Shown one piece after another: positions 1-64,000 of a stretch of DNA of 64,000 nt. The first letter of the stretch is position 1, and each line of letters begins with the position of its first letter. Source of the DNA: a virus. The stretch is taken from IMG/VR virus record IMGVR_UViG_3300046794_000505, positions 1-64,000 of that record. One strand, 5' to 3'. The position numbers were made by a program, and so were the translations under genes. Below the pieces are notes generated by a model. That model did not search any database and was not told the DNA's origin. It saw only the letters and a list, made by a program, of their open reading frames with translations.

Positions 1-7038: not shown

Positions 7039-7190
7039 TTGATACCATCCGTTTTGGTTGAATTTTGGTGCAGATGGCTGGCGCTGAACTCCAGCATTCG
7101 TAACGTTCTAGTGGCTGATCGCTCTATCCACGTTCCGCTATGTACTGGATTTAAAATCCAGCTCTTGCGTATCAGTCTACGCATTTATCT

Positions 7191-7285
7191 GCATCGGTAA
7201 CCGCTCCAATCCCGCTGACGCCTTGAGCCAATCGTTTTACGGTGGCCTGTACTTGCGGTTTTGTGCGCTGAGCGGTTACCGATGC
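7191..7285 (-). repeat. Long-stem element 1 (16-bp perfect inverted repeat)
   Basis: Arms 7191-7206 and 7270-7285 are perfectly complementary and enclose a 63-base core containing GCTGACG on the plus strand near the left and TTTGTGCGCTGAG near the right. The outer ends GCATCGG/CCGATGC are shared with element 2. Confidence 0.85.
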
Positions 7286-7408
7286 AACCTCTTTCGAGGT
7301 AATCGGGATACAGAAGACCTTGAGCTATTCAACCACTACCGGGCAAGGGCCCCTGGTCCGTGATGACCGGACTCAAGTTCGTCTACTCGACGCAGCGCTC
7401 TCTCTTTC

Positions 7409-7521
7409 TGCATCGGAGTTTGATCTGTGACTACTGCTGACGTCTGCTTGCGGCTACCGGTGCCACCCGGAAATTTGTGCGCTCGGTCACAGCGTTTTCA
7501 TTCAGATCAAACTCCGATGCA
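7409..7521 (-). repeat. Long-stem element 2 (19-bp perfect inverted repeat)
   Basis: Arms 7409-7427 and 7503-7521 are perfectly complementary; an inner CTGTGAC/GTCACAG (7425-7431 with 7486-7492) continues the stem after a bulge. The core again carries GCTGACG and TTTGTGCGCT, as in element 1, so the two look like related RNA domains rather than chance palindromes. Confidence 0.85.
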
Positions 7522-7704
7522 GCCTGGTCACCCAGGTCATATCGGTGCAGTGATTCTGTATCCGAAGTAGGTCGGATCGGGATGCAAGCCCATTATGCCA
7601 GTCAGCCACCTATCGGCCTGTGTCACCCCCTCATGACGCGTTCGGGGTCTTACGCGGCGATCCAGACTTATTGAAAAAGATTCCAGGGTCGCATCTCTCT
7701 TTTA

Positions 7705-7779
7705 TGGCTGGCAATGGAGGATTCGAACCTCCGACTTCCCGGTTAACAGCCGGGCGTTCTACCGCTGAACTAATCGCCA
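7705..7779 (-). tRNA. tRNA-Asn(GTT)
   Basis: 75 nt with encoded CCA. Acceptor TGGCGAT/ATTGCCA pairs fully (one G-T), the anticodon loop is CTGTTAA (GTT), and the T arm is GGAGG-TTCGAAT-CCTCC. D arm contains TTCAGCGGTAGAAC. Confidence 0.93.
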
Positions 7780-7782
7780 ATT

Positions 7783-7857
7783 TGGTTGCGAGGGCTGGAA
7801 TTGCACCAGCGACCTTCGGGTTATGAGCCCGACGAGATACTACTTCTCCACCACGCA
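7783..7857 (-). tRNA. tRNA-Met(CAT)
   Basis: 75 nt with encoded ACCA end. Anticodon loop CTCATAA (CAT) on a CGGG/CCCG stem. Acceptor TGCGTGG/CCTCGCA has one T-T mismatch at the fifth pair, and the T loop is TGCAATT instead of TTCGAAT. It could be elongator Met or a lysidine-modified Ile(AUA) tRNA; the anticodon alone cannot decide. Confidence 0.88.
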
Positions 7858-8224
7858 ATAACTTTGTATTCGTGTGATCCCTGACCTGACGAGTGCATCA
7901 GGACGAGTGAGTTCTTCAACCAAGCCAAGAACCACGCGAATAAAAAGTGTGCCTGTCTTTCCAAGCTGCCAGCGACCCCTACTTACTGATCCCGCCATCC
8001 CACCACAGCAGGTCTATCAGTGTTCAAGGACGGTTCCCCGGGCGGAACACAATGAGATTGAACCCAGTACCGTACTGCGTGGGATTTTTAGCCGCCCTCT
8101 CCACGCCCTGACGTCCAGCTACCTAACTCTTCGTGGAAACAACACTTTGGGTCAGCCCTGCTGGCCGGGGTACTACCCTCAACTCTCAATCAGTGAGTGC
8201 ACAATAAAACAACGCGAGGATGAA
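7858..8224 (-). ncRNA. Candidate large structured RNA, 5' portion
   Basis: About 365 bp without a credible gene. Minus-strand helices include a junction closed by TATTCGCGTG/CACACGAATA (7867-7876 with 7933-7942, one mismatch) holding two hairpins, GTTCTT/AAGAAC (7911-7932) and CCTGA/TCAGG (7885-7902); GTTCC/GGAAC (8033-8048); and AGTA/TACT within CCC/GGG (8063-8083). Helix density matches the segment on the other side of the tRNA-Asn/tRNA-Met pair, so both may belong to one transcript with embedded tRNAs. Confidence 0.5.
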
Positions 8225-9292
8225 TTACAACCCCGCGTCGTTATCAAATACCGTTATTTTTTCATCGGTGGATCCGATAACCGTATTCCGGCCGTATTCC
8301 TCGGCGGCGGCCGTTATGGCAGCGTCCACTGTCTCATGGGATGGCATAGCGGCCACGGCGGCCAGATCGACATAGGACCCAAGAATCGGCACTTGATCTT
8401 GATCATAGAATTTCTTCAGAAATTCTTTGATGAAAAACCAGTACGCACCAAAATTCCGGTATGCCTGAGGGTCTTGGACCAACAATGCTCGAATGTTTTC
8501 TGCATATTTTGGGGGCGTCGCGATCTTGTGGACTATCTGTTCTTCCATGAGCTGATCAGTCTGCTCTGACAGCTGAACTTCGGCTGGTGGTTCAGTTTCT
8601 ACGATTGGCTCGACTGCCACCACTGGCTGCTCAATCGCTGGCTCAGGCTCGGTGCTGACTTCGTGCACAATCGGAGCAGCAGCGACCGGTTCAGCAGCTA
8701 GCAACGGCTCCTGCTTCTTCACCCCACGAATATGCCTGGCGATCACGGTCCCGTCCTTGCGGACATGCGGGGCTATCAGTTTATGGCTGATCAGGAGCGC
8801 CTTGATCATCTGCGGATCATTCTTGGTGGCCCGGACCTTCACCCGAAACTCTTCGATCGGCATGGCGATAATGCCGCCGAAGAAACGCGGATCATCGTAG
8901 TGGTTCAGGTAGGCCTGTTTCGCCTCTTCCATGCTGCCAAATCCTAGGAAGATTTTATCCTCATCGAAGACGTCCCAGTCTTTGCGCTTCATCTGGCGGA
9001 CGATATAGACCTCTGGCGCGGATTCGTCCGGGCCGACGTAAACGTCCACTGGATCACCGTCGACACCCAGGCTGCCGGTAATTTCCCCGTAGGCGTGGGC
9101 GAATTCGGTCCGCCATGGTTTGCCGGTTTCGTCGACGCCTTCGCGGATGGTCCCGGCCGGGTTTTCGATCACCAGATTGAAGCCGGCGAACTTCAGGTTT
9201 GTGGTATCGCCTTCGACTTGGACGCTGCCGCCAGTGGAGCTCAGGGTCTCCAGCGGCAGCGACTTGATCAGCAAATAAAGTGGCTCAGTCAT
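8225..9292 (-). CDS. Head-module protein with inorganic-pyrophosphatase-like domain
   Basis: 355 residues. The N-terminal half has the InPase-like pattern common in phage head operons: GKPWRTEFAHAYGEITGS, DGDPVDVYVGPDESAPEVYIV, DWDVFDEDKIFLGF, EEAKQAYLNHYDDPRFFGG. A Pro/Glu/Val/Ala-rich linker follows (about residues 195-250), then a C-terminal segment of unknown fold. Its start overlaps the end of the MuF gene by 8 bases. Whether it hydrolyses pyrophosphate is not known; such domains sit next to minor head proteins and may be processing or assembly factors. Confidence 0.8.
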   Translation of the reverse strand: MTEPLYLLIKSLPLETLSSTGGSVQVEGDTTNLKFAGFNLVIENPAGTIREGVDETGKPWRTEFAHAYGEITGSLGVDGDPVDVYVGPDESAPEVYIVRQMKRKDWDVFDEDKIFLGFGSMEEAKQAYLNHYDDPRFFGGIIAMPIEEFRVKVRATKNDPQMIKALLISHKLIAPHVRKDGTVIARHIRGVKKQEPLLAAEPVAAAPIVHEVSTEPEPAIEQPVVAVEPIVETEPPAEVQLSEQTDQLMEEQIVHKIATPPKYAENIRALLVQDPQAYRNFGAYWFFIKEFLKKFYDQDQVPILGSYVDLAAVAAMPSHETVDAAITAAAEEYGRNTVIGSTDEKITVFDNDAGL

Positions 9293-10454
9293 GCTTCGGG
9301 CGCTCCGGTGCTTTCAGTTTGTCGTCGAGCCACGCGCTGAATTTCGCGTCGCCGGCCTTCTCGCGTTGTTTGATGGTTAGCCAGATTCCCCTGCATGAGG
9401 GATGTTGTACGCCTGCGGCTGGCCAGTACATCTCATCTGGTGTCCGCGGCATCATCACTCCGCTGACCCGCTTCATTGGTGCAGCCGACCGCCCAATGTT
9501 CGTTTTTCCCGGCCAAATCTGAGTGTCCGGATTCTTGATCTTCTGCGCCGGATCCACCACGGTGAATTCCTGTCCGTCGATCTTGCGGCAGAACGCGCAC
9601 GCACCTTGATAGCGTTCCTGGCGCCGAACCATGGTCCCAGGGTCCAACGACGCGATAAACCCTTGGTTCGAGTTCTCCGATGCTTCGGTCATGGCGATGC
9701 GGCGCCAGTCGCGATTCAGGGTACCGAATTCGTCGAGCAGTTGAGTCTGCAAGCTGGAAGCGGTCGCCGCCGTATCGCCGATGAATTCGGCCTCTTGATG
9801 CGCCAGAATCACCCGCTTGATCCGGTGACGTAGACTATCGGTCAGACCGACGATGTTCTCCGCGCAGCGCGCCTGACCGAACTCCATGATTGCCCGCTGC
9901 GTGCGGTTGATGCCGAACATAGCCTCGCAGGCTGCCGGCGTCTCAGGGATCTGCGGCAGCAGCTTGGCAACGGCCGGGGCCTCCAGTTCAAGCTTGGCCT
10001 CTTGCACCTTGCCCATGATCGTCGACTTGGTCGCCATCCATTCAGAGGCAGTGCGGGCGAACTCCGGCGGCAGGTAGCGCTGGGCAATGTAGTCGACCAG
10101 CAGCGACCAGTCGTCAATGCCGAACTGGGCCGGGGGAATCGATTCCAGGTAGAGTTTCGCCAGGCGCAGCTCGTCGGGCGTCCACTTCAGGACCCCGCCA
10201 GCGAACGCGGCCGGCACCTCAGCCCCTGGCCGGAAGTGCTCACCCTTGATCCACTCGTCCAGCTCGGTCTGCACACCGTGAATCTGCAACAGGCCGCGTT
10301 GGGTGAAGCGCTCGATCAGTTCACGGACAAATGGGGATTCGTGCGGGCGCGTGGTGCCGTCGTCGCCCCCTTCGCCAATCGCCTTGTACATCGCCTCGAT
10401 GCCCTGGTCGAAGGCATGGTCTGGAACGCTTGAAACGTCGATAAACTGTGACAT
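9285..10454 (-). CDS. Minor head protein, MuF / SPP1 gp7-like
   Basis: 389 residues. The start at 10454 is favoured by AAAGGA seven bases before ATG. The C-terminal third carries the MuF-type pattern: RIAMTEASENSNQGFIAS, YQGACAFCRKIDGQEFTVV, then GVQHPSCRGIWLTI, with Cys and His positions typical of phage head morphogenesis proteins. It binds near the portal and may be ejected with DNA. Encoded downstream of portal, though a plus-strand gene block separates them. Confidence 0.87.
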   Translation of the reverse strand: MSQFIDVSSVPDHAFDQGIEAMYKAIGEGGDDGTTRPHESPFVRELIERFTQRGLLQIHGVQTELDEWIKGEHFRPGAEVPAAFAGGVLKWTPDELRLAKLYLESIPPAQFGIDDWSLLVDYIAQRYLPPEFARTASEWMATKSTIMGKVQEAKLELEAPAVAKLLPQIPETPAACEAMFGINRTQRAIMEFGQARCAENIVGLTDSLRHRIKRVILAHQEAEFIGDTAATASSLQTQLLDEFGTLNRDWRRIAMTEASENSNQGFIASLDPGTMVRRQERYQGACAFCRKIDGQEFTVVDPAQKIKNPDTQIWPGKTNIGRSAAPMKRVSGVMMPRTPDEMYWPAAGVQHPSCRGIWLTIKQREKAGDAKFSAWLDDKLKAPERPKHD

Positions 10455-10488
10455 ACAGGTGTCCTTTGAGTTCTCAAGGCACCTTGGG

Positions 10489-10496
10489 GTCACGAC
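10489..10496 (-). promoter_or_regulatory. GTCGTGAC motif upstream of MuF gene
   Basis: One of five copies of GTCGTGAC found in the window, all in gaps beside structural genes. It lies 35 bp upstream of the MuF start on the coding strand and is followed by CCCAAGG. Confidence 0.5.
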
Positions 10497-10507
10497 ACAT
10501 CAAACAG

Positions 10508-10536
10508 TTGCATTGATGTTGCGAGTGCAATATATT
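10508..10536 (+). promoter_or_regulatory. Sigma70-type promoter of first plus-strand block
   Basis: TTGCAT and TATATT with exactly 17 bp between, 30 bp ahead of the first gene of the block. The spacer contains TTGC and TGCAA repeats like those at the 52-kb promoters. Confidence 0.65.
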
Positions 10537-10565
10537 GGAGTCATAGACAGAAAAAGGAACGCATC

Positions 10566-11153
10566 ATGATTGTTTACCACAGAGACAACATCGTTGAAAA
10601 CGCGATGATCCTCGCGGCCAATGCCCACCGGGGTGAGTTCCGGAAACAGAGCAACACCCCTTACATTCTCCATCCGATGCAGGTCGCCACCTTGGTGATG
10701 CAGCACGGCGGTTCGATTGAACAAATCGCTGGTGCCTGGATGCACGACGTGATCGAGGACTGCGGTGCCGATTATGAGTTAGCGATCCAGTTCGCCTGCG
10801 GCAAGCACGTCCTTCGGTTGGTGCAGGCCTGCAGCGATTGCGCGCCAGCCACCGGCGAGGTCAAAGCACCCTGGCAAGATCGGAAGAACTTCTACATCGA
10901 CGGGATCAAGAATCACCCAGGTGATGCGCTGCTGATCATCGCCTGCGACAAGCTGGCCAACATCACCGACAGCGTCGAAGGCCTGAAGCGGGGCGAGGAC
11001 GTCATGAGCCTGTTCAACTGCACCCGGGACCAGACGCTCTGGTATTACTGCGCCGTGTTCAAGCAGCTGGAGCTGTATGGCGATGCTAGGGTTCAGAAAG
11101 TCGCCAAGCTGATCGACGCACAAATTCTGATGCTGGACGCACTGAGCGCATGA
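10566..11153 (+). CDS. (p)ppGpp hydrolase-like HD protein (MESH1/SpoT-type)
   Basis: 195 residues with the HD pattern of small alarmone hydrolases: NAHRGEFRK near residue 19, YILHP (His36), AGAWMHDVIEDC (His60-Asp61, Glu64-Asp65) and IIACDKLANITDSVE (Asp128, Asn132). These match the metal ligands and catalytic residues known for the MESH1/SpoT hydrolase family. It would remove ppGpp in the cytoplasm and so block the stringent response during infection; that role is inferred. No synthetase domain is present. First gene of a plus-strand block behind a good promoter; AAGGAA precedes the ATG. Confidence 0.85.
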   Translation: MIVYHRDNIVENAMILAANAHRGEFRKQSNTPYILHPMQVATLVMQHGGSIEQIAGAWMHDVIEDCGADYELAIQFACGKHVLRLVQACSDCAPATGEVKAPWQDRKNFYIDGIKNHPGDALLIIACDKLANITDSVEGLKRGEDVMSLFNCTRDQTLWYYCAVFKQLELYGDARVQKVAKLIDAQILMLDALSA

Positions 11154-11181
11154 TAATCGGGCCGCCACGTAGAGGAATGAT

Positions 11182-11670
11182 ATGAACATCAATCACCCAG
11201 ACCAACCGTTGATACAAGACGAAAATCATGTAACTAGGTTCAAGAAAAACCGTATCGTCGAATACCTCTTGGACAATGGCCCGTTCGACATGAACAAGCT
11301 GGCCATGCTTGAATTCGACGATGAAGACCGCCAGCAGTTCGCCCAACTGATCGGCTACAGCCTTGGCGGCTATGGCGATCTGAGCTATGTCAGTGATGAG
11401 GCTTACGAGCGCGCTACCACGCAGAGTGATGAACGCCGAATCGCCGCCTGCCTCAAGGCTTGCGAAGGCATCAGCACCGAAGTGCTGGAGCTCAATGCTG
11501 AGGCCGGCGGCGTTGCAACACTTGAACGCCAGCGCAACGAAGCACTTGCTGCCCTCAATTCTCTGATCCTGTTCACCAACCCGACCAAGACCAATGCTGT
11601 CGCGCTCAATCACGCATTGCGCGTGGCTGGGCAGTACAAGGCGACTATTGGACAGCAGGCCGAGCAATGA
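11182..11670 (+). CDS. Hypothetical phage protein
   Basis: 162 residues, acidic and helical. The segment QQFAQLIGYSLGGYGDLSYV looks like a motif seen in small phage proteins, and the second half is helical (ACLKACEGISTEVLELNAEAG). Follows the alarmone hydrolase-like gene and overlaps the next gene by ATGA. Function unknown. Confidence 0.75.
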   Translation: MNINHPDQPLIQDENHVTRFKKNRIVEYLLDNGPFDMNKLAMLEFDDEDRQQFAQLIGYSLGGYGDLSYVSDEAYERATTQSDERRIAACLKACEGISTEVLELNAEAGGVATLERQRNEALAALNSLILFTNPTKTNAVALNHALRVAGQYKATIGQQAEQ

Positions 11671-11885
11671 TCCGCTGCTGCCGCGATCGCTGCGAACCTG
11701 GCACGGAGTGCGGTTGCCCGACCTGCTCAGCCAAGAAATACCCGCAATACGCACGGGCCCAGCGCCAGGAAATCGAACAGATGGCCGGGATCTGTCCGGG
11801 CTGCCAGGGGATGCTGGTCTACCGCAACGACATCATGGTCCATTCAAGCCCACGAAGCACTTGCCCGGGAGTTATCAGGCGATGA
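11667..11885 (+). CDS. Small cysteine-rich protein
   Basis: 72 residues with CxxxC and CGCPTC near the start and CPGC in the middle, suggesting one or two zinc knuckles. Overlaps both neighbours by four bases. Function unknown. Confidence 0.7.
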   Translation: MIRCCRDRCEPGTECGCPTCSAKKYPQYARAQRQEIEQMAGICPGCQGMLVYRNDIMVHSSPRSTCPGVIRR

Positions 11886-12604
11886 GTATTTGCGATTGTA
11901 ATCAAGGCCGATTGGCCTGTAGTTGTAAGACTGCGACACCATTAGAAGTGCAGCGCCACCGCTGTCTGATCGGTGCATATCCTAATGCTGCCTGGGCAGA
12001 AATGGTTCGCGCATCCGAATTTGACGCCGCCCAATCCGAACTGGCTACGCTGCGGGAAGAGCTGGACACCTCAAAGCGCAATGAGCATAACTCTGAAGTT
12101 GCGTACAAGGCTGCAATCGAAAAGCAGGAAGAGTTGCGGGAAGACTTCGACATTGTCTCTGAAGAGCGGGACAACGCTAAGCGCAACGCCTCGGCCTTCG
12201 AGGAACGCATGGGCAACCTGCAAGTCGAGAACGGCGAGCTGCAACAGCGCCTGACAGCCGCCGAGCAGCGGAATGCGGAGCTTGAGGCATTGCTTGATAC
12301 GCCGCATACCTCAGATTGGTTCGAAGGCGTGAAGCTCGAAGCTGGCCACCAAATTAAACGCTGGGGTTCGGAGCATGACGCCGGTAAAGGCCCCGCCGAC
12401 TGGTTCTGGTTGATCGGCTACCTTGCGCAGAAGGCCATGGGGGCGCAGATGCTCGGCAATGACGAAAAAGCCAAGCACCACACTATCAGTACCGGGGCCG
12501 CTCTTTTGAACTGGTTCCGCGCAATCGCTGGCGACAGCAATGTGATGCGCCCCGGTATCGACGCAGCCTGTGCCAAACCCACCGAATCGGGAGCAAGCGA
12601 ATGA
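11882..12604 (+). CDS. Coiled-coil phage protein
   Basis: 240 residues from the ATG at 11882, which overlaps the previous stop (ATGA). A Cys-rich N-terminus (CDCNQGRLACSC) is followed by a long coiled coil (about residues 45-140, rich in Glu, Arg and Leu) and a globular end with EAGHQIKRWGSEHDAGKGPA and WFWLIGYLAQKA, a domain frequent in small accessory proteins of Gram-negative phages. Function unknown. Confidence 0.75.
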   Translation: MSICDCNQGRLACSCKTATPLEVQRHRCLIGAYPNAAWAEMVRASEFDAAQSELATLREELDTSKRNEHNSEVAYKAAIEKQEELREDFDIVSEERDNAKRNASAFEERMGNLQVENGELQQRLTAAEQRNAELEALLDTPHTSDWFEGVKLEAGHQIKRWGSEHDAGKGPADWFWLIGYLAQKAMGAQMLGNDEKAKHHTISTGAALLNWFRAIAGDSNVMRPGIDAACAKPTESGASE

Positions 12605-13275
12605 GCAGTAAAATTGAAGTCAAAGTAACTGACAGCGGCGTTAAGTTCGGCGGCGCATGGTTTTCTCATGAGCGCATTACCGGCTATACCGCTGAGCAAC
12701 TGAATTCGGGCAACTGCGCCATAACAGGTCGCGAGTATATGAAGTGGCTCGCAAATGCCTCCGCCCCTGTCGTCGAGCGCCAGCCGGTGGCAATTTATAT
12801 GCACATGGATGAGCTTTCCCTGTTTACGAGTGAGGATGTGTCAGGCGGTGTAGCTGCTGTGAGTAAGCGCCCTGGCGACGGCATGACTGCGCTCTACACC
12901 GCCCCGCCCGAACTCGCCGAACTGCAAGCCACCATCGCACGGCTGACGGCAGATCTTAAGATTCGGGATCGTGAGCTTGAGATAGCCGCAGAACAAGCTG
13001 ATGACCTGCAAGTCGAGATCGAGCGGCTGAAGGGTGGGCAGGGTGAGCCAGTGGCTTATCGATGGAGGATTATCGGCAGCAAAGAATGGGCGCTTTCTAC
13101 CACATATCCATTGGTAAGCGATCAGTTTGAAACTGTACCTCTCTACACCTCGCAGCCCGCGCCGGTATCGGTGGTTCTGCCAGAGCCCCATGGCAAACAA
13201 TCAAACCTGAAGGACACCCAATATGCCATGGGCTGGAACGCCTGCCTCGACACGGTCAAGGAGCTGAATCAATGA
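12601..13275 (+). CDS. Coiled-coil phage protein
   Basis: 224 residues with a central coiled coil (LAELQATIARLTADLKIRD) and two TALYTAPP / VPLYTSQP segments, a motif common in Pseudomonas phage accessory proteins, which often precede short coiled coils. Ends in a QYAMGWNACLDTVKEL helix. Coupled by overlap to both neighbours. Function unknown. Confidence 0.75.
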   Translation: MSSKIEVKVTDSGVKFGGAWFSHERITGYTAEQLNSGNCAITGREYMKWLANASAPVVERQPVAIYMHMDELSLFTSEDVSGGVAAVSKRPGDGMTALYTAPPELAELQATIARLTADLKIRDRELEIAAEQADDLQVEIERLKGGQGEPVAYRWRIIGSKEWALSTTYPLVSDQFETVPLYTSQPAPVSVVLPEPHGKQSNLKDTQYAMGWNACLDTVKELNQ

Positions 13276-13460
13276 ACAACAACCGCAGCGGCACAAGCCA
13301 GCTATCCATGAGCGTTCCCAAATTCCGCGCTGAGCTGCACAAGGCTTATATAGCTGGCGGCTTGGCAGCTCGTGCATGCCCAACCGGTTTCGAGTTTGAT
13401 GAGGAGGCCAAACGCCGAGAGTTCGTCAAGCAGGCAATCATTGATTTGAATTGGAGATAG
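13272..13460 (+). CDS. Small hypothetical protein
   Basis: 62 residues, helical and basic (FRAELHKAYIAGGLAARACP). Start overlaps the previous stop by ATGA. Nothing recognised. Confidence 0.65.
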   Translation: MNNNRSGTSQLSMSVPKFRAELHKAYIAGGLAARACPTGFEFDEEAKRREFVKQAIIDLNWR

Positions 13461-13465
13461 TCGGG

Positions 13466-14125
13466 ATGAGCGATCTTAGCGAAAAACCAAAACCGAATAA
13501 CGCCCCTACCTACATGTGCTTGTACCCAGGGCTTGCAGAAATTGCACGGGCGAATGGTTACGCACTGGCCGTGCACGGCTCACTTGCACGGGACATGGAC
13601 TTGATAGCGGTGCCGTGGATCGAATCGCCAGAGCCACCCGAGAAAGTTATTGCGGCGATTGAGTCGCAATTTGCCATTAAAAGGATCGGCGAATTAACCG
13701 GAGCCCCGCACGGACGGATGATTCAGACGATAGGCATAAGTTTCGGAGAGTGCTTTATCGACCTTAGCTTCATGCCGGCCACCTCTACAGAATCACCAAA
13801 AGGAAGTGGTTCTCTGGATTTCACCTACAGTTCTACCCAATCTACCAGCTGCGCCGGATGCGGCAAACACAAACACACCCCGTTGCGCGTAGACGCCATG
13901 GGCGGCTATGTCTGTCTGACCTGCATCGATGAGCGCCTGGAAGCACTGCTGATCGAGGAGTCGGCACGTGACGCCGAACCTGACTGGGATGGATGCCGGG
14001 AGATCTCTAATCTGCCTTTGGTTCACGATGACCTGCAAGCCTTCAGCGCCGACCCAACAGAAGATAATGCCATTTCTGTCGTGCAGGCGATCGTCATGGC
14101 TATCACACGGAAACCAGCAGAATGA
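13466..14125 (+). CDS. Nucleotidyltransferase-like protein with zinc ribbon
   Basis: 219 residues. The N-terminal part has the minimal nucleotidyltransferase signature: YALAVHGSLARDMDLIAVPW, with Gly-Ser and two Asp spaced as in the GSxxRDxDL motif, and a later ECFIDLSFM strand that could supply the third acidic residue. The C-terminal part has CAGCGKHKH ... CLTC, a zinc-binding pair. Start at 13466, with GGAG nine bases upstream. Phage proteins of this type are known but their substrate is not; tRNA or protein nucleotidylation are possibilities. Confidence 0.75.
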   Translation: MSDLSEKPKPNNAPTYMCLYPGLAEIARANGYALAVHGSLARDMDLIAVPWIESPEPPEKVIAAIESQFAIKRIGELTGAPHGRMIQTIGISFGECFIDLSFMPATSTESPKGSGSLDFTYSSTQSTSCAGCGKHKHTPLRVDAMGGYVCLTCIDERLEALLIEESARDAEPDWDGCREISNLPLVHDDLQAFSADPTEDNAISVVQAIVMAITRKPAE

Positions 14126-14664
14126 TCGACCTCACCTACCTGCGTGCGGAGCTTGTCCGCGCGCAACAAGAGGGGCAGTCGCTGGTGCGCGTCAGTGCCT
14201 CAGAACTCCAATCGGTGATCAATCGGCTGGACCGCCACGAGGAGCATGGCGACAAGGTCCCGAAGCTCTTCGGCTACATAATCTCCAGCGACCTGCGCAA
14301 CCTTCGAGTCGGCTCGCACATGTTCGCCAAGGTGAAACGCAAGGGCACGGGACGGTTCGATTGTCCTGTCTACTTCCTTGATATGCCTGATCAGGAAAAA
14401 CCGCCGGTGCCGGACGGCGTTTATTACGATGCTGATGCCGACTATTTCTACAGCGAACTCAATGGCACCGGGATGGGGATGGCCTTCTGGGAGGCTTGGC
14501 GCAAGCGCAAGGATGATTTCCCTGCCAGGCCGATGACTGCTATGGAACGTCAGGCCCTGGAAGATCTTGATGACTGTATACCGGATTTCAGTCCGGGTTC
14601 CGGAAACAGGGCCCGACGCCGCGCTACATCCCTCGGATTATCTATCCCTGTCGAGAAGACGTGA
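14122..14664 (+). CDS. Hypothetical phage protein
   Basis: 180 residues. The first 35 residues (YLRAELVRAQQEGQSLVRV, LQSVINRL) match the start of the protein at 22515-22790, so the two share a small N-terminal domain. The middle, YIISSDLRNLRVGSHMFAKV, appears beta-rich. Coupled by ATGA to the nucleotidyltransferase-like gene. Function unknown. Confidence 0.72.
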   Translation: MIDLTYLRAELVRAQQEGQSLVRVSASELQSVINRLDRHEEHGDKVPKLFGYIISSDLRNLRVGSHMFAKVKRKGTGRFDCPVYFLDMPDQEKPPVPDGVYYDADADYFYSELNGTGMGMAFWEAWRKRKDDFPARPMTAMERQALEDLDDCIPDFSPGSGNRARRRATSLGLSIPVEKT

Positions 14665-14700
14665 CGCCAAGATGGTCAGACCAAAACGGAGCACTATCTC

Positions 14701-15204
14701 ATGAGTGAAACCATTGATCTGACCGCCCGGATGGCTGCGTTCCTCGCGAAGGGGAAGGCTGTCACGGTTCTTGATTACGCAGGCAATGCCGTCGGCGAGC
14801 ACCGCGATATCGACCTCAGCCAAGAACGTATCTTGGCACTCGATCCAGAGAAAACGCCTCGAGGCGCCACCCCGAAAAACAAACACATCATCTCGGCGCC
14901 ATCACTCGGGCTGCCACGGGAGGGTTCAGTGAGAGCAAAATACTTTGAGCCAGCGGCCCCGCATCAGGCTGAACCGGAACCGGTGCGTCCGGCGGAAATC
15001 CAGGTTCCAAGCGGCTCGCCCTATATGACGATCCCGGATCCGAATCCGGTGAGCATTACGCATACGCTGGTTATCGTTCCAGTGATCAAACCGACTGTAA
15101 CGGCGACCGTCGACGTGCTGTCCGAACTGCGTAAGATCCGCAAAGCAGTCGCCGCCATTGGCGAGACCGTGGACCGCTTCGAACGCATCTGCCGTCGAGC
15201 CTGA
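14701..15204 (+). CDS. Hypothetical protein, last gene of plus block 1
   Basis: 167 residues, with a long Pro/Glu/Val-rich middle and a C-terminal helix (VLSELRKIRKAVAAIGETVD) that may form a coiled coil. Followed at once by a strong terminator. Function unknown. Confidence 0.7.
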   Translation: MSETIDLTARMAAFLAKGKAVTVLDYAGNAVGEHRDIDLSQERILALDPEKTPRGATPKNKHIISAPSLGLPREGSVRAKYFEPAAPHQAEPEPVRPAEIQVPSGSPYMTIPDPNPVSITHTLVIVPVIKPTVTATVDVLSELRKIRKAVAAIGETVDRFERICRRA

Positions 15205-15217
15205 TCCGACGGAAATG

Positions 15218-15242
15218 AAAACCCCGCATCACGCGGGGTTTT
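15218..15242. terminator. Bidirectional terminator
   Basis: Perfect 10-bp stem AAAACCCCGC/GCGGGGTTTT with loop ATCAC between the convergent genes ending at 15204 and 15229; T-runs on both strands. Confidence 0.9.
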
Positions 15243-15714
15243 CTTCGTCTTGGGTTTGATCCGGAAGGGCCTTGGCCAGCAGTTCTTCAGTGCCTCCACC
15301 GACCAATATAATGATTTTCGCCATCAGTTCCTCCACCGGTTGCATCCGGCGCAGATCGCGAATTATCGACCCGAGTGCCTTGGTCATTTTGGTCGTAGCA
15401 TCATCGTTCTGCTCGACGTTGCCATGCAGATAGAAACGTTTGCCGTCCTCGGTTTCGCAGATCGAACCGTCCTCACCCTGATCGATGATTGATGCCTTGC
15501 GCTCCATACGCTGCTTGTATCCGTGCAGCTCGCCCCAGCGCACTTTGTGGTGCTGACCCTTGTCGCATTTCACCGTGCAGCCGTGCACGCCGGATGCGAG
15601 GACCTTTCCCGACATCGGGCCATGCTCGGCATGAGTGAAGTACACCGAATCCCCCGGATGTGCCCGGCGTCCTTCAATGGGTTCGACTGATTTCGCTGTC
15701 GGCTTCTGATTCAC
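15229..15714 (-). CDS. Hypothetical protein downstream of portal
   Basis: 161 residues. The first half is a small beta domain (GDSVYFTHAEHGPMSGKVLA, GCTVKCDKGQHHKVRWGEL) resembling KOW/SH3-like folds, and the second half is helical. Coupled to portal by an ATGA overlap, so probably involved in head assembly. Its end lies within the shared terminator. Confidence 0.72.
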   Translation of the reverse strand: MNQKPTAKSVEPIEGRRAHPGDSVYFTHAEHGPMSGKVLASGVHGCTVKCDKGQHHKVRWGELHGYKQRMERKASIIDQGEDGSICETEDGKRFYLHGNVEQNDDATTKMTKALGSIIRDLRRMQPVEELMAKIIILVGGGTEELLAKALPDQTQDEENPA

Positions 15715-17468
15715 GCTTGCACCTCGAACACAATCGCGCCGGTTTGGTTCGGATCGAAGGCCTTGCCGAAATCGCCAAGTTGAGGCTTGCCGAAATCTGG
15801 TTTGCCATCTGGTGGGGGTTTTCCGGCGCTGCTGCCTGCCTGGTCTCCCTGCTGATCATCACCAGCAACTTCATCGGCCGGCACCTGGCCGAAGTCCTCT
15901 TCATCCTGGGCGCCCGGCTCAGCGCCAGCCGCAGCCTGTTGTGCCTGCAACCATGGGCCGATCAGGACAGGGTTGATTGGCGCGTCACCAATCGGTGACT
16001 TATCCGGCTTCTGCCCGTTTGCTGCCCGGAGTTCATTCCAGGTGCTGGACAGCTTGATCCCTTCCCAGTGGCGATCATCACTTTCATCGTCCATGCCGGT
16101 GAAACGGAATACGTACTTGTCACTGAAATCGCGAACCACATAGTCGCTGAACAGCTGCTGGAAATGACTCAGCAGGGGCCGCAGCCCTTTGTCCTTGGAG
16201 TACTCGATCTTCTCTTCGGTGTCGCTACCCGACAGGCTGGATGCGCCGGTGTTGAACGATTCAAAGTTGATCTCATCCGGGGACATACCATAGAGCGCGC
16301 AGATGATCGAGGTGAGGAAGATCATCCATTTGGAGAACATCATCTCGTCGACATCGACGTTGAACTTCTCAAAGGATGCCTGCGATTCCTGGTCTTTGGA
16401 CACCATCACCGGGAGCGCCCAGGTGTTATTCACGCCCTTGACCATGGCGTTCCACATGCGTTTGAAAGCGTCCAGGTCCTGCTGGGTGTAGTTGCCAGAC
16501 AGGTGCAGTAGTCCGCGCGGGATTGCATTGCTGTCGAAGTACTTGGTGTTGTGGGTCATGGCGTTCAGGTAGCCGGTGACCACCTTGATCAGCAGCTCCG
16601 TTTCCGCCAGGCCATAGCCGGCCGCCATGATGTCCGAGCGCGGGTTGCGCGGCTCGTAGATCAGCTCATTGTAATTGTAGAGCGTGCGCACCTGTCCATT
16701 GACCAGCTGCACGGCGTAGATCTCATCATCACCCTCATAGCCGTTCTCGGTGCATAGCTTGATCGTGCCGCCATCGACCGCATACATGCCATCCAAGCCC
16801 AGCTTGCGGTCCTTCTTCATCTCCGTCTCGATTGAGGCAGCATCCAGGGTCAGGCTGTCACGCACGAGTTTGTGCATGAACTGGGGGAAGGTATCGCGCT
16901 TGAGTTGCTTGCGCTTGCGCGGGTCGAACTCCCAGCCGCAGTTGATGAAGAAGTCCTGCAGCAGGTCGATGCTGTCCTGTTCCTGTTTGTTCGGCTTGTG
17001 GTTCTTGTCCTTGTGGCGGACGACGAAGCCCGGCCCGCGCCCTTCCTCTGGCACCTGACAGAAGCGTTGCACCTGACGGCACCGAGTCATGATCACCGCG
17101 TTCAGGATCGGCGTCTGGTCGACCATGGCCCGCAGCATCGCATGATCGATCGCGCCCGGCTTCTCCATCCAGTCGCCATTGATCTGCACTTGGAAATCGT
17201 CGATGTCGACCGAGGCCATACCGCGGCCAGGACGCTGCTTGCCCGGGAACGGGACCATTGTCCGCGTGGCCTTCTGCATCTGCTGTTCTTCGATATCCCG
17301 CAGAATATGGTCAAACACCGGCTGCAAATCCTCGGCTGGGATCAACTCAGACCGCAAGGTCGGCGCGTGCGCCTTGTGCATCTGCGTGTTCGCATCGCGA
17401 CGCTCATCTGGCGGGGCGCCGAGATCGAAAGCAACCTGTGATGGTGTGTCGCGGCGTTTAGAAGACAT
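15711..17468 (-). CDS. Portal protein
   Basis: 585 residues, the dodecameric DNA-entry ring of the capsid. Supporting pattern: PILNAVIMTRCRQVQRF (clip/stem approach), HKLVRDSLTLDAASIETE, LYNYNELIYEPRNPRSD, GYGLAETELLIKVVTGYL, FLTSIICALYGMSPDEIN and SLSGSDTEEKIEYSKDKG, the typical succession of a phage portal. A Gln/Ala/Pro/Gly-rich tail closes the protein. A GTCACGAC motif sits directly before the start and a copy in opposite orientation lies 36 bp upstream; a classic Shine-Dalgarno is not obvious. Confidence 0.92.
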   Translation of the reverse strand: MSSKRRDTPSQVAFDLGAPPDERRDANTQMHKAHAPTLRSELIPAEDLQPVFDHILRDIEEQQMQKATRTMVPFPGKQRPGRGMASVDIDDFQVQINGDWMEKPGAIDHAMLRAMVDQTPILNAVIMTRCRQVQRFCQVPEEGRGPGFVVRHKDKNHKPNKQEQDSIDLLQDFFINCGWEFDPRKRKQLKRDTFPQFMHKLVRDSLTLDAASIETEMKKDRKLGLDGMYAVDGGTIKLCTENGYEGDDEIYAVQLVNGQVRTLYNYNELIYEPRNPRSDIMAAGYGLAETELLIKVVTGYLNAMTHNTKYFDSNAIPRGLLHLSGNYTQQDLDAFKRMWNAMVKGVNNTWALPVMVSKDQESQASFEKFNVDVDEMMFSKWMIFLTSIICALYGMSPDEINFESFNTGASSLSGSDTEEKIEYSKDKGLRPLLSHFQQLFSDYVVRDFSDKYVFRFTGMDDESDDRHWEGIKLSSTWNELRAANGQKPDKSPIGDAPINPVLIGPWLQAQQAAAGAEPGAQDEEDFGQVPADEVAGDDQQGDQAGSSAGKPPPDGKPDFGKPQLGDFGKAFDPNQTGAIVFEVQA

Positions 17469-17470
17469 GA

Positions 17471-17511
17471 GTCGTGACCTGGGAAGTTTGACAGGACGGT
17501 AGTGTCACGAC
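17471..17511 (-). promoter_or_regulatory. Paired inverted GTCGTGAC motifs ahead of portal
   Basis: Two copies of GTCGTGAC in opposite orientation (17471-17478 and 17504-17511) fill the gap between portal and the preceding gene. Same motif upstream of MuF, a tail gene and the plus-strand gene at 24616. Confidence 0.5.
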
Positions 17512-18134
17512 AGGCTCCCGGCCCCGCCAATACCGTTATTATGGGCCATCTCAAGCTTGAGGCAGCCACAGGATTTGGTTTCTCCATGAGTCAACTGAGT
17601 GCTTCGAACCTCAATCATGGTCCCGCATGAGCAGCTGCATGCCCAGACTACTTTCCCGTTTTTACGCTTCTCGGTTTTCTCGACCGCCGTCAATCGTCCG
17701 AACACTCTTCCTGATAAATTCACTGCTCTGCCGTAAGAACTGACGAGCGCATCGTTCTTTGCACAACCGCACGAGGAGGTGTGCCCAGAGCGAAGCGATG
17801 TACCCCTGACCAGAGTTTCCGAGCCGCAATCACATATACAGCGCCATTTTACTGCGTCCTTTTTATGTGGCGGCAAGCGATCAAGTACCACGAGCTTTCC
17901 AAACCGTTGACCTGCAATGTCTTTGGTCATCTGATCGGAAATGGTTTTTGACCAATCGCGGCGTGCGCACCCGCAGGATCTGATGCACCGGTGTTTGACC
18001 ACCATACTCAATGATGTGCGCAGCTCTGATCCGCAATCGCACCGGAAGACCCCTGTAAACCCTTGGCCGTGCGGCTCAGTGGCCTTCAATGTCAGGCGTC
18101 CAAAGCGCTTACCTATCAGCTCTTGATGTTCCAT
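17505..18134 (-). CDS. Protein with three zinc-binding CxCG...SCGC repeats
   Basis: 209 residues made of three tandem units of about 65 residues. Each has a GxRFGRL(T/V) strand, a (F/W)xCxCxCG knuckle and an S(C)GC end: near residues 8-58, 75-125 and 140-195. Such units are seen in phage proteins and next to AP2/HNH endonuclease domains, but no nuclease domain follows here. A nucleic-acid-binding role is likely. It lies upstream of portal on the same strand and may be a mobile or regulatory insertion in the head operon. Confidence 0.75.
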   Translation of the reverse strand: MEHQELIGKRFGRLTLKATEPHGQGFTGVFRCDCGSELRTSLSMVVKHRCIRSCGCARRDWSKTISDQMTKDIAGQRFGKLVVLDRLPPHKKDAVKWRCICDCGSETLVRGTSLRSGHTSSCGCAKNDALVSSYGRAVNLSGRVFGRLTAVEKTEKRKNGKVVWACSCSCGTMIEVRSTQLTHGETKSCGCLKLEMAHNNGIGGAGSLS

Positions 18135-18233
18135 GGCTGTTCCGTATTTGGTTTATGGCAACCATACACCATCCATTGCATATTTCGATGCTTTAAACGC
18201 GACAGATGGCACGGACAATCCTAAATGCCATGC

Positions 18234-18262
18234 TTGCGCCACTGCATCTACAGGTGTAATCT
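18234..18262 (+). promoter_or_regulatory. Putative promoter of plus block 2
   Basis: TTGCGC and TAATCT with 17 bp between, 33 bp before the first gene of the block, in a gap otherwise empty of genes (18135-18294). Confidence 0.4.
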
Positions 18263-18294
18263 TCAGTCATCGAATCACCAAACAGGACACAGCC

Positions 18295-18444
18295 ATGAAA
18301 CTCCGTAACCTGCAACGCAAGATGCTGAAGAAAGCGATCAAGGGCGTCAAGAAGGGGGCGTTGCCGTTTGTCCAGAGCCCGTCGACCGGCGAGAAGATCG
18401 AAGGCAGCGAATTCATCCCGGGTAAAAAAGGCGGTGATGAATGA
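18295..18444 (+). CDS. Small basic protein
   Basis: 49 residues, Lys/Arg-rich (KLRNLQRKMLKKAIKGVKKG). AGGAC precedes the ATG at 18295; a longer upstream frame lacks a ribosome site. First gene of the second plus-strand block. Function unknown. Confidence 0.6.
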   Translation: MKLRNLQRKMLKKAIKGVKKGALPFVQSPSTGEKIEGSEFIPGKKGGDE

Positions 18445-18647
18445 GAAACGAACGAAAGCCCTACGTGCGCGCAGTCGTGGACGAAGAGCAAATGAATCTG
18501 CCCGACGGCAAGACCTGCGGCGACTGCGTTCATTGCCGACGCTGCACGATGATGTTCGGCCATATCCCAGCTGATGAGGTTTGCGATTGGAGTCCATCTA
18601 GATTTCGCGCGGCCGTGCCAGCTAACAATCTGGAGCCAAGCCAGTGA
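18441..18647 (+). CDS. Small cysteine-rich protein
   Basis: 68 residues with CGDCVHCRRC and a later CDW, a probable zinc site. Overlaps both neighbours by four bases. Confidence 0.68.
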   Translation: MRNERKPYVRAVVDEEQMNLPDGKTCGDCVHCRRCTMMFGHIPADEVCDWSPSRFRAAVPANNLEPSQ

Positions 18648-19162
18648 ACGAACAAACCGAATCCAAATACCGCCCGGTCAAGATGGCTGGGATGGTGTTC
18701 GCCAGGCTCAGCAGCAGAGAGCGGGCCGTCACAGCGGAAGGTCGTCACTTCTTCTGCGTTGGCCGGGACTCGGCTGGCTGGACGTTGTTCGAGCATGACG
18801 GCTCGATCACCGACGAAAAGGCTGTCGCTGGCGGCGTTCGTTCGATTGGCCGCAAATTCGAGCGCTTGGCCGATAGCGAGGAACTGGTCGAGGAGATCCT
18901 GCGCCTGGTGGAGAAGGGCGAGCACCTGCCGAATGACCGCCGTCCACCCTGGGAGATCGACGAGCCGCGCCACGCAGCCAGCCAGATCGCCGTCGCGCGC
19001 CGCCGGATCGACAAGGCCCATGCCAAAGCCCAGGCGAAGATGCTGAAGGAAACCGCCAAGGCTGACCGTGACCTGAAGAAGGCCGGCATCGTTCAGTGCG
19101 AGCATTGTCTCCTGGCCCGCAACATCAAAATTACCCATTGCCCGCATTGCGGCCAACCTTAA
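18644..19162 (+). CDS. Protein with C-terminal zinc ribbon
   Basis: 172 residues. Beta-rich N-terminal half (FFCVGRDSAGWTLFEHDG), basic helical middle (DKAHAKAQAKMLKETAKADR) and a C-terminal CEHCLLARNIKITHCPHC zinc ribbon. Possibly nucleic-acid binding. Confidence 0.72.
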   Translation: MNEQTESKYRPVKMAGMVFARLSSRERAVTAEGRHFFCVGRDSAGWTLFEHDGSITDEKAVAGGVRSIGRKFERLADSEELVEEILRLVEKGEHLPNDRRPPWEIDEPRHAASQIAVARRRIDKAHAKAQAKMLKETAKADRDLKKAGIVQCEHCLLARNIKITHCPHCGQP

Positions 19163-19186
19163 ACCGCCCAGCCCGAGTAACCACCC

Positions 19187-19696
19187 ATGCAGAAAATCTA
19201 CAACTCCCGCAACGCTGACAAATTCGTGGTTCGCCTGCCGGATGGCATGCGCGAGAAGATCGCCGAACGCGCCAAGGTCAACGGACGCAGCATGAATTCC
19301 GAAATGGTCATGATGATGCAGAACCAGCTGAATGGTGGCCAGTCCCTCAGTGACTCGGCCAGCGCCCTGATCGACCTGGTACAGCTTGAACTCGGTGAGC
19401 GTACACAGGAACGCCGTGACCAGGACACCAAGGAAGCGATCAACAACTACCTGTACGGCGCCGGTCTACCATCCAACGCGCTCGAAGTGGTGGTGCGCGG
19501 CCGCACTGGCTTGGGTAAATCGACCGTGCTTCGCGCCATTGGAACCGGCCTCCAAAGCGCATTGCATGCGGAAGGCGTTCCAATCCTGCCCACTATCTAC
19601 ATGACCATGAGCGATTCGACGGTCCGCGGCTTGCAGCAAGTCGCCGACCGTCATGAGCGCGTGGTGTTCCTCACCGATGAACAGGAGTCGCGGTAA
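19187..19696 (+). CDS. Ribbon-helix-helix protein fused to a small P-loop domain
   Basis: 169 residues. The first 48 form an Arc/MetJ-type ribbon-helix-helix DNA-binding domain (DKFVVRLPDGMREKIAERAK, then SMNSEMVMMM). After a helical linker comes a Walker A motif GRTGLGKST (Gly105 to Thr113) and, 46 residues later, a Walker-B-like strand VVFLTDE (159-165) at the very C-terminus. This would be an unusually small nucleotide-binding module on a repressor. It overlaps the start of the GHKL ATPase gene (TAATG), so the two may act together. Confidence 0.75.
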   Translation: MQKIYNSRNADKFVVRLPDGMREKIAERAKVNGRSMNSEMVMMMQNQLNGGQSLSDSASALIDLVQLELGERTQERRDQDTKEAINNYLYGAGLPSNALEVVVRGRTGLGKSTVLRAIGTGLQSALHAEGVPILPTIYMTMSDSTVRGLQQVADRHERVVFLTDEQESR

Positions 19697-20790
19697 TGGA
19701 CCTGATGCCCGATACCCGCTATCAGCTGTCGATGTCCCGCAACTACGTCAGCAGCTGGACCGTGCTGGAGGCGATCCGCGAGTGGATTCAGAACGCCCGC
19801 GACAGCGATTCACCGTTCGAGTACTCGTTTGAAGATGATCGCTTCACCATCACCAGCCGCTACGACACGCTGGACGCGCGAACGCTGATCCTCGGCTCCA
19901 CCACCAAAGCAGACCAGGCCGACAAGGTCGGGCAGTTCGGCGAGGGTTACAAACTGGCGCTGCTGGTGCTGACCCGCGAGGACAAAGAGCCATGCGTCTA
20001 CAACGGCGACAAGTTGTGGACGCCAGTGTTCGAGCACAGCGAGCAGTTCGGCGCGGAGCTGCTGACCATCGTTGAGCAGGACAACCCGTACCCATCCTGC
20101 GGCATCTGTTTCTCGGCCAGCAACCTGACCGATGAGGAACAGGCCGGCATCCGTGAATTGTGCCTGATGATGCAGCCGCCGATGCGTGACGTGATCGGCA
20201 CCGAGACCTGCAGCATCCTGCCGAGTCGCCCGGGCAAGCTGTACGTGGGCGGCCTGTTCGTCTGCGACACAAAGCTGACCTACGGCTACGACTTCCTGCC
20301 CGAATATCTGTCGCTCGAACGCGATCGCCAGACCGTCAGTGACGTGCACCTGAAGTTCCAGGTGAAAGACGCCTGGTTCACCGTCGAGGATCAGGAGTTC
20401 GTCGCCAGCCTGATCGAGCTCGGCATCCCCGACATGGAGTACGCCAACTACGCTACCCCTGAGCCACTGGCCGAACTTCTATTTTCACGCTTCACCGCGA
20501 AATATCCTGATGGTATAGCTGTAAAGTCACAGGCGGAAGCTGATACACTGAAGTCTCAAGGCCACGCACACCGTGGGGTCTATATGAGTTCGGGTTATCA
20601 CGGGGCGCTGAGCGGATCGAGTGGATATCGGGCGTCTGTGGCACCGATCGCCAAGGCTAAGAAACCGGCTGAAATTCTGGATGATTGGTTCAAAGCGAAC
20701 CGCAAGAACCTGAGCCGCGCCGGTCGCGAGTCCTTCCGCGCCCTGATCAAAAAGGCTGATAACTGGGAACCAAAGGGGAGCTACTTTTGA
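19696..20790 (+). CDS. GHKL-type ATPase (HATPase_c fold)
   Basis: 364 residues. The N-box EAIREWIQNARD (Glu29, Asn33, Asp36) and the glycine-rich lid GQFGEGYKLAL near residue 80 identify the Bergerat ATP-binding fold used by Hsp90, MutL, gyrase B and phage rIIA-like proteins. No transducer domain of MutL or GyrB type was recognised; the second half is unfamiliar, with a Ser/Gly/Tyr-rich stretch (VYMSSGYHGALSGSSGY) and a basic helical end. Function unknown; a chaperone-like or anti-defence role is possible. Confidence 0.78.
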   Translation: MDLMPDTRYQLSMSRNYVSSWTVLEAIREWIQNARDSDSPFEYSFEDDRFTITSRYDTLDARTLILGSTTKADQADKVGQFGEGYKLALLVLTREDKEPCVYNGDKLWTPVFEHSEQFGAELLTIVEQDNPYPSCGICFSASNLTDEEQAGIRELCLMMQPPMRDVIGTETCSILPSRPGKLYVGGLFVCDTKLTYGYDFLPEYLSLERDRQTVSDVHLKFQVKDAWFTVEDQEFVASLIELGIPDMEYANYATPEPLAELLFSRFTAKYPDGIAVKSQAEADTLKSQGHAHRGVYMSSGYHGALSGSSGYRASVAPIAKAKKPAEILDDWFKANRKNLSRAGRESFRALIKKADNWEPKGSYF

Positions 20791-21155
20791 AAGACCTATT
20801 CCGTGCACTACTCAAGGTCGGTTCGTCGATCAACATCGACGGCCGATCGTTCTCCGGGAAGTCGGTCACTATCAACGGCGACCAGGTGTTCGTCGATGGT
20901 GTTCTGCAGGACGGCAAACTGGTCGGGCCGATCAGCATCAGCATCACTGGCGATGTACAAACACTCGACTGCGCGGCTGGCACGGTTGAAATCACCGGCT
21001 CGGCCGGAAAAGTAACCACCATGAGTGGCAGTGTTCAAATCGGCGGGTCGGTAACCGGCGATGTCGAAACCATGAGCGGCAGTGTGACGTGCGGCGATAT
21101 CGGTGGCGACGTTGAAACTATGTCAGGCAGCATTCGCATGGGGAAGCGGTCATGA
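20787..21155 (+). CDS. Bactofilin-like beta-repeat protein
   Basis: 122 residues. The second half is a regular ladder with GDVxT, ETMSGSV and GGSV units repeated every 9-10 residues, as in short beta-helices of bactofilin or adhesin-like proteins. A filament- or fibre-like fold is likely. Coupled to the GHKL gene by ATGA. Confidence 0.7.
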   Translation: MKDLFRALLKVGSSINIDGRSFSGKSVTINGDQVFVDGVLQDGKLVGPISISITGDVQTLDCAAGTVEITGSAGKVTTMSGSVQIGGSVTGDVETMSGSVTCGDIGGDVETMSGSIRMGKRS

Positions 21156-21433
21156 TACCAGAACAACGCGAACTGTCACTGATCACCTTCAGATATGTAG
21201 ATTCTCACAAGCCCAATATGTTGCCGTGGCATGCCGAATCGCAAAAATTCAAGTACCTGCATCCAGCCAATGGAAGCGAACAATCGCTTTATTTTAGCGC
21301 GAGCGCAGCGACTGAAGAGGAAGCCAGAAGCAAAACTCAAGCTCATATCGACTGGTTTATGGCTGATCGCGGGAATACCATTTTCGAGATCTTGGACTTC
21401 ACGCCTCATCAATTGCAGAGGTCAGCATCATGA
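21152..21433 (+). CDS. Hypothetical protein
   Basis: 93 residues, no recognised motif; aromatic-rich with EARSKTQAHIDWFMADRG. Overlaps both neighbours by ATGA. Function unknown. Confidence 0.68.
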   Translation: MIPEQRELSLITFRYVDSHKPNMLPWHAESQKFKYLHPANGSEQSLYFSASAATEEEARSKTQAHIDWFMADRGNTIFEILDFTPHQLQRSAS

Positions 21434-21735
21434 CACCAGAACAGATCGAACAACTGCGCCCAGGCTTCGAAGCATGGTATGTCGACGCAGCTAATAAAGC
21501 GACCGGCATGGGCATGACCGTTAAAGATATGCCGAGCAAGCGCGGCGTTTCTGGCAACTACCAGGGCTACGATTATCTGCATGGTTGCTGGATAGGTTGG
21601 CTCGGGTCGCGGGAGACGATGGTGGTTGAGTTGCCAAGCGTCCAGTGCATCAACCTCAACGAGTATGGCACTGTCGAAGTGGTTGATGTCTGCAAGGCCG
21701 CAGTCATCGCCGCCGGCGGGACGGTGAAGTCATGA
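21430..21735 (+). CDS. Hypothetical phage protein
   Basis: 101 residues, starting LRPGFEAWYVDAANKA, with YLHGCWIGWLGSRE; this FExW...W.GW pattern is common in small phage proteins of unknown role. Overlaps both neighbours. Confidence 0.7.
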   Translation: MTPEQIEQLRPGFEAWYVDAANKATGMGMTVKDMPSKRGVSGNYQGYDYLHGCWIGWLGSRETMVVELPSVQCINLNEYGTVEVVDVCKAAVIAAGGTVKS

Positions 21736-21944
21736 CCAAAATTTACAAGCCCGAAGACCTGCGAGGGATTGCCAGCAAGTGCCAAGACGGATCTTGGGTG
21801 GCGACTGCCTACATAGAGACGCCTGACAAGATTCTTGTCATCGCCGTATCACATGGCAAGAAGATGAATTCGACCTTGAATGACGTTATGTCCAAGGCTA
21901 TTCAGCGGGTCGAGGCTGGCGAAGTCAATGAGGTGAAACCATGA
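21732..21944 (+). CDS. Small hypothetical protein
   Basis: 70 residues, alpha/beta pattern, no recognised motif. Coupled by ATGA on both sides. Confidence 0.65.
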   Translation: MTKIYKPEDLRGIASKCQDGSWVATAYIETPDKILVIAVSHGKKMNSTLNDVMSKAIQRVEAGEVNEVKP

Positions 21945-22147
21945 CCCGCATCAGCGCTGGCGAGCTCCGCGCGATAGGGCTGCCAATCCCCGATGACGTG
22001 CCGGACTGCGCGTGGATTCCACGATCAGCAATGCTCATTGAGGTCACCGAGGTGACTGCTGAAAACGGAATCCTCACCACTCATCTAGTCACCAGGTTCA
22101 GCGAGCCGTTTAAGTGGGTGAGCGTTACGGGTGAGGTGAAGGAATGA
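21941..22147 (+). CDS. Small hypothetical protein
   Basis: 68 residues, beginning with SAGELRAIGLPIPDDVPDC, a motif recurring in small phage accessory proteins. Overlaps the following gene. Confidence 0.65.
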   Translation: MTRISAGELRAIGLPIPDDVPDCAWIPRSAMLIEVTEVTAENGILTTHLVTRFSEPFKWVSVTGEVKE

Positions 22148-22518
22148 AAATGGTCGAAGTCAAAACTGCCGACCTGATCGGCAAGCAACTGGATTATGCC
22201 GTGGCAGTAGTCGAGGGACATCCGCTGTGTGAGGAGTGCATGTACGGCTCCGACGTGTTGATTATTGGGACCGGGTACGGCGACTTGGAGGGATTCTCGC
22301 CATCCACTCGCTGGATCCAGTGCGGCCCACTGATCGACAAGTATGACGTATGGTTTAACAGCAGGGACCACCACGAGCGAATTGCCGCATGGGCAAACAC
22401 CAATACGCCCAGCGTAAAAATTCTGGGATGCGGTAAAAGCCGACTCACAGCAGCATGCAGAGCCATCGTTCAGGCAAAGCTCGGCCCCATGGTCAGCGTT
22501 CCCGAGGAGGTCGAATGA
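22144..22518 (+). CDS. DUF2591/NinX-like protein
   Basis: 124 residues. The start KTADLIGKQLDYAVAVVEG, the central FSPSTRWIQCGPLIDKY and the end LTAACRAIVQAKLG match the DUF2591 (NinX-like) family of phage accessory proteins. A paralogue is encoded on the other strand at 29833-30240. Function unknown. Confidence 0.82.
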   Translation: MKMVEVKTADLIGKQLDYAVAVVEGHPLCEECMYGSDVLIIGTGYGDLEGFSPSTRWIQCGPLIDKYDVWFNSRDHHERIAAWANTNTPSVKILGCGKSRLTAACRAIVQAKLGPMVSVPEEVE

Positions 22519-22790
22519 CGCCCGAAGATATCGCCTACCTTCAGGCCGAACTGTCGATGGCGCAGAAAGAGGGGCTGCCGGCCACCCTGGTCCGGATCCC
22601 TGAGCTGCAATCGCTGCTTGATCGCTTGGCGCGGGCGATCGCCGCCGCACCGCCAGGCGTGAACATCTTCGGCTTCGTCCGCCCGGGCGAGGCCAAGGAT
22701 TTCCGCTCCGGCGCGCTGCCCTCCCTGCGCGTGCGCCGCAGCATCACCGAGTGGCACACCGAACCGCTGTTTATTGGAGTAAAGGCATGA
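22515..22790 (+). CDS. Hypothetical protein
   Basis: 91 residues from ATG at 22515, overlapping the previous stop. Its first 35 residues (YLQAELSMAQKEGLPATLV, LQSLLDRL) are related to the start of the 14122-14664 protein. Function unknown. Confidence 0.7.
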   Translation: MTPEDIAYLQAELSMAQKEGLPATLVRIPELQSLLDRLARAIAAAPPGVNIFGFVRPGEAKDFRSGALPSLRVRRSITEWHTEPLFIGVKA

Positions 22791-23107
22791 AACACCAATT
22801 CAAGCCGGGGGATCCGGCGCTGATCCGACCTAATAAAAAAGTACCGCATCTGGTTGGTAAATCTGTTGAGTTGGTATTGGCTGTCGGCCCTGGTGAATCG
22901 GCTACGTATGCCGGATCGCTTTGGCATAACACAGTTGGAATCGAACCATCATGGATAGTCACCGGTGAAGGTCTTGACTGCGACCATTCACACGAAGGTA
23001 TTCGCCGTCGACCTGACGGCTTATCATTTTTCAGGGAAAGTCTGCTGATGCCCTTGCGCGGTGACTTTGCGCCAGAGGACCAGCGTATTGAGGAACTGAC
23101 AGCATGA
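22787..23107 (+). CDS. Hypothetical protein, tandem paralogue 1
   Basis: 106 residues from ATG at 22787. Begins HQFKPGDPALI, followed by a beta-rich segment with SWIVTGEGL and LLMPLRGDFAPEDQRIEELT. The next gene has the same plan, so the pair arose by tandem duplication. Possibly an SH3-like fold. Function unknown. Confidence 0.72.
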   Translation: MKHQFKPGDPALIRPNKKVPHLVGKSVELVLAVGPGESATYAGSLWHNTVGIEPSWIVTGEGLDCDHSHEGIRRRPDGLSFFRESLLMPLRGDFAPEDQRIEELTA

Positions 23108-23412
23108 ACCATCAATTCAAGTCAGGCGACATGGCGATGATCATCGGCGCCAACTCGCTCACGCAGAACATCGGCAAGCAGTGCGAGTTGCGCGAGTACG
23201 TGACCAAGGGCGATCGCTACATTGCACCGAATGGCGTGGTCTACCAGCATGAGGATGTTCCGTGCTGGACGCTGGTAGGTGATGGCCTGGTGGCGGTCGT
23301 CGAGGATGAGGTCATTGACCTTGGCTTTGGCATTCACGAGCCGCGCCACCTGATGCCGTTGCCACCTGATCGCGCGCCCGAGAAGAATCGCGCCAAGGAG
23401 CTGACATCATGA
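23104..23412 (+). CDS. Hypothetical protein, tandem paralogue 2
   Basis: 102 residues. Shares HQFKSGDMAMI, CWTLVGDGL and LMPLPPDRAPEKNRAKELT with the gene before it. Coupled by ATGA overlaps. Confidence 0.72.
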   Translation: MNHQFKSGDMAMIIGANSLTQNIGKQCELREYVTKGDRYIAPNGVVYQHEDVPCWTLVGDGLVAVVEDEVIDLGFGIHEPRHLMPLPPDRAPEKNRAKELTS

Positions 23413-23720
23413 AATTCGAAGAGGCTGAAAACCATGCTAGCTCAATGATCCGCACGCTCGGCGCTGGCTGGGTGATGGACCTGAAGGATGCGCTCGGCTG
23501 GCGGTGCCAGGTGAAGAACGGACCGTGCACCGTGACGTTCAACGAGAACTCCCGCGACTACCAGGCCTTCATCCAGGTAGGCCCGACGTTCAACGCCTAC
23601 AGCACTGGCCCGGTGACCGCGCTGGATGTTGCCGTGGGGAAACTGGACATCTACCTCAATCGAATCACGGCAGAGCGCGAGGCGATCGCCAAGATTGTCG
23701 CGGGCAAGGAGAAGAGCTGA
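23409..23720 (+). CDS. Hypothetical protein
   Basis: 103 residues, alpha/beta, with CTVTFNENSRDYQAFIQVG. No family recognised. Overlaps the next gene by TGATG. Confidence 0.68.
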   Translation: MKFEEAENHASSMIRTLGAGWVMDLKDALGWRCQVKNGPCTVTFNENSRDYQAFIQVGPTFNAYSTGPVTALDVAVGKLDIYLNRITAEREAIAKIVAGKEKS

Positions 23721-24196
23721 TGTCGGCCTGCCAGATCGATGGAAAGCAGTGCACGGCGTGCTGTCGGACGATCACGCTGCCGCATTCACGTCGCAAGCTG
23801 ATGGGTATGGTTGGCAAAAAACCACACCTGCGCATTCACGGTGGCGATATCGGTTTTGTCTTGGCCAACTGGAAACCGATCAAGCGGCGCATTGCCAAGA
23901 AGAAGAACCCGCACCAGGTGCTCAACTACGACCGGAGCAAAACCGGCCAGAAGTGGCGTTCGAACTACTGGCAGTGCACCAAGGTGACCGACGCTGGCTG
24001 TTCGGTCTATGACAGCCGGCCACGCGTATGCAGCGACTTTCCCCTGTACGGTCACAACTATGACGACCTGGCGAAGATCTTTGCCGAGCGCAAGGTCGTA
24101 CCCGAATACCACCCACTGTGCACGGAGTACCCGCGCATCCCTGTCACCGATATCACCCCACCCGCCGGGCCCAGCCTGGCAAAGGAGATTCAATGA
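23720..24196 (+). CDS. YkgJ-like Zn/Fe-cluster-binding protein
   Basis: 158 residues. CTACCR near the start and CSVYDSRPRVCSDFP later form the CxxCC ... C...RPxxC..FP pattern of the YkgJ zinc- or iron-chelating family. Start at 23720 follows the preceding stop (TGATG). Biochemical role unknown. Confidence 0.82.
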   Translation: MSACQIDGKQCTACCRTITLPHSRRKLMGMVGKKPHLRIHGGDIGFVLANWKPIKRRIAKKKNPHQVLNYDRSKTGQKWRSNYWQCTKVTDAGCSVYDSRPRVCSDFPLYGHNYDDLAKIFAERKVVPEYHPLCTEYPRIPVTDITPPAGPSLAKEIQ

Positions 24197-24564
24197 GCGA
24201 CGATCCGAAAGACCCTCAGAGCATCGATCCATCCGAAGTCGGCGACCTGTCGAGCGTGATTGGCAACCTGATGGACCCGATCTCTGTCCCTGAGATGGGC
24301 ATTCCCGTCGACGGGACGCAGAAGAAGACCTACCCCGACAGCACCAACGTGTTCTGTGTGGAATACACGTTCCCGACGCGCGAGCTGCTGGTCGAGTTCG
24401 CCAATGGCGGTGTCTACCGCTACAGCGATGTGCCGGTGGAGATCTGGCGCGGTTTCCAGCGGGCCGACAGTGCTGGGAAGTTCCTGGCTGCTGAAGTCCG
24501 CGGCAAGTTCAAGTCAGCAAAGGTAGAGCTCGCGCCATCCACCACCGACTTCCCCGAGCTCTAA
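24193..24564 (+). CDS. KTSC-domain protein
   Basis: 123 residues; acidic N-terminal 50, then a KTSC domain: VEYTFPTRELLVEFANGGVY, YSDVPVEIWRGFQRADSAG, KFLAAEVRGKFKSAKV. KTSC domains occur in phage and bacterial proteins, often beside RNA- or lysyl-tRNA-synthetase-like contexts; function not known here. AAGGAG precedes the ATG at 24193. Confidence 0.8.
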   Translation: MSDDPKDPQSIDPSEVGDLSSVIGNLMDPISVPEMGIPVDGTQKKTYPDSTNVFCVEYTFPTRELLVEFANGGVYRYSDVPVEIWRGFQRADSAGKFLAAEVRGKFKSAKVELAPSTTDFPEL

Positions 24565-24570
24565 CCCCAC

Positions 24571-24578
24571 GTCGTGAC
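24571..24578 (+). promoter_or_regulatory. GTCGTGAC motif ahead of plus-strand structural genes
   Basis: GTCGTGACCCCATGG, nearly identical over 15 bases to the motif upstream of the MuF gene, 38 bp before the gene at 24616. Confidence 0.5.
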
Positions 24579-24615
24579 CCCATGGTGACCCTAAATCACC
24601 CATAGAGTCGCCACC

Positions 24616-24933
24616 ATGAACGAAACATTCACCACCAGCCCAACCAGCGGGCGACTCAATTACTCGGGGTCGTTCGCGGTTGGCACTTCGGTTGCAGTCA
24701 TCATTCCGAAATCAGCCGGTCGGCAGATTGGCATTTCCCTGCTGCCAACGGGCACCGCGCGCGTCGAATACACCCTCTCTCCTGAGTCCTTCATCGCCGC
24801 CGGCACGGCCACCTGGCAACCATGGGCAAAGGGCGATGTAGCTTCTTATGCCGATGACGTCATGCTGATCCCCGCGACCGCCGTCCGGTGCGTGGTGACC
24901 TCTGCCGCAGCCACGCTGCAGATGGTGCTCTGA
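24616..24933 (+). CDS. Putative structural/decoration protein
   Basis: 105 residues, all-beta, Ser/Thr/Ala-rich (GRLNYSGSFAVGTSVAVIIP, TARVEYTLSPESFIAAGTATW). The composition fits small capsid-decoration or tail-associated proteins. It and the next gene have their own GTCGTGAC element, suggesting late expression apart from the block in front. Coupled to the next gene by TGATG. Confidence 0.65.
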   Translation: MNETFTTSPTSGRLNYSGSFAVGTSVAVIIPKSAGRQIGISLLPTGTARVEYTLSPESFIAAGTATWQPWAKGDVASYADDVMLIPATAVRCVVTSAAATLQMVL

Positions 24934-25514
24934 TGAGTATCTGGGGCAGCGATCAGGGCGGGGCAGTTCCGGCCAACACGGACGCACTCAGCGAGGGGGC
25001 GACCAACAAATACTTCACCGCAGCACGAGCGATTGCGGCCGCCTTGACCGGGTTGAACCTGGTGACGTCCGGGGCTATCACGGCAGCGGACACGATCCTG
25101 TCCGCGCTTGGCAAGGTTCAGGTGCAGATCACCGGGCTGCTGAACACCAAGGCAAATCTGGCGAGCCCGACCTTCACTGGCACCGTATCGGGCATCACCG
25201 CGTCGATGATCGGCCTGACCGACACCAATTACGGCTACTCGGCGCCGACGACAGGCCAGACCATCCAGCTCGCGAACGGGATCAACGACTACACCGTGAA
25301 TCCGGCCGGCACTATCGCGGCGCTCACGGTGAACCTGCCGACGACGCCGGTGGACGGGCAAACCATCACCTTGTCATCCACTCAAGTCGTCACGGTGTTC
25401 ACGCTCACCGCACCATCCGGCACCCTGTTCAATGCGCCGGCCGCCATGGCAACCGGCCAAACGATCGAGTACAAGTACCTCGCCACCCAGGGCTTCTGGA
25501 TCCGCAAGCGGTAA
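24933..25514 (+). CDS. Tail-fibre-like structural protein
   Basis: 193 residues from ATG at 24933. Residues 17-45 (LSEGATNKYFTAARAIAAAL) match the TEGATNLYFSGSRVLAAFL motif of the tail spike, and the remainder (LASPTFTGTVSGITASMIGL, PTTPVDGQTITLSS) is typical fibre-like beta sequence. Probably a minor fibre or capsid-surface protein. Ends one base from the end of the convergent terminase gene. Confidence 0.72.
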   Translation: MSIWGSDQGGAVPANTDALSEGATNKYFTAARAIAAALTGLNLVTSGAITAADTILSALGKVQVQITGLLNTKANLASPTFTGTVSGITASMIGLTDTNYGYSAPTTGQTIQLANGINDYTVNPAGTIAALTVNLPTTPVDGQTITLSSTQVVTVFTLTAPSGTLFNAPAAMATGQTIEYKYLATQGFWIRKR

Positions 25515-27572
25515 CTACACCTCTCCGTCGTCGTACTCCCGCACCGCGAACATGTCGCACCCTGGATCCTTCTTCTGAACGATGAAGTTTCTCAGGGTGC
25601 AGCGGCCTGTGTCTGGATCGAACGCCGAACACCGTCCACACACACCCTGCGGTAGCGGATCGACCATCGCCACCACATGCGCTGGCAAGCCTGGCATTGC
25701 TTCCACGATTGCCTCCTGACCTGGGGTCTGGGTTTTCTCTTGGGGTAGGATGAACGTTGAGGTTCCGTGCGCACGCGACCAAGCCACATCGCACAGCTGG
25801 TTGGCATAGCTGAAGTGGGGGTCAATGCCGACCTTCTGCACCTTGCGCTTGTACTGGTTGGTCTCTTCGTCCTTTTCGGCGACCAGCGCCGTCTTGGTGA
25901 AGTGATGGAACGCGCGACGCGCAGGTGACGCCGTGATGATGCCTTCCTTGTCGCGGATGTCGTCCTGCACGATCTGGTCAGGATCCGGCCATAGGCAGGT
26001 TGGCGGATCCGAGGTGAATCGCGCCAGGGAGATCTGCATGGTGCGGAACTGATCGGCCTTCACCGTCCAGCGGCTGCGCATTTCGTCATCGGTGCGACGA
26101 TCAGAGGCGTCCACCTTGCCGCGGTCGTGCCATTCGATCAACTCGCCATTTGTCAGAGCTCCGAAGCCGTCACAGATGAACACGCGGCCAGGGTGACGCT
26201 TGGCGAAGGCGTGGGCCTCGTTGAAGTTCGGGTTGCCCTCCACCACGCAGCAGGCGACCCCATAATGGTTCATCAGCTCCGAGCAGCGACCGAACGGATC
26301 CTCACTGTAGATTTCCTCGATATGGACCACCGCCTGGCTGCCATCCTCCAGGCGCTTCTTGATGATCATGGCGTTGAACTGACCCATCTGGTCAATCCCG
26401 GCGAATGTGCCCTTCCCTCCCTTCTCCCACTTCAGCCCACGCTCAACCCCGTAGCGAACGCAGCGGTTCATATGCTCGAGCGTCACCGGGATCTGATCCG
26501 GGTTCAGGTACGGCTTCCCCAGCACCCGGTTGTAGAAGTTCTTCTTGTCGGTCGAGATCTGCCACTTGTACATGATCTCGCCCGGAGTGATCGTCGGCGA
26601 GAGCATCTGCGGGAAGTGGGCCGACAGGATCAGGGCCTTGCTCGGATCGCCGGCGATCCACTCACCGTCTTGCGGATCATCGATCCAGTGACCGGATTCG
26701 CAGACGTAACGGTACAGGCCGGGGATGCCTGTCAGGGAATCCACTGCATAAGGATCCCACTGGATGCACGCCGGGAAATAGTCGTCGAGCGGTTTCATGG
26801 CATCGCAGGTCGGACATCGCGTATGGAACGCGTGCCGGCTGCCCAGCAGGTACATCGCGTGGATGTCCGATTCTGGCCAGTTGGCTGTCGAGCCCATCAG
26901 CACATAACGGTACTGTGAGGCCGACACCCGCTCCATGGTTTTCTCGATCTGGGCCGAGGTCATCTCCTGGACCTCGTCGAAGTTCAAAAAGTCCATCGGG
27001 ACGGATTCTGTTGTGGCGCGGCCGGACGTCCAGGCGAACAGGTACAGCGCATCGCCGATCTGACGGACCGAGACGTTGCCCTCGCCGCTCTTGCGCCCGT
27101 TGCCGTCCATGGCCTCCATGGTCATGCGTTTGTGCGCCTCGGGCACAGTGCGCACGATCGGCATGAAACGGACGCTGGATTTGATCTGCGCCAAGCGCTG
27201 GTCGGGCAGGAACATCCCAATGGTGCACGGCTGGAATTTCAGACCGAGGTAGATCGAGGCGAGGATTTCCATGATGGTGAACCCCACCTGGGCACACTTC
27301 ATCAGTACCAGCTGGCGCCGGTAGCACTCTTTCATGGTCGAGGGGATTTGATCATATAGCCAGGCCATCGCTGGGCGGTCATGGAGCGTGAACGGTTTCC
27401 CGTCGACCTTCAGGCCTTTGCGCCCAAGATCCTCGCACCACTCACGGAACGTGACATCGTCCTCGACAGCCTTGTCCTCAAGCTTGAACCCAGTCTTCTG
27501 CTCGAGCCGGGCCAGCATGTCGGTGAGCCCACCGCGATAATCGATTTTCCCCGTTCCGCTGCCGTATGCCAC
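25515..27572 (-). CDS. Terminase large subunit (GpA family)
   Basis: 685 residues. The motor and nuclease that package DNA into the prohead. Visible: the atypical Walker A region KCAQVGFT, the segment FLPDQRLAQIKSSVRF, Walker B MDFLNFDEVQEM, coupling GSTANWPESDIH, a Cys pair CPTCDAMKPL, and a nuclease half with FAGIDQMGQF and CCVVEGNPNFNEAH. Ends with a Cys-containing tail (CGRCSAFDPDTGRC). Starts with GTG at 27572, preceded by GGCGGA. Portal lies downstream on the same strand but 8 kb away, separated by plus-strand genes. Confidence 0.93.
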   Translation of the reverse strand: MAYGSGTGKIDYRGGLTDMLARLEQKTGFKLEDKAVEDDVTFREWCEDLGRKGLKVDGKPFTLHDRPAMAWLYDQIPSTMKECYRRQLVLMKCAQVGFTIMEILASIYLGLKFQPCTIGMFLPDQRLAQIKSSVRFMPIVRTVPEAHKRMTMEAMDGNGRKSGEGNVSVRQIGDALYLFAWTSGRATTESVPMDFLNFDEVQEMTSAQIEKTMERVSASQYRYVLMGSTANWPESDIHAMYLLGSRHAFHTRCPTCDAMKPLDDYFPACIQWDPYAVDSLTGIPGLYRYVCESGHWIDDPQDGEWIAGDPSKALILSAHFPQMLSPTITPGEIMYKWQISTDKKNFYNRVLGKPYLNPDQIPVTLEHMNRCVRYGVERGLKWEKGGKGTFAGIDQMGQFNAMIIKKRLEDGSQAVVHIEEIYSEDPFGRCSELMNHYGVACCVVEGNPNFNEAHAFAKRHPGRVFICDGFGALTNGELIEWHDRGKVDASDRRTDDEMRSRWTVKADQFRTMQISLARFTSDPPTCLWPDPDQIVQDDIRDKEGIITASPARRAFHHFTKTALVAEKDEETNQYKRKVQKVGIDPHFSYANQLCDVAWSRAHGTSTFILPQEKTQTPGQEAIVEAMPGLPAHVVAMVDPLPQGVCGRCSAFDPDTGRCTLRNFIVQKKDPGCDMFAVREYDDGEV

Positions 27573-27606
27573 TAGATCCGCCTTCCGTGAAGTTTCGCCG
27601 ATTGTA

Positions 27607-27819
27607 TCAGTGAACCACCTCAGCCACGAACCAGTCGATGCGGATGTTTTCAGGTTTCAGAGGGCGGCCGCAGGATGAGCAGACATCGCACTGCGAATAC
27701 TGCCCGTGGATGTCGTAGGCCTTGTCGAAGTAGATGTGCTTTTCGAGGCTGAGGTCATCACCGTAATGAAACGCCACCCGGCCGCATCCGGCCATGTCCA
27801 GCAGTGAATAGAGGGCCAT
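27607..27819 (-). CDS. Small zinc-binding protein
   Basis: 70 residues with CDVCSSCGRPLKP near the C-terminus and another Cys early. Just upstream of terminase. Function unknown. Confidence 0.65.
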   Translation of the reverse strand: MALYSLLDMAGCGRVAFHYGDDLSLEKHIYFDKAYDIHGQYSQCDVCSSCGRPLKPENIRIDWFVAEVVH

Positions 27820-27858
27820 GGCCGTTCTCCGGTGATGCGCCTGATTTGGCGCAGGTGT

Positions 27859-28173
27859 TTATTCGCCGTTGTGCAGGCGACTTTTCAGCTCGTAGCCCAT
27901 CAGCGGCCATAACTCTTGGGTAGCATTTTCGATGGCAATCTTCTCGCCAATCTCGGCATTGTCGTTCGCCGAGGACGCGCTGGCGGATGGTCGTCCGGTG
28001 ACAGCAAAGCCGTTCTGCGTAGTCAGCACTGCCCAGCGCAATACCTGCCCAGACGGGGACACGTGCTTGACGATTTCGATGTGAGCAATGTTCGCCTTCA
28101 GAGTTTCCAGGGTGATACGTGGCGCCGTAAGACCCTTGGCTTGGATTTCGTTTTCGATTTCTTTGTCGCTCAT
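27859..28173 (-). CDS. Phage gp49/gp66-like protein
   Basis: 104 residues. TAPRITLETLKANI, then WAVLTTQNGFAVTG, EIGEKIAIENATQELWPLMGY fits the Phage_gp49_66 family of small conserved proteins. Role unknown. Confidence 0.82.
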   Translation of the reverse strand: MSDKEIENEIQAKGLTAPRITLETLKANIAHIEIVKHVSPSGQVLRWAVLTTQNGFAVTGRPSASASSANDNAEIGEKIAIENATQELWPLMGYELKSRLHNGE

Positions 28174-28213
28174 GAGAACATTCTCGAATAGGTCGCCATC
28201 CGTGGCGATGGGG

Positions 28214-28963
28214 TCAAGGGTATTGAGGTGTTGGCACTTCTGCGGGGACTTCGGGTGCGACGGCTTCGGTTACCGGCGGTGCTGGTTGATCAGTTGGCGC
28301 AACGGTATCGACAGGCGCCGGTGCTGGCACTTCCGGTTCCGGTGCCGGACTCACATCAGCCGGCAACGACAGGGCTTCAACAACTGTCCATGGAGCAGCC
28401 ATTTCTGGAACCAGGACTGGCGCCGGCTCAGTTGGCGATACAGCTTCCGCCAGAACCGGTGCAGGGGCCGGCTCATCAGTAGGCGATGTACCGTCGAGAG
28501 CCGCTGGTACAGTTTCGGCTACGGTCGGTACACCGATAACCGCCGAAGCAACCGGTTCTGGAACAGCCTCCGGAACCTCGACGGCAGCCGCAGGAACTTG
28601 AACGCCACCGACCGGGGCATCAGCAGGATTCTGGGCGGCTGTCGGAATAGGCGAATGCGGCACCCAGTTTTCGGCGAAGGCCGTGCGCACATGGTCGATT
28701 ACTTCTGCCGCCAACAAATTGCCCATGCCGCTGTACGCCAGGAAGTGCTGAAAATCTTCTTCCATGGTATGGAACAGCGTGGCCGGCGCAGGGTCTGCAG
28801 CCTTGACTGGATCCGCCAGCAATCCGGTAGCTACTTCGGTCAGGCGGCAGATCAAGCCTTCGATCGATTTATGGGCGGCGGATGCCCACGCGATGCCCTC
28901 AAGCGAACTGGCAAGATTTGAAAGTGCATGAACCGTCTGCATTGCTTTGTCATGTTGTGACAT
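28214..28963 (-). CDS. Hypothetical protein with Pro/Ala-rich tail
   Basis: 249 residues from ATG at 28963 (GAGGAA upstream). The first 110 residues are helical (LSNLASSLEGIAWASAAHKS); the rest is a long Pro/Ala/Val/Glu-rich low-complexity tail with repeated APAPV and EVP units. Likely a disordered linker or surface protein. Function unknown. Confidence 0.7.
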   Translation of the reverse strand: MSQHDKAMQTVHALSNLASSLEGIAWASAAHKSIEGLICRLTEVATGLLADPVKAADPAPATLFHTMEEDFQHFLAYSGMGNLLAAEVIDHVRTAFAENWVPHSPIPTAAQNPADAPVGGVQVPAAAVEVPEAVPEPVASAVIGVPTVAETVPAALDGTSPTDEPAPAPVLAEAVSPTEPAPVLVPEMAAPWTVVEALSLPADVSPAPEPEVPAPAPVDTVAPTDQPAPPVTEAVAPEVPAEVPTPQYP

Positions 28964-29008
28964 CTGGTATTTCCTCAAATGAGTTACGCCGTCCTTGGCG
29001 CGGAATGG

Positions 29009-29302
29009 TCAGATCTGGAGGCGATGCAGGGCATTCGAAAGGCGCCCAATGTTATGGCCGTTTCTATCCAGCAGTTCGCTGAGGGAGATAGCCAATGGTG
29101 ACGATGGACCACAAGCTTTCAATCCTGCCGCTTCCCCGGCTGCTGGAGACTCGGGAGCAAGAACAGTTGCCAGTCGGTCGAGAATAGCTTGCACCCGATC
29201 GCTCAAATCATCTGCCTGGCGCTCAAGACGAGCCAAATAGTCTGGGACTTCCGCAGCCTTCTGATCAGCATCATGTGATGCGGCCTTCAAATTTCCACTC
29301 AT
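29009..29302 (-). CDS. Small helical protein
   Basis: 97 residues, predicted coiled coil (YLARLERQADDLSDRVQAIL) and a C-terminal helix. Precedes the Pro/Ala-rich protein gene. Function unknown. Confidence 0.66.
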   Translation of the reverse strand: MSGNLKAASHDADQKAAEVPDYLARLERQADDLSDRVQAILDRLATVLAPESPAAGEAAGLKACGPSSPLAISLSELLDRNGHNIGRLSNALHRLQI

Positions 29303-29350
29303 CAGTATTACCCCTGTTATATGCGCGAGAGTGCGCGGTGCTGCGTGTAT

Positions 29351-29725
29351 TTACCAGAGATCTTCGGAGAAGAGCTCGCGTGGATGCGATGGCTGGATAT
29401 CACGCTCCACAGCAAGTTCTCGCGCTTCGGCCCGATTCAGGAACCGGCCATTCTTGGTCAGGAAACCATGTACCGCACCCGCCTTGAACCCGGATTCATT
29501 GGACTCCCATTTCGCAGAAATCACGTTATGGTGTCGACATGGCTTTGCGCACCAATGGATGATTCCACCTTCGAGGATGGCGGCCGCCATGATCTCGTCA
29601 GCGCCCTCGTTTCGTTTCGCGTTTCGTCTCTCGACCCCGTCCCAGTGCTTCATGGTCTGAAGGACTGGACCTTGGGTATAAGCAGGTGTCGGAGCGTTGG
29701 CAAGTGCAGCATTCAAAGCGGTCAT
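29351..29725 (-). CDS. Hypothetical protein
   Basis: 124 residues from ATG at 29725 with AAGGAA upstream; the open frame reaches 29836, where an ATGA overlap with the preceding gene is an alternative start. Contains GIIHWCAKPCRHHNVISAKW, with Cys and His that could bind metal. Function unknown. Confidence 0.65.
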   Translation of the reverse strand: MTALNAALANAPTPAYTQGPVLQTMKHWDGVERRNAKRNEGADEIMAAAILEGGIIHWCAKPCRHHNVISAKWESNESGFKAGAVHGFLTKNGRFLNRAEARELAVERDIQPSHPRELFSEDLW

Positions 29726-29832
29726 GGCGTGTTCCTTCAGCGACCGAAACGGTGGACGTAGACGTAAGCGAACCAGGCAGATGCGAGCAGCATATTGACG
29801 ACCTCGAAGGGTGTTGCGCCAGTGAGGTCTGA

Positions 29833-30240
29833 TCATTGAGTCACGAGTGAGGTGGGGATCAACATCTCGCCATCTGAGTCCATAGACATCTTGGCGAGGA
29901 CGATGCAGCGGGAGGCGGCGACCATGTGGTCTTGGCCGTCCATTGGGTAGTAGCGGCCGGGGATGCCTGGCTTGGCCACAACAGGTCCTGACTTACCAGC
30001 CGCATCCTTGGTGCCCAGTGTTGCGAAGTTCATTCGCCATTTCAGAATAAGCGGGCCGATATGATTCCAATCGGAAGAGGGGGAGAATCGGCGAAGATCG
30101 CCGATGCCGGTCCCTATCAGGATCATGTCCGTCTGGCAGGCTTCGGCGGTAAGAGGAAGCTCCAGCGCTCTTGCCACAGCCCAGTCGAGCGCTATGCCCG
30201 TGAGCCGTGATATTTTTACAGCGACCATTTCAGCCGACAT
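29833..30240 (-). CDS. DUF2591/NinX-like protein
   Basis: 135 residues. ISRLTGIALDWAVARALEL, FSPSSDWNHIGPLILKW and MVAASRCIVLAKM are the same landmarks as in the 22144-22518 protein. Function unknown; two copies in one phage on opposite strands is notable. Confidence 0.82.
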   Translation of the reverse strand: MSAEMVAVKISRLTGIALDWAVARALELPLTAEACQTDMILIGTGIGDLRRFSPSSDWNHIGPLILKWRMNFATLGTKDAAGKSGPVVAKPGIPGRYYPMDGQDHMVAASRCIVLAKMSMDSDGEMLIPTSLVTQ

Positions 30241-30458
30241 CAGTTTCCCTCCACATCCTCGGTGAAAAATTCAGGGGATAGATCATTCAGACCCAACCCA
30301 TTGCCACAGGTCTCGCAGACAATCGGGTCGTAATCCGAGACCTGCGATCCATCCAAGTGGCGGCATGGTTCTGCAATGACGGGATCTGTCAGTTGCGGCT
30401 GACTCGTTCGTTTGAAACAAGGTCCACCGCATCCGTTTACGTGCATCAGCGTCCACAT
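30240..30458 (-). CDS. Small cysteine-rich protein
   Basis: 72 residues from ATG at 30458, overlapping the previous stop. HVNGCGGPCF at the start and CETCGNGL later suggest a zinc site. Confidence 0.65.
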   Translation of the reverse strand: MWTLMHVNGCGGPCFKRTSQPQLTDPVIAEPCRHLDGSQVSDYDPIVCETCGNGLGLNDLSPEFFTEDVEGN

Positions 30459-30670
30459 TATGCCTTGCTCCACTCGTCTGCGGTTGCGCGCGCCCAGCAT
30501 TCGGCCGTCACGATAATGAAGTTCCTGGTTCCGGTCATGACCTTGTGCATCTCGCCGTCAAACTCGATATAGGTGTCGTTTTTACGGTGCTCGGGATGCC
30601 GATCAATCGTATCCAGCAACTTGCCAGGCTTGCCGTCGGCGCGGCGTTCGTGAATGTCGTATTGGCTCAT
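30458..30670 (-). CDS. Small hypothetical protein
   Basis: 70 residues from ATG at 30670 with AAGGAGC upstream; beta-rich (HRKNDTYIEFDGEMHKVMTG). Function unknown. Confidence 0.65.
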   Translation of the reverse strand: MSQYDIHERRADGKPGKLLDTIDRHPEHRKNDTYIEFDGEMHKVMTGTRNFIIVTAECWARATADEWSKA

Positions 30671-30954
30671 GTTTTGCTCCTTTTTTCCGCAGGTAACCAC
30701 GTTGAAGCCATGTCGGTCGGTCCATGGTCAGTTGGACTCGACGACTGAGAATCAGCACAAACCGGCCTCTGCCCCGGATACGGAACCGGTGCCTTGGCGA
30801 ACAGTTCGCCGAACGCATTGAAGTCTTCGCAGCGGGCATCGCGCCAGATTGTTTCGCCCTCGTCGCGATACCTAAAATCTAACACTTCGGCCTGCAACAC
30901 GAGCTGCCCGAACCAGCCGACGCGGTAGCGGGTGCGTCCGGTTAGATTGCTCAT
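30667..30954 (-). CDS. Small hypothetical protein
   Basis: 95 residues; the ATG at 30954 overlaps the preceding stop and has GGAG eight bases upstream. Contains YRVGWFGQLVLQAEV and TIWRDARCED. Function unknown. Confidence 0.68.
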   Translation of the reverse strand: MSNLTGRTRYRVGWFGQLVLQAEVLDFRYRDEGETIWRDARCEDFNAFGELFAKAPVPYPGQRPVCADSQSSSPTDHGPTDMASTWLPAEKRSKT

Positions 30955-31307
30955 TGCCATTTCTCCAATCGTTCAGCCCAATCTGGCAGGTCAACAGTCT
31001 GACCGGCCAAGGCGTGAGTGCAGTCGCTCAGGAACTGGATGCGGCCGTCAGTGACGAACGAATGACAGATGGTTGGCGGATCACCCGGCTCATCGATAAA
31101 CGTCGGATCGACAGCGGAACCGTGTTTGACCAGAACGCTAGGAGTGAAACTCGGCGCGTCGACATTATTGTTCCAACCCCAACGCGGGCCAACTCCGGCA
31201 CCGATCATGACGGTATGAGGCAAGTTGCACCCAGGACAAAAGAAAGTGATGTGCCCGTCATGGGCTGACGCCAGAACACGGGATACGGCTACGAAGGCAC
31301 TCACCAA
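30951..31307 (-). CDS. DUF6527-like protein
   Basis: 118 residues. FFCPGCNLPHTVMIG, WNNNVDAPSFTPSVLV, CHSFVTDGRIQFLSDCTHAL and QTVDLPDW follow the DUF6527 pattern, with Cys/His residues that probably bind zinc. Function unknown; overlaps neighbours on both sides. Confidence 0.78.
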   Translation of the reverse strand: MVSAFVAVSRVLASAHDGHITFFCPGCNLPHTVMIGAGVGPRWGWNNNVDAPSFTPSVLVKHGSAVDPTFIDEPGDPPTICHSFVTDGRIQFLSDCTHALAGQTVDLPDWAERLEKWQ

Positions 31308-31489
31308 ACCACCTCCACGCCATCAGGCAGATGATGAGGTTGCGGGATCAATCGCGACCGGTTCAGATAATCCAGAATCTGACGCATCGTATCGCGCTTG
31401 ATACCTGGAAACCTGGCCAAGATGTCATCAAGTGACCAGTCGGCGAAATCCTGAAGTGCCCTGGCCTCGAGGACCTGCTCATCGGTCAT
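31301..31489 (-). CDS. Small helix-turn-helix-like protein
   Basis: 62 residues from the ATG at 31489, which has a very strong AAGGAGGTG site upstream; a longer form from 31540 is possible and overlaps the previous stop. Residues 18-45 (DWSLDDILARFPGIKRDTMRQI) look like a helix-turn-helix. Possibly a small DNA-binding regulator. Confidence 0.6.
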   Translation of the reverse strand: MTDEQVLEARALQDFADWSLDDILARFPGIKRDTMRQILDYLNRSRLIPQPHHLPDGVEVVW

Positions 31490-31536
31490 GATGGGAGCAC
31501 CTCCTTTCCCGGTCATGGTGTGTCGTGCGCTTTGTT

Positions 31537-31650
31537 TCATTTCGCCACCTGCTCATGCCGTATCGCGCACGAACCACCACGCGCCTCATCGTTCAGCTGC
31601 ATGACGCCGAGGAGCAGCATCCCCGCGATTAAAATCGTCCACCAGTTCAT
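31537..31650 (-). CDS. 37-residue membrane peptide
   Basis: MNWWTILIAGMLLLGVMQLN gives one hydrophobic span followed by a polar tail. AAGGAGC lies upstream and the start overlaps the stop of the previous small membrane gene (CTGATG). Function unknown. Confidence 0.55.
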   Translation of the reverse strand: MNWWTILIAGMLLLGVMQLNDEARGGSCAIRHEQVAK

Positions 31651-31814
31651 CAGCGTTGCTCCTTGTTGTTTTTGTGAAAGCAGATGTCGAGGCCGAGCAG
31701 GAAGACGCCCAAGCCGACGGTGATCCCGAGGCCGACATGCATGAGGCCGAATGCGAGGCCGGCGCCAACGGCGGGGATAACGGCGAACAGTAGGCCGGCG
31801 AAAAAGTCGTTCAT
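31650..31814 (-). CDS. 54-residue membrane protein
   Basis: Two hydrophobic segments (FFAGLLFAVIPAVGAGLAFG and GLGITVGLGVFLLGLDI) with a short polar tail; likely an inner-membrane hairpin. Coupled to the next membrane peptide by overlapping stop and start. The pair could be lysis-related or act in superinfection control, but nothing identifies them. Confidence 0.58.
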   Translation of the reverse strand: MNDFFAGLLFAVIPAVGAGLAFGLMHVGLGITVGLGVFLLGLDICFHKNNKEQR

Positions 31815-31816
31815 GG

Positions 31817-32056
31817 CTAATCCTCGGCGTACAAATTATGCAGTAACTGCCCAACTACTCCTGCCAGCTTGTAAAGCTCGTGGTTATTGCTCCAGCACGA
31901 ATGAACACCATCACCTTCCTCCGTGTATGCCACCGCTACAGATCTGAGCTCACCACTTTTAGCTTTGGCCAGCAGCTCTTCAAGCAAATCGATTGAGTTC
32001 TGAACTGGTTCGCATTGATGATCTGGTGCGCCTGGAAATTTTTGTATATTCGTCAT
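31817..32056 (-). CDS. Small hypothetical protein
   Basis: 79 residues, acidic, with SIDLLEELLAKAKSGELRSV, a helix-strand pattern seen in small phage proteins. Overlaps the gene upstream by four bases. Confidence 0.66.
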   Translation of the reverse strand: MTNIQKFPGAPDHQCEPVQNSIDLLEELLAKAKSGELRSVAVAYTEEGDGVHSCWSNNHELYKLAGVVGQLLHNLYAED

Positions 32057-32718
32057 TGTTCACCCTCGCTGCGCAACCGTCGAGCATGCGCGATCAGATG
32101 TTCTCTGATCTGTTTTTTGGTCAGGCCTTGGGGGAGTAAATAGCGCTCGCCAGCCAGAGCCTTTTCCATGCGCTCCATGTCGAAGTTGATGGTTGGCTCG
32201 TGGTGCACCTGATCGGCATCACCCACCATCGCATCACGCCCGCGGGCGCTGATGGCCTGGGATTTCTCGCAGCTGATGTTCATGATGGCGTCCACCATGG
32301 GAGGCGCTGACACGACTCGTTGGTTTTCCTGGCCGAGGGCCATAGCATCCATTTTTGGACACGGAAGTCCTGACATTCCTGGATGGTGACCGCCGCATGC
32401 CAGGCAGCGGTTGCTGATATTGGCGTGCAACTTGAGAGCAGGCGACCTGCTATCGATCAACGCATCAGCTGCACACTCGCAAGCGTCGATATCTGACGAT
32501 TGATCGCGGATTGAGGCCAAGGCTTGGCGCAGGGCTGCGATTTCTGATTTCTGCTCAGCGATGAGCGCTGAGGCCGCACCGGCCAACTCTGCCGCAGAAT
32601 TCCTGGCATCGCGATGACCTAACTTATAGGCCTCCACTTTATTCGCCAACAGGTCATATTCAAGTCCAGCCGGGACTGGAATGCGCATGATCAGGCTTGA
32701 TAGTGATAGAGCGCTCAT
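32053..32718 (-). CDS. Hypothetical protein with coiled coil
   Basis: 221 residues. Helical first half (AGAASALIAEQKSEIAALRQ), a CLACGGHHPG zinc-like motif near residue 110, and a basic C-terminus (KKQIREHLIAHARRLRSEG). Function unknown. Confidence 0.68.
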   Translation of the reverse strand: MSALSLSSLIMRIPVPAGLEYDLLANKVEAYKLGHRDARNSAAELAGAASALIAEQKSEIAALRQALASIRDQSSDIDACECAADALIDSRSPALKLHANISNRCLACGGHHPGMSGLPCPKMDAMALGQENQRVVSAPPMVDAIMNISCEKSQAISARGRDAMVGDADQVHHEPTINFDMERMEKALAGERYLLPQGLTKKQIREHLIAHARRLRSEGEQ

Positions 32719-32861
32719 GACTTCACCTCACCCTTGGCGGGCACGCTATTGGCCATTTTCTGCCGTTTCTCTTCACGCAGCTGCAGATAGATCCAGAGAT
32801 AGGCCAAAGCCATCCCCAGCCATGCGCAAGCCCATCTCCATTTGATCAGCAAGGCGATCAT
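32715..32861 (-). CDS. 48-residue membrane protein
   Basis: One hydrophobic span after the start (WACAWLGMALAYLWIYLQL) followed by a basic tail. Start overlaps the preceding stop; end overlaps the next start (ATGA). Confidence 0.58.
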   Translation of the reverse strand: MIALLIKWRWACAWLGMALAYLWIYLQLREEKRQKMANSVPAKGEVKS

Positions 32862-33337
32862 GACTGCGCCTCCTTGCTGATGGACATATCAATCAGCCAG
32901 TCGATTTCTTCCATGCTTTCGGCTGATGAAAAATCAATCTCATCCTTGGAGTTTCGTAGGAACCGATACCGGCGCGCCTCTGCGGCCAGGACCTCAAGAG
33001 CTCTACTTGCGACTTCGGCCTGTCCGCGGAGTTCTTCGACTTCTGCCTTGAGCTGTTCGGTTTCGCCGAACAACTGGTCGCGCTCGGCGATCAGGGCCAG
33101 GAGTTTGGGAAGTGCATTCACCGCAGCAACGGCCAACCAGGAATCGCGCTTATAGCTGAAGTGTGCCCACGGCTCTTCTTTGGTCCACGGCTTACCGATC
33201 TGGAAGACTTCAATCGGCTCGCAGATGCCACCCATACTTTGCGCAGTCTCGGCCCAATGGCCTGGCTTGTGTTCGGCCTGCTCGATAGCGCGACTCAGCG
33301 CCTCAGCCAGCCTCTTCAGTTCGCTATGGTCGGTCAT
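32858..33337 (-). CDS. Hypothetical coiled-coil protein
   Basis: 159 residues from ATG at 33337, which overlaps the stop of the small membrane gene upstream. SELKRLAEALSRAIEQAEH at the start, a central AAVNALPKLLALIAERDQL and a coiled coil (LKAEVEELRGQAEVASRAL) are typical of a widespread phage accessory family often annotated as ead/Ea22-like. Function unknown. Confidence 0.68.
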   Translation of the reverse strand: MTDHSELKRLAEALSRAIEQAEHKPGHWAETAQSMGGICEPIEVFQIGKPWTKEEPWAHFSYKRDSWLAVAAVNALPKLLALIAERDQLFGETEQLKAEVEELRGQAEVASRALEVLAAEARRYRFLRNSKDEIDFSSAESMEEIDWLIDMSISKEAQS

Positions 33338-33498
33338 TTGCATTGCTCTAGCGCTACTGAAAGGCCATCCATTTTCGATATTACCGCTACGCACAAGATC
33401 GTCATTTTCCTAGAGCTTTCAGCAACAACCCAGATTGACCCAAAGACGAAGACGATCAAAAAAATCGCAAATAGAAAATCTTTAACTGATTTCATCAT
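33334..33498 (-). CDS. 54-residue membrane protein
   Basis: Begins with KSVKDFLFAIFLIVFVFGSI, a hydrophobic span, and continues with a second moderately hydrophobic part. GAGGA upstream of two consecutive ATG codons. Overlaps the next gene by ATGA. Confidence 0.55.
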   Translation of the reverse strand: MMKSVKDFLFAIFLIVFVFGSIWVVAESSRKMTILCVAVISKMDGLSVALEQCK

Positions 33499-33516
33499 TC
33501 AGATCCTCGCTGCTAA

Positions 33517-33765
33517 TCATGACTTCTGCTCCTCTCGCCGCACCAGTTCGATCAGGCCGTCAGGTGTTTCGGTGATACGAATCCCCTGCGGGAGAACTCG
33601 CCGCAGCTCGGCCATGGTCGAGACCTTACTCGGCTCCGTCGCCAGATAGTTCTGCAGTTCGGCGCGCAGGGCGGCCTCGCGGCTCAGCGCCCGCCAGTAA
33701 CGCCAGATCAGTAACGCCTGAGACACCAAGAGTGGAACCACATACACCATCTGATCATTGCTCAT
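33517..33765 (-). CDS. Small membrane-anchored protein
   Basis: 82 residues from ATG at 33765. An N-terminal span (VYVVPLLVSQALLIWRYW) is followed by a cytoplasmic helix and a short beta part (GIRITETPDGLIELV). Overlaps the gene upstream by 11 bases. Confidence 0.6.
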   Translation of the reverse strand: MSNDQMVYVVPLLVSQALLIWRYWRALSREAALRAELQNYLATEPSKVSTMAELRRVLPQGIRITETPDGLIELVRREEQKS

Positions 33766-33991
33766 GCTGTTCCCCATGCTGGCCGACGATATCGCCGAGC
33801 TCAAGTTCGAAAGAGATCTTTTCAAGCGAGGTATCCATCGCTTGGATGATGCTGATCACCGGCATCCCGGCCTCGTTGATTTCTACGCTGCAGTCGTAGC
33901 CATCGCGCTTGAGGGCATCGACCAGGTGGATTGCCATGCGGCGAGTTTCGGCGGAACGGTTTTTCGGCGGCGTGATGGCGGTGACGGTCAT
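33755..33991 (-). CDS. Small hypothetical protein
   Basis: 78 residues, alpha/beta (TRRMAIHLVDALKRDGYDCS). No family recognised. Coupled by overlap with the gene upstream. Confidence 0.64.
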   Translation of the reverse strand: MTVTAITPPKNRSAETRRMAIHLVDALKRDGYDCSVEINEAGMPVISIIQAMDTSLEKISFELELGDIVGQHGEQHEQ

Positions 33992-34350
33992 GATTTCAGC
34001 GCTCGAAGGAAGGCGAAGACCAGGCGATCAGACTCTTTGGGGTCTAGGCCAAGTCCATGCGAGAACTGCTCGTAGTAGGCCTCAAGGATTGCCGAATGTT
34101 TTTCGTTATAAGCACGGACCGTCAGCAGGAACTGATTTTCCAGATGGTAAGTGAAGCTGCCAAGGATCAGGATCCGCTCAATGCCCGGCCCTAAAGCTGG
34201 AGCACCTCCCTGATATGGCGTGTAGTTCGGGTCTCTCGCCACATCGAATTCATACCCGCCGCGCCGATGGAAACAACTCTCGGCATACACACCCACCTCA
34301 ACGATGGCGATCAGCCTGGACCCGTCCGAAGAACTCAGGAGCGCCTTCAT
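33988..34350 (-). CDS. Hypothetical protein
   Basis: 120 residues, beta-rich first half then helical end (ILEAYYEQFSHGLGLDPKES). Overlaps its neighbours by ATGA. Function unknown. Confidence 0.66.
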   Translation of the reverse strand: MKALLSSSDGSRLIAIVEVGVYAESCFHRRGGYEFDVARDPNYTPYQGGAPALGPGIERILILGSFTYHLENQFLLTVRAYNEKHSAILEAYYEQFSHGLGLDPKESDRLVFAFLRALKS

Positions 34351-34571
34351 TCGGCATGCCCTCCGCTGATCAGCTGATTACCAACAGACACCTTCAGCAG
34401 ATCCAAAACGGCCAGCACGTCAGAAACTCGCATCCCGATGCTGGTGACATAGATCTTCGCGGCCAGCACCCCGCGCAGCTCATCCATCCGCTCCGTTCGC
34501 TCGATCTGCTTCAGCTCCGCATCTTCGCGGGACATCTTCGCTTGGGTGAAACTCAGGACTTGGCTCATCAC
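34347..34571 (-). CDS. Small helical protein
   Basis: 74 residues, largely helical with a possible coiled coil (AELKQIERTERMDELRGVLA). Function unknown. Confidence 0.64.
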   Translation of the reverse strand: MMSQVLSFTQAKMSREDAELKQIERTERMDELRGVLAAKIYVTSIGMRVSDVLAVLDLLKVSVGNQLISGGHAE

Positions 34572-35167
34572 AACCTCGCTTCAAAGGTCATACCGATTTC
34601 GGAGTTGAGTTTTTTCAGGCGTTCCATGATACGCATGGCAACTTCGGGTGATTCTTGAGAAATTTCGGCCAGGACCGAATCGTAAAAGCTTTGCATTCGC
34701 CTCAAATCCCATACTTCCTGCATCGCCTTCAGCGCCGTCTCCAGCAATTTCTGCCGTAGCGAAACCGACTGCGTTAGATATTTCGGCAGCTTGATGCGAC
34801 CCGTCTTGGTATCCATTGAGAATTGTCTCAGTGTCTCAGCGTCAGCGTACAAATCCTCAAGCCGCTGCATGAAATCCATGTTGCCTGAAGCGCGCGGCCG
34901 GCCGACATAATCCGGTGACGGTGCAGCCGGCAAATGCTCGCCAATCTCAAGCGCTATCGCGGCTGACTCGGTCAAGCGCTGGGTTTTTTGGTCGACGTGG
35001 CCAACCAATTCCTTGCAGGAGTGGATCCAGCGATACCAGGACGCAATGGGAACTCCGTGATATTTTTCTCGGAGTTTCTTGAGACCTTTCTCATTTCCTT
35101 CGGCTAAAAGCTTGGCAATCTCAGTAAACGCCTGTAGTCGAAGCTGCTCTCTGTTCGTAACGGCCAT
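34568..35167 (-). CDS. Putative DNA-binding protein, terminase-small-like
   Basis: 199 residues. The N-terminal region (EIAKLLAEGNEKGLKKLREK, then HGVPIASWYRWIHSC) has the look of a helix-turn-helix, and the rest is helical (LRQKLLETALKAMQEVWDLR). The pattern is compatible with a small terminase subunit, and none was found beside the large subunit; this is a weak inference. Confidence 0.55.
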   Translation of the reverse strand: MAVTNREQLRLQAFTEIAKLLAEGNEKGLKKLREKYHGVPIASWYRWIHSCKELVGHVDQKTQRLTESAAIALEIGEHLPAAPSPDYVGRPRASGNMDFMQRLEDLYADAETLRQFSMDTKTGRIKLPKYLTQSVSLRQKLLETALKAMQEVWDLRRMQSFYDSVLAEISQESPEVAMRIMERLKKLNSEIGMTFEARL

Positions 35168-35212
35168 TTATCGCATTCCGGCAGTTGAAATTTACATTAC
35201 CAGATACAACTA

Positions 35213-35746
35213 TCACTCATCAAGAGTGTTATGTCCAGTAGCTGCATCGACAAAAGCCTGGATATCTGACCGATAAGCGCCGTACCTATGCACGGTGGCG
35301 ATAAATTCCTCAACGTCGTGCCCACGGAGTGCCCAGCGCGCTTTGCCCGTTTCCTCGTCCTGCATCGGTTCGCCGTCGGCGTTGAACTTGAGCTGCATGT
35401 GACAGGTTTCGTGATAAATGAGAATTTCTTTCATTAACGGCGTGTAGCTCTCCCACAGCTCGTTGTCGAGCGTCACCAGAAAGTCCGGCACCCTCCCGAA
35501 CATCTCCTCGAGCATCCACACGAAGAAGTTCTTCAGCATCCCTTGGACCTTCGGCAGGTGACATTGCCCCTCGACCATCCGTCCACCCATCACCAGCGAA
35601 TCGGTGCGCATCAGGAACTCGACGTCGACCTCCCAGGTCTTCAGGAATTCAAGCTCCTCACACGAGTTGATCAACCGCTTGAAAATCGCGGCTGGCTGGT
35701 CATCGCCAGGCTCTGGACGCTTGTACATGCCAATGGACTCGCTCAA
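35213..35746 (-). CDS. Putative phage metallopeptidase
   Basis: 177 residues. LMKEILIYHETCHMQLKF holds an HExxH-type zinc motif (HETCH) and the later RGHDVEEFIATVHRYG could supply the third ligand, matching the phage metallopeptidase family. Acts probably in the cytoplasm on unknown substrates. Overlaps the gene upstream by four bases. Confidence 0.78.
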   Translation of the reverse strand: MSESIGMYKRPEPGDDQPAAIFKRLINSCEELEFLKTWEVDVEFLMRTDSLVMGGRMVEGQCHLPKVQGMLKNFFVWMLEEMFGRVPDFLVTLDNELWESYTPLMKEILIYHETCHMQLKFNADGEPMQDEETGKARWALRGHDVEEFIATVHRYGAYRSDIQAFVDAATGHNTLDE

Positions 35747-35994
35747 TTTTGTTCCACCACGATGGTTCCGGGGAAGCTGGCGTCACGTTTGGAATTCACC
35801 ACACAGCGAAGCCTGGCATCCCTTCCTGACTTCATCGTCGCTCCGCAGGCGCACAGATACCGATAACCGTCCTGCGCGTCTCCTGCGCTCTCTGGCGAGC
35901 TTTGACCGCAGTTAGAGCACTCGTACCGTTTCCCGTCGAACAGGATCCGTCCCAAGCAGTTTCGGCAGCAGTGGTCAGTCAGCTGGTAGGTCAT
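35743..35994 (-). CDS. Double zinc-ribbon protein
   Basis: 83 residues with CCRNC, CSNC, CAC and RC sites arranged as two zinc knuckles. Coupled to the metallopeptidase gene. Confidence 0.68.
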   Translation of the reverse strand: MTYQLTDHCCRNCLGRILFDGKRYECSNCGQSSPESAGDAQDGYRYLCACGATMKSGRDARLRCVVNSKRDASFPGTIVVEQN

Positions 35995-35995
35995 G

Positions 35996-36556
35996 TCAGA
36001 ACAGGCTCAGTTGGATGGCTGAAGGGCGAACACGGCCACGAAACCCGACGATGGCTCGGTCCTTGGATCGTTTGGCAGCGGCCAGGATGACTTCGAGCAT
36101 CCCGGTGGCGATGAATTGCTGGAGTTTGGCGCGGCGTTTGCCGTCTCGAACGAGGGCCTGCATGGGGTACACGACGGCGCAGTGGATGGGCTTGGTGCCT
36201 TTGGCGTTTCGGCCCTTGAGGACTTCGTATTCCCGATTTTTGCAGCTGATGCAAACGCTGGCACCGATCAGCCGTCGCCCCGTATTCCCGCATCGGACGC
36301 ACTCGGTCGATTCCTGAAACTTGGTCCTTGGCACGAAGTCATCGATCCCGGCGTGCATGGCACCGGTGGGGCAGTTGCGGCAGTAGTGGCGGGTATCCCG
36401 TTCCTCGTCCTGCCGAGCGTACCGGGCGACGGTGAACTGACTGGCACAGGCGGTCGCAGAGAGGGTGGCATTGCCCGGCATTCGTGGACAGACGAAGTAC
36501 TTCCCTGGTGCCCCGGGGATTTCGATGTACTCGATCGGCTCGCTGGTCTGGGTCAT
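35996..36556 (-). CDS. Zinc-finger protein
   Basis: 186 residues. CRNCPTG, CVRCGNTGRRL and CISCKNREYEV give at least two zinc sites; the C-terminal part is basic and helical (AKLQQFIATGMLEVILAAAK). First gene of a long minus-strand run, transcribed away from the AT-rich region. Possibly nucleic-acid binding. Confidence 0.7.
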   Translation of the reverse strand: MTQTSEPIEYIEIPGAPGKYFVCPRMPGNATLSATACASQFTVARYARQDEERDTRHYCRNCPTGAMHAGIDDFVPRTKFQESTECVRCGNTGRRLIGASVCISCKNREYEVLKGRNAKGTKPIHCAVVYPMQALVRDGKRRAKLQQFIATGMLEVILAAAKRSKDRAIVGFRGRVRPSAIQLSLF

Positions 36557-36599
36557 GAGGTCTTGTCGTGATTGGATCCGCTGGCGTCGAGTGTAAAGG

Positions 36600-37114
36600 T
36601 TTTGAGCCTAAAAACTAGGGGTTTGCGGGTTAAGGCGTCAAAAATTGGTCCTTGAACGTCAAAAAAAACCGTTATCGCCTCGTTATGCCAAAGTGTTAGC
36701 TATGAAACCCAATGGAATCAGGGCTTTATATAATAATAATAACATTTTTAACTTTATAATAATAATATAGACCATATAGGATTATTCCTCATATGGTGTA
36801 GTGTAGTGTAGGTATACCCATACACACACTACACTACAGTGTATTTTTATATAAAGGGGTCTATCTATCCTTACGCCTGCAATGCGTCTATATCGTTATG
36901 TTCCTATGTAAATCAACAACTTACCAGAAAACATGGGAAAATCACCAAATTCCAAAGCGACCTAAACCCCAATAAATGCTGAGCCTGGAACCCTTCAAGA
37001 TACACACAGTGCTTCCATTGGCTGAGATTTATAGATTTTTAATTATCTGGTTTACTGAGTTTATTTTTTGTGATTTGATGAATGATGCCATCAAAACCGA
37101 AAAAAGGACCAACC
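36600..37114. other. AT-rich non-coding region, candidate replication origin
   Basis: About 500 bp without a credible gene, between divergently transcribed genes. It holds AATAATAATA runs (36730-36770), much lower GC than the rest of the window, and a 13-bp stem. These are features of phage origins and of divergent promoters. Proof would need replication data. Confidence 0.5.
36797..36838. repeat. Inverted repeat in the AT-rich region
   Basis: TGTAGTGTAGTGT (36797-36809) pairs with ACACTACACTACA (36826-36838), enclosing the palindrome GGTATACC (811-818 of that stretch). Built from repeated TGTAG units, so it could bind an initiator protein. Confidence 0.75.
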
Positions 37115-37933
37115 ATGAGACCTACAGCTTCATCCCTCGCCGAAGCTCCATTTGCAATTCTGAACTGCCCTTTCGACCCCGTTGCCGGAAAGCATTTCAT
37201 GGATCACGTCCCTAAAGGGGACATCCCAGTCCTCGAAATTCAGACAATGCCCCCCATGCGGAGGATGCCAATCAATGGTGATTCGCGCATCGCCGACCGA
37301 ATTCGGAAGACATTTATTGCCGAAGCGGAGAGTTTTGGAGGCGATATTTACCTCCAGACCATGGGGAATATTGAATTCAACGCGCAGCTGATGGTCTATA
37401 AATTACCCCTCGGATCCTACTTCCCAAGGGTCCGCGAATGGCTCTATAACGCCTTTGATTCGATGGATCCGGACAAGGTGTATTTCATTCAATTCACCTC
37501 CTATGACGCCATCCAGCTGGCGTTCAAGTTCGTCACGGACTGGGAGGAAGAACGCGGCGCGATCATGCGCCTGGGAGCCACCTATGAAGGCCGGATCTTG
37601 ACCCTGCGGGCCTTTAAGCCACGAGTAAAAATGAATCAGTACGAAGCTGAGCGCATGATCAAGCTCGAAAGGAAATCAGCGAAAATCGGTGCCGAGAAAG
37701 CCAAGGCGGCCAAGAAGCTGGAGAAGGCGCTGGCTGGCCCCACCGTAAAATCTGGCAAGCCCTACCACACGCTGCAGGCTGGCGAATCAATCACTCTCTA
37801 CCCTGATACCGGGGCCTTCAGTACGATTTTGAACCTGCGGAATGTGGTCTACCGATACGGGACCATGACCTCCAAAAAATTCTCCATCTCCAGGAATGAA
37901 GATGGTTCAGCCACCATAAAGAGGACGCTTTAA
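37115..37933 (+). CDS. Hypothetical protein beside the AT-rich region
   Basis: 272 residues from ATG at 37115, with AAAGGA upstream. Residues 80-180 form an alpha/beta region (GDIYLQTMGNIEFNAQLMVY), a Lys-rich helix follows, and the last 60 residues (PYHTLQAGESITLYPDTGAF ...) are related to the end of the next protein. Likely DNA-binding given the basic helix. Function unknown. Confidence 0.72.
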   Translation: MRPTASSLAEAPFAILNCPFDPVAGKHFMDHVPKGDIPVLEIQTMPPMRRMPINGDSRIADRIRKTFIAEAESFGGDIYLQTMGNIEFNAQLMVYKLPLGSYFPRVREWLYNAFDSMDPDKVYFIQFTSYDAIQLAFKFVTDWEEERGAIMRLGATYEGRILTLRAFKPRVKMNQYEAERMIKLERKSAKIGAEKAKAAKKLEKALAGPTVKSGKPYHTLQAGESITLYPDTGAFSTILNLRNVVYRYGTMTSKKFSISRNEDGSATIKRTL

Positions 37934-38317
37934 ATGCCCATTGGAATTGAGGCCGAAAACATCATAGCCACCATGAACATTGGCGAAACGATGACTCTAG
38001 CTATTCCTGATTGGATTCGCCCACTCGGATTTCGCGATGAGGCTATAGCCTACGCATTAAGCCTAGGGAAGAATTTTTCAGCCATAGTGGATAGCTTGGA
38101 CCGCACAATGACGGTAACCCGGCTTACCGACATCGGGCGCCTGAGGAAGCCAAGCTATCACGCATTGAAAGTTGGGGAGCATGCCTATTCTTACCCCGCC
38201 GATTATGGAAGCTTCGCTTCCTTCTCCGAAATCGTCAGCCGCTACGCCAAGCACATGGGTTGGGTCTTGGAGGTATCAACCACCAAAACAGGCGCCAAAG
38301 TCACTCGTATCTCGTAA
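37934..38317 (+). CDS. Hypothetical protein, paralogue of preceding C-terminus
   Basis: 127 residues. Both halves resemble a beta module that starts with xYHALxxGExxxxYP; the same module ends the preceding protein. The gene begins immediately after the previous stop. Function unknown. Confidence 0.7.
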   Translation: MPIGIEAENIIATMNIGETMTLAIPDWIRPLGFRDEAIAYALSLGKNFSAIVDSLDRTMTVTRLTDIGRLRKPSYHALKVGEHAYSYPADYGSFASFSEIVSRYAKHMGWVLEVSTTKTGAKVTRIS

Positions 38318-38348
38318 TGGGAAATGCGTGGCCGACCCAAAATAAAAA

Positions 38349-38371
38349 AACCGCCTGGGCGAGAGGCGGTT
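38349..38371 (-). terminator. Rho-independent terminator
   Basis: AACCGCCT/AGGCGGTT stem with a 7-base loop, followed on the minus strand by seven T. Ends the minus-strand transcript coming from 38421. Confidence 0.85.
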
Positions 38372-38420
38372 AAGGTACAGCGGGTCCTGGCGTTCCTGCC
38401 AGCGTGGTCACACCGTAGCG

Positions 38421-38750
38421 TCACGAGGTGGCCACGTCCGGCCCGGGGGTCTGGGGGAGCATCTGAACCCAGTGCTTTTTATTCGTTTCGTCCCGCTCCC
38501 ATCGCCAACCTGCGCCGTGCAGCATTTTCATTTCTGCTTTGATCAGCTCGTGGAACTCTTCGTGGTACCCCTCACGCATCGCGCGCAGCCGGAACACTTT
38601 CTCATTCTTTAGGATGTCCCGCGCGGCCCGCCACACCTTGTCGGCGACCAGACGCCAGGCGGCGCGCTTGCACTCAGGCGGGAAGTCCTTCACTGGCAGA
38701 CGCCCCGCCCAGCACTCATCGGCGACCTTTACCGGATCAGCGACGATCAT
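38421..38750 (-). CDS. Hypothetical protein
   Basis: 109 residues, helical and basic, with CKRAAWRLVADKVWRAARDI. Last gene before the terminator. Function unknown. Confidence 0.66.
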   Translation of the reverse strand: MIVADPVKVADECWAGRLPVKDFPPECKRAAWRLVADKVWRAARDILKNEKVFRLRAMREGYHEEFHELIKAEMKMLHGAGWRWERDETNKKHWVQMLPQTPGPDVATS

Positions 38751-39120
38751 TGATCACCTCCTTGAGCAGTCGCTGCAGCGTTCTCAGCCTGGCGCGAGCG
38801 ACTTCATCACCAACCTCCTTGATCGCGGCACCCATCAGCGCTTCTGCCTTGGCCAATTGCTTAACGGCCTTTTCATAGGCAGTTTTCGGCCGATAACCAG
38901 TCAGCGGATTGCGCTCAGCCAGGAGGTTCCAGTAATTGTCTTTGCAGTTGTCGCTGCCGCTATTCGAGCAAAACACCGTGTTGTAGCGATTCTTGATGAG
39001 TTTGCTCTGGCAGACAGGGCAGCACACTTCAGCGCCGATCGAAGCCGCCTTGACGACCTCATAGCATGCCCTGGCATCTGCCGCGCTGCGCGGCTCCGTC
39101 TGCATGACATTCGAATCCAT
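38737..39120 (-). CDS. Zinc-finger protein
   Basis: 127 residues from ATG at 39120 with GGAGG upstream. CCPVCQSKL ... FCSNSGSDNCKDNYWNL forms a zinc ribbon like that of topoisomerase/NUDIX-type fingers; the C-terminal half is helical. Function unknown. Confidence 0.68.
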   Translation of the reverse strand: MDSNVMQTEPRSAADARACYEVVKAASIGAEVCCPVCQSKLIKNRYNTVFCSNSGSDNCKDNYWNLLAERNPLTGYRPKTAYEKAVKQLAKAEALMGAAIKEVGDEVARARLRTLQRLLKEVINDRR

Positions 39121-39131
39121 GATTGCCTCCA

Positions 39132-40043
39132 TCACTGATTGACGACTGTTGGATTGCGCTCTTCGGTCAGGAATCGCGTGACCAGCGGCCCGACCGTTTT
39201 GGCCTGGGTGACCAGAAATAGATGCCCGTCATTGATGACATGCAGGTCAGCGTTAGGCATGCGCTGGGCCATCCTGCGCATGTTGACCAGCGGAATCAGC
39301 GGGTCATCGTTGCCGGCCAGCACCAGGGTGGGCTGCCTGATCTTGTGCACCCAGTGAATGCTGGTCCACATATACACCGCCATCATCTGGTAGTAATAGC
39401 CGCGGCCGCCGGAGGATTGCATTTTCTCGGCGTAGGCCGCAGCCAAGGCCTTATCGCTCCGGAACACCCCACCATAGATGTACGGGGCGATCTTTGCGCC
39501 GTATGCCGGGCTCGTATAGCGCAGCGGGCTGGACATCAACCACAGGACCTTGAGTGACGGCGGCACCATAAACACACCACAGGATGTCGCCGCGAGGATG
39601 AGCTTTTTGCAGCGCAGTGGATGATCAAAGGCGAACTGCTGGGCAAGGAAACCGCCCCACGACACGCCGATCACATTGACCTGGCCGTAATCCAGATAGT
39701 CCAGCATCTGGGCCACCAGCCGTGCCAGTCCCGAAAACCCATATGGCAGCACTGGCGTTGAGGAGCCCCCCACGCCAGGTACGTCGAAGGCGATCACCTC
39801 CTGTTCACGGTCCAGGGCTTCCATGAACGGGATGACCAATTCCAGACTCGCACCGATACCGTTGAACACCAGCAGCGGGGTCAGGTGCGAACTGCCAGGG
39901 CGAACCAGCGTGCGGATCGACTGCCCATCGATTTCGATGGTACGGATGACCAAGGCTTTAGTCGGAGCACCCCGTCGATTCGTCTTGCGGCGCTCAGGGA
40001 CACCAAGTTTTCCTTCGTCGAACGACTCGTTTAGATTGCTCAT
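39132..40043 (-). CDS. phaZ: PhaZ-like medium-chain polyhydroxyalkanoate depolymerase
   Basis: 303-residue alpha/beta hydrolase. From residue 33 it follows the intracellular PhaZ of Pseudomonas putida closely: QSIRTLVRPG, LTPLLVFNGIGASLELV, EVIAFDVPGVGGSSTP, MLDYLDYGQVNVIGVSWGG with nucleophile Ser128, QPTLVLAGNDDPLIPL with the catalytic Asp (246 or 247) and INDGHLFLVT with His274. PhaZ hydrolyses stored medium-chain PHA granules into 3-hydroxyalkanoic acids, so this is a candidate auxiliary metabolic gene that would release host carbon during infection. It carries about 30 extra basic residues at the N-terminus. Coupled by ATGA to a regulator-like gene upstream. Confidence 0.9.
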   Translation of the reverse strand: MSNLNESFDEGKLGVPERRKTNRRGAPTKALVIRTIEIDGQSIRTLVRPGSSHLTPLLVFNGIGASLELVIPFMEALDREQEVIAFDVPGVGGSSTPVLPYGFSGLARLVAQMLDYLDYGQVNVIGVSWGGFLAQQFAFDHPLRCKKLILAATSCGVFMVPPSLKVLWLMSSPLRYTSPAYGAKIAPYIYGGVFRSDKALAAAYAEKMQSSGGRGYYYQMMAVYMWTSIHWVHKIRQPTLVLAGNDDPLIPLVNMRRMAQRMPNADLHVINDGHLFLVTQAKTVGPLVTRFLTEERNPTVVNQ

Positions 40044-40762
40044 GATAATCCTTTAGATCTAGACACGACCGGAGTGGTCAAGGCTTGATGCAGTGTCATG
40101 CCACGATGGATCCTGGCGCTAATGGTACCGATGGGAATTCCTGCCGCTGCCGCATGATCCGACAGATTGCGCACTGCGCCACGGTGTTCGGCGTGTTTAC
40201 CCTGCTTGCGAAACACTGGGTTCAACCCCTGGGCCACCAGATAGGAGCGCATGGTGGTGACCGAGCAATAACCGAGGAACGAAGCGGCCTGGGTCTGCGA
40301 GTACTTCGACGCGTGCAGATCCAACCATGCGGCGATCGTTATCCCACTGCCCTGCTTGAAGCGCGCGGCCACTGGCAAATAGGTCGTTGCCGACCATGGG
40401 TTATCACCGGGTCGCTTCGCCAAGTAGCGATAAAGTGCCCGGGCGTCGTACTCGAGTCGCTTCGCGGTCGCGTTGATAGACAACCCTTCTGCCTGCAGGT
40501 CGGCCAGCACCTCATCAAACAGCTTGCCGTATTGCATTTCGATGGCCAGTCGCCGCGGCGCGATCAGGATTGACGGGTTATCGCCGCCGGCGCGTTTCGC
40601 ATAGCCGAGTGCTTCTGATAGTTTCCAGCCGCGAGCTTTGCGCGATCGCACAGTCGAAGGGGATAAGCCTTGGCGTGCGGCGTGCTCTGGAATTGTCCCA
40701 ACAAACCCGCCCAGGTCGTAGGAGAAATAATCCATGTCGCGTTTTTTCTTCACTGATTCCAT
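40040..40762 (-). CDS. Protein with repeated helix-turn-helix-like segments
   Basis: 240 residues. Three short segments follow an AAxxGxxxxTxxxRxxxGxxxxxAL pattern: HAARQGLSPSTVRSRKARGW, a middle YSQTQAASFLGYCSVTTMRS and HAAAAGIPIGTISARIHRGM. Such repeats occur in phage HTH proteins and near homing endonucleases. Likely DNA-binding. Lies directly upstream of the PhaZ-like gene and overlaps it. Confidence 0.7.
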   Translation of the reverse strand: MESVKKKRDMDYFSYDLGGFVGTIPEHAARQGLSPSTVRSRKARGWKLSEALGYAKRAGGDNPSILIAPRRLAIEMQYGKLFDEVLADLQAEGLSINATAKRLEYDARALYRYLAKRPGDNPWSATTYLPVAARFKQGSGITIAAWLDLHASKYSQTQAASFLGYCSVTTMRSYLVAQGLNPVFRKQGKHAEHRGAVRNLSDHAAAAGIPIGTISARIHRGMTLHQALTTPVVSRSKGLS

Positions 40763-40771
40763 GGTCCATTC

Positions 40772-40798
40772 TCAAAAATCGCCCGGTGTCACCCGGGC
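40772..40798 (-). terminator. Terminator-like hairpin
   Basis: GCCCGG/CCGGGC stem with 6-base loop, then GATTTTTG on the minus strand, between the gene ending at 40805 and the HTH-repeat gene. Confidence 0.6.
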
Positions 40799-40804
40799 TT
40801 GATG

Positions 40805-41014
40805 TCAGAGGTACAGCGGCTGATTGATGTAGCGGGCCAGGCGATTGTCGATTTCACGGATGGCGCTGACCACATGGTGAACAGGGAAAAAGGCGTTTAT
40901 CAGTTCCGTTCTCGTCACCACATAGGACTCGAGCCGCCGCTCATCACCATCTTTGTACAAGCCACAAATCCAATAGTTGTCGTACCGATCGCGCTGCACG
41001 AAGTAGGTGGTCAG
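40805..41014 (-). CDS. Small protein with non-ATG start
   Basis: About 69 residues (TTYFVQRDRYDNYWICGLYK ...). No ATG is available near the upstream stop: candidates are CTG at 41014, overlapping the previous stop, or GTG at 40999. The longer open frame upstream is the shadow of two other genes. Function unknown. Confidence 0.5.
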   Translation of the reverse strand: MTTYFVQRDRYDNYWICGLYKDGDERRLESYVVTRTELINAFFPVHHVVSAIREIDNRLARYINQPLYL

Positions 41015-41256
41015 TTTGGCATGATCTGGGCAACGGTGATCCTGGAGCCCAAGAGGCTCAACGTTCCATTCATGATCCCTTCGCGAATCTGACTCTGCGA
41101 AAACTTGACCTGCTTTGGATTGGTTGACAGGCATTGGTAGATCTCCAGCGAGGCAGCGTCGACCTCCGAAAACGGAATGGCATAGACGTGCTGTTCGGTG
41201 ATGCCGCGCATTTTCAGGTCGCGACGGATACGGTTCAGGTCGGTGATGATGCTCAT
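41011..41256 (-). CDS. Small hypothetical protein
   Basis: 81 residues, alpha/beta, beginning SIITDLNRIRRDLKMRGI. Overlaps the gene upstream by ATGA. Function unknown. Confidence 0.66.
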   Translation of the reverse strand: MSIITDLNRIRRDLKMRGITEQHVYAIPFSEVDAASLEIYQCLSTNPKQVKFSQSQIREGIMNGTLSLLGSRITVAQIMPN

Positions 41257-41663
41257 GCGTCACCTGGTGGAAGTGGTTGCGTGCGGACCCAGGTGCCTTC
41301 TCCGATTTTCCGCCAGCCGCCCGCCTCACGGCAGTTGTCGCGAACATCACGGAAACGATCATTGCAGAGGCTTGGCGACTCGGCATACAGCAACGTCAGT
41401 TCGCTCCAGATCGGTACCAGCGGCGCCCACTGAGGACAGGCCTCTACAACGGCCGGCAGATACTCGTGCAGCTCCGGCACCTGGGACAGCAGGCGAAGGC
41501 AACGACCGAAGTCATCGGCATCATGCGGACAGTCGAATGACACTCGGCCCCCATCATGTTTAATGCCTAGCGCGACACGGGCGATCGTCGACGCTGATAC
41601 ACCGGTGGTCCCGCTCAAAGCCCAGAGGGCGATACGTTTGTTTGCATCAGTTGAGAGATTCAC
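41253..41663 (-). CDS. Hypothetical phage protein
   Basis: 136 residues. RIALWALSGTTGVSASTIAR is followed by CPHDADDFGRCLRLLSQVPE and LWSELTLLYAE-like text, a pattern found in many siphovirus and podovirus accessory proteins. Function unknown. Confidence 0.72.
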   Translation of the reverse strand: MNLSTDANKRIALWALSGTTGVSASTIARVALGIKHDGGRVSFDCPHDADDFGRCLRLLSQVPELHEYLPAVVEACPQWAPLVPIWSELTLLYAESPSLCNDRFRDVRDNCREAGGWRKIGEGTWVRTQPLPPGDA

Positions 41664-42163
41664 AACTCACCCCTTGGCGCCCGCACCCAGCCAGCGGCGC
41701 GCATGCGCTCCTCATCCAGCACTTCGAGTTCGAGCGGTGACGAAATGCACAAAACCAGCGTGTTCGGCGCGCGGTTGCGTCGGATTGCACGATGGAACTC
41801 GTTCAGCTCAGTATGGTGCTCAGGTTTGAAGTCACCGACCAAGGCCACCGCGACCGAGTCTTCGTGCACCTCGACGATTCGCGCTGACGCGATCGCTTGA
41901 GCCGCGCGCAGACGATTGATCAACTCCAGCACCACCGGCGCGTGCCGCCGCTCCTGTTCCTGCCAGGCCCACAAGCAATGAAGGCGGTAGTTTTCAGTAG
42001 CTGCATCGTCCGAGTAAAACGAACGCATCCACGCGTCCAGCTCATCGTTGGTTTTCACCAGGAACGCAGTACTGCGCGGTCCGTTCACACCTGTATTATC
42101 TTCAGCTGCCGCTTTCGCCGCTGCCTCGAGCGCATCTAAATCCAACACGATAGCGGTGGTCAT
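41660..42163 (-). CDS. Hypothetical protein
   Basis: 167 residues from ATG at 42163. Helical, with a Trp/Arg-rich middle (HCLWAWQEQERRHAPVVLEL). Not recognised. Coupled by overlaps on both sides. Confidence 0.66.
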   Translation of the reverse strand: MTTAIVLDLDALEAAAKAAAEDNTGVNGPRSTAFLVKTNDELDAWMRSFYSDDAATENYRLHCLWAWQEQERRHAPVVLELINRLRAAQAIASARIVEVHEDSVAVALVGDFKPEHHTELNEFHRAIRRNRAPNTLVLCISSPLELEVLDEERMRAAGWVRAPRGEL

Positions 42164-42528
42164 TGCACACCTCCTTTGCGGGCAGCGAGCATGGCATCGG
42201 CCCAAGCGGCTGGCCACTGGAGTAGACGCTGCTGGTCACGAGCTCTATTCCAAGCTAGGACCGCCGAAGTCATTCCCCACCATAAGCGATCATCAGCGCT
42301 TTCATCATCCATATTCCGCCAGAATTGCCACCAACGTTTTGGTGAAGTCCAAGTCTCAGGAGGCTCAGGATATGGTTCCGAAAACTCAGGCTGAAACCAA
42401 TCCTGCGGCTTAGCCGGGGCATGAGCGATGAAATAATCACGTATGGTTATTCCTTGATTTTCCGGAAGGGTATATTCATTCGGAAACGCCGGACCACTAT
42501 TGTCCAGCACTACTGTTTTTTCGGTCAT
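42160..42528 (-). CDS. Hypothetical protein
   Basis: 122 residues; start at 42528 preferred because AAAGGA is at normal distance. Pro/Trp-rich with PKRWWQFWRNMDDESADD. Function unknown. Confidence 0.66.
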   Translation of the reverse strand: MTEKTVVLDNSGPAFPNEYTLPENQGITIRDYFIAHAPAKPQDWFQPEFSEPYPEPPETWTSPKRWWQFWRNMDDESADDRLWWGMTSAVLAWNRARDQQRLLQWPAAWADAMLAARKGGVQ

Positions 42529-42618
42529 GATCATTCCTTTCTCAGTTGATTATTGGTTTACGCCAGATCACTCATCGCTAAAAGACGCCCAAGCTGATTT
42601 TTCCGCTGCGCTCAATTC

Positions 42619-43305
42619 TCATGCGACCACCTTGAAATTTACGCACCAGACCCACGGGTTGGCATCCCAGTCGCCGCCGGTGGATTCCCACAACCGCTTG
42701 AACGCGATTTTTGCATCGGTGTAATCACCCGATGGGGTGAGGTAGATTCCGGGGAAACGGTCAGACTCTACGATCCCTTCGGCCACCGCCTGCTCCTCAC
42801 TGATATCCTGCAACCGCTCGACGCGAACATCCGTGATTTCCAGCAGGATCCGGCAAGCCGCCCGAGGCATGTGAATTGATGGCCGCATCTTGCCGACCCA
42901 GTCCGGGACGCAGATGTTGTCTTCGTTGACGTAGGTGCCGGTGTTGTCTTTGGACCGCGAACCACCAGCGGCGTAGTAGGTGGTTAGACCACGGTCATAG
43001 TCGAGGTCACGGGGCTTGATCCCGTCATGAATTTTGCTGACTTGGTAGGACTCACGGATCCACAAGTGATCGCCGACCTTGCCAAACGGACAACGAGCAT
43101 CGAAGCGATGCTCAAACTCTTCGCCATGAGAAAACTCAGCGGTACCAGATTTTTTGCCGACCCCTTCCAGCCTGTAGATGTCAGGCATATTCAGGTTCAG
43201 CTCATCGAGCCCATGAGGGCGCCGCGTCACCGTCTTCCGGCCTTCCAGGATGGCGCGCACCATAGGAGCTGAGAACAGGATCGGGCGTTCGTTGATCTTG
43301 GTCAT
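42619..43305 (-). CDS. ASCH-like domain protein
   Basis: 228 residues. PILFSAPMVRAILEGRKTVTRR, CPFGKVGDHLWIRESYQV, MRPSIHMPRAACRILLEITD, RLQDISEEQAVAEGI and LWESTGGDWDANPWVWCVNF follow the phage ASCH-like family, thought to bind RNA or modified nucleotides through a PUA-like fold. Overlaps the gene upstream by ATGA. Confidence 0.85.
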   Translation of the reverse strand: MTKINERPILFSAPMVRAILEGRKTVTRRPHGLDELNLNMPDIYRLEGVGKKSGTAEFSHGEEFEHRFDARCPFGKVGDHLWIRESYQVSKIHDGIKPRDLDYDRGLTTYYAAGGSRSKDNTGTYVNEDNICVPDWVGKMRPSIHMPRAACRILLEITDVRVERLQDISEEQAVAEGIVESDRFPGIYLTPSGDYTDAKIAFKRLWESTGGDWDANPWVWCVNFKVVA

Positions 43306-43766
43306 GACTTCACCTTCCCTGCCTCGACCCCAGCCTCATAGGCTCCTTCCATCAGTTCTTCAATGCCCAATTCATGCTGCATCCCAGCTTTCCCATGATC
43401 TTCAAACCATTGGCTAAAGTTGGGACTCGGATCATATTGGGCCGGGATAACTTGCGCCCGAAACATCGCCTGCAATTTCTTGGCGATATCGACACCGGCC
43501 AGGTCGTAGTCGCAGTCATCTTCCTCGGCTGACGCCCAAACGACTGCGTGGTACTCGGCCAGCAGGCTATCGAAGTCGAGTGATCCGCTGCCCTTCGGCT
43601 GTTCGAGCAAGTGCTCATCGATAGGCTTGGCAAGAAGGGCACGAATCTCTTCCATCGCTTTCCAGGCATCCACCAGCTGCAACGCATTGGAACCCATGCT
43701 GGCATCGCCTTTTACAACTCGTTGCAGCAACTTCCTTGGAACCCCATCAATCGTTTGGCTGTTCAT
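43302..43766 (-). CDS. Hypothetical protein
   Basis: 154 residues, helical, acidic (EYHAVVWASAEEDDCDYDLA). Function unknown. Confidence 0.68.
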   Translation of the reverse strand: MNSQTIDGVPRKLLQRVVKGDASMGSNALQLVDAWKAMEEIRALLAKPIDEHLLEQPKGSGSLDFDSLLAEYHAVVWASAEEDDCDYDLAGVDIAKKLQAMFRAQVIPAQYDPSPNFSQWFEDHGKAGMQHELGIEELMEGAYEAGVEAGKVKS

Positions 43767-43911
43767 CCTTCACCTTTTCCTTACACGTTGGGCAGCTTGC
43801 GTGGTGCAGCTGCGAATAGTTGGTCTGGCAGACTGCGCAGTACGTCACCCGCATGCGCTGCAATGCTGACACGGCCCTACGGCCTTTTCTGTCGATGATG
43901 ATGCGGCCCAT
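43747..43911 (-). CDS. 54-residue zinc-ribbon protein
   Basis: Basic start (MGRIIIDRKGRRAVSAL) and a CAVC ... CPTCK pair 14 residues apart. Overlaps the following gene by 20 bases; AAGGAAAAGGTGAAGG near its end serves as ribosome site for that gene. Confidence 0.58.
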   Translation of the reverse strand: MGRIIIDRKGRRAVSALQRMRVTYCAVCQTNYSQLHHASCPTCKEKVKDEQPND

Positions 43912-43983
43912 GCTGACGCCTTTTCGTTGTATTGTTGCTGAAGCTTACAGCCATAACACCAAAAAGCAAATACACAGACATGA

Positions 43984-44010
43984 AAAAACCCGGCGCGGAA
44001 CCGGGTTTTT
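43984..44010. terminator. Bidirectional terminator
   Basis: AAAAACCCGG/CCGGGTTTTT perfect stem, loop CGCGGAA, just past the gene ending at 44027. Confidence 0.9.
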
Positions 44011-44026
44011 GTCCTGCTGTCGGCGC

Positions 44027-44479
44027 TTACAGTTCGCCGACTGGCTCTTCTGCTGCGACTGCCGTCTGCGACTGTTTGCTGAATCCGATCAGAGCCGTGT
44101 CGGCCCAGACTTCAGCCGTTTTCGGCCCAGCAAATTCTGACCTCGATGCCGCCAAGCCGCCCATGTACCCGTCAACGATCAGCTTTCGCACATCGCCGGC
44201 GAGCGCTTCCAGGGCCAGGGCCTGCTCAGCACCACGCAACAGGAAAAACCCCGTTGGCGTTGCCTCGATTACCCCATCCTGCTCTTCGATCATTGCGGCG
44301 ATCTGCACGAGCATCATGCCTTCGGTGATAGCCCCATCCAGGGCGATATTGATCGCGCTGAATACCCGATGAGCCGGGACGGCGGGAGAGTTCACCATTT
44401 GGCCGTCAATTTCACCTTCGACCGCTTCAGCAGCCGGCCGGATCGCGGTATACGGGATGTAGTAGAGATGTTCGCTCAA
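44027..44479 (-). CDS. Hypothetical protein
   Basis: 150 residues, helical, Ala-rich (AEQALALEALAGDVRKLIVD). Last gene before the terminator. Function unknown. Confidence 0.68.
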   Translation of the reverse strand: MSEHLYYIPYTAIRPAAEAVEGEIDGQMVNSPAVPAHRVFSAINIALDGAITEGMMLVQIAAMIEEQDGVIEATPTGFFLLRGAEQALALEALAGDVRKLIVDGYMGGLAASRSEFAGPKTAEVWADTALIGFSKQSQTAVAAEEPVGEL

Positions 44480-44793
44480 TTTAAAATTTCCTTGTCTTCA
44501 ATCACGCCCGCCGGGAGGTGGGCGCGGTGGGTTCGGCTCTCGATAACATCGTGAACCAGTTCGGATGCGGTGGCCATTGTGGCAGCCGCAGAGGATAAAT
44601 CGGCAAGAGTTTTCTGCATGCGGTTGTGGTCGCACAGCAGCTCGATGATGGCGATGGCGATCGGGCCGATACCGTCACGGATGAGCGCCGCGTGCAGCTC
44701 ACGCTCAAAATTTGAATAAACGTCGGCCGGTTTCATCAGTCGATTCGTCGCCACAAGCAAGCCAGCAAATTTGTTCTTATGATCGATCCTCAT
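44476..44793 (-). CDS. Hypothetical protein
   Basis: 105 residues, helical (ELHAALIRDGIGPIAIAIIE). Coupled to RdgC upstream by ATGA. Function unknown. Confidence 0.66.
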   Translation of the reverse strand: MRIDHKNKFAGLLVATNRLMKPADVYSNFERELHAALIRDGIGPIAIAIIELLCDHNRMQKTLADLSSAAATMATASELVHDVIESRTHRAHLPAGVIEDKEILN

Positions 44794-45722
44794 GCCGCCT
44801 CATCCTCTTCATCCACCGGCGGAACATACCCCAGCAGGTCGCAGATATGCTTGACGGTGGCCACGAATTCCAGCAACTGGATCGCCGCCTCATGACGCCA
44901 GATGTGGGCGATATCCTCCAGTTCGCTAGTGTCATAATCCGGATCACTGGCGAAGCTGATGCTGCTGAACTTGAATTCGTCATTCAGCTTGAAATCCATC
45001 TCGCCATGCTCGAACCGAATGGCATGAACTTCCAGTTTCGATTCCAGCGCCTCGAGCAATCCGGCGCGACCCTCGGCCAGGTCGTCGAGTTGGTAACTGA
45101 CCTTCTGGCTTTTTTGGCCTTTTTTCTTAAGTTCGACCAAGCCGCCCAGGTGCAGATCACCAAACGCGCGCTCCTGATCCTGCAGATGGTTCTTCAGGCG
45201 TGTGGTGAGACCGTTTTTGATGTCGCTGATGTGGATGGTGGTGGTTTTCACTGACCCAACGACGTGCACCAGCACACCAACCAACATGCGGGCCTGCATC
45301 TTGCTGGCAGTCAGTACGATCAGCAGTTTCTCGTCGATATGGTAGAAACAGGTGATGTAGGACGATTCCACCAGCGCCTTCTTGCACATCAGCGCCAGAG
45401 TCTGTTCGGCGATCGCCTGGCGCTCGACCTTTTTCAGCCTGACACCGGACGACTTCTCAGCCGCCTTGATCAGCTTGTTGGCCTCGGCCATCACCAGATT
45501 CATCGGCAACACCTTGCTGTCTTCACGCAGAGTGAACGAGTAGCCACCTTGGAATTCCGTAACCAGCTCGCCGGTGATGGCATTCGGCACGAAGCCAGAC
45601 CGCGACAGCATATTCTCGGGGAGTTCTTCGAACGGATGCTCCAGCAGATGCTTTGCGATATCGGTCGCACCGGGTAACTCGGCGCTGTAGACGATCGCAT
45701 TTTTCAGATGGTTGAATTCCAT
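44790..45722 (-). CDS. rdgC: RdgC-like recombination-associated protein
   Basis: 310 residues. NHLKNAIVYSAELPGATDIA, MLSRSGFVPNAITGELV, GGYSFTLREDSKVLPMNLV, ERQAIAEQTLALMCKKALV and YHIDEKLLIVLTASKMQARM follow the RdgC layout. RdgC forms a ring on duplex DNA and restrains RecA; phages often carry it with replication genes. Here it belongs to the minus-strand run next to the primase-helicase. Confidence 0.88.
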   Translation of the reverse strand: MEFNHLKNAIVYSAELPGATDIAKHLLEHPFEELPENMLSRSGFVPNAITGELVTEFQGGYSFTLREDSKVLPMNLVMAEANKLIKAAEKSSGVRLKKVERQAIAEQTLALMCKKALVESSYITCFYHIDEKLLIVLTASKMQARMLVGVLVHVVGSVKTTTIHISDIKNGLTTRLKNHLQDQERAFGDLHLGGLVELKKKGQKSQKVSYQLDDLAEGRAGLLEALESKLEVHAIRFEHGEMDFKLNDEFKFSSISFASDPDYDTSELEDIAHIWRHEAAIQLLEFVATVKHICDLLGYVPPVDEEDEAA

Positions 45723-45724
45723 AA

Positions 45725-46159
45725 TCAGGCCCCCATCGATGATTTGGAGCGGATGAGCTCGGAGGTATCACGAGCTATGGCCTCTGCCGCCATGGATATC
45801 CAGTAGAACAGCAGCAGGAAGCCAGCGAACCATTCATAACCGGCCGCGGCGATGACAAAGAAACCCACCGTCCAAGCGGTGCGGGCTAGGGCTGAAAGCG
45901 TTTCCCCGTCGCCTGTTCTCGCCGGGAACGCCTTCATGAAGATTGCTAACTTGTCGGCCTTCAACTCACCATTGAGCGCCTTCTTGCTTTCCAAAGTTGC
46001 AAAACAGGTCATCAGTCCCAGCAGGAGTAAAAATAGCCCCAAGACAAAAGATGCCAAGCTCCCCGACCACTCAGACCCAGTGAAATAATGAATCACCGGC
46101 AATGATGCGATCGCCAACACCAACAGGATTTTACGGGTGAATTTCCAAATACTCGCCAT
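45725..46159 (-). CDS. Membrane protein
   Basis: 144 residues with four likely spans: ILLVLAIASLPVIHYF, LASFVLGLFLLLLGLMTCF, TAWTVGFFVIAAAGYEW and FAGFLLLFYWISMAAEA. Inner-membrane location expected. Function unknown; immediately upstream of rdgC. Confidence 0.7.
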   Translation of the reverse strand: MASIWKFTRKILLVLAIASLPVIHYFTGSEWSGSLASFVLGLFLLLLGLMTCFATLESKKALNGELKADKLAIFMKAFPARTGDGETLSALARTAWTVGFFVIAAAGYEWFAGFLLLFYWISMAAEAIARDTSELIRSKSSMGA

Positions 46160-46192
46160 CGATAGTGCTCCGTTTTATATGGGCTACGCCCG

Positions 46193-46816
46193 TTAAATGG
46201 CCGGTTTCTGGCCTTCTGCCAATTCCCACTTCATCACATGCCCGCAGGAAGAACAGTGTTTTTCATTTTGCGAGCTGAGTAGCACCAGCTGCAATCCGCC
46301 GCACGCATCACAGAATTTTGTGGTGCCCGGTTTATCCGAATTGTTGCCGAGTAGCGCTAGAGCGCCCCGTGCCTCTGTCGACATTTTTTCGAGAAATACG
46401 ACCGCATCGATCAACTCCTCGAAATGGCGCCCCATCACATCCGCGCAGACTTTTCCGGTGGTCTGATCCCGGTAGACCTCCAGCCAGCTTTTGCAGCGCT
46501 CCGACTGGCCGCCGACGTCCGGGAAAAATTCACCATGCGCGGCAATGAATTCGGCTGATCCGATATCTGGCTCACTGGGGCGCATCAACAGCCAGCACTG
46601 ATCAGCCGATAGCCAAGGATCCAAACTGGAGCTGCGAGAGGTGACACACATATCCGCATCAAAACTCACTCGCGAACACTTCACCATATGCGAACCACAT
46701 CGGACGACATTCACCTGTAGCACCGGACCATGCGTATGCTGAATGATGTCGCCTTTCTGAAAAGGTCGATCAGTGTTATCGCCTGAATAGATCCGCATCG
46801 CTGGAACGATTGCCAT
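46193..46816 (-). CDS. Hypothetical zinc-ribbon protein
   Basis: 207 residues from ATG at 46816 with GGAG eight bases upstream. An SH3-like beta start (FQKGDIIQHTHGPVLQVNVV) and a C-terminal CDACGGLQLV ... HCSSCGHVM zinc ribbon. Function unknown. Confidence 0.7.
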   Translation of the reverse strand: MAIVPAMRIYSGDNTDRPFQKGDIIQHTHGPVLQVNVVRCGSHMVKCSRVSFDADMCVTSRSSSLDPWLSADQCWLLMRPSEPDIGSAEFIAAHGEFFPDVGGQSERCKSWLEVYRDQTTGKVCADVMGRHFEELIDAVVFLEKMSTEARGALALLGNNSDKPGTTKFCDACGGLQLVLLSSQNEKHCSSCGHVMKWELAEGQKPAI

Positions 46817-46825
46817 AACGTGCAC

Positions 46826-46870
46826 TCCGTTTTCATTATGCTATCGCAAGTGCAAAGATATGCAATAGCT
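46826..46870 (-). promoter_or_regulatory. Putative promoter with TTGC/GCAA repeats
   Basis: Minus strand: TTGCATATCTTTGCACTTGCGATAGCATAAT. The CATAAT box and repeated TTGCA units resemble the 52-kb promoters, although -35 spacing is 19 bp. Confidence 0.4.
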
Positions 46871-46873
46871 AAA

Positions 46874-49666
46874 TCACCCCATCAGGGCAGTAATTGGAAC
46901 GATCACTGCTCTTGAGACAGCACCAACTCCGAAATATTCGGTCTTGGCTGTTGGGGAAGCGCCCGGAATGCGTTTGATGATCTTGCCCCAGTTGTTAGGC
47001 CATGGGCTGTCACGAAGAATCTTGGCGATCGCGTCATGCTGGTTCGAAATGATCACGCCTTTGCGATCATCCGACAGCTTGACGCCATAACGCAGCAACG
47101 ATTCTTTGGCCGTCTGCGCGTAGACCTCGGGATCCGCCTCCATGCCAGATGCCAGCCCGACGAGCTCGCCCAAGGTCCGATCCAAGTTGCTGCCCTGTGT
47201 GCCTAGCACTTTCACCTGCTGACTCATCAACCTGGCCATCAACGAGAATTCATCGCGTTGTTCATTCAGGCTGTTTTCTTCTTCCCACTCCTGGCCTTCA
47301 ATCCATTTCTGGGCTTCTTCGATGGTGACCACATTGTTTGAATGCAGCGCATAGGCACCGGCGAGCAACGCCCCAATCTGGTCGCCCAAGCGTTGCTGAC
47401 CCAGAACCCGAGCACCAGCCTTAGCGAAAGTCTTCGCGTTCTCACGGATGATGCCGATCATGCGAATGGAGCGGGCGTGCAGGCTCTGCACGAATTTGTC
47501 AGTCAGCGTCCCGAAGGTCAGCGCCTCCAGTTTGGCGAATTGCTCGGCCCTGGATTCTTGGCTCTGCGATTGATCGACACGCAACTGCAGCACTGATACC
47601 CGGGTTTTGTCAGAGTATTGATGCACTGCGACACCAATAGATGAGAACGCGAACATGGAACGAATACGGAACGATTGGTGTTTACCACCAGCGCTGCCTT
47701 TCAGGATTTCACCACCAGACTCACTGGACGCCTGGCGCATCAACTGCATGATGTTCTGGATTCGCTGCTGGGCACCGGCATCCTCACCTTCCGCTTCATC
47801 GAAGATCACTGGACGCGCATCGTGGCCGAGGGCTTGCCGGATACCTGCCTCCGTAGTCGAGGACAATGCATTCAGCGCGAAGCCATCCAAACACCGTGAC
47901 AGAATGTTGGTGATCGCCCACGACTTACCGGTACCACCGCCACCCGTGAGCCAGATATGCGGACGCCAATCGAGAGAGCCGCAGATCGCCGCCAGTACAA
48001 TGAAGCCGGCGAACAGGTAAGCATCGATCGGCTTCTCCCACTGCATCATCTTGCAGATTTCGATCACTTTGTAGGCTTCGCGGGCGCTCAAGGGGTGGTC
48101 GATATCCACCAGCATGCCGCGCGAATGTTCGTAAATATGCCATCCATCCACGTCCCGCAGCTGACAGACAGTGCCATCGACGATCAGGTGCGAACCCAGG
48201 TGCAGCACCGAGCGCCCACTGTCCCACCAAGCGCCGCGCCCGCGGATGCGATCCGGGTCATAGATACCCTCGGCCTCGCACATCCGCATCAGGGCATTGA
48301 CGGCCATGTCCCAAGAAACTCGACTCGTTGCACCAGGATAACGGGCCTCCCAGTGCGAGAGGGGCGCCATGGCCAACAGCGCCTGTTTCGAGTGACCGGA
48401 TGCGGTCAGCTCGTGCACCTGTCGTGAACCCTTGGCCAGATAGAAGAACGACCCGTGGTCATAGCCGAGCGGACGATAGGGGTCATCGTCATCGTCGAAA
48501 ACTTCAAGGTATTCGGCGCTGACCGGCTCTTTGAATTCTTCTTCCTCTTCGAGGCTGACACCATCACCAGCCTCAGATTCATACTGATCCGGCACCTCCT
48601 CATCGTCGGCGTCTGCATGCGGCAGCGGCTCAAGTGCTTTGCCGGCATGCGCCTTGATATAAGCCAGGGTGTGCATGGCATCCCAGCCGTCGATATTGAT
48701 CGCGTCGGCGATGTCCCAGCCCTCGGGCGAGCCATCGGGCGGCTCAACGCACATGATCCCGGCAACACCGACTTCTTGCAGTATCTGGACCAGGCCGTTA
48801 TTCAGCTCGCCGTCACTGTTGAACCAACCGTAAGTCGTCTGATAGCCGGGGATGTCAGCATCGCGCCAGAGAATGATCCGGCGCCCGGCCAACGAACTGA
48901 AATCAACATGACGAATCGCCTTCCCGCCTCCCGGCCATGAGACGATGGGAATCTGATTGATGACTTCGGTGGCGACATCGACGCACTTCTCGCCCTCGAC
49001 CAGGAGCACGGGAACCTTGCTGTCGAACTGCACCAGATTGTCGAGGCCATAGAGCGGACGTGGTTTCGGGAACGAGAGCCAGCGCCAAGCTTCACGGTTG
49101 TCCTCAGTATTGCGCGCCCACACCAACGGCATTGGCTCTTTCTTCCCGGTAACTGGGTGCAAAAACCGCACGACATAGCCGATCAATTGGCTGCCCATGT
49201 CGCGATAGGGGTAAATCTTCTGGATCGGAAACTCTATCCATTCATTTTCGATCATGCGTCGATAAATGAATGTCGGCTCGGGGACGCCGGCCGGTGCCGG
49301 AATGATCGGCTCCCACTCAGGCTGTGCATTCATCTTCACCGAGTCGCGTTGCATCGGCGTCAGATTATTCACTTGGCGCAGATCACCACCAGATAGCACC
49401 TTACAGGCATCGACAAAACTCATCTGCTCGAAGTCGATAACAAACCGAATTGCATCGCCACTCGCACCACAACCGAAGCAGTAATACATCTGCTTGTCCG
49501 GAACCACCTTGAAACTTGGCGACTTTTCTTTGTGGAATGGGCAACAGGCTTCCCACTCCTTGCCGGACTTTTTCAGGTCGACGCCATAACCGGCGATCAC
49601 CTCTTTGATGTCGACCGCGGCCAGGATTTTTTCCCGGTCAATGCGGGGTAGCTCTTTTCTTGCCAT
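46874..49666 (-). CDS. Primase-helicase
   Basis: 930 residues from ATG at 49666. An N-terminal CHC2 zinc finger (CPFHKEKSPSF ... YYCFGCGASGD) reads the template; a TOPRIM-like region follows (VPVLLVEGEKCVDVA and RRIILWRDADIPGY); an acidic linker (about residues 365-400) leads to a helicase domain with Walker A GGGGTGKS and Walker B PVIFDEAEGED. It should open and prime phage DNA. It is followed downstream by no close gene on its strand; upstream, nuclease and helicase genes overlap it, making a replication operon. Confidence 0.92.
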   Translation of the reverse strand: MARKELPRIDREKILAAVDIKEVIAGYGVDLKKSGKEWEACCPFHKEKSPSFKVVPDKQMYYCFGCGASGDAIRFVIDFEQMSFVDACKVLSGGDLRQVNNLTPMQRDSVKMNAQPEWEPIIPAPAGVPEPTFIYRRMIENEWIEFPIQKIYPYRDMGSQLIGYVVRFLHPVTGKKEPMPLVWARNTEDNREAWRWLSFPKPRPLYGLDNLVQFDSKVPVLLVEGEKCVDVATEVINQIPIVSWPGGGKAIRHVDFSSLAGRRIILWRDADIPGYQTTYGWFNSDGELNNGLVQILQEVGVAGIMCVEPPDGSPEGWDIADAINIDGWDAMHTLAYIKAHAGKALEPLPHADADDEEVPDQYESEAGDGVSLEEEEEFKEPVSAEYLEVFDDDDDPYRPLGYDHGSFFYLAKGSRQVHELTASGHSKQALLAMAPLSHWEARYPGATSRVSWDMAVNALMRMCEAEGIYDPDRIRGRGAWWDSGRSVLHLGSHLIVDGTVCQLRDVDGWHIYEHSRGMLVDIDHPLSAREAYKVIEICKMMQWEKPIDAYLFAGFIVLAAICGSLDWRPHIWLTGGGGTGKSWAITNILSRCLDGFALNALSSTTEAGIRQALGHDARPVIFDEAEGEDAGAQQRIQNIMQLMRQASSESGGEILKGSAGGKHQSFRIRSMFAFSSIGVAVHQYSDKTRVSVLQLRVDQSQSQESRAEQFAKLEALTFGTLTDKFVQSLHARSIRMIGIIRENAKTFAKAGARVLGQQRLGDQIGALLAGAYALHSNNVVTIEEAQKWIEGQEWEEENSLNEQRDEFSLMARLMSQQVKVLGTQGSNLDRTLGELVGLASGMEADPEVYAQTAKESLLRYGVKLSDDRKGVIISNQHDAIAKILRDSPWPNNWGKIIKRIPGASPTAKTEYFGVGAVSRAVIVPITALMG

Positions 49667-49670
49667 GACG

Positions 49671-50111
49671 CTACTTCCCTTGTTGTTGGTCGTCGTAAGG
49701 CCAGGAGTCAATAACAGCCTGAGCCTGCTCGGGACTTTTGGCGAAGCCTGCGATCCCGCCGTAGAAACGGATTCGCTCCACGAAGGTTTTCTGATGCTTC
49801 TTCGCCACGCCCTTGAGGTCTTTGACCTCGATCACGGTGTAAACAGCGATCTTCCTGCCCATCAACCGCTCGGCCCACTCCGGGGTCATGGTGATGGTGG
49901 TCCATCCGTTGAGGTCGCTGGCGCCGGTCAGCAGCTCACCATCCGACTTGGTCAACCCAGCCCTGAGCGGCCTGAAGGTGGTGCCCACCAGCATGTTTTT
50001 GACACGCTTGAAATTTCCAACCCAGCCCATGCCCGTGGTCAGTTTGAACAGCCGGGTTGCGCCGTTGGAGCAGGCAAGCATGATTTCCTTGACGACATTC
50101 GTTTCACTCAT
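49671..50111 (-). CDS. VRR-NUC-type nuclease
   Basis: 146 residues from ATG at 50111. ATRLFKLTTGMGWVGNF, PLRAGLTKSDGELLTGASDL, YTVIEVKDLKGVAKKHQKTF and RFYGGIAGFAKSPEQA fit the small VRR-NUC family (PD-(D/E)xK core with the E-V-K and Q of the signature). Structure-specific DNA cleavage is expected. Coupled to the SF2 helicase gene by ATGA, the usual pairing in phages. Confidence 0.87.
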   Translation of the reverse strand: MSETNVVKEIMLACSNGATRLFKLTTGMGWVGNFKRVKNMLVGTTFRPLRAGLTKSDGELLTGASDLNGWTTITMTPEWAERLMGRKIAVYTVIEVKDLKGVAKKHQKTFVERIRFYGGIAGFAKSPEQAQAVIDSWPYDDQQQGK

Positions 50112-51574
50112 GCCTTGGCAGCCTGTTTTGCTTGACGTCCATGGAGGATGTGCCGCGCCCATGCATGCGGATTTTTGTAACGCTTCTGTTTGGCCAGTTC
50201 GACCAGCTCCTCAAGCGTTTTCGCCTGACTCTGTTCGTAGGCACGGTTACGTTTCATCTGCGCCGCCTGCTCGGCCTCCACGCGCTGCAACTCACCATCG
50301 ACCTCGTCAACTACTCGGCCTTTGAATTCGACCGCAGTACCACAGTTCGGACAACTCGGCGCTGGCGCGAAGGTCACCCAGCAGGTATCACACTGGAGCA
50401 CCCGGATATTGATTTCGTTTTTCTTCCCGGTGCGCGTCACTTCACCACTGAGGGACCATTCGCGATCCTCTTCGGGGAGGCCATGCTTGGCACAGTTGCC
50501 AACATGGTCCAGCACGATGGCCCGGTCCTGGCCTTCGAACGGACGCAGGATGCGCCCAACTTGCTGCATGTGCAGGCCAGTACTCTGCGTTGGCCGCAGC
50601 AGGATCCCGCAACCCACTACCGGGATGTCGGTACCTTCGGAAACGATATCACAGCTGCTCAACCCGTCCAGACGCCCAGTGGTCAGGCCATGAATCAGCG
50701 AGCGGCGCTGTGCGCTGTGCATGGTGCCGTCGATTGACTGGAACTTCCAGCCGGCAGAGCGGAAGTCGGCCGCCACGTGTTCGGCATGCGAGACGGACAC
50801 GCAGAAGGCCAATGCCTGAAGGCCTGGGCAGAGCTTGCCATAATGCTTCACGGCGGAACCGGTAATAACGGGTTTGTCGACCGCTTCCACCAGTTCTTTC
50901 TGGATGAAGTCCTTGCCGCCACCGCCATGCCGAACCCCGGTCAGGTCAAGAGCAGTGGGCGGCGCATAGACAGTCGATGGCAGCAAGAACCCCAGTCGAA
51001 TCAGTTCGCTCATTGACGGCCCGACCACCATGTCGTTGAACAGGCCTCCATGGTCTACACCCAGACCTTTACCATCGGAGCGGATCGGCGTCGCCGTCAC
51101 CCCGAGAATTCGCGCTTGATCATAGAACCCGAGGATCTTGCCCCACGTATTGTCCTTCTGACAGTGGTGCGCCTCATCCGGGATGATCAGATCGGGCGAC
51201 CAGGTCGTTGACAGCCGATTGACCAAAGTCCCAACGCTGGCGATCGCGATTTTCGCCGTTTCACTCAGGTACAGGCGACCCAGCTCGCTCAGCTGCTGAT
51301 GCTGGATCTCGCGGATATGGTCGGTCTGAGCGATCAGGTAATGCTTCAGACCCATCTTCGCCAGCGACATCGAGGCCTGCATCAGCAGCTCTTTACGGTG
51401 CACCAGAATCAGGACTTTATTCTGTTTTTTCGTCGCGCCATCGGCTACATAGCTGAACGTAAAAGTCTTACCCCCGCCGGTTGGCAGCACATACAGAACA
51501 GCCCTGTTCTTAGCCTGGAATGAACGCCGTATCGCATCCACCCCGGCCGCTTGATACGGCCTGAGTTGAATCAT
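50108..51574 (-). CDS. SF2 DEAD/DEAH helicase
   Basis: 488 residues. Motif I GGGKTFTFSYV, motif Ia VHRKELL, motif II as DEAH, motif III VTATPIRSDG, motif VI QQVGRILRP, and a C-terminal zinc knuckle CDTCWVTFAPAPSCPNCG. Resembles UvsW/RadD-like phage helicases that unwind branched DNA. Overlaps the regulator gene upstream by four bases. Confidence 0.92.
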   Translation of the reverse strand: MIQLRPYQAAGVDAIRRSFQAKNRAVLYVLPTGGGKTFTFSYVADGATKKQNKVLILVHRKELLMQASMSLAKMGLKHYLIAQTDHIREIQHQQLSELGRLYLSETAKIAIASVGTLVNRLSTTWSPDLIIPDEAHHCQKDNTWGKILGFYDQARILGVTATPIRSDGKGLGVDHGGLFNDMVVGPSMSELIRLGFLLPSTVYAPPTALDLTGVRHGGGGKDFIQKELVEAVDKPVITGSAVKHYGKLCPGLQALAFCVSVSHAEHVAADFRSAGWKFQSIDGTMHSAQRRSLIHGLTTGRLDGLSSCDIVSEGTDIPVVGCGILLRPTQSTGLHMQQVGRILRPFEGQDRAIVLDHVGNCAKHGLPEEDREWSLSGEVTRTGKKNEINIRVLQCDTCWVTFAPAPSCPNCGTAVEFKGRVVDEVDGELQRVEAEQAAQMKRNRAYEQSQAKTLEELVELAKQKRYKNPHAWARHILHGRQAKQAAKA

Positions 51575-51879
51575 TCATCGCGCCCCTGTTCCTCCTCAGT
51601 GGCCTCGCGGGCTCTGTTTCGTGCGAGCGCTTCCTCCGTATCTGCGGAATTGATCAGATCGAGATGCACCAGGTGCGCTTCGATCATGTTCTGATTACGT
51701 TGCTGCACCATCTTGATCAGTGCGCAGATCATCAGGTCATAGGTGCGTTGGCTGCACCCGGTTTTTTGCCGGCGTAACACGGCGATTGTAGACGGAGAGA
51801 CACCCGCCAACACACAAACCTCCTTTACGGCAAATCCTGCGCTATCCACTTTCTGCAGGAGGTCAGAAGCTAAGTTCAT
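51571..51879 (-). CDS. Small HTH regulator
   Basis: 102 residues from ATG at 51879. VDSAGFAVKEVCVLAGVSPS followed by TIAVLRRQKTG is a helix-turn-helix of phage-repressor type; the C-terminal half is helical and very charged. First gene of the replication operon and divergent from the nuclease gene; it likely binds the operator-like palindrome between them and controls both promoters. Confidence 0.72.
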   Translation of the reverse strand: MNLASDLLQKVDSAGFAVKEVCVLAGVSPSTIAVLRRQKTGCSQRTYDLMICALIKMVQQRNQNMIEAHLVHLDLINSADTEEALARNRAREATEEEQGRDE

Positions 51880-51937
51880 GATTTTCACCTTGTATTTTCC
51901 AGTTTTGCTCCTGACGGAACACCGTCAAGATTTAATG

Positions 51938-51967
51938 ATTATGGGCCACTGGATTTACAATTTGCAA
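51938..51967 (-). promoter_or_regulatory. Promoter of the minus-strand replication operon
   Basis: -35 TTGCAA (51962-51967) and -10 CATAAT (51938-51943), spaced 18 bp; the -10 is preceded by GCC as in the opposite promoter. Confidence 0.65.
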
Positions 51968-51989
51968 ACGCTAACGTCAAAAAACTAGC

Positions 51990-52018
51990 TTGCAAGGTGC
52001 AAAATTGTTGCCCATAAT
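51990..52018 (+). promoter_or_regulatory. Promoter and operator of the plus-strand recombination operon
   Basis: -35 TTGCAA (51990-51995), 17 bp, -10 CATAAT (52013-52018). The -35 is embedded in the palindrome TTGCA-AGG-TGCAA (51990-52002), a probable operator. GATTATGGGC and GCCCATAATC at the two -10 boxes form a perfect 10-bp inverted repeat. Confidence 0.7.
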
Positions 52019-52056
52019 CGCGCCAGTCGGGACTAATTTGAATTTCGAGCGCGGAT

Positions 52057-52908
52057 ATGGCCACAGACGAGACGATCATCAGGTGCAGCGGATTGCCTGC
52101 TTATATGGACTGCAATCGCCGGGCGGCGGCCAAGCTGTTTCAGGGTGAGGTAGAGGCCGCTGGCTACGAACTGCGCCAGCTGGCCGCTTCTGTCGGTTCC
52201 GCACTGGGCACCTCTGCGCACTATGGCATTGAGGTGGTGCTGACCAACAAGATCTATAACGGTCAGCTGGGCAGCGTTGATGATGCCTGCAATGCGGCCG
52301 TGGACAAGTTCAGCGAAGAGATCACCGACGGCGTCATCTGGGATGACACCACTCCGAGCTTGAACGCCGCAATTGTTCAGCTACGGCGCCAAGTGCAAGC
52401 CTATATGCCCCTGGCTGCCCTGCTGGACCCGAAGGCCGTGGAAATTTCACTCTCAGCCGATATCGGTGATGGGTTTACACTTGCCGGCCACATCGACATT
52501 TTGGAAAACAACGGCGCGATTCGCGACGAGAAATACGGCGCCCGGGAAGGCCAGTTCTGGCTGCAACTGGGAGGCTATGCCTTGCTGGCGATATCGGCCG
52601 GACATGAGGTCAACAGCCTCAACGTCGACTGGATCCCCCGCGTTGGCAAAACGAAACACCAACCACCGGTTACCACTACCACTTATCCCCTGCAACAGGC
52701 CCAGACCGATGCCTATCAGGTGATTCAGCGGATCAAAATGGACGTTGGGTTATTCCGCCAAGACCCCGACAGGCTGTATCAGTCCTTCCCGGCAAACCCC
52801 ATGAGCATGCTGTGCTCGGACAAGTATTGTCCGGCTCACGGTACTGAGTTCTGTAATGCCTGGAAATATCAGGTCGCCAAACCCAAAGACGAGGAATTCC
52901 CCGTATGA
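52057..52908 (+). CDS. PD-(D/E)XK nuclease, Cas4/RecB-like
   Basis: 283 residues. RCSGLPAYMDCNRRAAAKLF at the start, TSAHYGIEVVL (His of the RecB family), a core GHIDILENNGAIRDEKYG (Asp ... Glu-x-Lys), QLGGYALLAISAG (the Q motif), and C-terminal CSDKYCPAHGTEFC, which with an early Cys may hold an iron-sulphur cluster as in Cas4. A 5'-3' or processing exonuclease for recombination is likely. Overlaps the next gene by ATGA. Confidence 0.83.
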   Translation: MATDETIIRCSGLPAYMDCNRRAAAKLFQGEVEAAGYELRQLAASVGSALGTSAHYGIEVVLTNKIYNGQLGSVDDACNAAVDKFSEEITDGVIWDDTTPSLNAAIVQLRRQVQAYMPLAALLDPKAVEISLSADIGDGFTLAGHIDILENNGAIRDEKYGAREGQFWLQLGGYALLAISAGHEVNSLNVDWIPRVGKTKHQPPVTTTTYPLQQAQTDAYQVIQRIKMDVGLFRQDPDRLYQSFPANPMSMLCSDKYCPAHGTEFCNAWKYQVAKPKDEEFPV

Positions 52909-54059
52909 GCAATGAAGTGGCAAAAACCGGCCAGATGGTCAACCCCTACGCGCTTCAGCAAGGCGGGAAACTGCCGGATAGCGTGAATGCCGGCACCGTA
53001 ACGATCGAAGTGCAACGGGCGATCGCCGAGGTTCAGGCCAAGCTGATGATCGCCAAAGCGATGCCGCGCGATCCGGTCGCCGCCTGGGAGAAGGTCATGA
53101 AAGCATGCGCGTTGCCGGGCATGGCTGAAGCGGCGTTCTACTCTTACAAGCGTGGCGGACAAGAGGTGACCGGCCCATCGATCCGCCTGGCCGAGGCGCT
53201 GGCCAGCGCTTGGGGAAACATCGACTACGGCATGCGCGAGCTGTCGAACAAGGACGGCGTGACCGAACTCGAGGCGTATGCCTGGGATCTGGAAACCAAC
53301 ACTCTGACCACCCAGCGTTTCACCGTCCAGCACAAACGCGACACCAAAGGCGGTGGCTACGCCCTGACCGATCAGCGTGACATCTATGAGCTGGGGGCCA
53401 ACATGGGTGCACGACGCATGCGCGCACGGATCTTGGCCGTATTGCCGGCCGATATCGTCAAGGCAGCTGAAGAGAAATGCCGCCAGACCTTGGCCGGTGG
53501 CGGCGGTGTGCCAATCGAAGAACGCGTGAAAAAGATGCTGACCGCATTCGGAACTCACGGAATTTCGCAGAAGCACATCGAAGCACGCCTGGGTAAAAAA
53601 CTCGCCGACGTGCTGCCGGATGACTTGGTATTGCTGATCGGGATTCACAACTCGATCAAAGACGGAAACGTCACCGCTTCCGAAGCGTTCGAAGCAAAAA
53701 CCGAACAACCCCTGGTTAAAGATCCGACACCGGAAAAACCAACGACAACCACCACATCTCCTGCTGCTACTGGCGAAAACACCGGAGGCGCGATCAAAGA
53801 TCCAGCGCCCGCTCGCGCACGGCAGACCCGCGCAAGACCAGCGGATAAGCCGGCAGATACCACACCGCTGAATGTCGAAAACGCCAATCAGGACCAGCTA
53901 CAGGATCAGGGTCAATTACAGAACCAAGATCAATCCGGCGCCGGTGATCCACCACTTGAAAATCCGGCTGAAGATCTGGGTTCACTGTTCGGCGGCGATG
54001 ACAGTCAATCATCAGACCCTGATCAAGATGCTGAAAACGACGACGATTCACCGTTCTAA
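52905..54059 (+). CDS. Putative recombination protein with SSB-like acidic tail
   Basis: 384 residues. The N-terminal 260 (TIEVQRAIAEVQAKLMIAKA, EKVMKACALPGMAEAAFYSY, GPSIRLAEALASAWGNIDYG, LGANMGARRMRARILAVLP) belong to a phage family found beside RecB-like nucleases, which suggests a single-strand annealing or loading role. A long Thr/Pro/Ala/Gln-rich linker follows, and the end is DDDSPF, like the acidic tip by which bacterial SSB recruits partners. Exact family uncertain. Confidence 0.72.
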   Translation: MSNEVAKTGQMVNPYALQQGGKLPDSVNAGTVTIEVQRAIAEVQAKLMIAKAMPRDPVAAWEKVMKACALPGMAEAAFYSYKRGGQEVTGPSIRLAEALASAWGNIDYGMRELSNKDGVTELEAYAWDLETNTLTTQRFTVQHKRDTKGGGYALTDQRDIYELGANMGARRMRARILAVLPADIVKAAEEKCRQTLAGGGGVPIEERVKKMLTAFGTHGISQKHIEARLGKKLADVLPDDLVLLIGIHNSIKDGNVTASEAFEAKTEQPLVKDPTPEKPTTTTTSPAATGENTGGAIKDPAPARARQTRARPADKPADTTPLNVENANQDQLQDQGQLQNQDQSGAGDPPLENPAEDLGSLFGGDDSQSSDPDQDAENDDDSPF

Positions 54060-54121
54060 CACCACCATCTATCACAAGCACCGCCGGGCACGCTGCCCGG
54101 CTGGCGTAGGGGAGCACCTGA

Positions 54122-55825
54122 ATGTTAGCCAGAATTGAAAACTTCCGAGGGATTCGCCGCGGCGATTTCCAGATCAAAGGCCTGACGCTGATCGGCGCCG
54201 ATAACTATGCGGGCAAATCATCGCTGGCCCAGGCAGTGGGGGCAGCTCTAACTGGTCGCCCGTTACCACTCAAAGGCATGACCAAGGCCATGGCCGGCCT
54301 GCTGGTCCGCAGCGGTGCCACCAAGGCATTTGTCGAAGTGGCTACCGATGACAACGAAAGCATGGTCCGGATCAACTGGCCAAAAGCCGAAGTGTCCACA
54401 GAAGGCCCGCGACCACCGACCGCCACCGAATGGGCGACCGGCCTGATCAGCTTGGCCAACATGGACCCAACCGAGCGCAGCATCGCGCTGACCGACTTCC
54501 TGCAAGCAGTACCTAGCAAAGCCGACCTGGCCGCCGAGCTGAAGAAGGCGGAAATCTCCGAGAAGGCCACCGAACAGTTGTGGGCCATGATCACGGAATT
54601 TGGCTGGGAGGAATCCGAGCGCAAGGCCCGCGACAAAGGCAAGGATTACAAATTCCAATGGAAGAACATCACCGGCGAAAACTGGGGCAGCAAAAAAGGC
54701 GAGAGTTATGTCCCGGCCGACTGGGATTACGAGCTCGACAAGGACGGCACCAGCCTCGAGCAGCTGCAGATCGACGTCGACAATTACAAAGCCGAACTGG
54801 AGTCGGCGATCGCCGCCAGTGCTGTCGACTTCGCGGAGTACTCGCGTCTACAAGAGCTGGCCGACGCCGAAACAGTTCTACATGACGCGCTGGATGAAAT
54901 CGCCAGTCGCTTAAAGGCTGCTCGCGAAGCCGAAGATGTCGCCAACCAGGCGGTAACCGACAACCCGATGCCGTCGGCCCGACCGACCACCGTTGATTGC
55001 CCGCACTGTGCGAAACCGCTCATCGTTCGGGGCGGACAGCTGCACAAGGTGGAGGACACGCTATCGCCGGAGAAATTCGCCGAGATGCAAACCGCCCACA
55101 TGGACGCCCGCAATGCTGCTGCCACCGCCCGCGAGCTATCGCAGACTATCGGTGGTGAGCATAGCGTCGCTCAGTCGAAACTCAACGAAGCCAAAGACGC
55201 GCAGGCCAAGGTTTTTGCCATTGACGAAGCGGCTGAGGCCGGTGCTGACGAGACCAACCAGGTGGACGTCGAAGGTGCCCGCGCTAACTTGTCCAACGCC
55301 GAAAGCCGTTTCAATTCATTCAAGAAGAAACACGATGCCGACCGGATTAACGCGGCGATCGAGAAAAACCAACTGGTGGTCGATATCCTGGCGCCCAGTG
55401 GCCTTCGCCTGAATGTCCTGTACACCGCCGTGCGCAAGTTCTGCGATGAGTGGGTGAAACCATTGATCAAGGCGTCGGGCTTCCCGTCGGTGGCGATCGA
55501 TCGCGAACTGTCGTTGACCTTGGGCGACCGCGTGTACCTGATGCTGTCTGAAGCCGAGAAATACATTGTCCGTGTGGTGCTCCAGACGGCCATGGCGATG
55601 AAGCTCGGCGATACGGTGATGGTGATTGATGCGGCCGACATCCTGATGCGCAGCGGCCGCAACAGCCTGGTGAAAATGCTGGTTCATTCCGCCATTGATA
55701 CCCTGCTGTTCATGTCGCTGGGATCAATCTCTGACCTCCCGGACTTGGCCAAATCCGGCAAAGGCAACTCCTACTGGATCAATGAGGGGGAAGTTGTTGA
55801 ACGGGTTGCCGTCATAGCTGCCTAG
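54122..55825 (+). CDS. SbcC/RecF-like AAA ATPase
   Basis: 567 residues. IENFRGIRRGDFQIKGLTLI, Walker A GADNYAGKSSLAQA, a long coiled coil (about 180-460) interrupted by a zinc-hook-like CPHCAKPL, and a C-terminal half with VVLQTAMAMKLGDTVMVIDA (signature and Walker B region). An SMC-like protein for DNA end processing or tethering. GGGGAGC precedes the start. Part of the nuclease-recombination-SSB operon. Confidence 0.87.
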   Translation: MLARIENFRGIRRGDFQIKGLTLIGADNYAGKSSLAQAVGAALTGRPLPLKGMTKAMAGLLVRSGATKAFVEVATDDNESMVRINWPKAEVSTEGPRPPTATEWATGLISLANMDPTERSIALTDFLQAVPSKADLAAELKKAEISEKATEQLWAMITEFGWEESERKARDKGKDYKFQWKNITGENWGSKKGESYVPADWDYELDKDGTSLEQLQIDVDNYKAELESAIAASAVDFAEYSRLQELADAETVLHDALDEIASRLKAAREAEDVANQAVTDNPMPSARPTTVDCPHCAKPLIVRGGQLHKVEDTLSPEKFAEMQTAHMDARNAAATARELSQTIGGEHSVAQSKLNEAKDAQAKVFAIDEAAEAGADETNQVDVEGARANLSNAESRFNSFKKKHDADRINAAIEKNQLVVDILAPSGLRLNVLYTAVRKFCDEWVKPLIKASGFPSVAIDRELSLTLGDRVYLMLSEAEKYIVRVVLQTAMAMKLGDTVMVIDAADILMRSGRNSLVKMLVHSAIDTLLFMSLGSISDLPDLAKSGKGNSYWINEGEVVERVAVIAA

Positions 55826-55935
55826 CAGTCGTTGTTGGGCGCCTAAGTATAGGCGCCCGGCATGCCAATGGAGAAGAGCGCCCGGGCAGTCGTGCCAACA
55901 GAATTGGGTGTCTCTAACAGAGCGAGGGGAACTAC

Positions 55936-56274
55936 GTGGCTCACAGAAAGATAAAAGACTTGGCCGTTAAGGTTGGGGAGTATGAATCACAAGGTGAAAA
56001 AAAGAGCAGATGGCACAATGTCGGGGCACTGATGGATGATGGAAATGGCGGTCAATACCTGATGCTGGATCGCTTCTTTAACCCGGCTGGCGTCCCGAAT
56101 CCTGAGGGTCGTGCCTCATTGCTGATCTCGATGTTTGACCCTAAAGACCAGCGGACAGAAACGCGACCACAAGCAACCCCGCAACGGACACCGGCCCAGC
56201 GCCCGACACCACAGCAACCACGACCACAAGCGCCACCACCCCAGAATAGAAAAGATGATGATGTGCCGTTCTAG
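55936..56274 (+). CDS. SSB-like single-stranded DNA-binding protein
   Basis: 112 residues starting at GTG (GAGGGGA upstream). The N-terminal 70 are a small beta domain (LAVKVGEYESQGEKKSRW, GQYLMLDRFFNPAGV), then a Pro/Gln/Arg-rich linker and the end DDDVPF, the classic SSB C-terminal tip. Likely coats ssDNA and recruits host or phage replication proteins through the tip. Confidence 0.8.
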   Translation: MAHRKIKDLAVKVGEYESQGEKKSRWHNVGALMDDGNGGQYLMLDRFFNPAGVPNPEGRASLLISMFDPKDQRTETRPQATPQRTPAQRPTPQQPRPQAPPPQNRKDDDVPF

Positions 56275-56302
56275 CCATTCACCAGCACAAAGGATGCAGC
56301 AG

Positions 56303-56581
56303 ATGTCGAATGATTTGAGAGACCGGTGCGTCGCCAGCATGACCGCCGCCGGACATACACAGAAAGCCGCGAATCATATCTTCACCGAGATTATGAATGA
56401 TGTGGCCACCACTCTACTCTCCGAAGGAAAAGCGGTGCTGCCAGGCGTGGGCACCCTGAAGAAATATCGCCGCAACGCCCGAAAGGGCTATGACATTCAG
56501 GCTGGCACCATGGGCGAGATCCCTGAAACCAACGCCATCAAGTTCATCCCCGCGAAACAGATTCGCGAAGCTTTGAACTGA
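56303..56581 (+). CDS. HU/IHF-like DNA-binding protein
   Basis: 92 residues from ATG at 56303. Helical start (LRDRCVASMTAAGHTQKAAN), central VLPGVGTLKKYRRNARKG and a FIPAKQIREALN end follow the HU/IHF fold, but the DNA-binding arm is reworked (TGE-like segment MGEIPETNA). More divergent than the HU at 6760. Last gene of the plus-strand operon. Confidence 0.82.
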   Translation: MSNDLRDRCVASMTAAGHTQKAANHIFTEIMNDVATTLLSEGKAVLPGVGTLKKYRRNARKGYDIQAGTMGEIPETNAIKFIPAKQIREALN

Positions 56582-56599
56582 TCAGTATCATCCATAAAA

Positions 56600-56625
56600 A
56601 ATGGGCACCTGTTATGGCGCCCATT
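56600..56625 (-). terminator. Terminator-like hairpin
   Basis: AATGGGC/GCCCATT with a 12-base loop, followed on the minus strand by TTTTTT, beyond the holin gene. Confidence 0.65.
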
Positions 56626-56651
56626 CGGAATGAAACACTCCCCGCACAACA

Positions 56652-57185
56652 TTATTTTGTCGGCGGCGTGCTCTGTGCAAGCAGGACGTCTTTGGCTTGG
56701 CTTCCATGGCTTGAGCCAAAGTAGAAAGAAAGGATGAGCATCAGGCCGTCACGAAGCGTGGCGATAAGGTCGTTGGCGGTCCCATCCGTTGGTATCCCGA
56801 CGCCGGTCAGCTTCAGTCCAGTGATGATGCAAAACCCCAGTACAAACAGCCATGCGAGCACTGGCAATGTGTAGGACTTGGTGCTGACCTGCATCGACCG
56901 AGCATTGGCGCGGTCCGACACTTCGGCTGAATATTGATCCGTTTCGAATTTCAGCTGTAACCCGAGCATCGTCTCTTGATGCGTCTCTTCGAACTGCTTG
57001 GCCTTGAGCGCAGCGTCTGCGTTAGCCGTCAGTGCATTCAGGATGTCGTTCGGGTCAGCACTCTTGGCGCCCAGTGCCGAAGCCAGGGCCGTTCCGATCG
57101 CTGCACCTCCGGGGATCGGCAGCACCGCGCCGAGCAACGGCAACCCAACGCGGGCGAGTTCACCACCGAGATCTTTCCAGTCCAT
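56652..57185 (-). CDS. Holin
   Basis: 177 residues from ATG at 57185, overlapping the endolysin stop (TAATG). Segment VGLPLLGAVLPIPGGAAIGTALA and two spans TLPVLAWLFVLGFCIITGL and LIATLRDGLMLILSFYFG, with FYFGSSHGSQAKD typical of the 3-TM phage holin family. Forms the membrane lesion that releases endolysin. Confidence 0.85.
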   Translation of the reverse strand: MDWKDLGGELARVGLPLLGAVLPIPGGAAIGTALASALGAKSADPNDILNALTANADAALKAKQFEETHQETMLGLQLKFETDQYSAEVSDRANARSMQVSTKSYTLPVLAWLFVLGFCIITGLKLTGVGIPTDGTANDLIATLRDGLMLILSFYFGSSHGSQAKDVLLAQSTPPTK

Positions 57186-57730
57186 TATGAAACCCCCAGG
57201 GCTGCTTTCGCCGAGCCCCATAAAACCAGCCGATCTGCGAGACCATTGAGACCTCCATTGATACGACGGGTGATCGTTTCGAACGCCCCAGCATCGGCCA
57301 AGTCGTTCAGATTATGCGCATTCCAGAACCAAGCCGCCGAAAGCGCCGCGTTATCCGGGTCCTCTAACAGCTCCGGATGATCGACCAGAGACAGGTTCAG
57401 CGCCACTGCCGCTGTCGTGTAGTTGGCACGCCCGGTGACCTGGATCAGACCGCGACCGCGATACTTGAAGCCGTCACCGACCGCGATATTGCCGAGGTCG
57501 GCACGGCCCTCATAACCTTTCTGCTGCGCGGTCGGCCCCCACAACTCATGAACGTAGACCAGACGGCCAGACTCATGACCGACCTGCGCAAGGAACGCTG
57601 CTTGGCGTACTGGGGTGTCGATGCTGTATAGCGCCATGGCGGCGCTAAGCGGATCGGCCCAAGTGGTGGCGCGAGCGGGTGGAATACCGAGTGCAACAGC
57701 GAGATCTTCGGGGCTCATTTTCTTACTCAC
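57185..57730 (-). CDS. Endolysin, glycoside hydrolase 19-like
   Basis: 181 residues (GTG at 57730; ATG at 57718 is an alternative). RQAAFLAQVGHESGRLVYVH, KYRGRGLIQVTGRANY and ALSAAWFWNAHNLNDLAD match GH19 phage lysozymes, with the catalytic Glu in the GHESG motif. Cleaves peptidoglycan at lysis. No signal sequence, so it depends on the holin encoded next. Confidence 0.9.
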   Translation of the reverse strand: MSKKMSPEDLAVALGIPPARATTWADPLSAAMALYSIDTPVRQAAFLAQVGHESGRLVYVHELWGPTAQQKGYEGRADLGNIAVGDGFKYRGRGLIQVTGRANYTTAAVALNLSLVDHPELLEDPDNAALSAAWFWNAHNLNDLADAGAFETITRRINGGLNGLADRLVLWGSAKAALGVS

Positions 57731-57787
57731 TTAAAAATTATGATCGTTTTGCTGGCAGTTTTAAAATTAGGCGCCGGCCCCAACAAA

Positions 57788-58189
57788 TCAGCTGCCACCA
57801 CCCTTTCTGTTCTGCCATTCGTTGAAAAGCCAAATAGTGAAAGCCATGATGGCCGCCAGCGTTGGTGCTTTTTCAATCAGCCAACCCAGCGCACTGCGCA
57901 CGGCTTTTTGGTTGTTATGCGAGGCCATCAGGACATCGAGCATCGACTTCTGTTGACCGAGATGATTCTGCAATTCGACAATTGATTCCAGAGCGTCAGA
58001 AACCTTGGTATCGATTGTCACCATGGACTGGAAGTTATCCGTCAGACGCCTATGGAGATGAACAATTTCCTTGATCAAATTTGCATTGTTGGCCAGCTCC
58101 CGACGCAGCGATTCCATGTCGGTTTTTGCATGCCCTGCCTGATCCTGATCTTCTGGCACTGTCGTGTCCTCACTACGATGTACAACCAT
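57788..58189 (-). CDS. Coiled-coil membrane protein of the lysis region
   Basis: 133 residues. Polar N-terminus, a long helical part (SLRRELANNANLIKEIVHLH, IVELQNHLGQQKSMLDVLMA) and one C-terminal span (APTLAAIMAFTIWLFNEW). The order suggests a tail-anchored lysis-accessory protein, but no spanin features such as a lipobox were seen. Confidence 0.68.
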   Translation of the reverse strand: MVVHRSEDTTVPEDQDQAGHAKTDMESLRRELANNANLIKEIVHLHRRLTDNFQSMVTIDTKVSDALESIVELQNHLGQQKSMLDVLMASHNNQKAVRSALGWLIEKAPTLAAIMAFTIWLFNEWQNRKGGGS

Positions 58190-58229
58190 GCTAATGGCAC
58201 GACTTTAATCGCATGGTGATGGCTCGGAA

Positions 58230-58427
58230 CTAAGTGGCTGGCATCGCCGACTTATCAGAACTGGAGAATTTTTCAGTCGCGGGATCATAGGTGAATCCTG
58301 GAGAAACATTATCCCCGTCCTTGACTGGAATAAGCGAAATACCATCAGGCTGCGGCCAACCACTCTCACCATCCCAAATGGCAACGTTCTTAACTACTCC
58401 CTTATAAACCATTGCATAAATTCCCAT
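58230..58427 (-). CDS. Small tail-fibre-associated protein
   Basis: 65 residues. YAMVYKGVVKNVAIWDGESG and FTYDPATEKFS resemble the N-terminal part of tail fibre assembly proteins. Coupled to the fibre gene upstream by TAATG, the usual place of a fibre chaperone. Confidence 0.68.
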   Translation of the reverse strand: MGIYAMVYKGVVKNVAIWDGESGWPQPDGISLIPVKDGDNVSPGFTYDPATEKFSSSDKSAMPAT

Positions 58428-59953
58428 TATGCATACTCCTCAATAATTACTGCGCCAGCATTACCAGTAACACCTACCTGAGCTGCTACACTTGAGCCAA
58501 CCGCTACACCGCCTGGCCCTGCGCCTGGTCCTGTCCCTGTCAAGTATCCACCGCCTGATACGCTGCCACCTGCACCACCACCGGTTCCAGTTATGGGTGA
58601 TCCACCGCCAGTTCCAGAAACACCAGCGCCGGTCGTGATAAAAATGGCTGGAGTACTTGGTGCTCCCTTGATGTTGATTGTGGAGCCGCCACTGGAATCT
58701 CCACCAACACTAGGCTGCAGAATATAAGCTGCGGCGGATGCTACCCCCGCAAGACCGCCTACGCCACCATTGGCAGTCATTCCTATAAAAGATGAATTTC
58801 CCCCTGTTCCTCCATTCCCCGCTGAGACGCCAGTGCCGCCCGCACCTACAGTCACTGTTGCGGGGAGCGTGCCGATCGCTGCAACGGTCATAGTTCCTTC
58901 GCTATATCCGCCACCCCCACCGCCACCAGCGACAGAATTCTGGGTTGATGATGTAGCAGGGGTACCACCACTTGCACCACTACCACCTATAACTCGGACA
59001 CGTACCGTATTAGTGCTTGCCAATGGAGTAAAACTACCGCTGCTTGTGAAAACCGTGATTTTTAAAAATCTTCCAGTGGCCTGCCCTAATTGCATGGCAT
59101 GGTTACTTTTTGTTGCGGCAGCGACCTGCTCTGCCGAACCGGTACAGAACAGCAGAATGTATGAACCTCCGCCGACAGAAGTATTCCATTGCACCCACGC
59201 GTCACCGTTGGCAACAAGCTCTCCACCTTGAAGAGCAGAATGCGCACCGCCAACCAGAGCCACGACACCCAAGCCATCGTTGAAGGTCGATGCGCCGGTA
59301 TTGGATGTCTTGACCTTGAAGCGCAGCGGCTGCTGTTCACTGCGAGCGGTAATAGCTGGAGTGAAAGCGCAGACGTAAGTATTAGCCGTGCCGGTATCCA
59401 CCGCAGCCGTATTATTGACCACGGCATCCGCCACGAAAGCTGTACTGGCCACCTGCGTCGTCTTTGTGCCCGCTGCGGCTGTTGGTGCAGTTGGAGTTCC
59501 GGTCAGTCCAGGACTTGCCAGTGGCGCTCGAGAAGTATCAATGGGATGAACATGATCTTCGCGGCTAAGGGCTGTTGCTGAACCAGCAGCGGCCGTACCA
59601 TTCATCAATGGGGTGGCTGTAGATATCGCGCCAGCCGCTGCCGTACCTAACTGAACCGTCCAGTTTGCAGGGTTGAATGCACCTGGAGAAATCGCAGTAT
59701 TTGCCTGCCAAATATTCAGCTGATAAATGACCTGCTGACCACCTGTGTATGAGTTCCCGGTACTGAACGCCGGGATGCCAGTCCCTTTAAGCAGGTTGAG
59801 TGCATCTACCTGAGATTTTAACCAGTTGGTCCGATTTGCCAGGCCTTTGGCTTGCAGGTTGGAAATACCATTGACGCCACCAATGACGGCATCGTCCAGT
59901 TCAATCTGGTAAATACCGGCATCATAACTGGTGGATTCTGGAAGGTTAGACAT
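58427..59953 (-). CDS. Tail fibre protein with glycine-rich tip
   Basis: 508 residues. The N-terminal part (YDAGIYQIELDDAVIGG, LQAKGLANRTNWLKSQVDAL) is the tail-fibre attachment pattern; middle region includes ATALSREDHVHPIDTSRAPL, a fibre HxH-type motif, and SPGLTGTPTAPTAAAGTKTT. From about residue 320 the sequence is glycine-rich (GGGGGGGYSEG and many GGxGG runs), as in polyglycine receptor-binding tips. Second fibre system in addition to the beta-helix spike. Confidence 0.88.
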   Translation of the reverse strand: MSNLPESTSYDAGIYQIELDDAVIGGVNGISNLQAKGLANRTNWLKSQVDALNLLKGTGIPAFSTGNSYTGGQQVIYQLNIWQANTAISPGAFNPANWTVQLGTAAAGAISTATPLMNGTAAAGSATALSREDHVHPIDTSRAPLASPGLTGTPTAPTAAAGTKTTQVASTAFVADAVVNNTAAVDTGTANTYVCAFTPAITARSEQQPLRFKVKTSNTGASTFNDGLGVVALVGGAHSALQGGELVANGDAWVQWNTSVGGGSYILLFCTGSAEQVAAATKSNHAMQLGQATGRFLKITVFTSSGSFTPLASTNTVRVRVIGGSGASGGTPATSSTQNSVAGGGGGGGYSEGTMTVAAIGTLPATVTVGAGGTGVSAGNGGTGGNSSFIGMTANGGVGGLAGVASAAAYILQPSVGGDSSGGSTINIKGAPSTPAIFITTGAGVSGTGGGSPITGTGGGAGGSVSGGGYLTGTGPGAGPGGVAVGSSVAAQVGVTGNAGAVIIEEYA

Positions 59954-59967
59954 TCACCAGCCCCTTT

Positions 59968-60432
59968 CTAAAAGTTGATCTGCCAAGTGCCGGCAAGAGA
60001 AAGATCAGAGTCTTTTACGATGGCCCCCGAGCGAGTTTTTCTGGCGAATAGAACACTACCGGTGGTGAACAGTCCGAACTCCATGATCGATAGACCATTG
60101 GCTTCGGTAGTCCCCAGGGAAAAAGCGTATTGAACTGAATTCGTAGTCGGATAGGTGACAGCGCCGAGGGCATTCGTATAGGCGCCGGTAAGCGATGTAT
60201 TGCCAGCTGCTGGCGCGGTGCCGGAGGTGCCGAAGCCCATAATCGTCAGGGATCGGTTGGTAACATCCCCGCCGATCAACCTGGCCAATTGTTGCTTTGA
60301 AAGATCGACTACCAGGTTTTTATCCTGATAGACCTCAATTAAAAGGCCCTTGTGATAAATATTGAGCGTGAAGATGCCCTGAGGCCGATAGGCAATATCG
60401 CCATTACCGATGGAATCAATGAGTTGAATCAT
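59968..60432 (-). CDS. Tail/baseplate-associated protein
   Basis: 154 residues, beta-rich (GIFTLNIYHKGLLIEVYQDK, QYAFSLGTTEANGLSIMEFG). Lies between the baseplate gene and the fibre gene, so probably links fibre and baseplate. Its ribosome site is buried in a perfect hairpin. Confidence 0.75.
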   Translation of the reverse strand: MIQLIDSIGNGDIAYRPQGIFTLNIYHKGLLIEVYQDKNLVVDLSKQQLARLIGGDVTNRSLTIMGFGTSGTAPAAGNTSLTGAYTNALGAVTYPTTNSVQYAFSLGTTEANGLSIMEFGLFTTGSVLFARKTRSGAIVKDSDLSLAGTWQINF

Positions 60433-60441
60433 GGATCGATG

Positions 60442-60463
60442 CCCTCCTTTAGTGAAAGGAGGG
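60442..60463 (-). promoter_or_regulatory. Hairpin sequestering a ribosome-binding site
   Basis: CCCTCCTTT/AAAGGAGGG, 9 bp perfect with a 4-base loop. The right arm on the minus strand is the Shine-Dalgarno AAAGGAGG of the gene starting at 60432, so translation would need the hairpin to open. Confidence 0.7.
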
Positions 60464-60467
60464 TAAT

Positions 60468-60475
60468 GTCACGAC
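60468..60475 (-). promoter_or_regulatory. GTCGTGAC motif upstream of tail gene
   Basis: GTCGTGACATTACC, just upstream of the hairpin and only a few bases from the end of the preceding gene. Resembles GTCGTGACACTACC ahead of portal. Confidence 0.5.
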
Positions 60476-60478
60476 CAT

Positions 60479-61594
60479 CTACAGCGTTTCAGTGACTACC
60501 GTACCGCTATTGTAATTCACCACGCGCCCGGAACCACCGTAGACATGAACGCCATTGTAGGTGTGGTTGCTTGTCGAATTTATGACGAGATCACCATCAT
60601 TCGGGGCTACGGCTGCATCAGAGAGCGTCAGCGTCGAAGAGATACCCAAGGTATCAGTCTGGCCGCTCACCGCATCCACCAAGGCAAATGACCCCACAAA
60701 AGTCATGGGGTCAGTGAAGCTGTAGACGGCATTATCTGTCATCTGCCCTGAGCGCAGAAGGATCTGACGTAGATGGGTGCCGGCCGCACGAAATTGATCA
60801 ATCAGCCCAATTACTCTGGCCTCAAATGGGGCGATATCCTCGGAGCCCTCAAGGTTGTACATGTATTCAACATCAAACAGATTTCGGACGTACTTGCCGG
60901 TGGGATTGTAGTGGCGAATACCATCAAAATGTATAGATCCGTCATGCAGAGGGCTCATGCTTCCCGGCAGTACAACGTCCACAACCTTCGCTGGTAAACC
61001 ACCCGTAGCTTGGCTGATAGCTATCTCAATGGCCTTGTTGTTGTTCCTGGGGCGGACAACCTCGTAGATGATTCGTGGGCCATAAATATCATCAATCTCG
61101 CCATCTTTTCGTTTTACGTTGTAATAGTCGCCAATCTCATCCAGCCATTGATCTTGGGCGGTAGGCGCACTCATCTGCCGAAGCATTTGATAAATCTGAT
61201 CGCGCGCGAGCTTTAGCTCGGAGGCGGCGGCTTCCAGATAGGCCCATGTCAGCGACGTATAGGCGTACAGGTGATCACCATTTGAAATGGATTGATCACT
61301 ACTCCCATCCATCAAAACTCGAGCGCTTAGGGTGGATGCATCACCTGTGATTTGAAACGGGACTGAATACCCCGGGAGCGCAGCGAAAAAGTTACCGAGC
61401 TGCGCGATATTGTAGTCATCAAGGTCTACAGTCTGACTCGATCCAGGGCCACCAGTAACCGTGGTAGTCAGCACCCCATCTTCAACAGCCCAAACCAAGG
61501 TACCTGCATAATTGATGCGCAGCGCAAGGAACTGAACGGGATCGCGAGAAAAAGCCCGATTCAAATAACCCAGAAGTTTTTGTGTGAGCTTCAT
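60479..61594 (-). CDS. Baseplate protein (P2 gpI position)
   Basis: 371 residues. AYLEAAASELKLARDQIYQM and MSAPTAQDQWLDEIGDYYNV are typical of the proteins encoded directly after the J-like baseplate gene; the C-terminal third is beta-rich. It probably closes the baseplate wedge and connects to fibres. Confidence 0.78.
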   Translation of the reverse strand: MKLTQKLLGYLNRAFSRDPVQFLALRINYAGTLVWAVEDGVLTTTVTGGPGSSQTVDLDDYNIAQLGNFFAALPGYSVPFQITGDASTLSARVLMDGSSDQSISNGDHLYAYTSLTWAYLEAAASELKLARDQIYQMLRQMSAPTAQDQWLDEIGDYYNVKRKDGEIDDIYGPRIIYEVVRPRNNNKAIEIAISQATGGLPAKVVDVVLPGSMSPLHDGSIHFDGIRHYNPTGKYVRNLFDVEYMYNLEGSEDIAPFEARVIGLIDQFRAAGTHLRQILLRSGQMTDNAVYSFTDPMTFVGSFALVDAVSGQTDTLGISSTLTLSDAAVAPNDGDLVINSTSNHTYNGVHVYGGSGRVVNYNSGTVVTETL

Positions 61595-61604
61595 AAATTC
61601 AGCC

Positions 61605-62732
61605 TCAGGCAGCCGTTAGGGTCACAGTGCCCGGCATGATCTTCTGAGATGCCAGTGATGTGAGATCTGCCGTCGGCGCCGACATGGCGAGATTGTAGAC
61701 TCCAGGCGTCGACATGATGATTTCAATGATCTCGTTTTTGACAGAGGTATTGCCGGGCTTCAATTGCAACTGGTAGGCCCGCACGTTGGTAGTGGCAGCC
61801 GCCAGAACGTCAACACTCTGATAGCCCGGCAGGCAGGTGACTGTACCCGTAACGTTTTGTAGAACCTCAGTCGCCGCAAAACAGTCAACCTCAACCCCAG
61901 CTGCTTTCCAGCCAGGAACAGGGTTTCCAGCCACGTCATACGATCCATCAATAATCGTCTGAGCGTTGGCTACCAACGTCGAGCTCGTGCCCCCTACGCC
62001 ATTGTGAAGATAAACTTGGACATACCCTGGCGCATTGGCAATAGGGTCGACCTCGTAGGGTTCAATGATCCCGATGAATACCACGCGCTCGGTGATGATC
62101 CCGTTCACGTTCACGACAGTCGCCAAACTGGCGCCATAACGAATGGCAGCCAGTGTCCCGCGCTGAAGGGTGCTGATGTAACCCTGGAATCTGAGCTTGC
62201 GCTCATCATCCGTTTCGATGTCGCGGCCGTTTTTAAATGCGGTCAGATTGGCCACGCCCGTGATGTTACTGATATTCCCGACCATTTGCAGGATGGTGTT
62301 GGCATCACAATTGGTATCAGCCCCCACCGCACTCGCGACACCGGCAACGGTTACCTGCGTCACCCCAATACCTACCGTGACGTCGAGAATCGTTTGATAG
62401 ATTTTATTCGTTGTTGGGTTCTTGGCGAGCTGGCCGGCGGCAATCAAAATCGGCGCCGTCTGGGCACCCGTCGCATAAAATGTCAGCGCACCGGTGGCTG
62501 CTGATGCTGGGAGCAGTGGGAATTCAAAGGTGTTGTAAGTCGCGACGGGAATTGCTTCCTTCAAGCCATGGAACATTTCCTGATACAGCTGATCCTGTTC
62601 GGAAGCGACTGCCTCGACCAGGGTGCGCGCCACCGAACCGATATTGAAGTCAGTGATTTTTTTGGTGCTGGCCCGCATGAGGTTGATCATGGAGGCGCAA
62701 ATTGAAGTGAAGTCCTTGATTTGAAACGCCAT
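61605..62732 (-). CDS. Baseplate J-like protein
   Basis: 375 residues. ITDFNIGSVARTLVEAVASE, LYQEMFHGLKEAIPVATYN, GRDIETDDERKLRFQGYIST and GTLAAIRYGASLATVVNV follow the Baseplate_J family (P2 gpJ, T4 gp6 core). A wedge component of a contractile tail baseplate, which supports myovirus morphology. Its start overlaps the end of the gp25-like gene. Confidence 0.9.
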   Translation of the reverse strand: MAFQIKDFTSICASMINLMRASTKKITDFNIGSVARTLVEAVASEQDQLYQEMFHGLKEAIPVATYNTFEFPLLPASAATGALTFYATGAQTAPILIAAGQLAKNPTTNKIYQTILDVTVGIGVTQVTVAGVASAVGADTNCDANTILQMVGNISNITGVANLTAFKNGRDIETDDERKLRFQGYISTLQRGTLAAIRYGASLATVVNVNGIITERVVFIGIIEPYEVDPIANAPGYVQVYLHNGVGGTSSTLVANAQTIIDGSYDVAGNPVPGWKAAGVEVDCFAATEVLQNVTGTVTCLPGYQSVDVLAAATTNVRAYQLQLKPGNTSVKNEIIEIIMSTPGVYNLAMSAPTADLTSLASQKIMPGTVTLTAA

Positions 62733-63355
62733 CAGATACCTACCTCGATTTTCAATGAGCGCCCAATGATGGGAATGACATCCGCCACGACGCCGATCTG
62801 ATCGCCAACAACAGTCGAAATTACGCTGGAAATTTCCCGCACACGCGGATCAGCTTTTAGCGTGGCCTCCACATACTTGGATGCCAGGGTGCTCGCAGTC
62901 GGACCATTCGTAGTGCCGATCAAGGCTCGGTGCAGCGACCCATATTCCGGATGCCACAGGAGTTCCCCGCGCTCAACATCCACTCGATGCTCCAAAGCCT
63001 GCTTGAGGTTGTCGCGCCCGTTGAACACCAGAAAATCGCCATTTTCATCGGACGTCAGTTCGCCGTTGGATAGCCCCATATCCAGCTGATAGACCTCATC
63101 CGGATCCGTAGAATCAGAGGCCTCAGATAATTTGCTTTGTGCCGGGACGGTGATCGTTTTCCCTGAGAGAAGCACCCGATCCGAAGAAAGCGAAGCATCA
63201 TCCGTGATGTACGGGGGTAACAGGTTGTTGATGTTGGCCAGGTCAGGCCAGCGATCGGCGTTTCCAAGTTCGCGCGCGGCAACCTTCTGCAGGGTGTCGC
63301 CATACAGCGTATCGACCAGTCGATAGCCGATCAGGGGACGATCAAATTCACTCAT
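62732..63355 (-). CDS. LysM and gp25-like baseplate protein
   Basis: 207 residues. The first 80 hold a LysM-like segment (LVDTLYGDTLQKVAARELGN, WPDLANINNLLPPYIT); the rest has NLKQALEHRVDVERGELLWH, EYGSLHRALIG and KADPRVREISSVIS, as in gpW/gp25 baseplate wedge proteins. A fusion of the tail LysM protein and gp25. Confidence 0.85.
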   Translation of the reverse strand: MSEFDRPLIGYRLVDTLYGDTLQKVAARELGNADRWPDLANINNLLPPYITDDASLSSDRVLLSGKTITVPAQSKLSEASDSTDPDEVYQLDMGLSNGELTSDENGDFLVFNGRDNLKQALEHRVDVERGELLWHPEYGSLHRALIGTTNGPTASTLASKYVEATLKADPRVREISSVISTVVGDQIGVVADVIPIIGRSLKIEVGI

Positions 63356-64000
63356 GCTGTAGCCCCGACGACGGCAGTCCCGCTGTTAACCGAACGGATA
63401 TTCGATTCCATATCCACACCCGGCACCGTCGACAAGATATCCATGCCGACCAGCTGCTTCATGGAATTGCGAGCTTCGGGCGTTTGAGTGATTGGCGTGC
63501 TGGCGCTGGGCGTCAATTTGTAGAAGGGGTTTTCAAAGCGCAATGGCGAAAGCGGGCGCCCACCGGAAATGGATGAGCAGTTGCTCGCGCCATACCAATC
63601 GGAGTAATCTGCATACTTCTTGCCGCCGCCGAAAGCATTCTTCAGTAGGCAGAAGGCATAGGTGAAAGCTCCCCCCATCTCCATGATCCTGGACTTGACG
63701 AAAGTCCCCAGCGACTGGACAGAGGCCACTGATGCCATGATGTTTCGGCCGGCCTGGGCCAGGTCAGAAGCGACCGATAGTAGTGGTCCAGCGATCTCGT
63801 CGAACGAACCCTTGAGTGAGCTGATCGTTTCGACGGTGACGCTCAGCACATTGGCTGTCAGGTTCATGAATGAGCGCACTGCCGCGCCGATGGTGCCATT
63901 GATGAAGTTGCCAACCGATGTGGCGAAGGTGCGGATTCGACCCAGGATTTCCCGCAGGGTTTTCAGTGCCTCGGGCACCGCGACGCTTCCCGGGAGAATT
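63352..64000 (-). CDS. Tail protein, C-terminal part (runs off right edge)
   Basis: At least 216 residues; the frame remains open to the window end, so the true start is outside. Helical first part (RIRTFATSVGNFINGTIGAA, SLGTFVKSRIMEMGGAFTYA), then LRFENPFYKLTPSAST and a beta-poor end. Position before the LysM/gp25-like gene suggests a tail hub or DNA-circularisation-like protein of Mu-type tails. Family uncertain. Confidence 0.7.
   Translation of the reverse strand, partial: ILPGSVAVPEALKTLREILGRIRTFATSVGNFINGTIGAAVRSFMNLTANVLSVTVETISSLKGSFDEIAGPLLSVASDLAQAGRNIMASVASVQSLGTFVKSRIMEMGGAFTYAFCLLKNAFGGGKKYADYSDWYGASNCSSISGGRPLSPLRFENPFYKLTPSASTPITQTPEARNSMKQLVGMDILSTVPGVDMESNIRSVNSGTAVVGATA

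Follow-up and report, generated by a model that had tools for sequence, protein, structure and literature searches.

A gene-free stretch within a phage tRNA cluster contains a core unit that almost certainly belongs to a conserved RNA family, one that is absent from Rfam 15 and that represents a widespread, uncatalogued family of phage RNAs. Comparison of its members shows that compensatory changes conserve a predicted fold, in which an outer helix encloses two hairpins (A and B) whose loops can pair with each other. It likewise shows that the middle segment between the hairpins is hypervariable and, judging from the combinations observed, swapped as a cassette between unrelated outer stems. 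The original prediction, that this tRNA cluster holds a structured RNA which may be of a new class, is thus supported by covarying homologues, and no Rfam family fits.

The gene-free region and its setting

The window, by which we mean the whole stretch of DNA analysed here, comprises 64 kb of a virus record that is 85,776 bases long. Between the end of a 355-aa gene at 8225 and the start of an HU gene at 7038 lies about 1 kb of minus strand without a convincing protein gene, as had been predicted, and the tRNA-Asn and tRNA-Met genes said to be embedded there are both present on the minus strand, with tRNA calls placing tRNA-Asn (GUU) at 7705–7779 and tRNA-Met (CAU) at 7783–7857. The HU-like DNA-binding protein gene (6760–7038, minus strand) lies directly downstream of the core unit; tRNA-Trp (6677–6752, minus strand) and, after it, tRNA-Ser (6454–6535) lie farther downstream in the same direction.

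Folding energies were compared with those of shuffled sequences. The minus strand of 7050–7702 has a z-score of −6.8 and the plus strand one of −5.6, and none of 20 shuffles folded as well. In 7860–8224 neither strand was more stable than its shuffles (z 0.06 and 0.33). The description of over 1 kb filled with stems is therefore overstated. The long stems themselves are present in the minus-strand fold, as hairpin M1 (CUGCAUCGGAGUUUGAUCUG...CAGAUCAAACUCCGAUGCAG, 20 bp, 7408–7522) and hairpin M2 (UGCAUCGGUAACCGCUC...GAGCGGUUACCGAUGCA, 17 bp, 7190–7286, directly upstream of the core), and so are the GAAA and GUGA tetraloops, at 7288–7299 and 7523–7536, respectively, on the same strand. That all structure is best on the minus strand agrees with homology and covariation, from which we take the strand assignment; by energy alone the preference is modest.

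Several other features of the neighbourhood deserve mention. The gene just upstream of the RNA region (8225–9292, minus strand) joins an InPase domain to a stretch similar to Ulx-like anti-restriction proteins, and a search of viral contigs for relatives of its product returned none. Between tRNA-Trp and tRNA-Ser lies an abiF-like RNA (6612–6660, minus strand) that scores 33.5 bits, the gathering score being 37. No Abi_2 protein was found in the 85.8 kb record, and the RNA may be an orphan antitoxin. An Rfam scan placed an RT-15 retron msr-msd RNA at 973–1163 on the minus strand (183 bits), followed by a reverse transcriptase (935–3, minus strand) that shares 87% identity with its counterpart in Pseudomonas phage Cruim01 and runs off the window edge.

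A conserved family of phage RNAs

BLAST searches with the non-tRNA part of the region gave weak matches only, several of which fell in unannotated gaps of 460–925 nt in the Pseudomonas phages phiPSA1, Medea1, Aurca01 and Jeremy; the related phage Cruim01 also has such a gap. The Aurca01 gap led to a motif of 20–25 nt that is present in 158 phage records from many genera, including P1, D3 and phages of Klebsiella, Erwinia, Acidovorax, Burkholderia, Aeromonas and Xanthomonas. Comparison by eye revealed a second motif about 50–95 nt downstream of the first and an outer helix enclosing both. The strict double pattern, GAATGCGCAGGCTGATGCGC and GCCGGAGATCAGCACCGGC separated by 60–90 nt, has at least 120 exact matches in IMG/VR and 10 in GTDB genomes. 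We found no paper containing the two motif sequences among open-licence papers.

A covariance model, R1, was built from 49 diverse phage sequences with the window left out. The resulting unit of about 120–150 nt consists of the outer helix, a GAAU link, hairpin A, a hypervariable middle of 60–90 nt and hairpin B, with loops A and B able to pair. Across these 49 sequences the outer helix covaries at all 10 of its pairs (155 double-change cells against 55 when shuffled, 0/500), and this helix had been left unconstrained by the search pattern. Hairpins A and B, on the other hand, are invariant in most of the 49 sequences because the pattern required them. Relaxed searches recovered variants of stem A in which pairing is kept, namely GCGCA/UGCGC, GCACA/UGUGC, GUGUA/UACAC, GCUAA/UUAGC and GCAUA/UAUGC.

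The canonical loop pairing is GCUGA/UCAGC. When the stems were held fixed, loop A was required to differ from the canonical form and loop B was left free, scanning returned seven loci, six of which have a complementary loop B (GGUCGA/UCGAC at four loci, GUGCGA/UCGCA at one, and GAUUGA/UCAGU at one, with one G–U pair), while the remaining locus has a single mismatch. Loci L171 and L119:591 provide additional cases of loop complementarity. These compensatory changes support a predicted pairing of loop A with loop B, which could take place within or between molecules.

In the window, the minus strand from 7200 to 7063 matches R1 over its full length (positions 1–138) with 63.4 bits and an E-value of 8.7e-16, to be read as rough given the short calibration, and the second-best match in the window scores 9.2 bits. 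The R1 alignment of this core unit (7063–7200, minus strand) gives an outer helix of seven contiguous pairs, UGCAGAU (7187–7193) with AUCUGCA (7069–7075), followed by a GAAU-like link and hairpin A (7167–7182), in which the stem GCGUA/UACGC closes the loop GACUGA. The variable middle (7096–7166) has 71 nt and contains a CUGGAUUU/AAAUCCAG hairpin; in hairpin B (7077–7095), the stem GCUGG/CCAGC closes the loop AGUUCAGCG. Relative to the family consensus, stem A (GCGCA/UGCGC) and stem B (GCCGG/CCGGC) each carry a compensated C–G to U–A change. The loops are complementary too, with UCAG of loop B (7087–7084) facing CUGA of loop A (7175–7172), which makes 4 bp against 5 in the canonical pairing.

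Some members have further structure next to the unit. A hairpin upstream of hairpin A is seen in L008 (P1; around 1914–1995), in L010 (around 1885–1990) and in L016, upstream of the core. Its tip is tRNA-like in P1 and Klebsiella phage KP591P3, with a T-arm-like GGTTCGAATCC and an acceptor-like stem; Kintu has a T-arm-like tip, and Jeremy a predicted tRNA (L007, 2898–2995). In P1 this upstream hairpin and the outer helix share sequence, the 3' strand of the former overlapping the 5' strand of the latter (L008, around 1990–2003 and upstream), so the two pairings compete, a possible switch. One genome in the order of G003 has a tandem pair of short units (L181, 964–1050 and 1501–1587, minus strand), each of 87 nt and equal in score, without a clear hairpin B.

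The remainder of the region

One syntenic relative, the related phage L194, was found. Its HU protein is 67% identical to that of the window, and the order of elements is the same: 5' domain (77% identical), tRNA-Met, a 48-nt block identical to the window's (7657–7704, minus strand), M1, M2, a core unit scoring 66.5 bits with R1, and HU. The two genomes differ in the interiors of M1 and M2 and in the middle of the core. When the middle of the region was aligned globally between the two phages, double changes showed no excess (27 against a null of 25.6) and M1 was misaligned; the stems of M1 and M2 were therefore compared directly. Both are preserved, M1 with five double and no single changes, M2 with four double changes and one single change, one bulged A being set aside. 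For the 5' domain (7860–8224, minus strand), a consensus fold of 92 pairs shows 11 double changes and no broken pairs, weak covariation seen in this one relative (null mean 6.6, maximum 13). Searches seeded with conserved blocks from the 5' domain and from the middle brought in no further contigs. Chance folding of a tRNA spacer was considered as an account of the region and is ruled out by homology and covariation.

The outer frame of M1 runs into GAAU, as do the canonical units of L085 and L122, and M1 gives a weak R1 match of 12.5 bits that spans the outer helix and the GAAU link. The frame GCAUCGG...CCGAUGC recurs in Pseudomonas phages, with stems of 15–20 bp, around differing contents: in Jeremy it holds a tRNA, in L085 and L122 canonical core units, and in phiPSA1, Medea1 and Cruim01 other sequences.

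Variable middles, distribution and genomic context

The 108 distinct units fall into 73 middle clusters at 85% similarity. The same or nearly the same middles occur with unrelated outer stems (for example L037/L053, L077/L118 and L079/L131), and a single outer stem, GTTGTGGT, is combined with 13 middles. A cis-antisense role of the middle was considered and rejected, because the surrounding locus shows no excess of complementarity to it and holds no long antisense match.

In one sample of 198 Enterobacteriaceae genomes, R1 detects the family in 18, one of which has seven copies. It also detects the family in 8 of 293 genomes from the order of Marinobacterium and in 6 of 250 from the order of Comamonas; among 246 genomes from the phylum of a Phycisphaerales MAG, it is found in that MAG only. 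P1 (L008) has three units, at 1990–2135, 2419–2531 and 2680–2815, between tRNA genes and tciABC. In D3 (L013), the annotated orf86 (1904–2218) overlaps the RNA core at 1988–2108 and is probably not a protein gene. In L162, about 650 nt separate a family unit from C4 antisense RNA and isrK (662–853, minus strand).

On the upstream side, units are enriched for CI-like repressor genes, which reach 7 of 49 in a single PHROG, and for Q-like antiterminator genes, which are spread over several PHROGs with at most 4 of 49 in any one. On the downstream side, lysis genes are enriched, and endolysin, holin and terminase genes occur there; neither enrichment is present among control ORFs of the same loci. 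An intrinsic terminator lies 10–120 nt downstream of 27 of the 105 units, often 12–30 nt past the core, against 0.4 in shuffles. Across the family there is no clear excess of sigma-70 promoters within 300 nt. In the window, no terminator was found between the core and the HU gene, and no sigma-70 consensus promoter upstream of the core. A tRNA gene is present within 300 nt of 8 of the 110 units, compared with 3 of 663 controls, and the tRNAs within 1 kb of units are on the same strand in 13 of 13 cases. The association is thus enriched, yet confined to a minority, and the tRNA-cluster setting of the window is real without being typical; a tRNA-bound function for the entire family is rejected on the same count.

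Relation to known RNAs

Beyond the tRNAs, Rfam 15 gave nothing above threshold in the gene-free region. GOLLD and ROOL, of which the region had been suggested as a possible member, are likewise phage and prophage RNAs that often lie near tRNA islands; they form cages, and the GOLLD linker sometimes contains tRNAs (PMC12286853). The conserved RNAs of GOLLD and ROOL are, however, far larger than the unit of 120–150 nt described here, and a search of 6000–8400 with their Rfam covariance models gave no match at E up to 10. Membership is thus contradicted by both unit size and model search.

STnc100/PasD (RF02076) shares with the new family the order of outer stem, GAAU, hairpin A, hypervariable middle, hairpin B, single C and outer stem, as judged by eye on STnc100 loci, together with the location in phages or prophages and the presence of several copies per genome. 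STnc100 differs in its hairpin sequences (hairpin B is CCGGG/CCCGG), in a loop–loop complementarity of only about 3 bp, and in having its own 5' leader and a terminator within the model. In 6000–8400 the STnc100 model found no match at E up to 10, its gathering score being 47 bits. RydB (RF00118) has a hairpin B that is almost unchanged (GCCGGAGAUAAGCGCCGG) and closed by an outer stem; it differs in its length of only 61 nt and in lacking both a clear hairpin A and a variable middle. RydB, too, had no match in 6000–8400 (gathering score 50 bits). Since the R1 and STnc100 models each fail to detect the other's canonical members, the link to STnc100 rests on the layout and on one bridging copy, the third unit of P1, which scores 33.9 bits with STnc100 (sub-threshold) and 23.4 bits with R1. 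On this basis, the new family is likely to be homologous, if distantly, with STnc100, PasD and RydB. In L202, an STnc100 copy is followed after about 120 nt by RydB (1317–1377, minus strand). STnc100 is expressed in EHEC, as seen by Northern blot (PMC5331693), and has a copy downstream of stx2 in Stx2 phages (PMC12370729), and its relative PasD was detected by Hfq RIL-seq in EPEC (PMC13192938).

The put RNA of HK022 is another two-hairpin phage RNA found at the start of early operons, and many family members lie just downstream of CI genes. Put RNAs, located downstream of pL and pR, work without a phage protein; put differs from the family in its length of about 70 nt, in its triplex beside the two stem-loops and in its binding to the zinc-binding domain of RNA polymerase, and neither loop–loop pairing nor a variable cassette is mentioned in its description (PMC9378689).

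Possible functions

Our preferred reading, which we hold tentatively and put just short of an even chance, is that of a trans-acting phage regulatory RNA, a scaffold displaying an exchangeable specificity segment, with a mechanism that we infer as follows. The minus strand from 8224 to 7063 would form a chain of 5' domain, tRNA-Met, tRNA-Asn, M1, M2 and core unit, probably sharing a transcript with the HU gene and additional tRNAs before being cut into separate RNAs, such that the core unit would be released from a tRNA-containing transcript by processing. The outer helix and the kissing hairpins would make up a rigid scaffold bound by a conserved host factor, and this scaffold would display the variable segment, the part that would confer specificity towards RNAs of the host or of competitors. 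In favour of this reading are the window's membership, the covarying outer helix, the loop complementarity, the hypervariable middles, the placement downstream of CI and Q genes, and the layout shared with STnc100, which is expressed and whose relative PasD came from Hfq RIL-seq. The terminators directly downstream of units argue for a stand-alone RNA in many phages. Weighing against the trans-acting reading, on the other hand, are the middle's lack of a long antisense match in its own locus, the window core's lack of a terminator or promoter, a link to STnc100 that depends on layout and one bridging copy, and the placement at operon starts, which fits a cis-acting role as well. Such a role would be that of a leader acting on RNA polymerase in the nascent transcript, in a put-like manner, to control terminator read-through or pausing at the start of early-left and late operons. 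Sites of the nut, put and qut type sit at just these CI- and Q-adjacent places, with endolysin, holin and terminase genes downstream of the family units, and near-invariant hairpins would suit a conserved host surface. A leader would, however, have no need for hypervariable, swapped middles, the units in tRNA clusters (P1, KP591P3 and the window) are not clearly at operon starts, and the architecture of put is a different one. The terminator that follows a quarter of the units is ambiguous here, as it could be the one that is read through. All in all, we consider a cis-acting leader unlikely.

A further reading is an anti-defence decoy, in which the whole chain of RNAs, with its tRNAs, would counteract host systems for sensing or cleaving RNA; the hypervariable, exchanged middles would then be under arms-race selection. 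The window region lies in a tRNA cluster and adjoins the gene with Ulx-like anti-restriction similarity, the abiF-like RNA without an Abi_2 protein is about 400 nt downstream, and phage tRNAs are reported to evade tRNA-targeting defences (PMC10264068, PMC11555353). Most family members, however, have no nearby tRNA, and the abiF-like RNA falls short of its gathering score; we hold a decoy to be distinctly unlikely. Exchange of middles and outer stems between phages, and the GCATCGG...CCGATGC frames with their different contents (among them the Jeremy tRNA and the canonical units of L085 and L122), could also reflect a mobile or recombination element that acts as DNA, with the hairpins as sites of cassette exchange and RNA playing no part. 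We regard this as improbable: downstream terminators and the shared strand of neighbouring tRNAs speak for transcription, the family has no linked recombinase, and ordinary homologous exchange within conserved hairpins would shuffle the segments identically. The least probable reading, and a very improbable one, is a GOLLD/ROOL-like giant RNA assembling into a multimeric cage. The size of the whole region, the tRNA cluster and the embedded tRNAs are in keeping with it, and the loop–loop pair could conceivably act between molecules; the negative model search and the small conserved unit speak against it, as does the finding that the remainder of the 1.1 kb recurs in only one related phage.

Concluding remarks

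Beyond the trans-acting reading for the single unit, the family as a whole may constitute a modular RNA specificity system common to unrelated proteobacterial phages, in which a near-invariant kissing-hairpin scaffold carries an exchangeable, fast-diversifying segment, with STnc100 and RydB as offshoots, strung together with tRNAs into an RNA arsenal in phages such as the present one; we rate this broader proposal at clearly less than an even chance. The hairpins, which hardly change, imply a conserved host partner, and the swapped variable segments imply shifting targets. The motif, present in the textbook phages P1 and D3 and in more than 100 others, seems to have gone unrecognised until now. 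It would tie the orphan sRNAs STnc100, PasD and RydB to one architecture, the function of which is testable in a laboratory phage such as P1.
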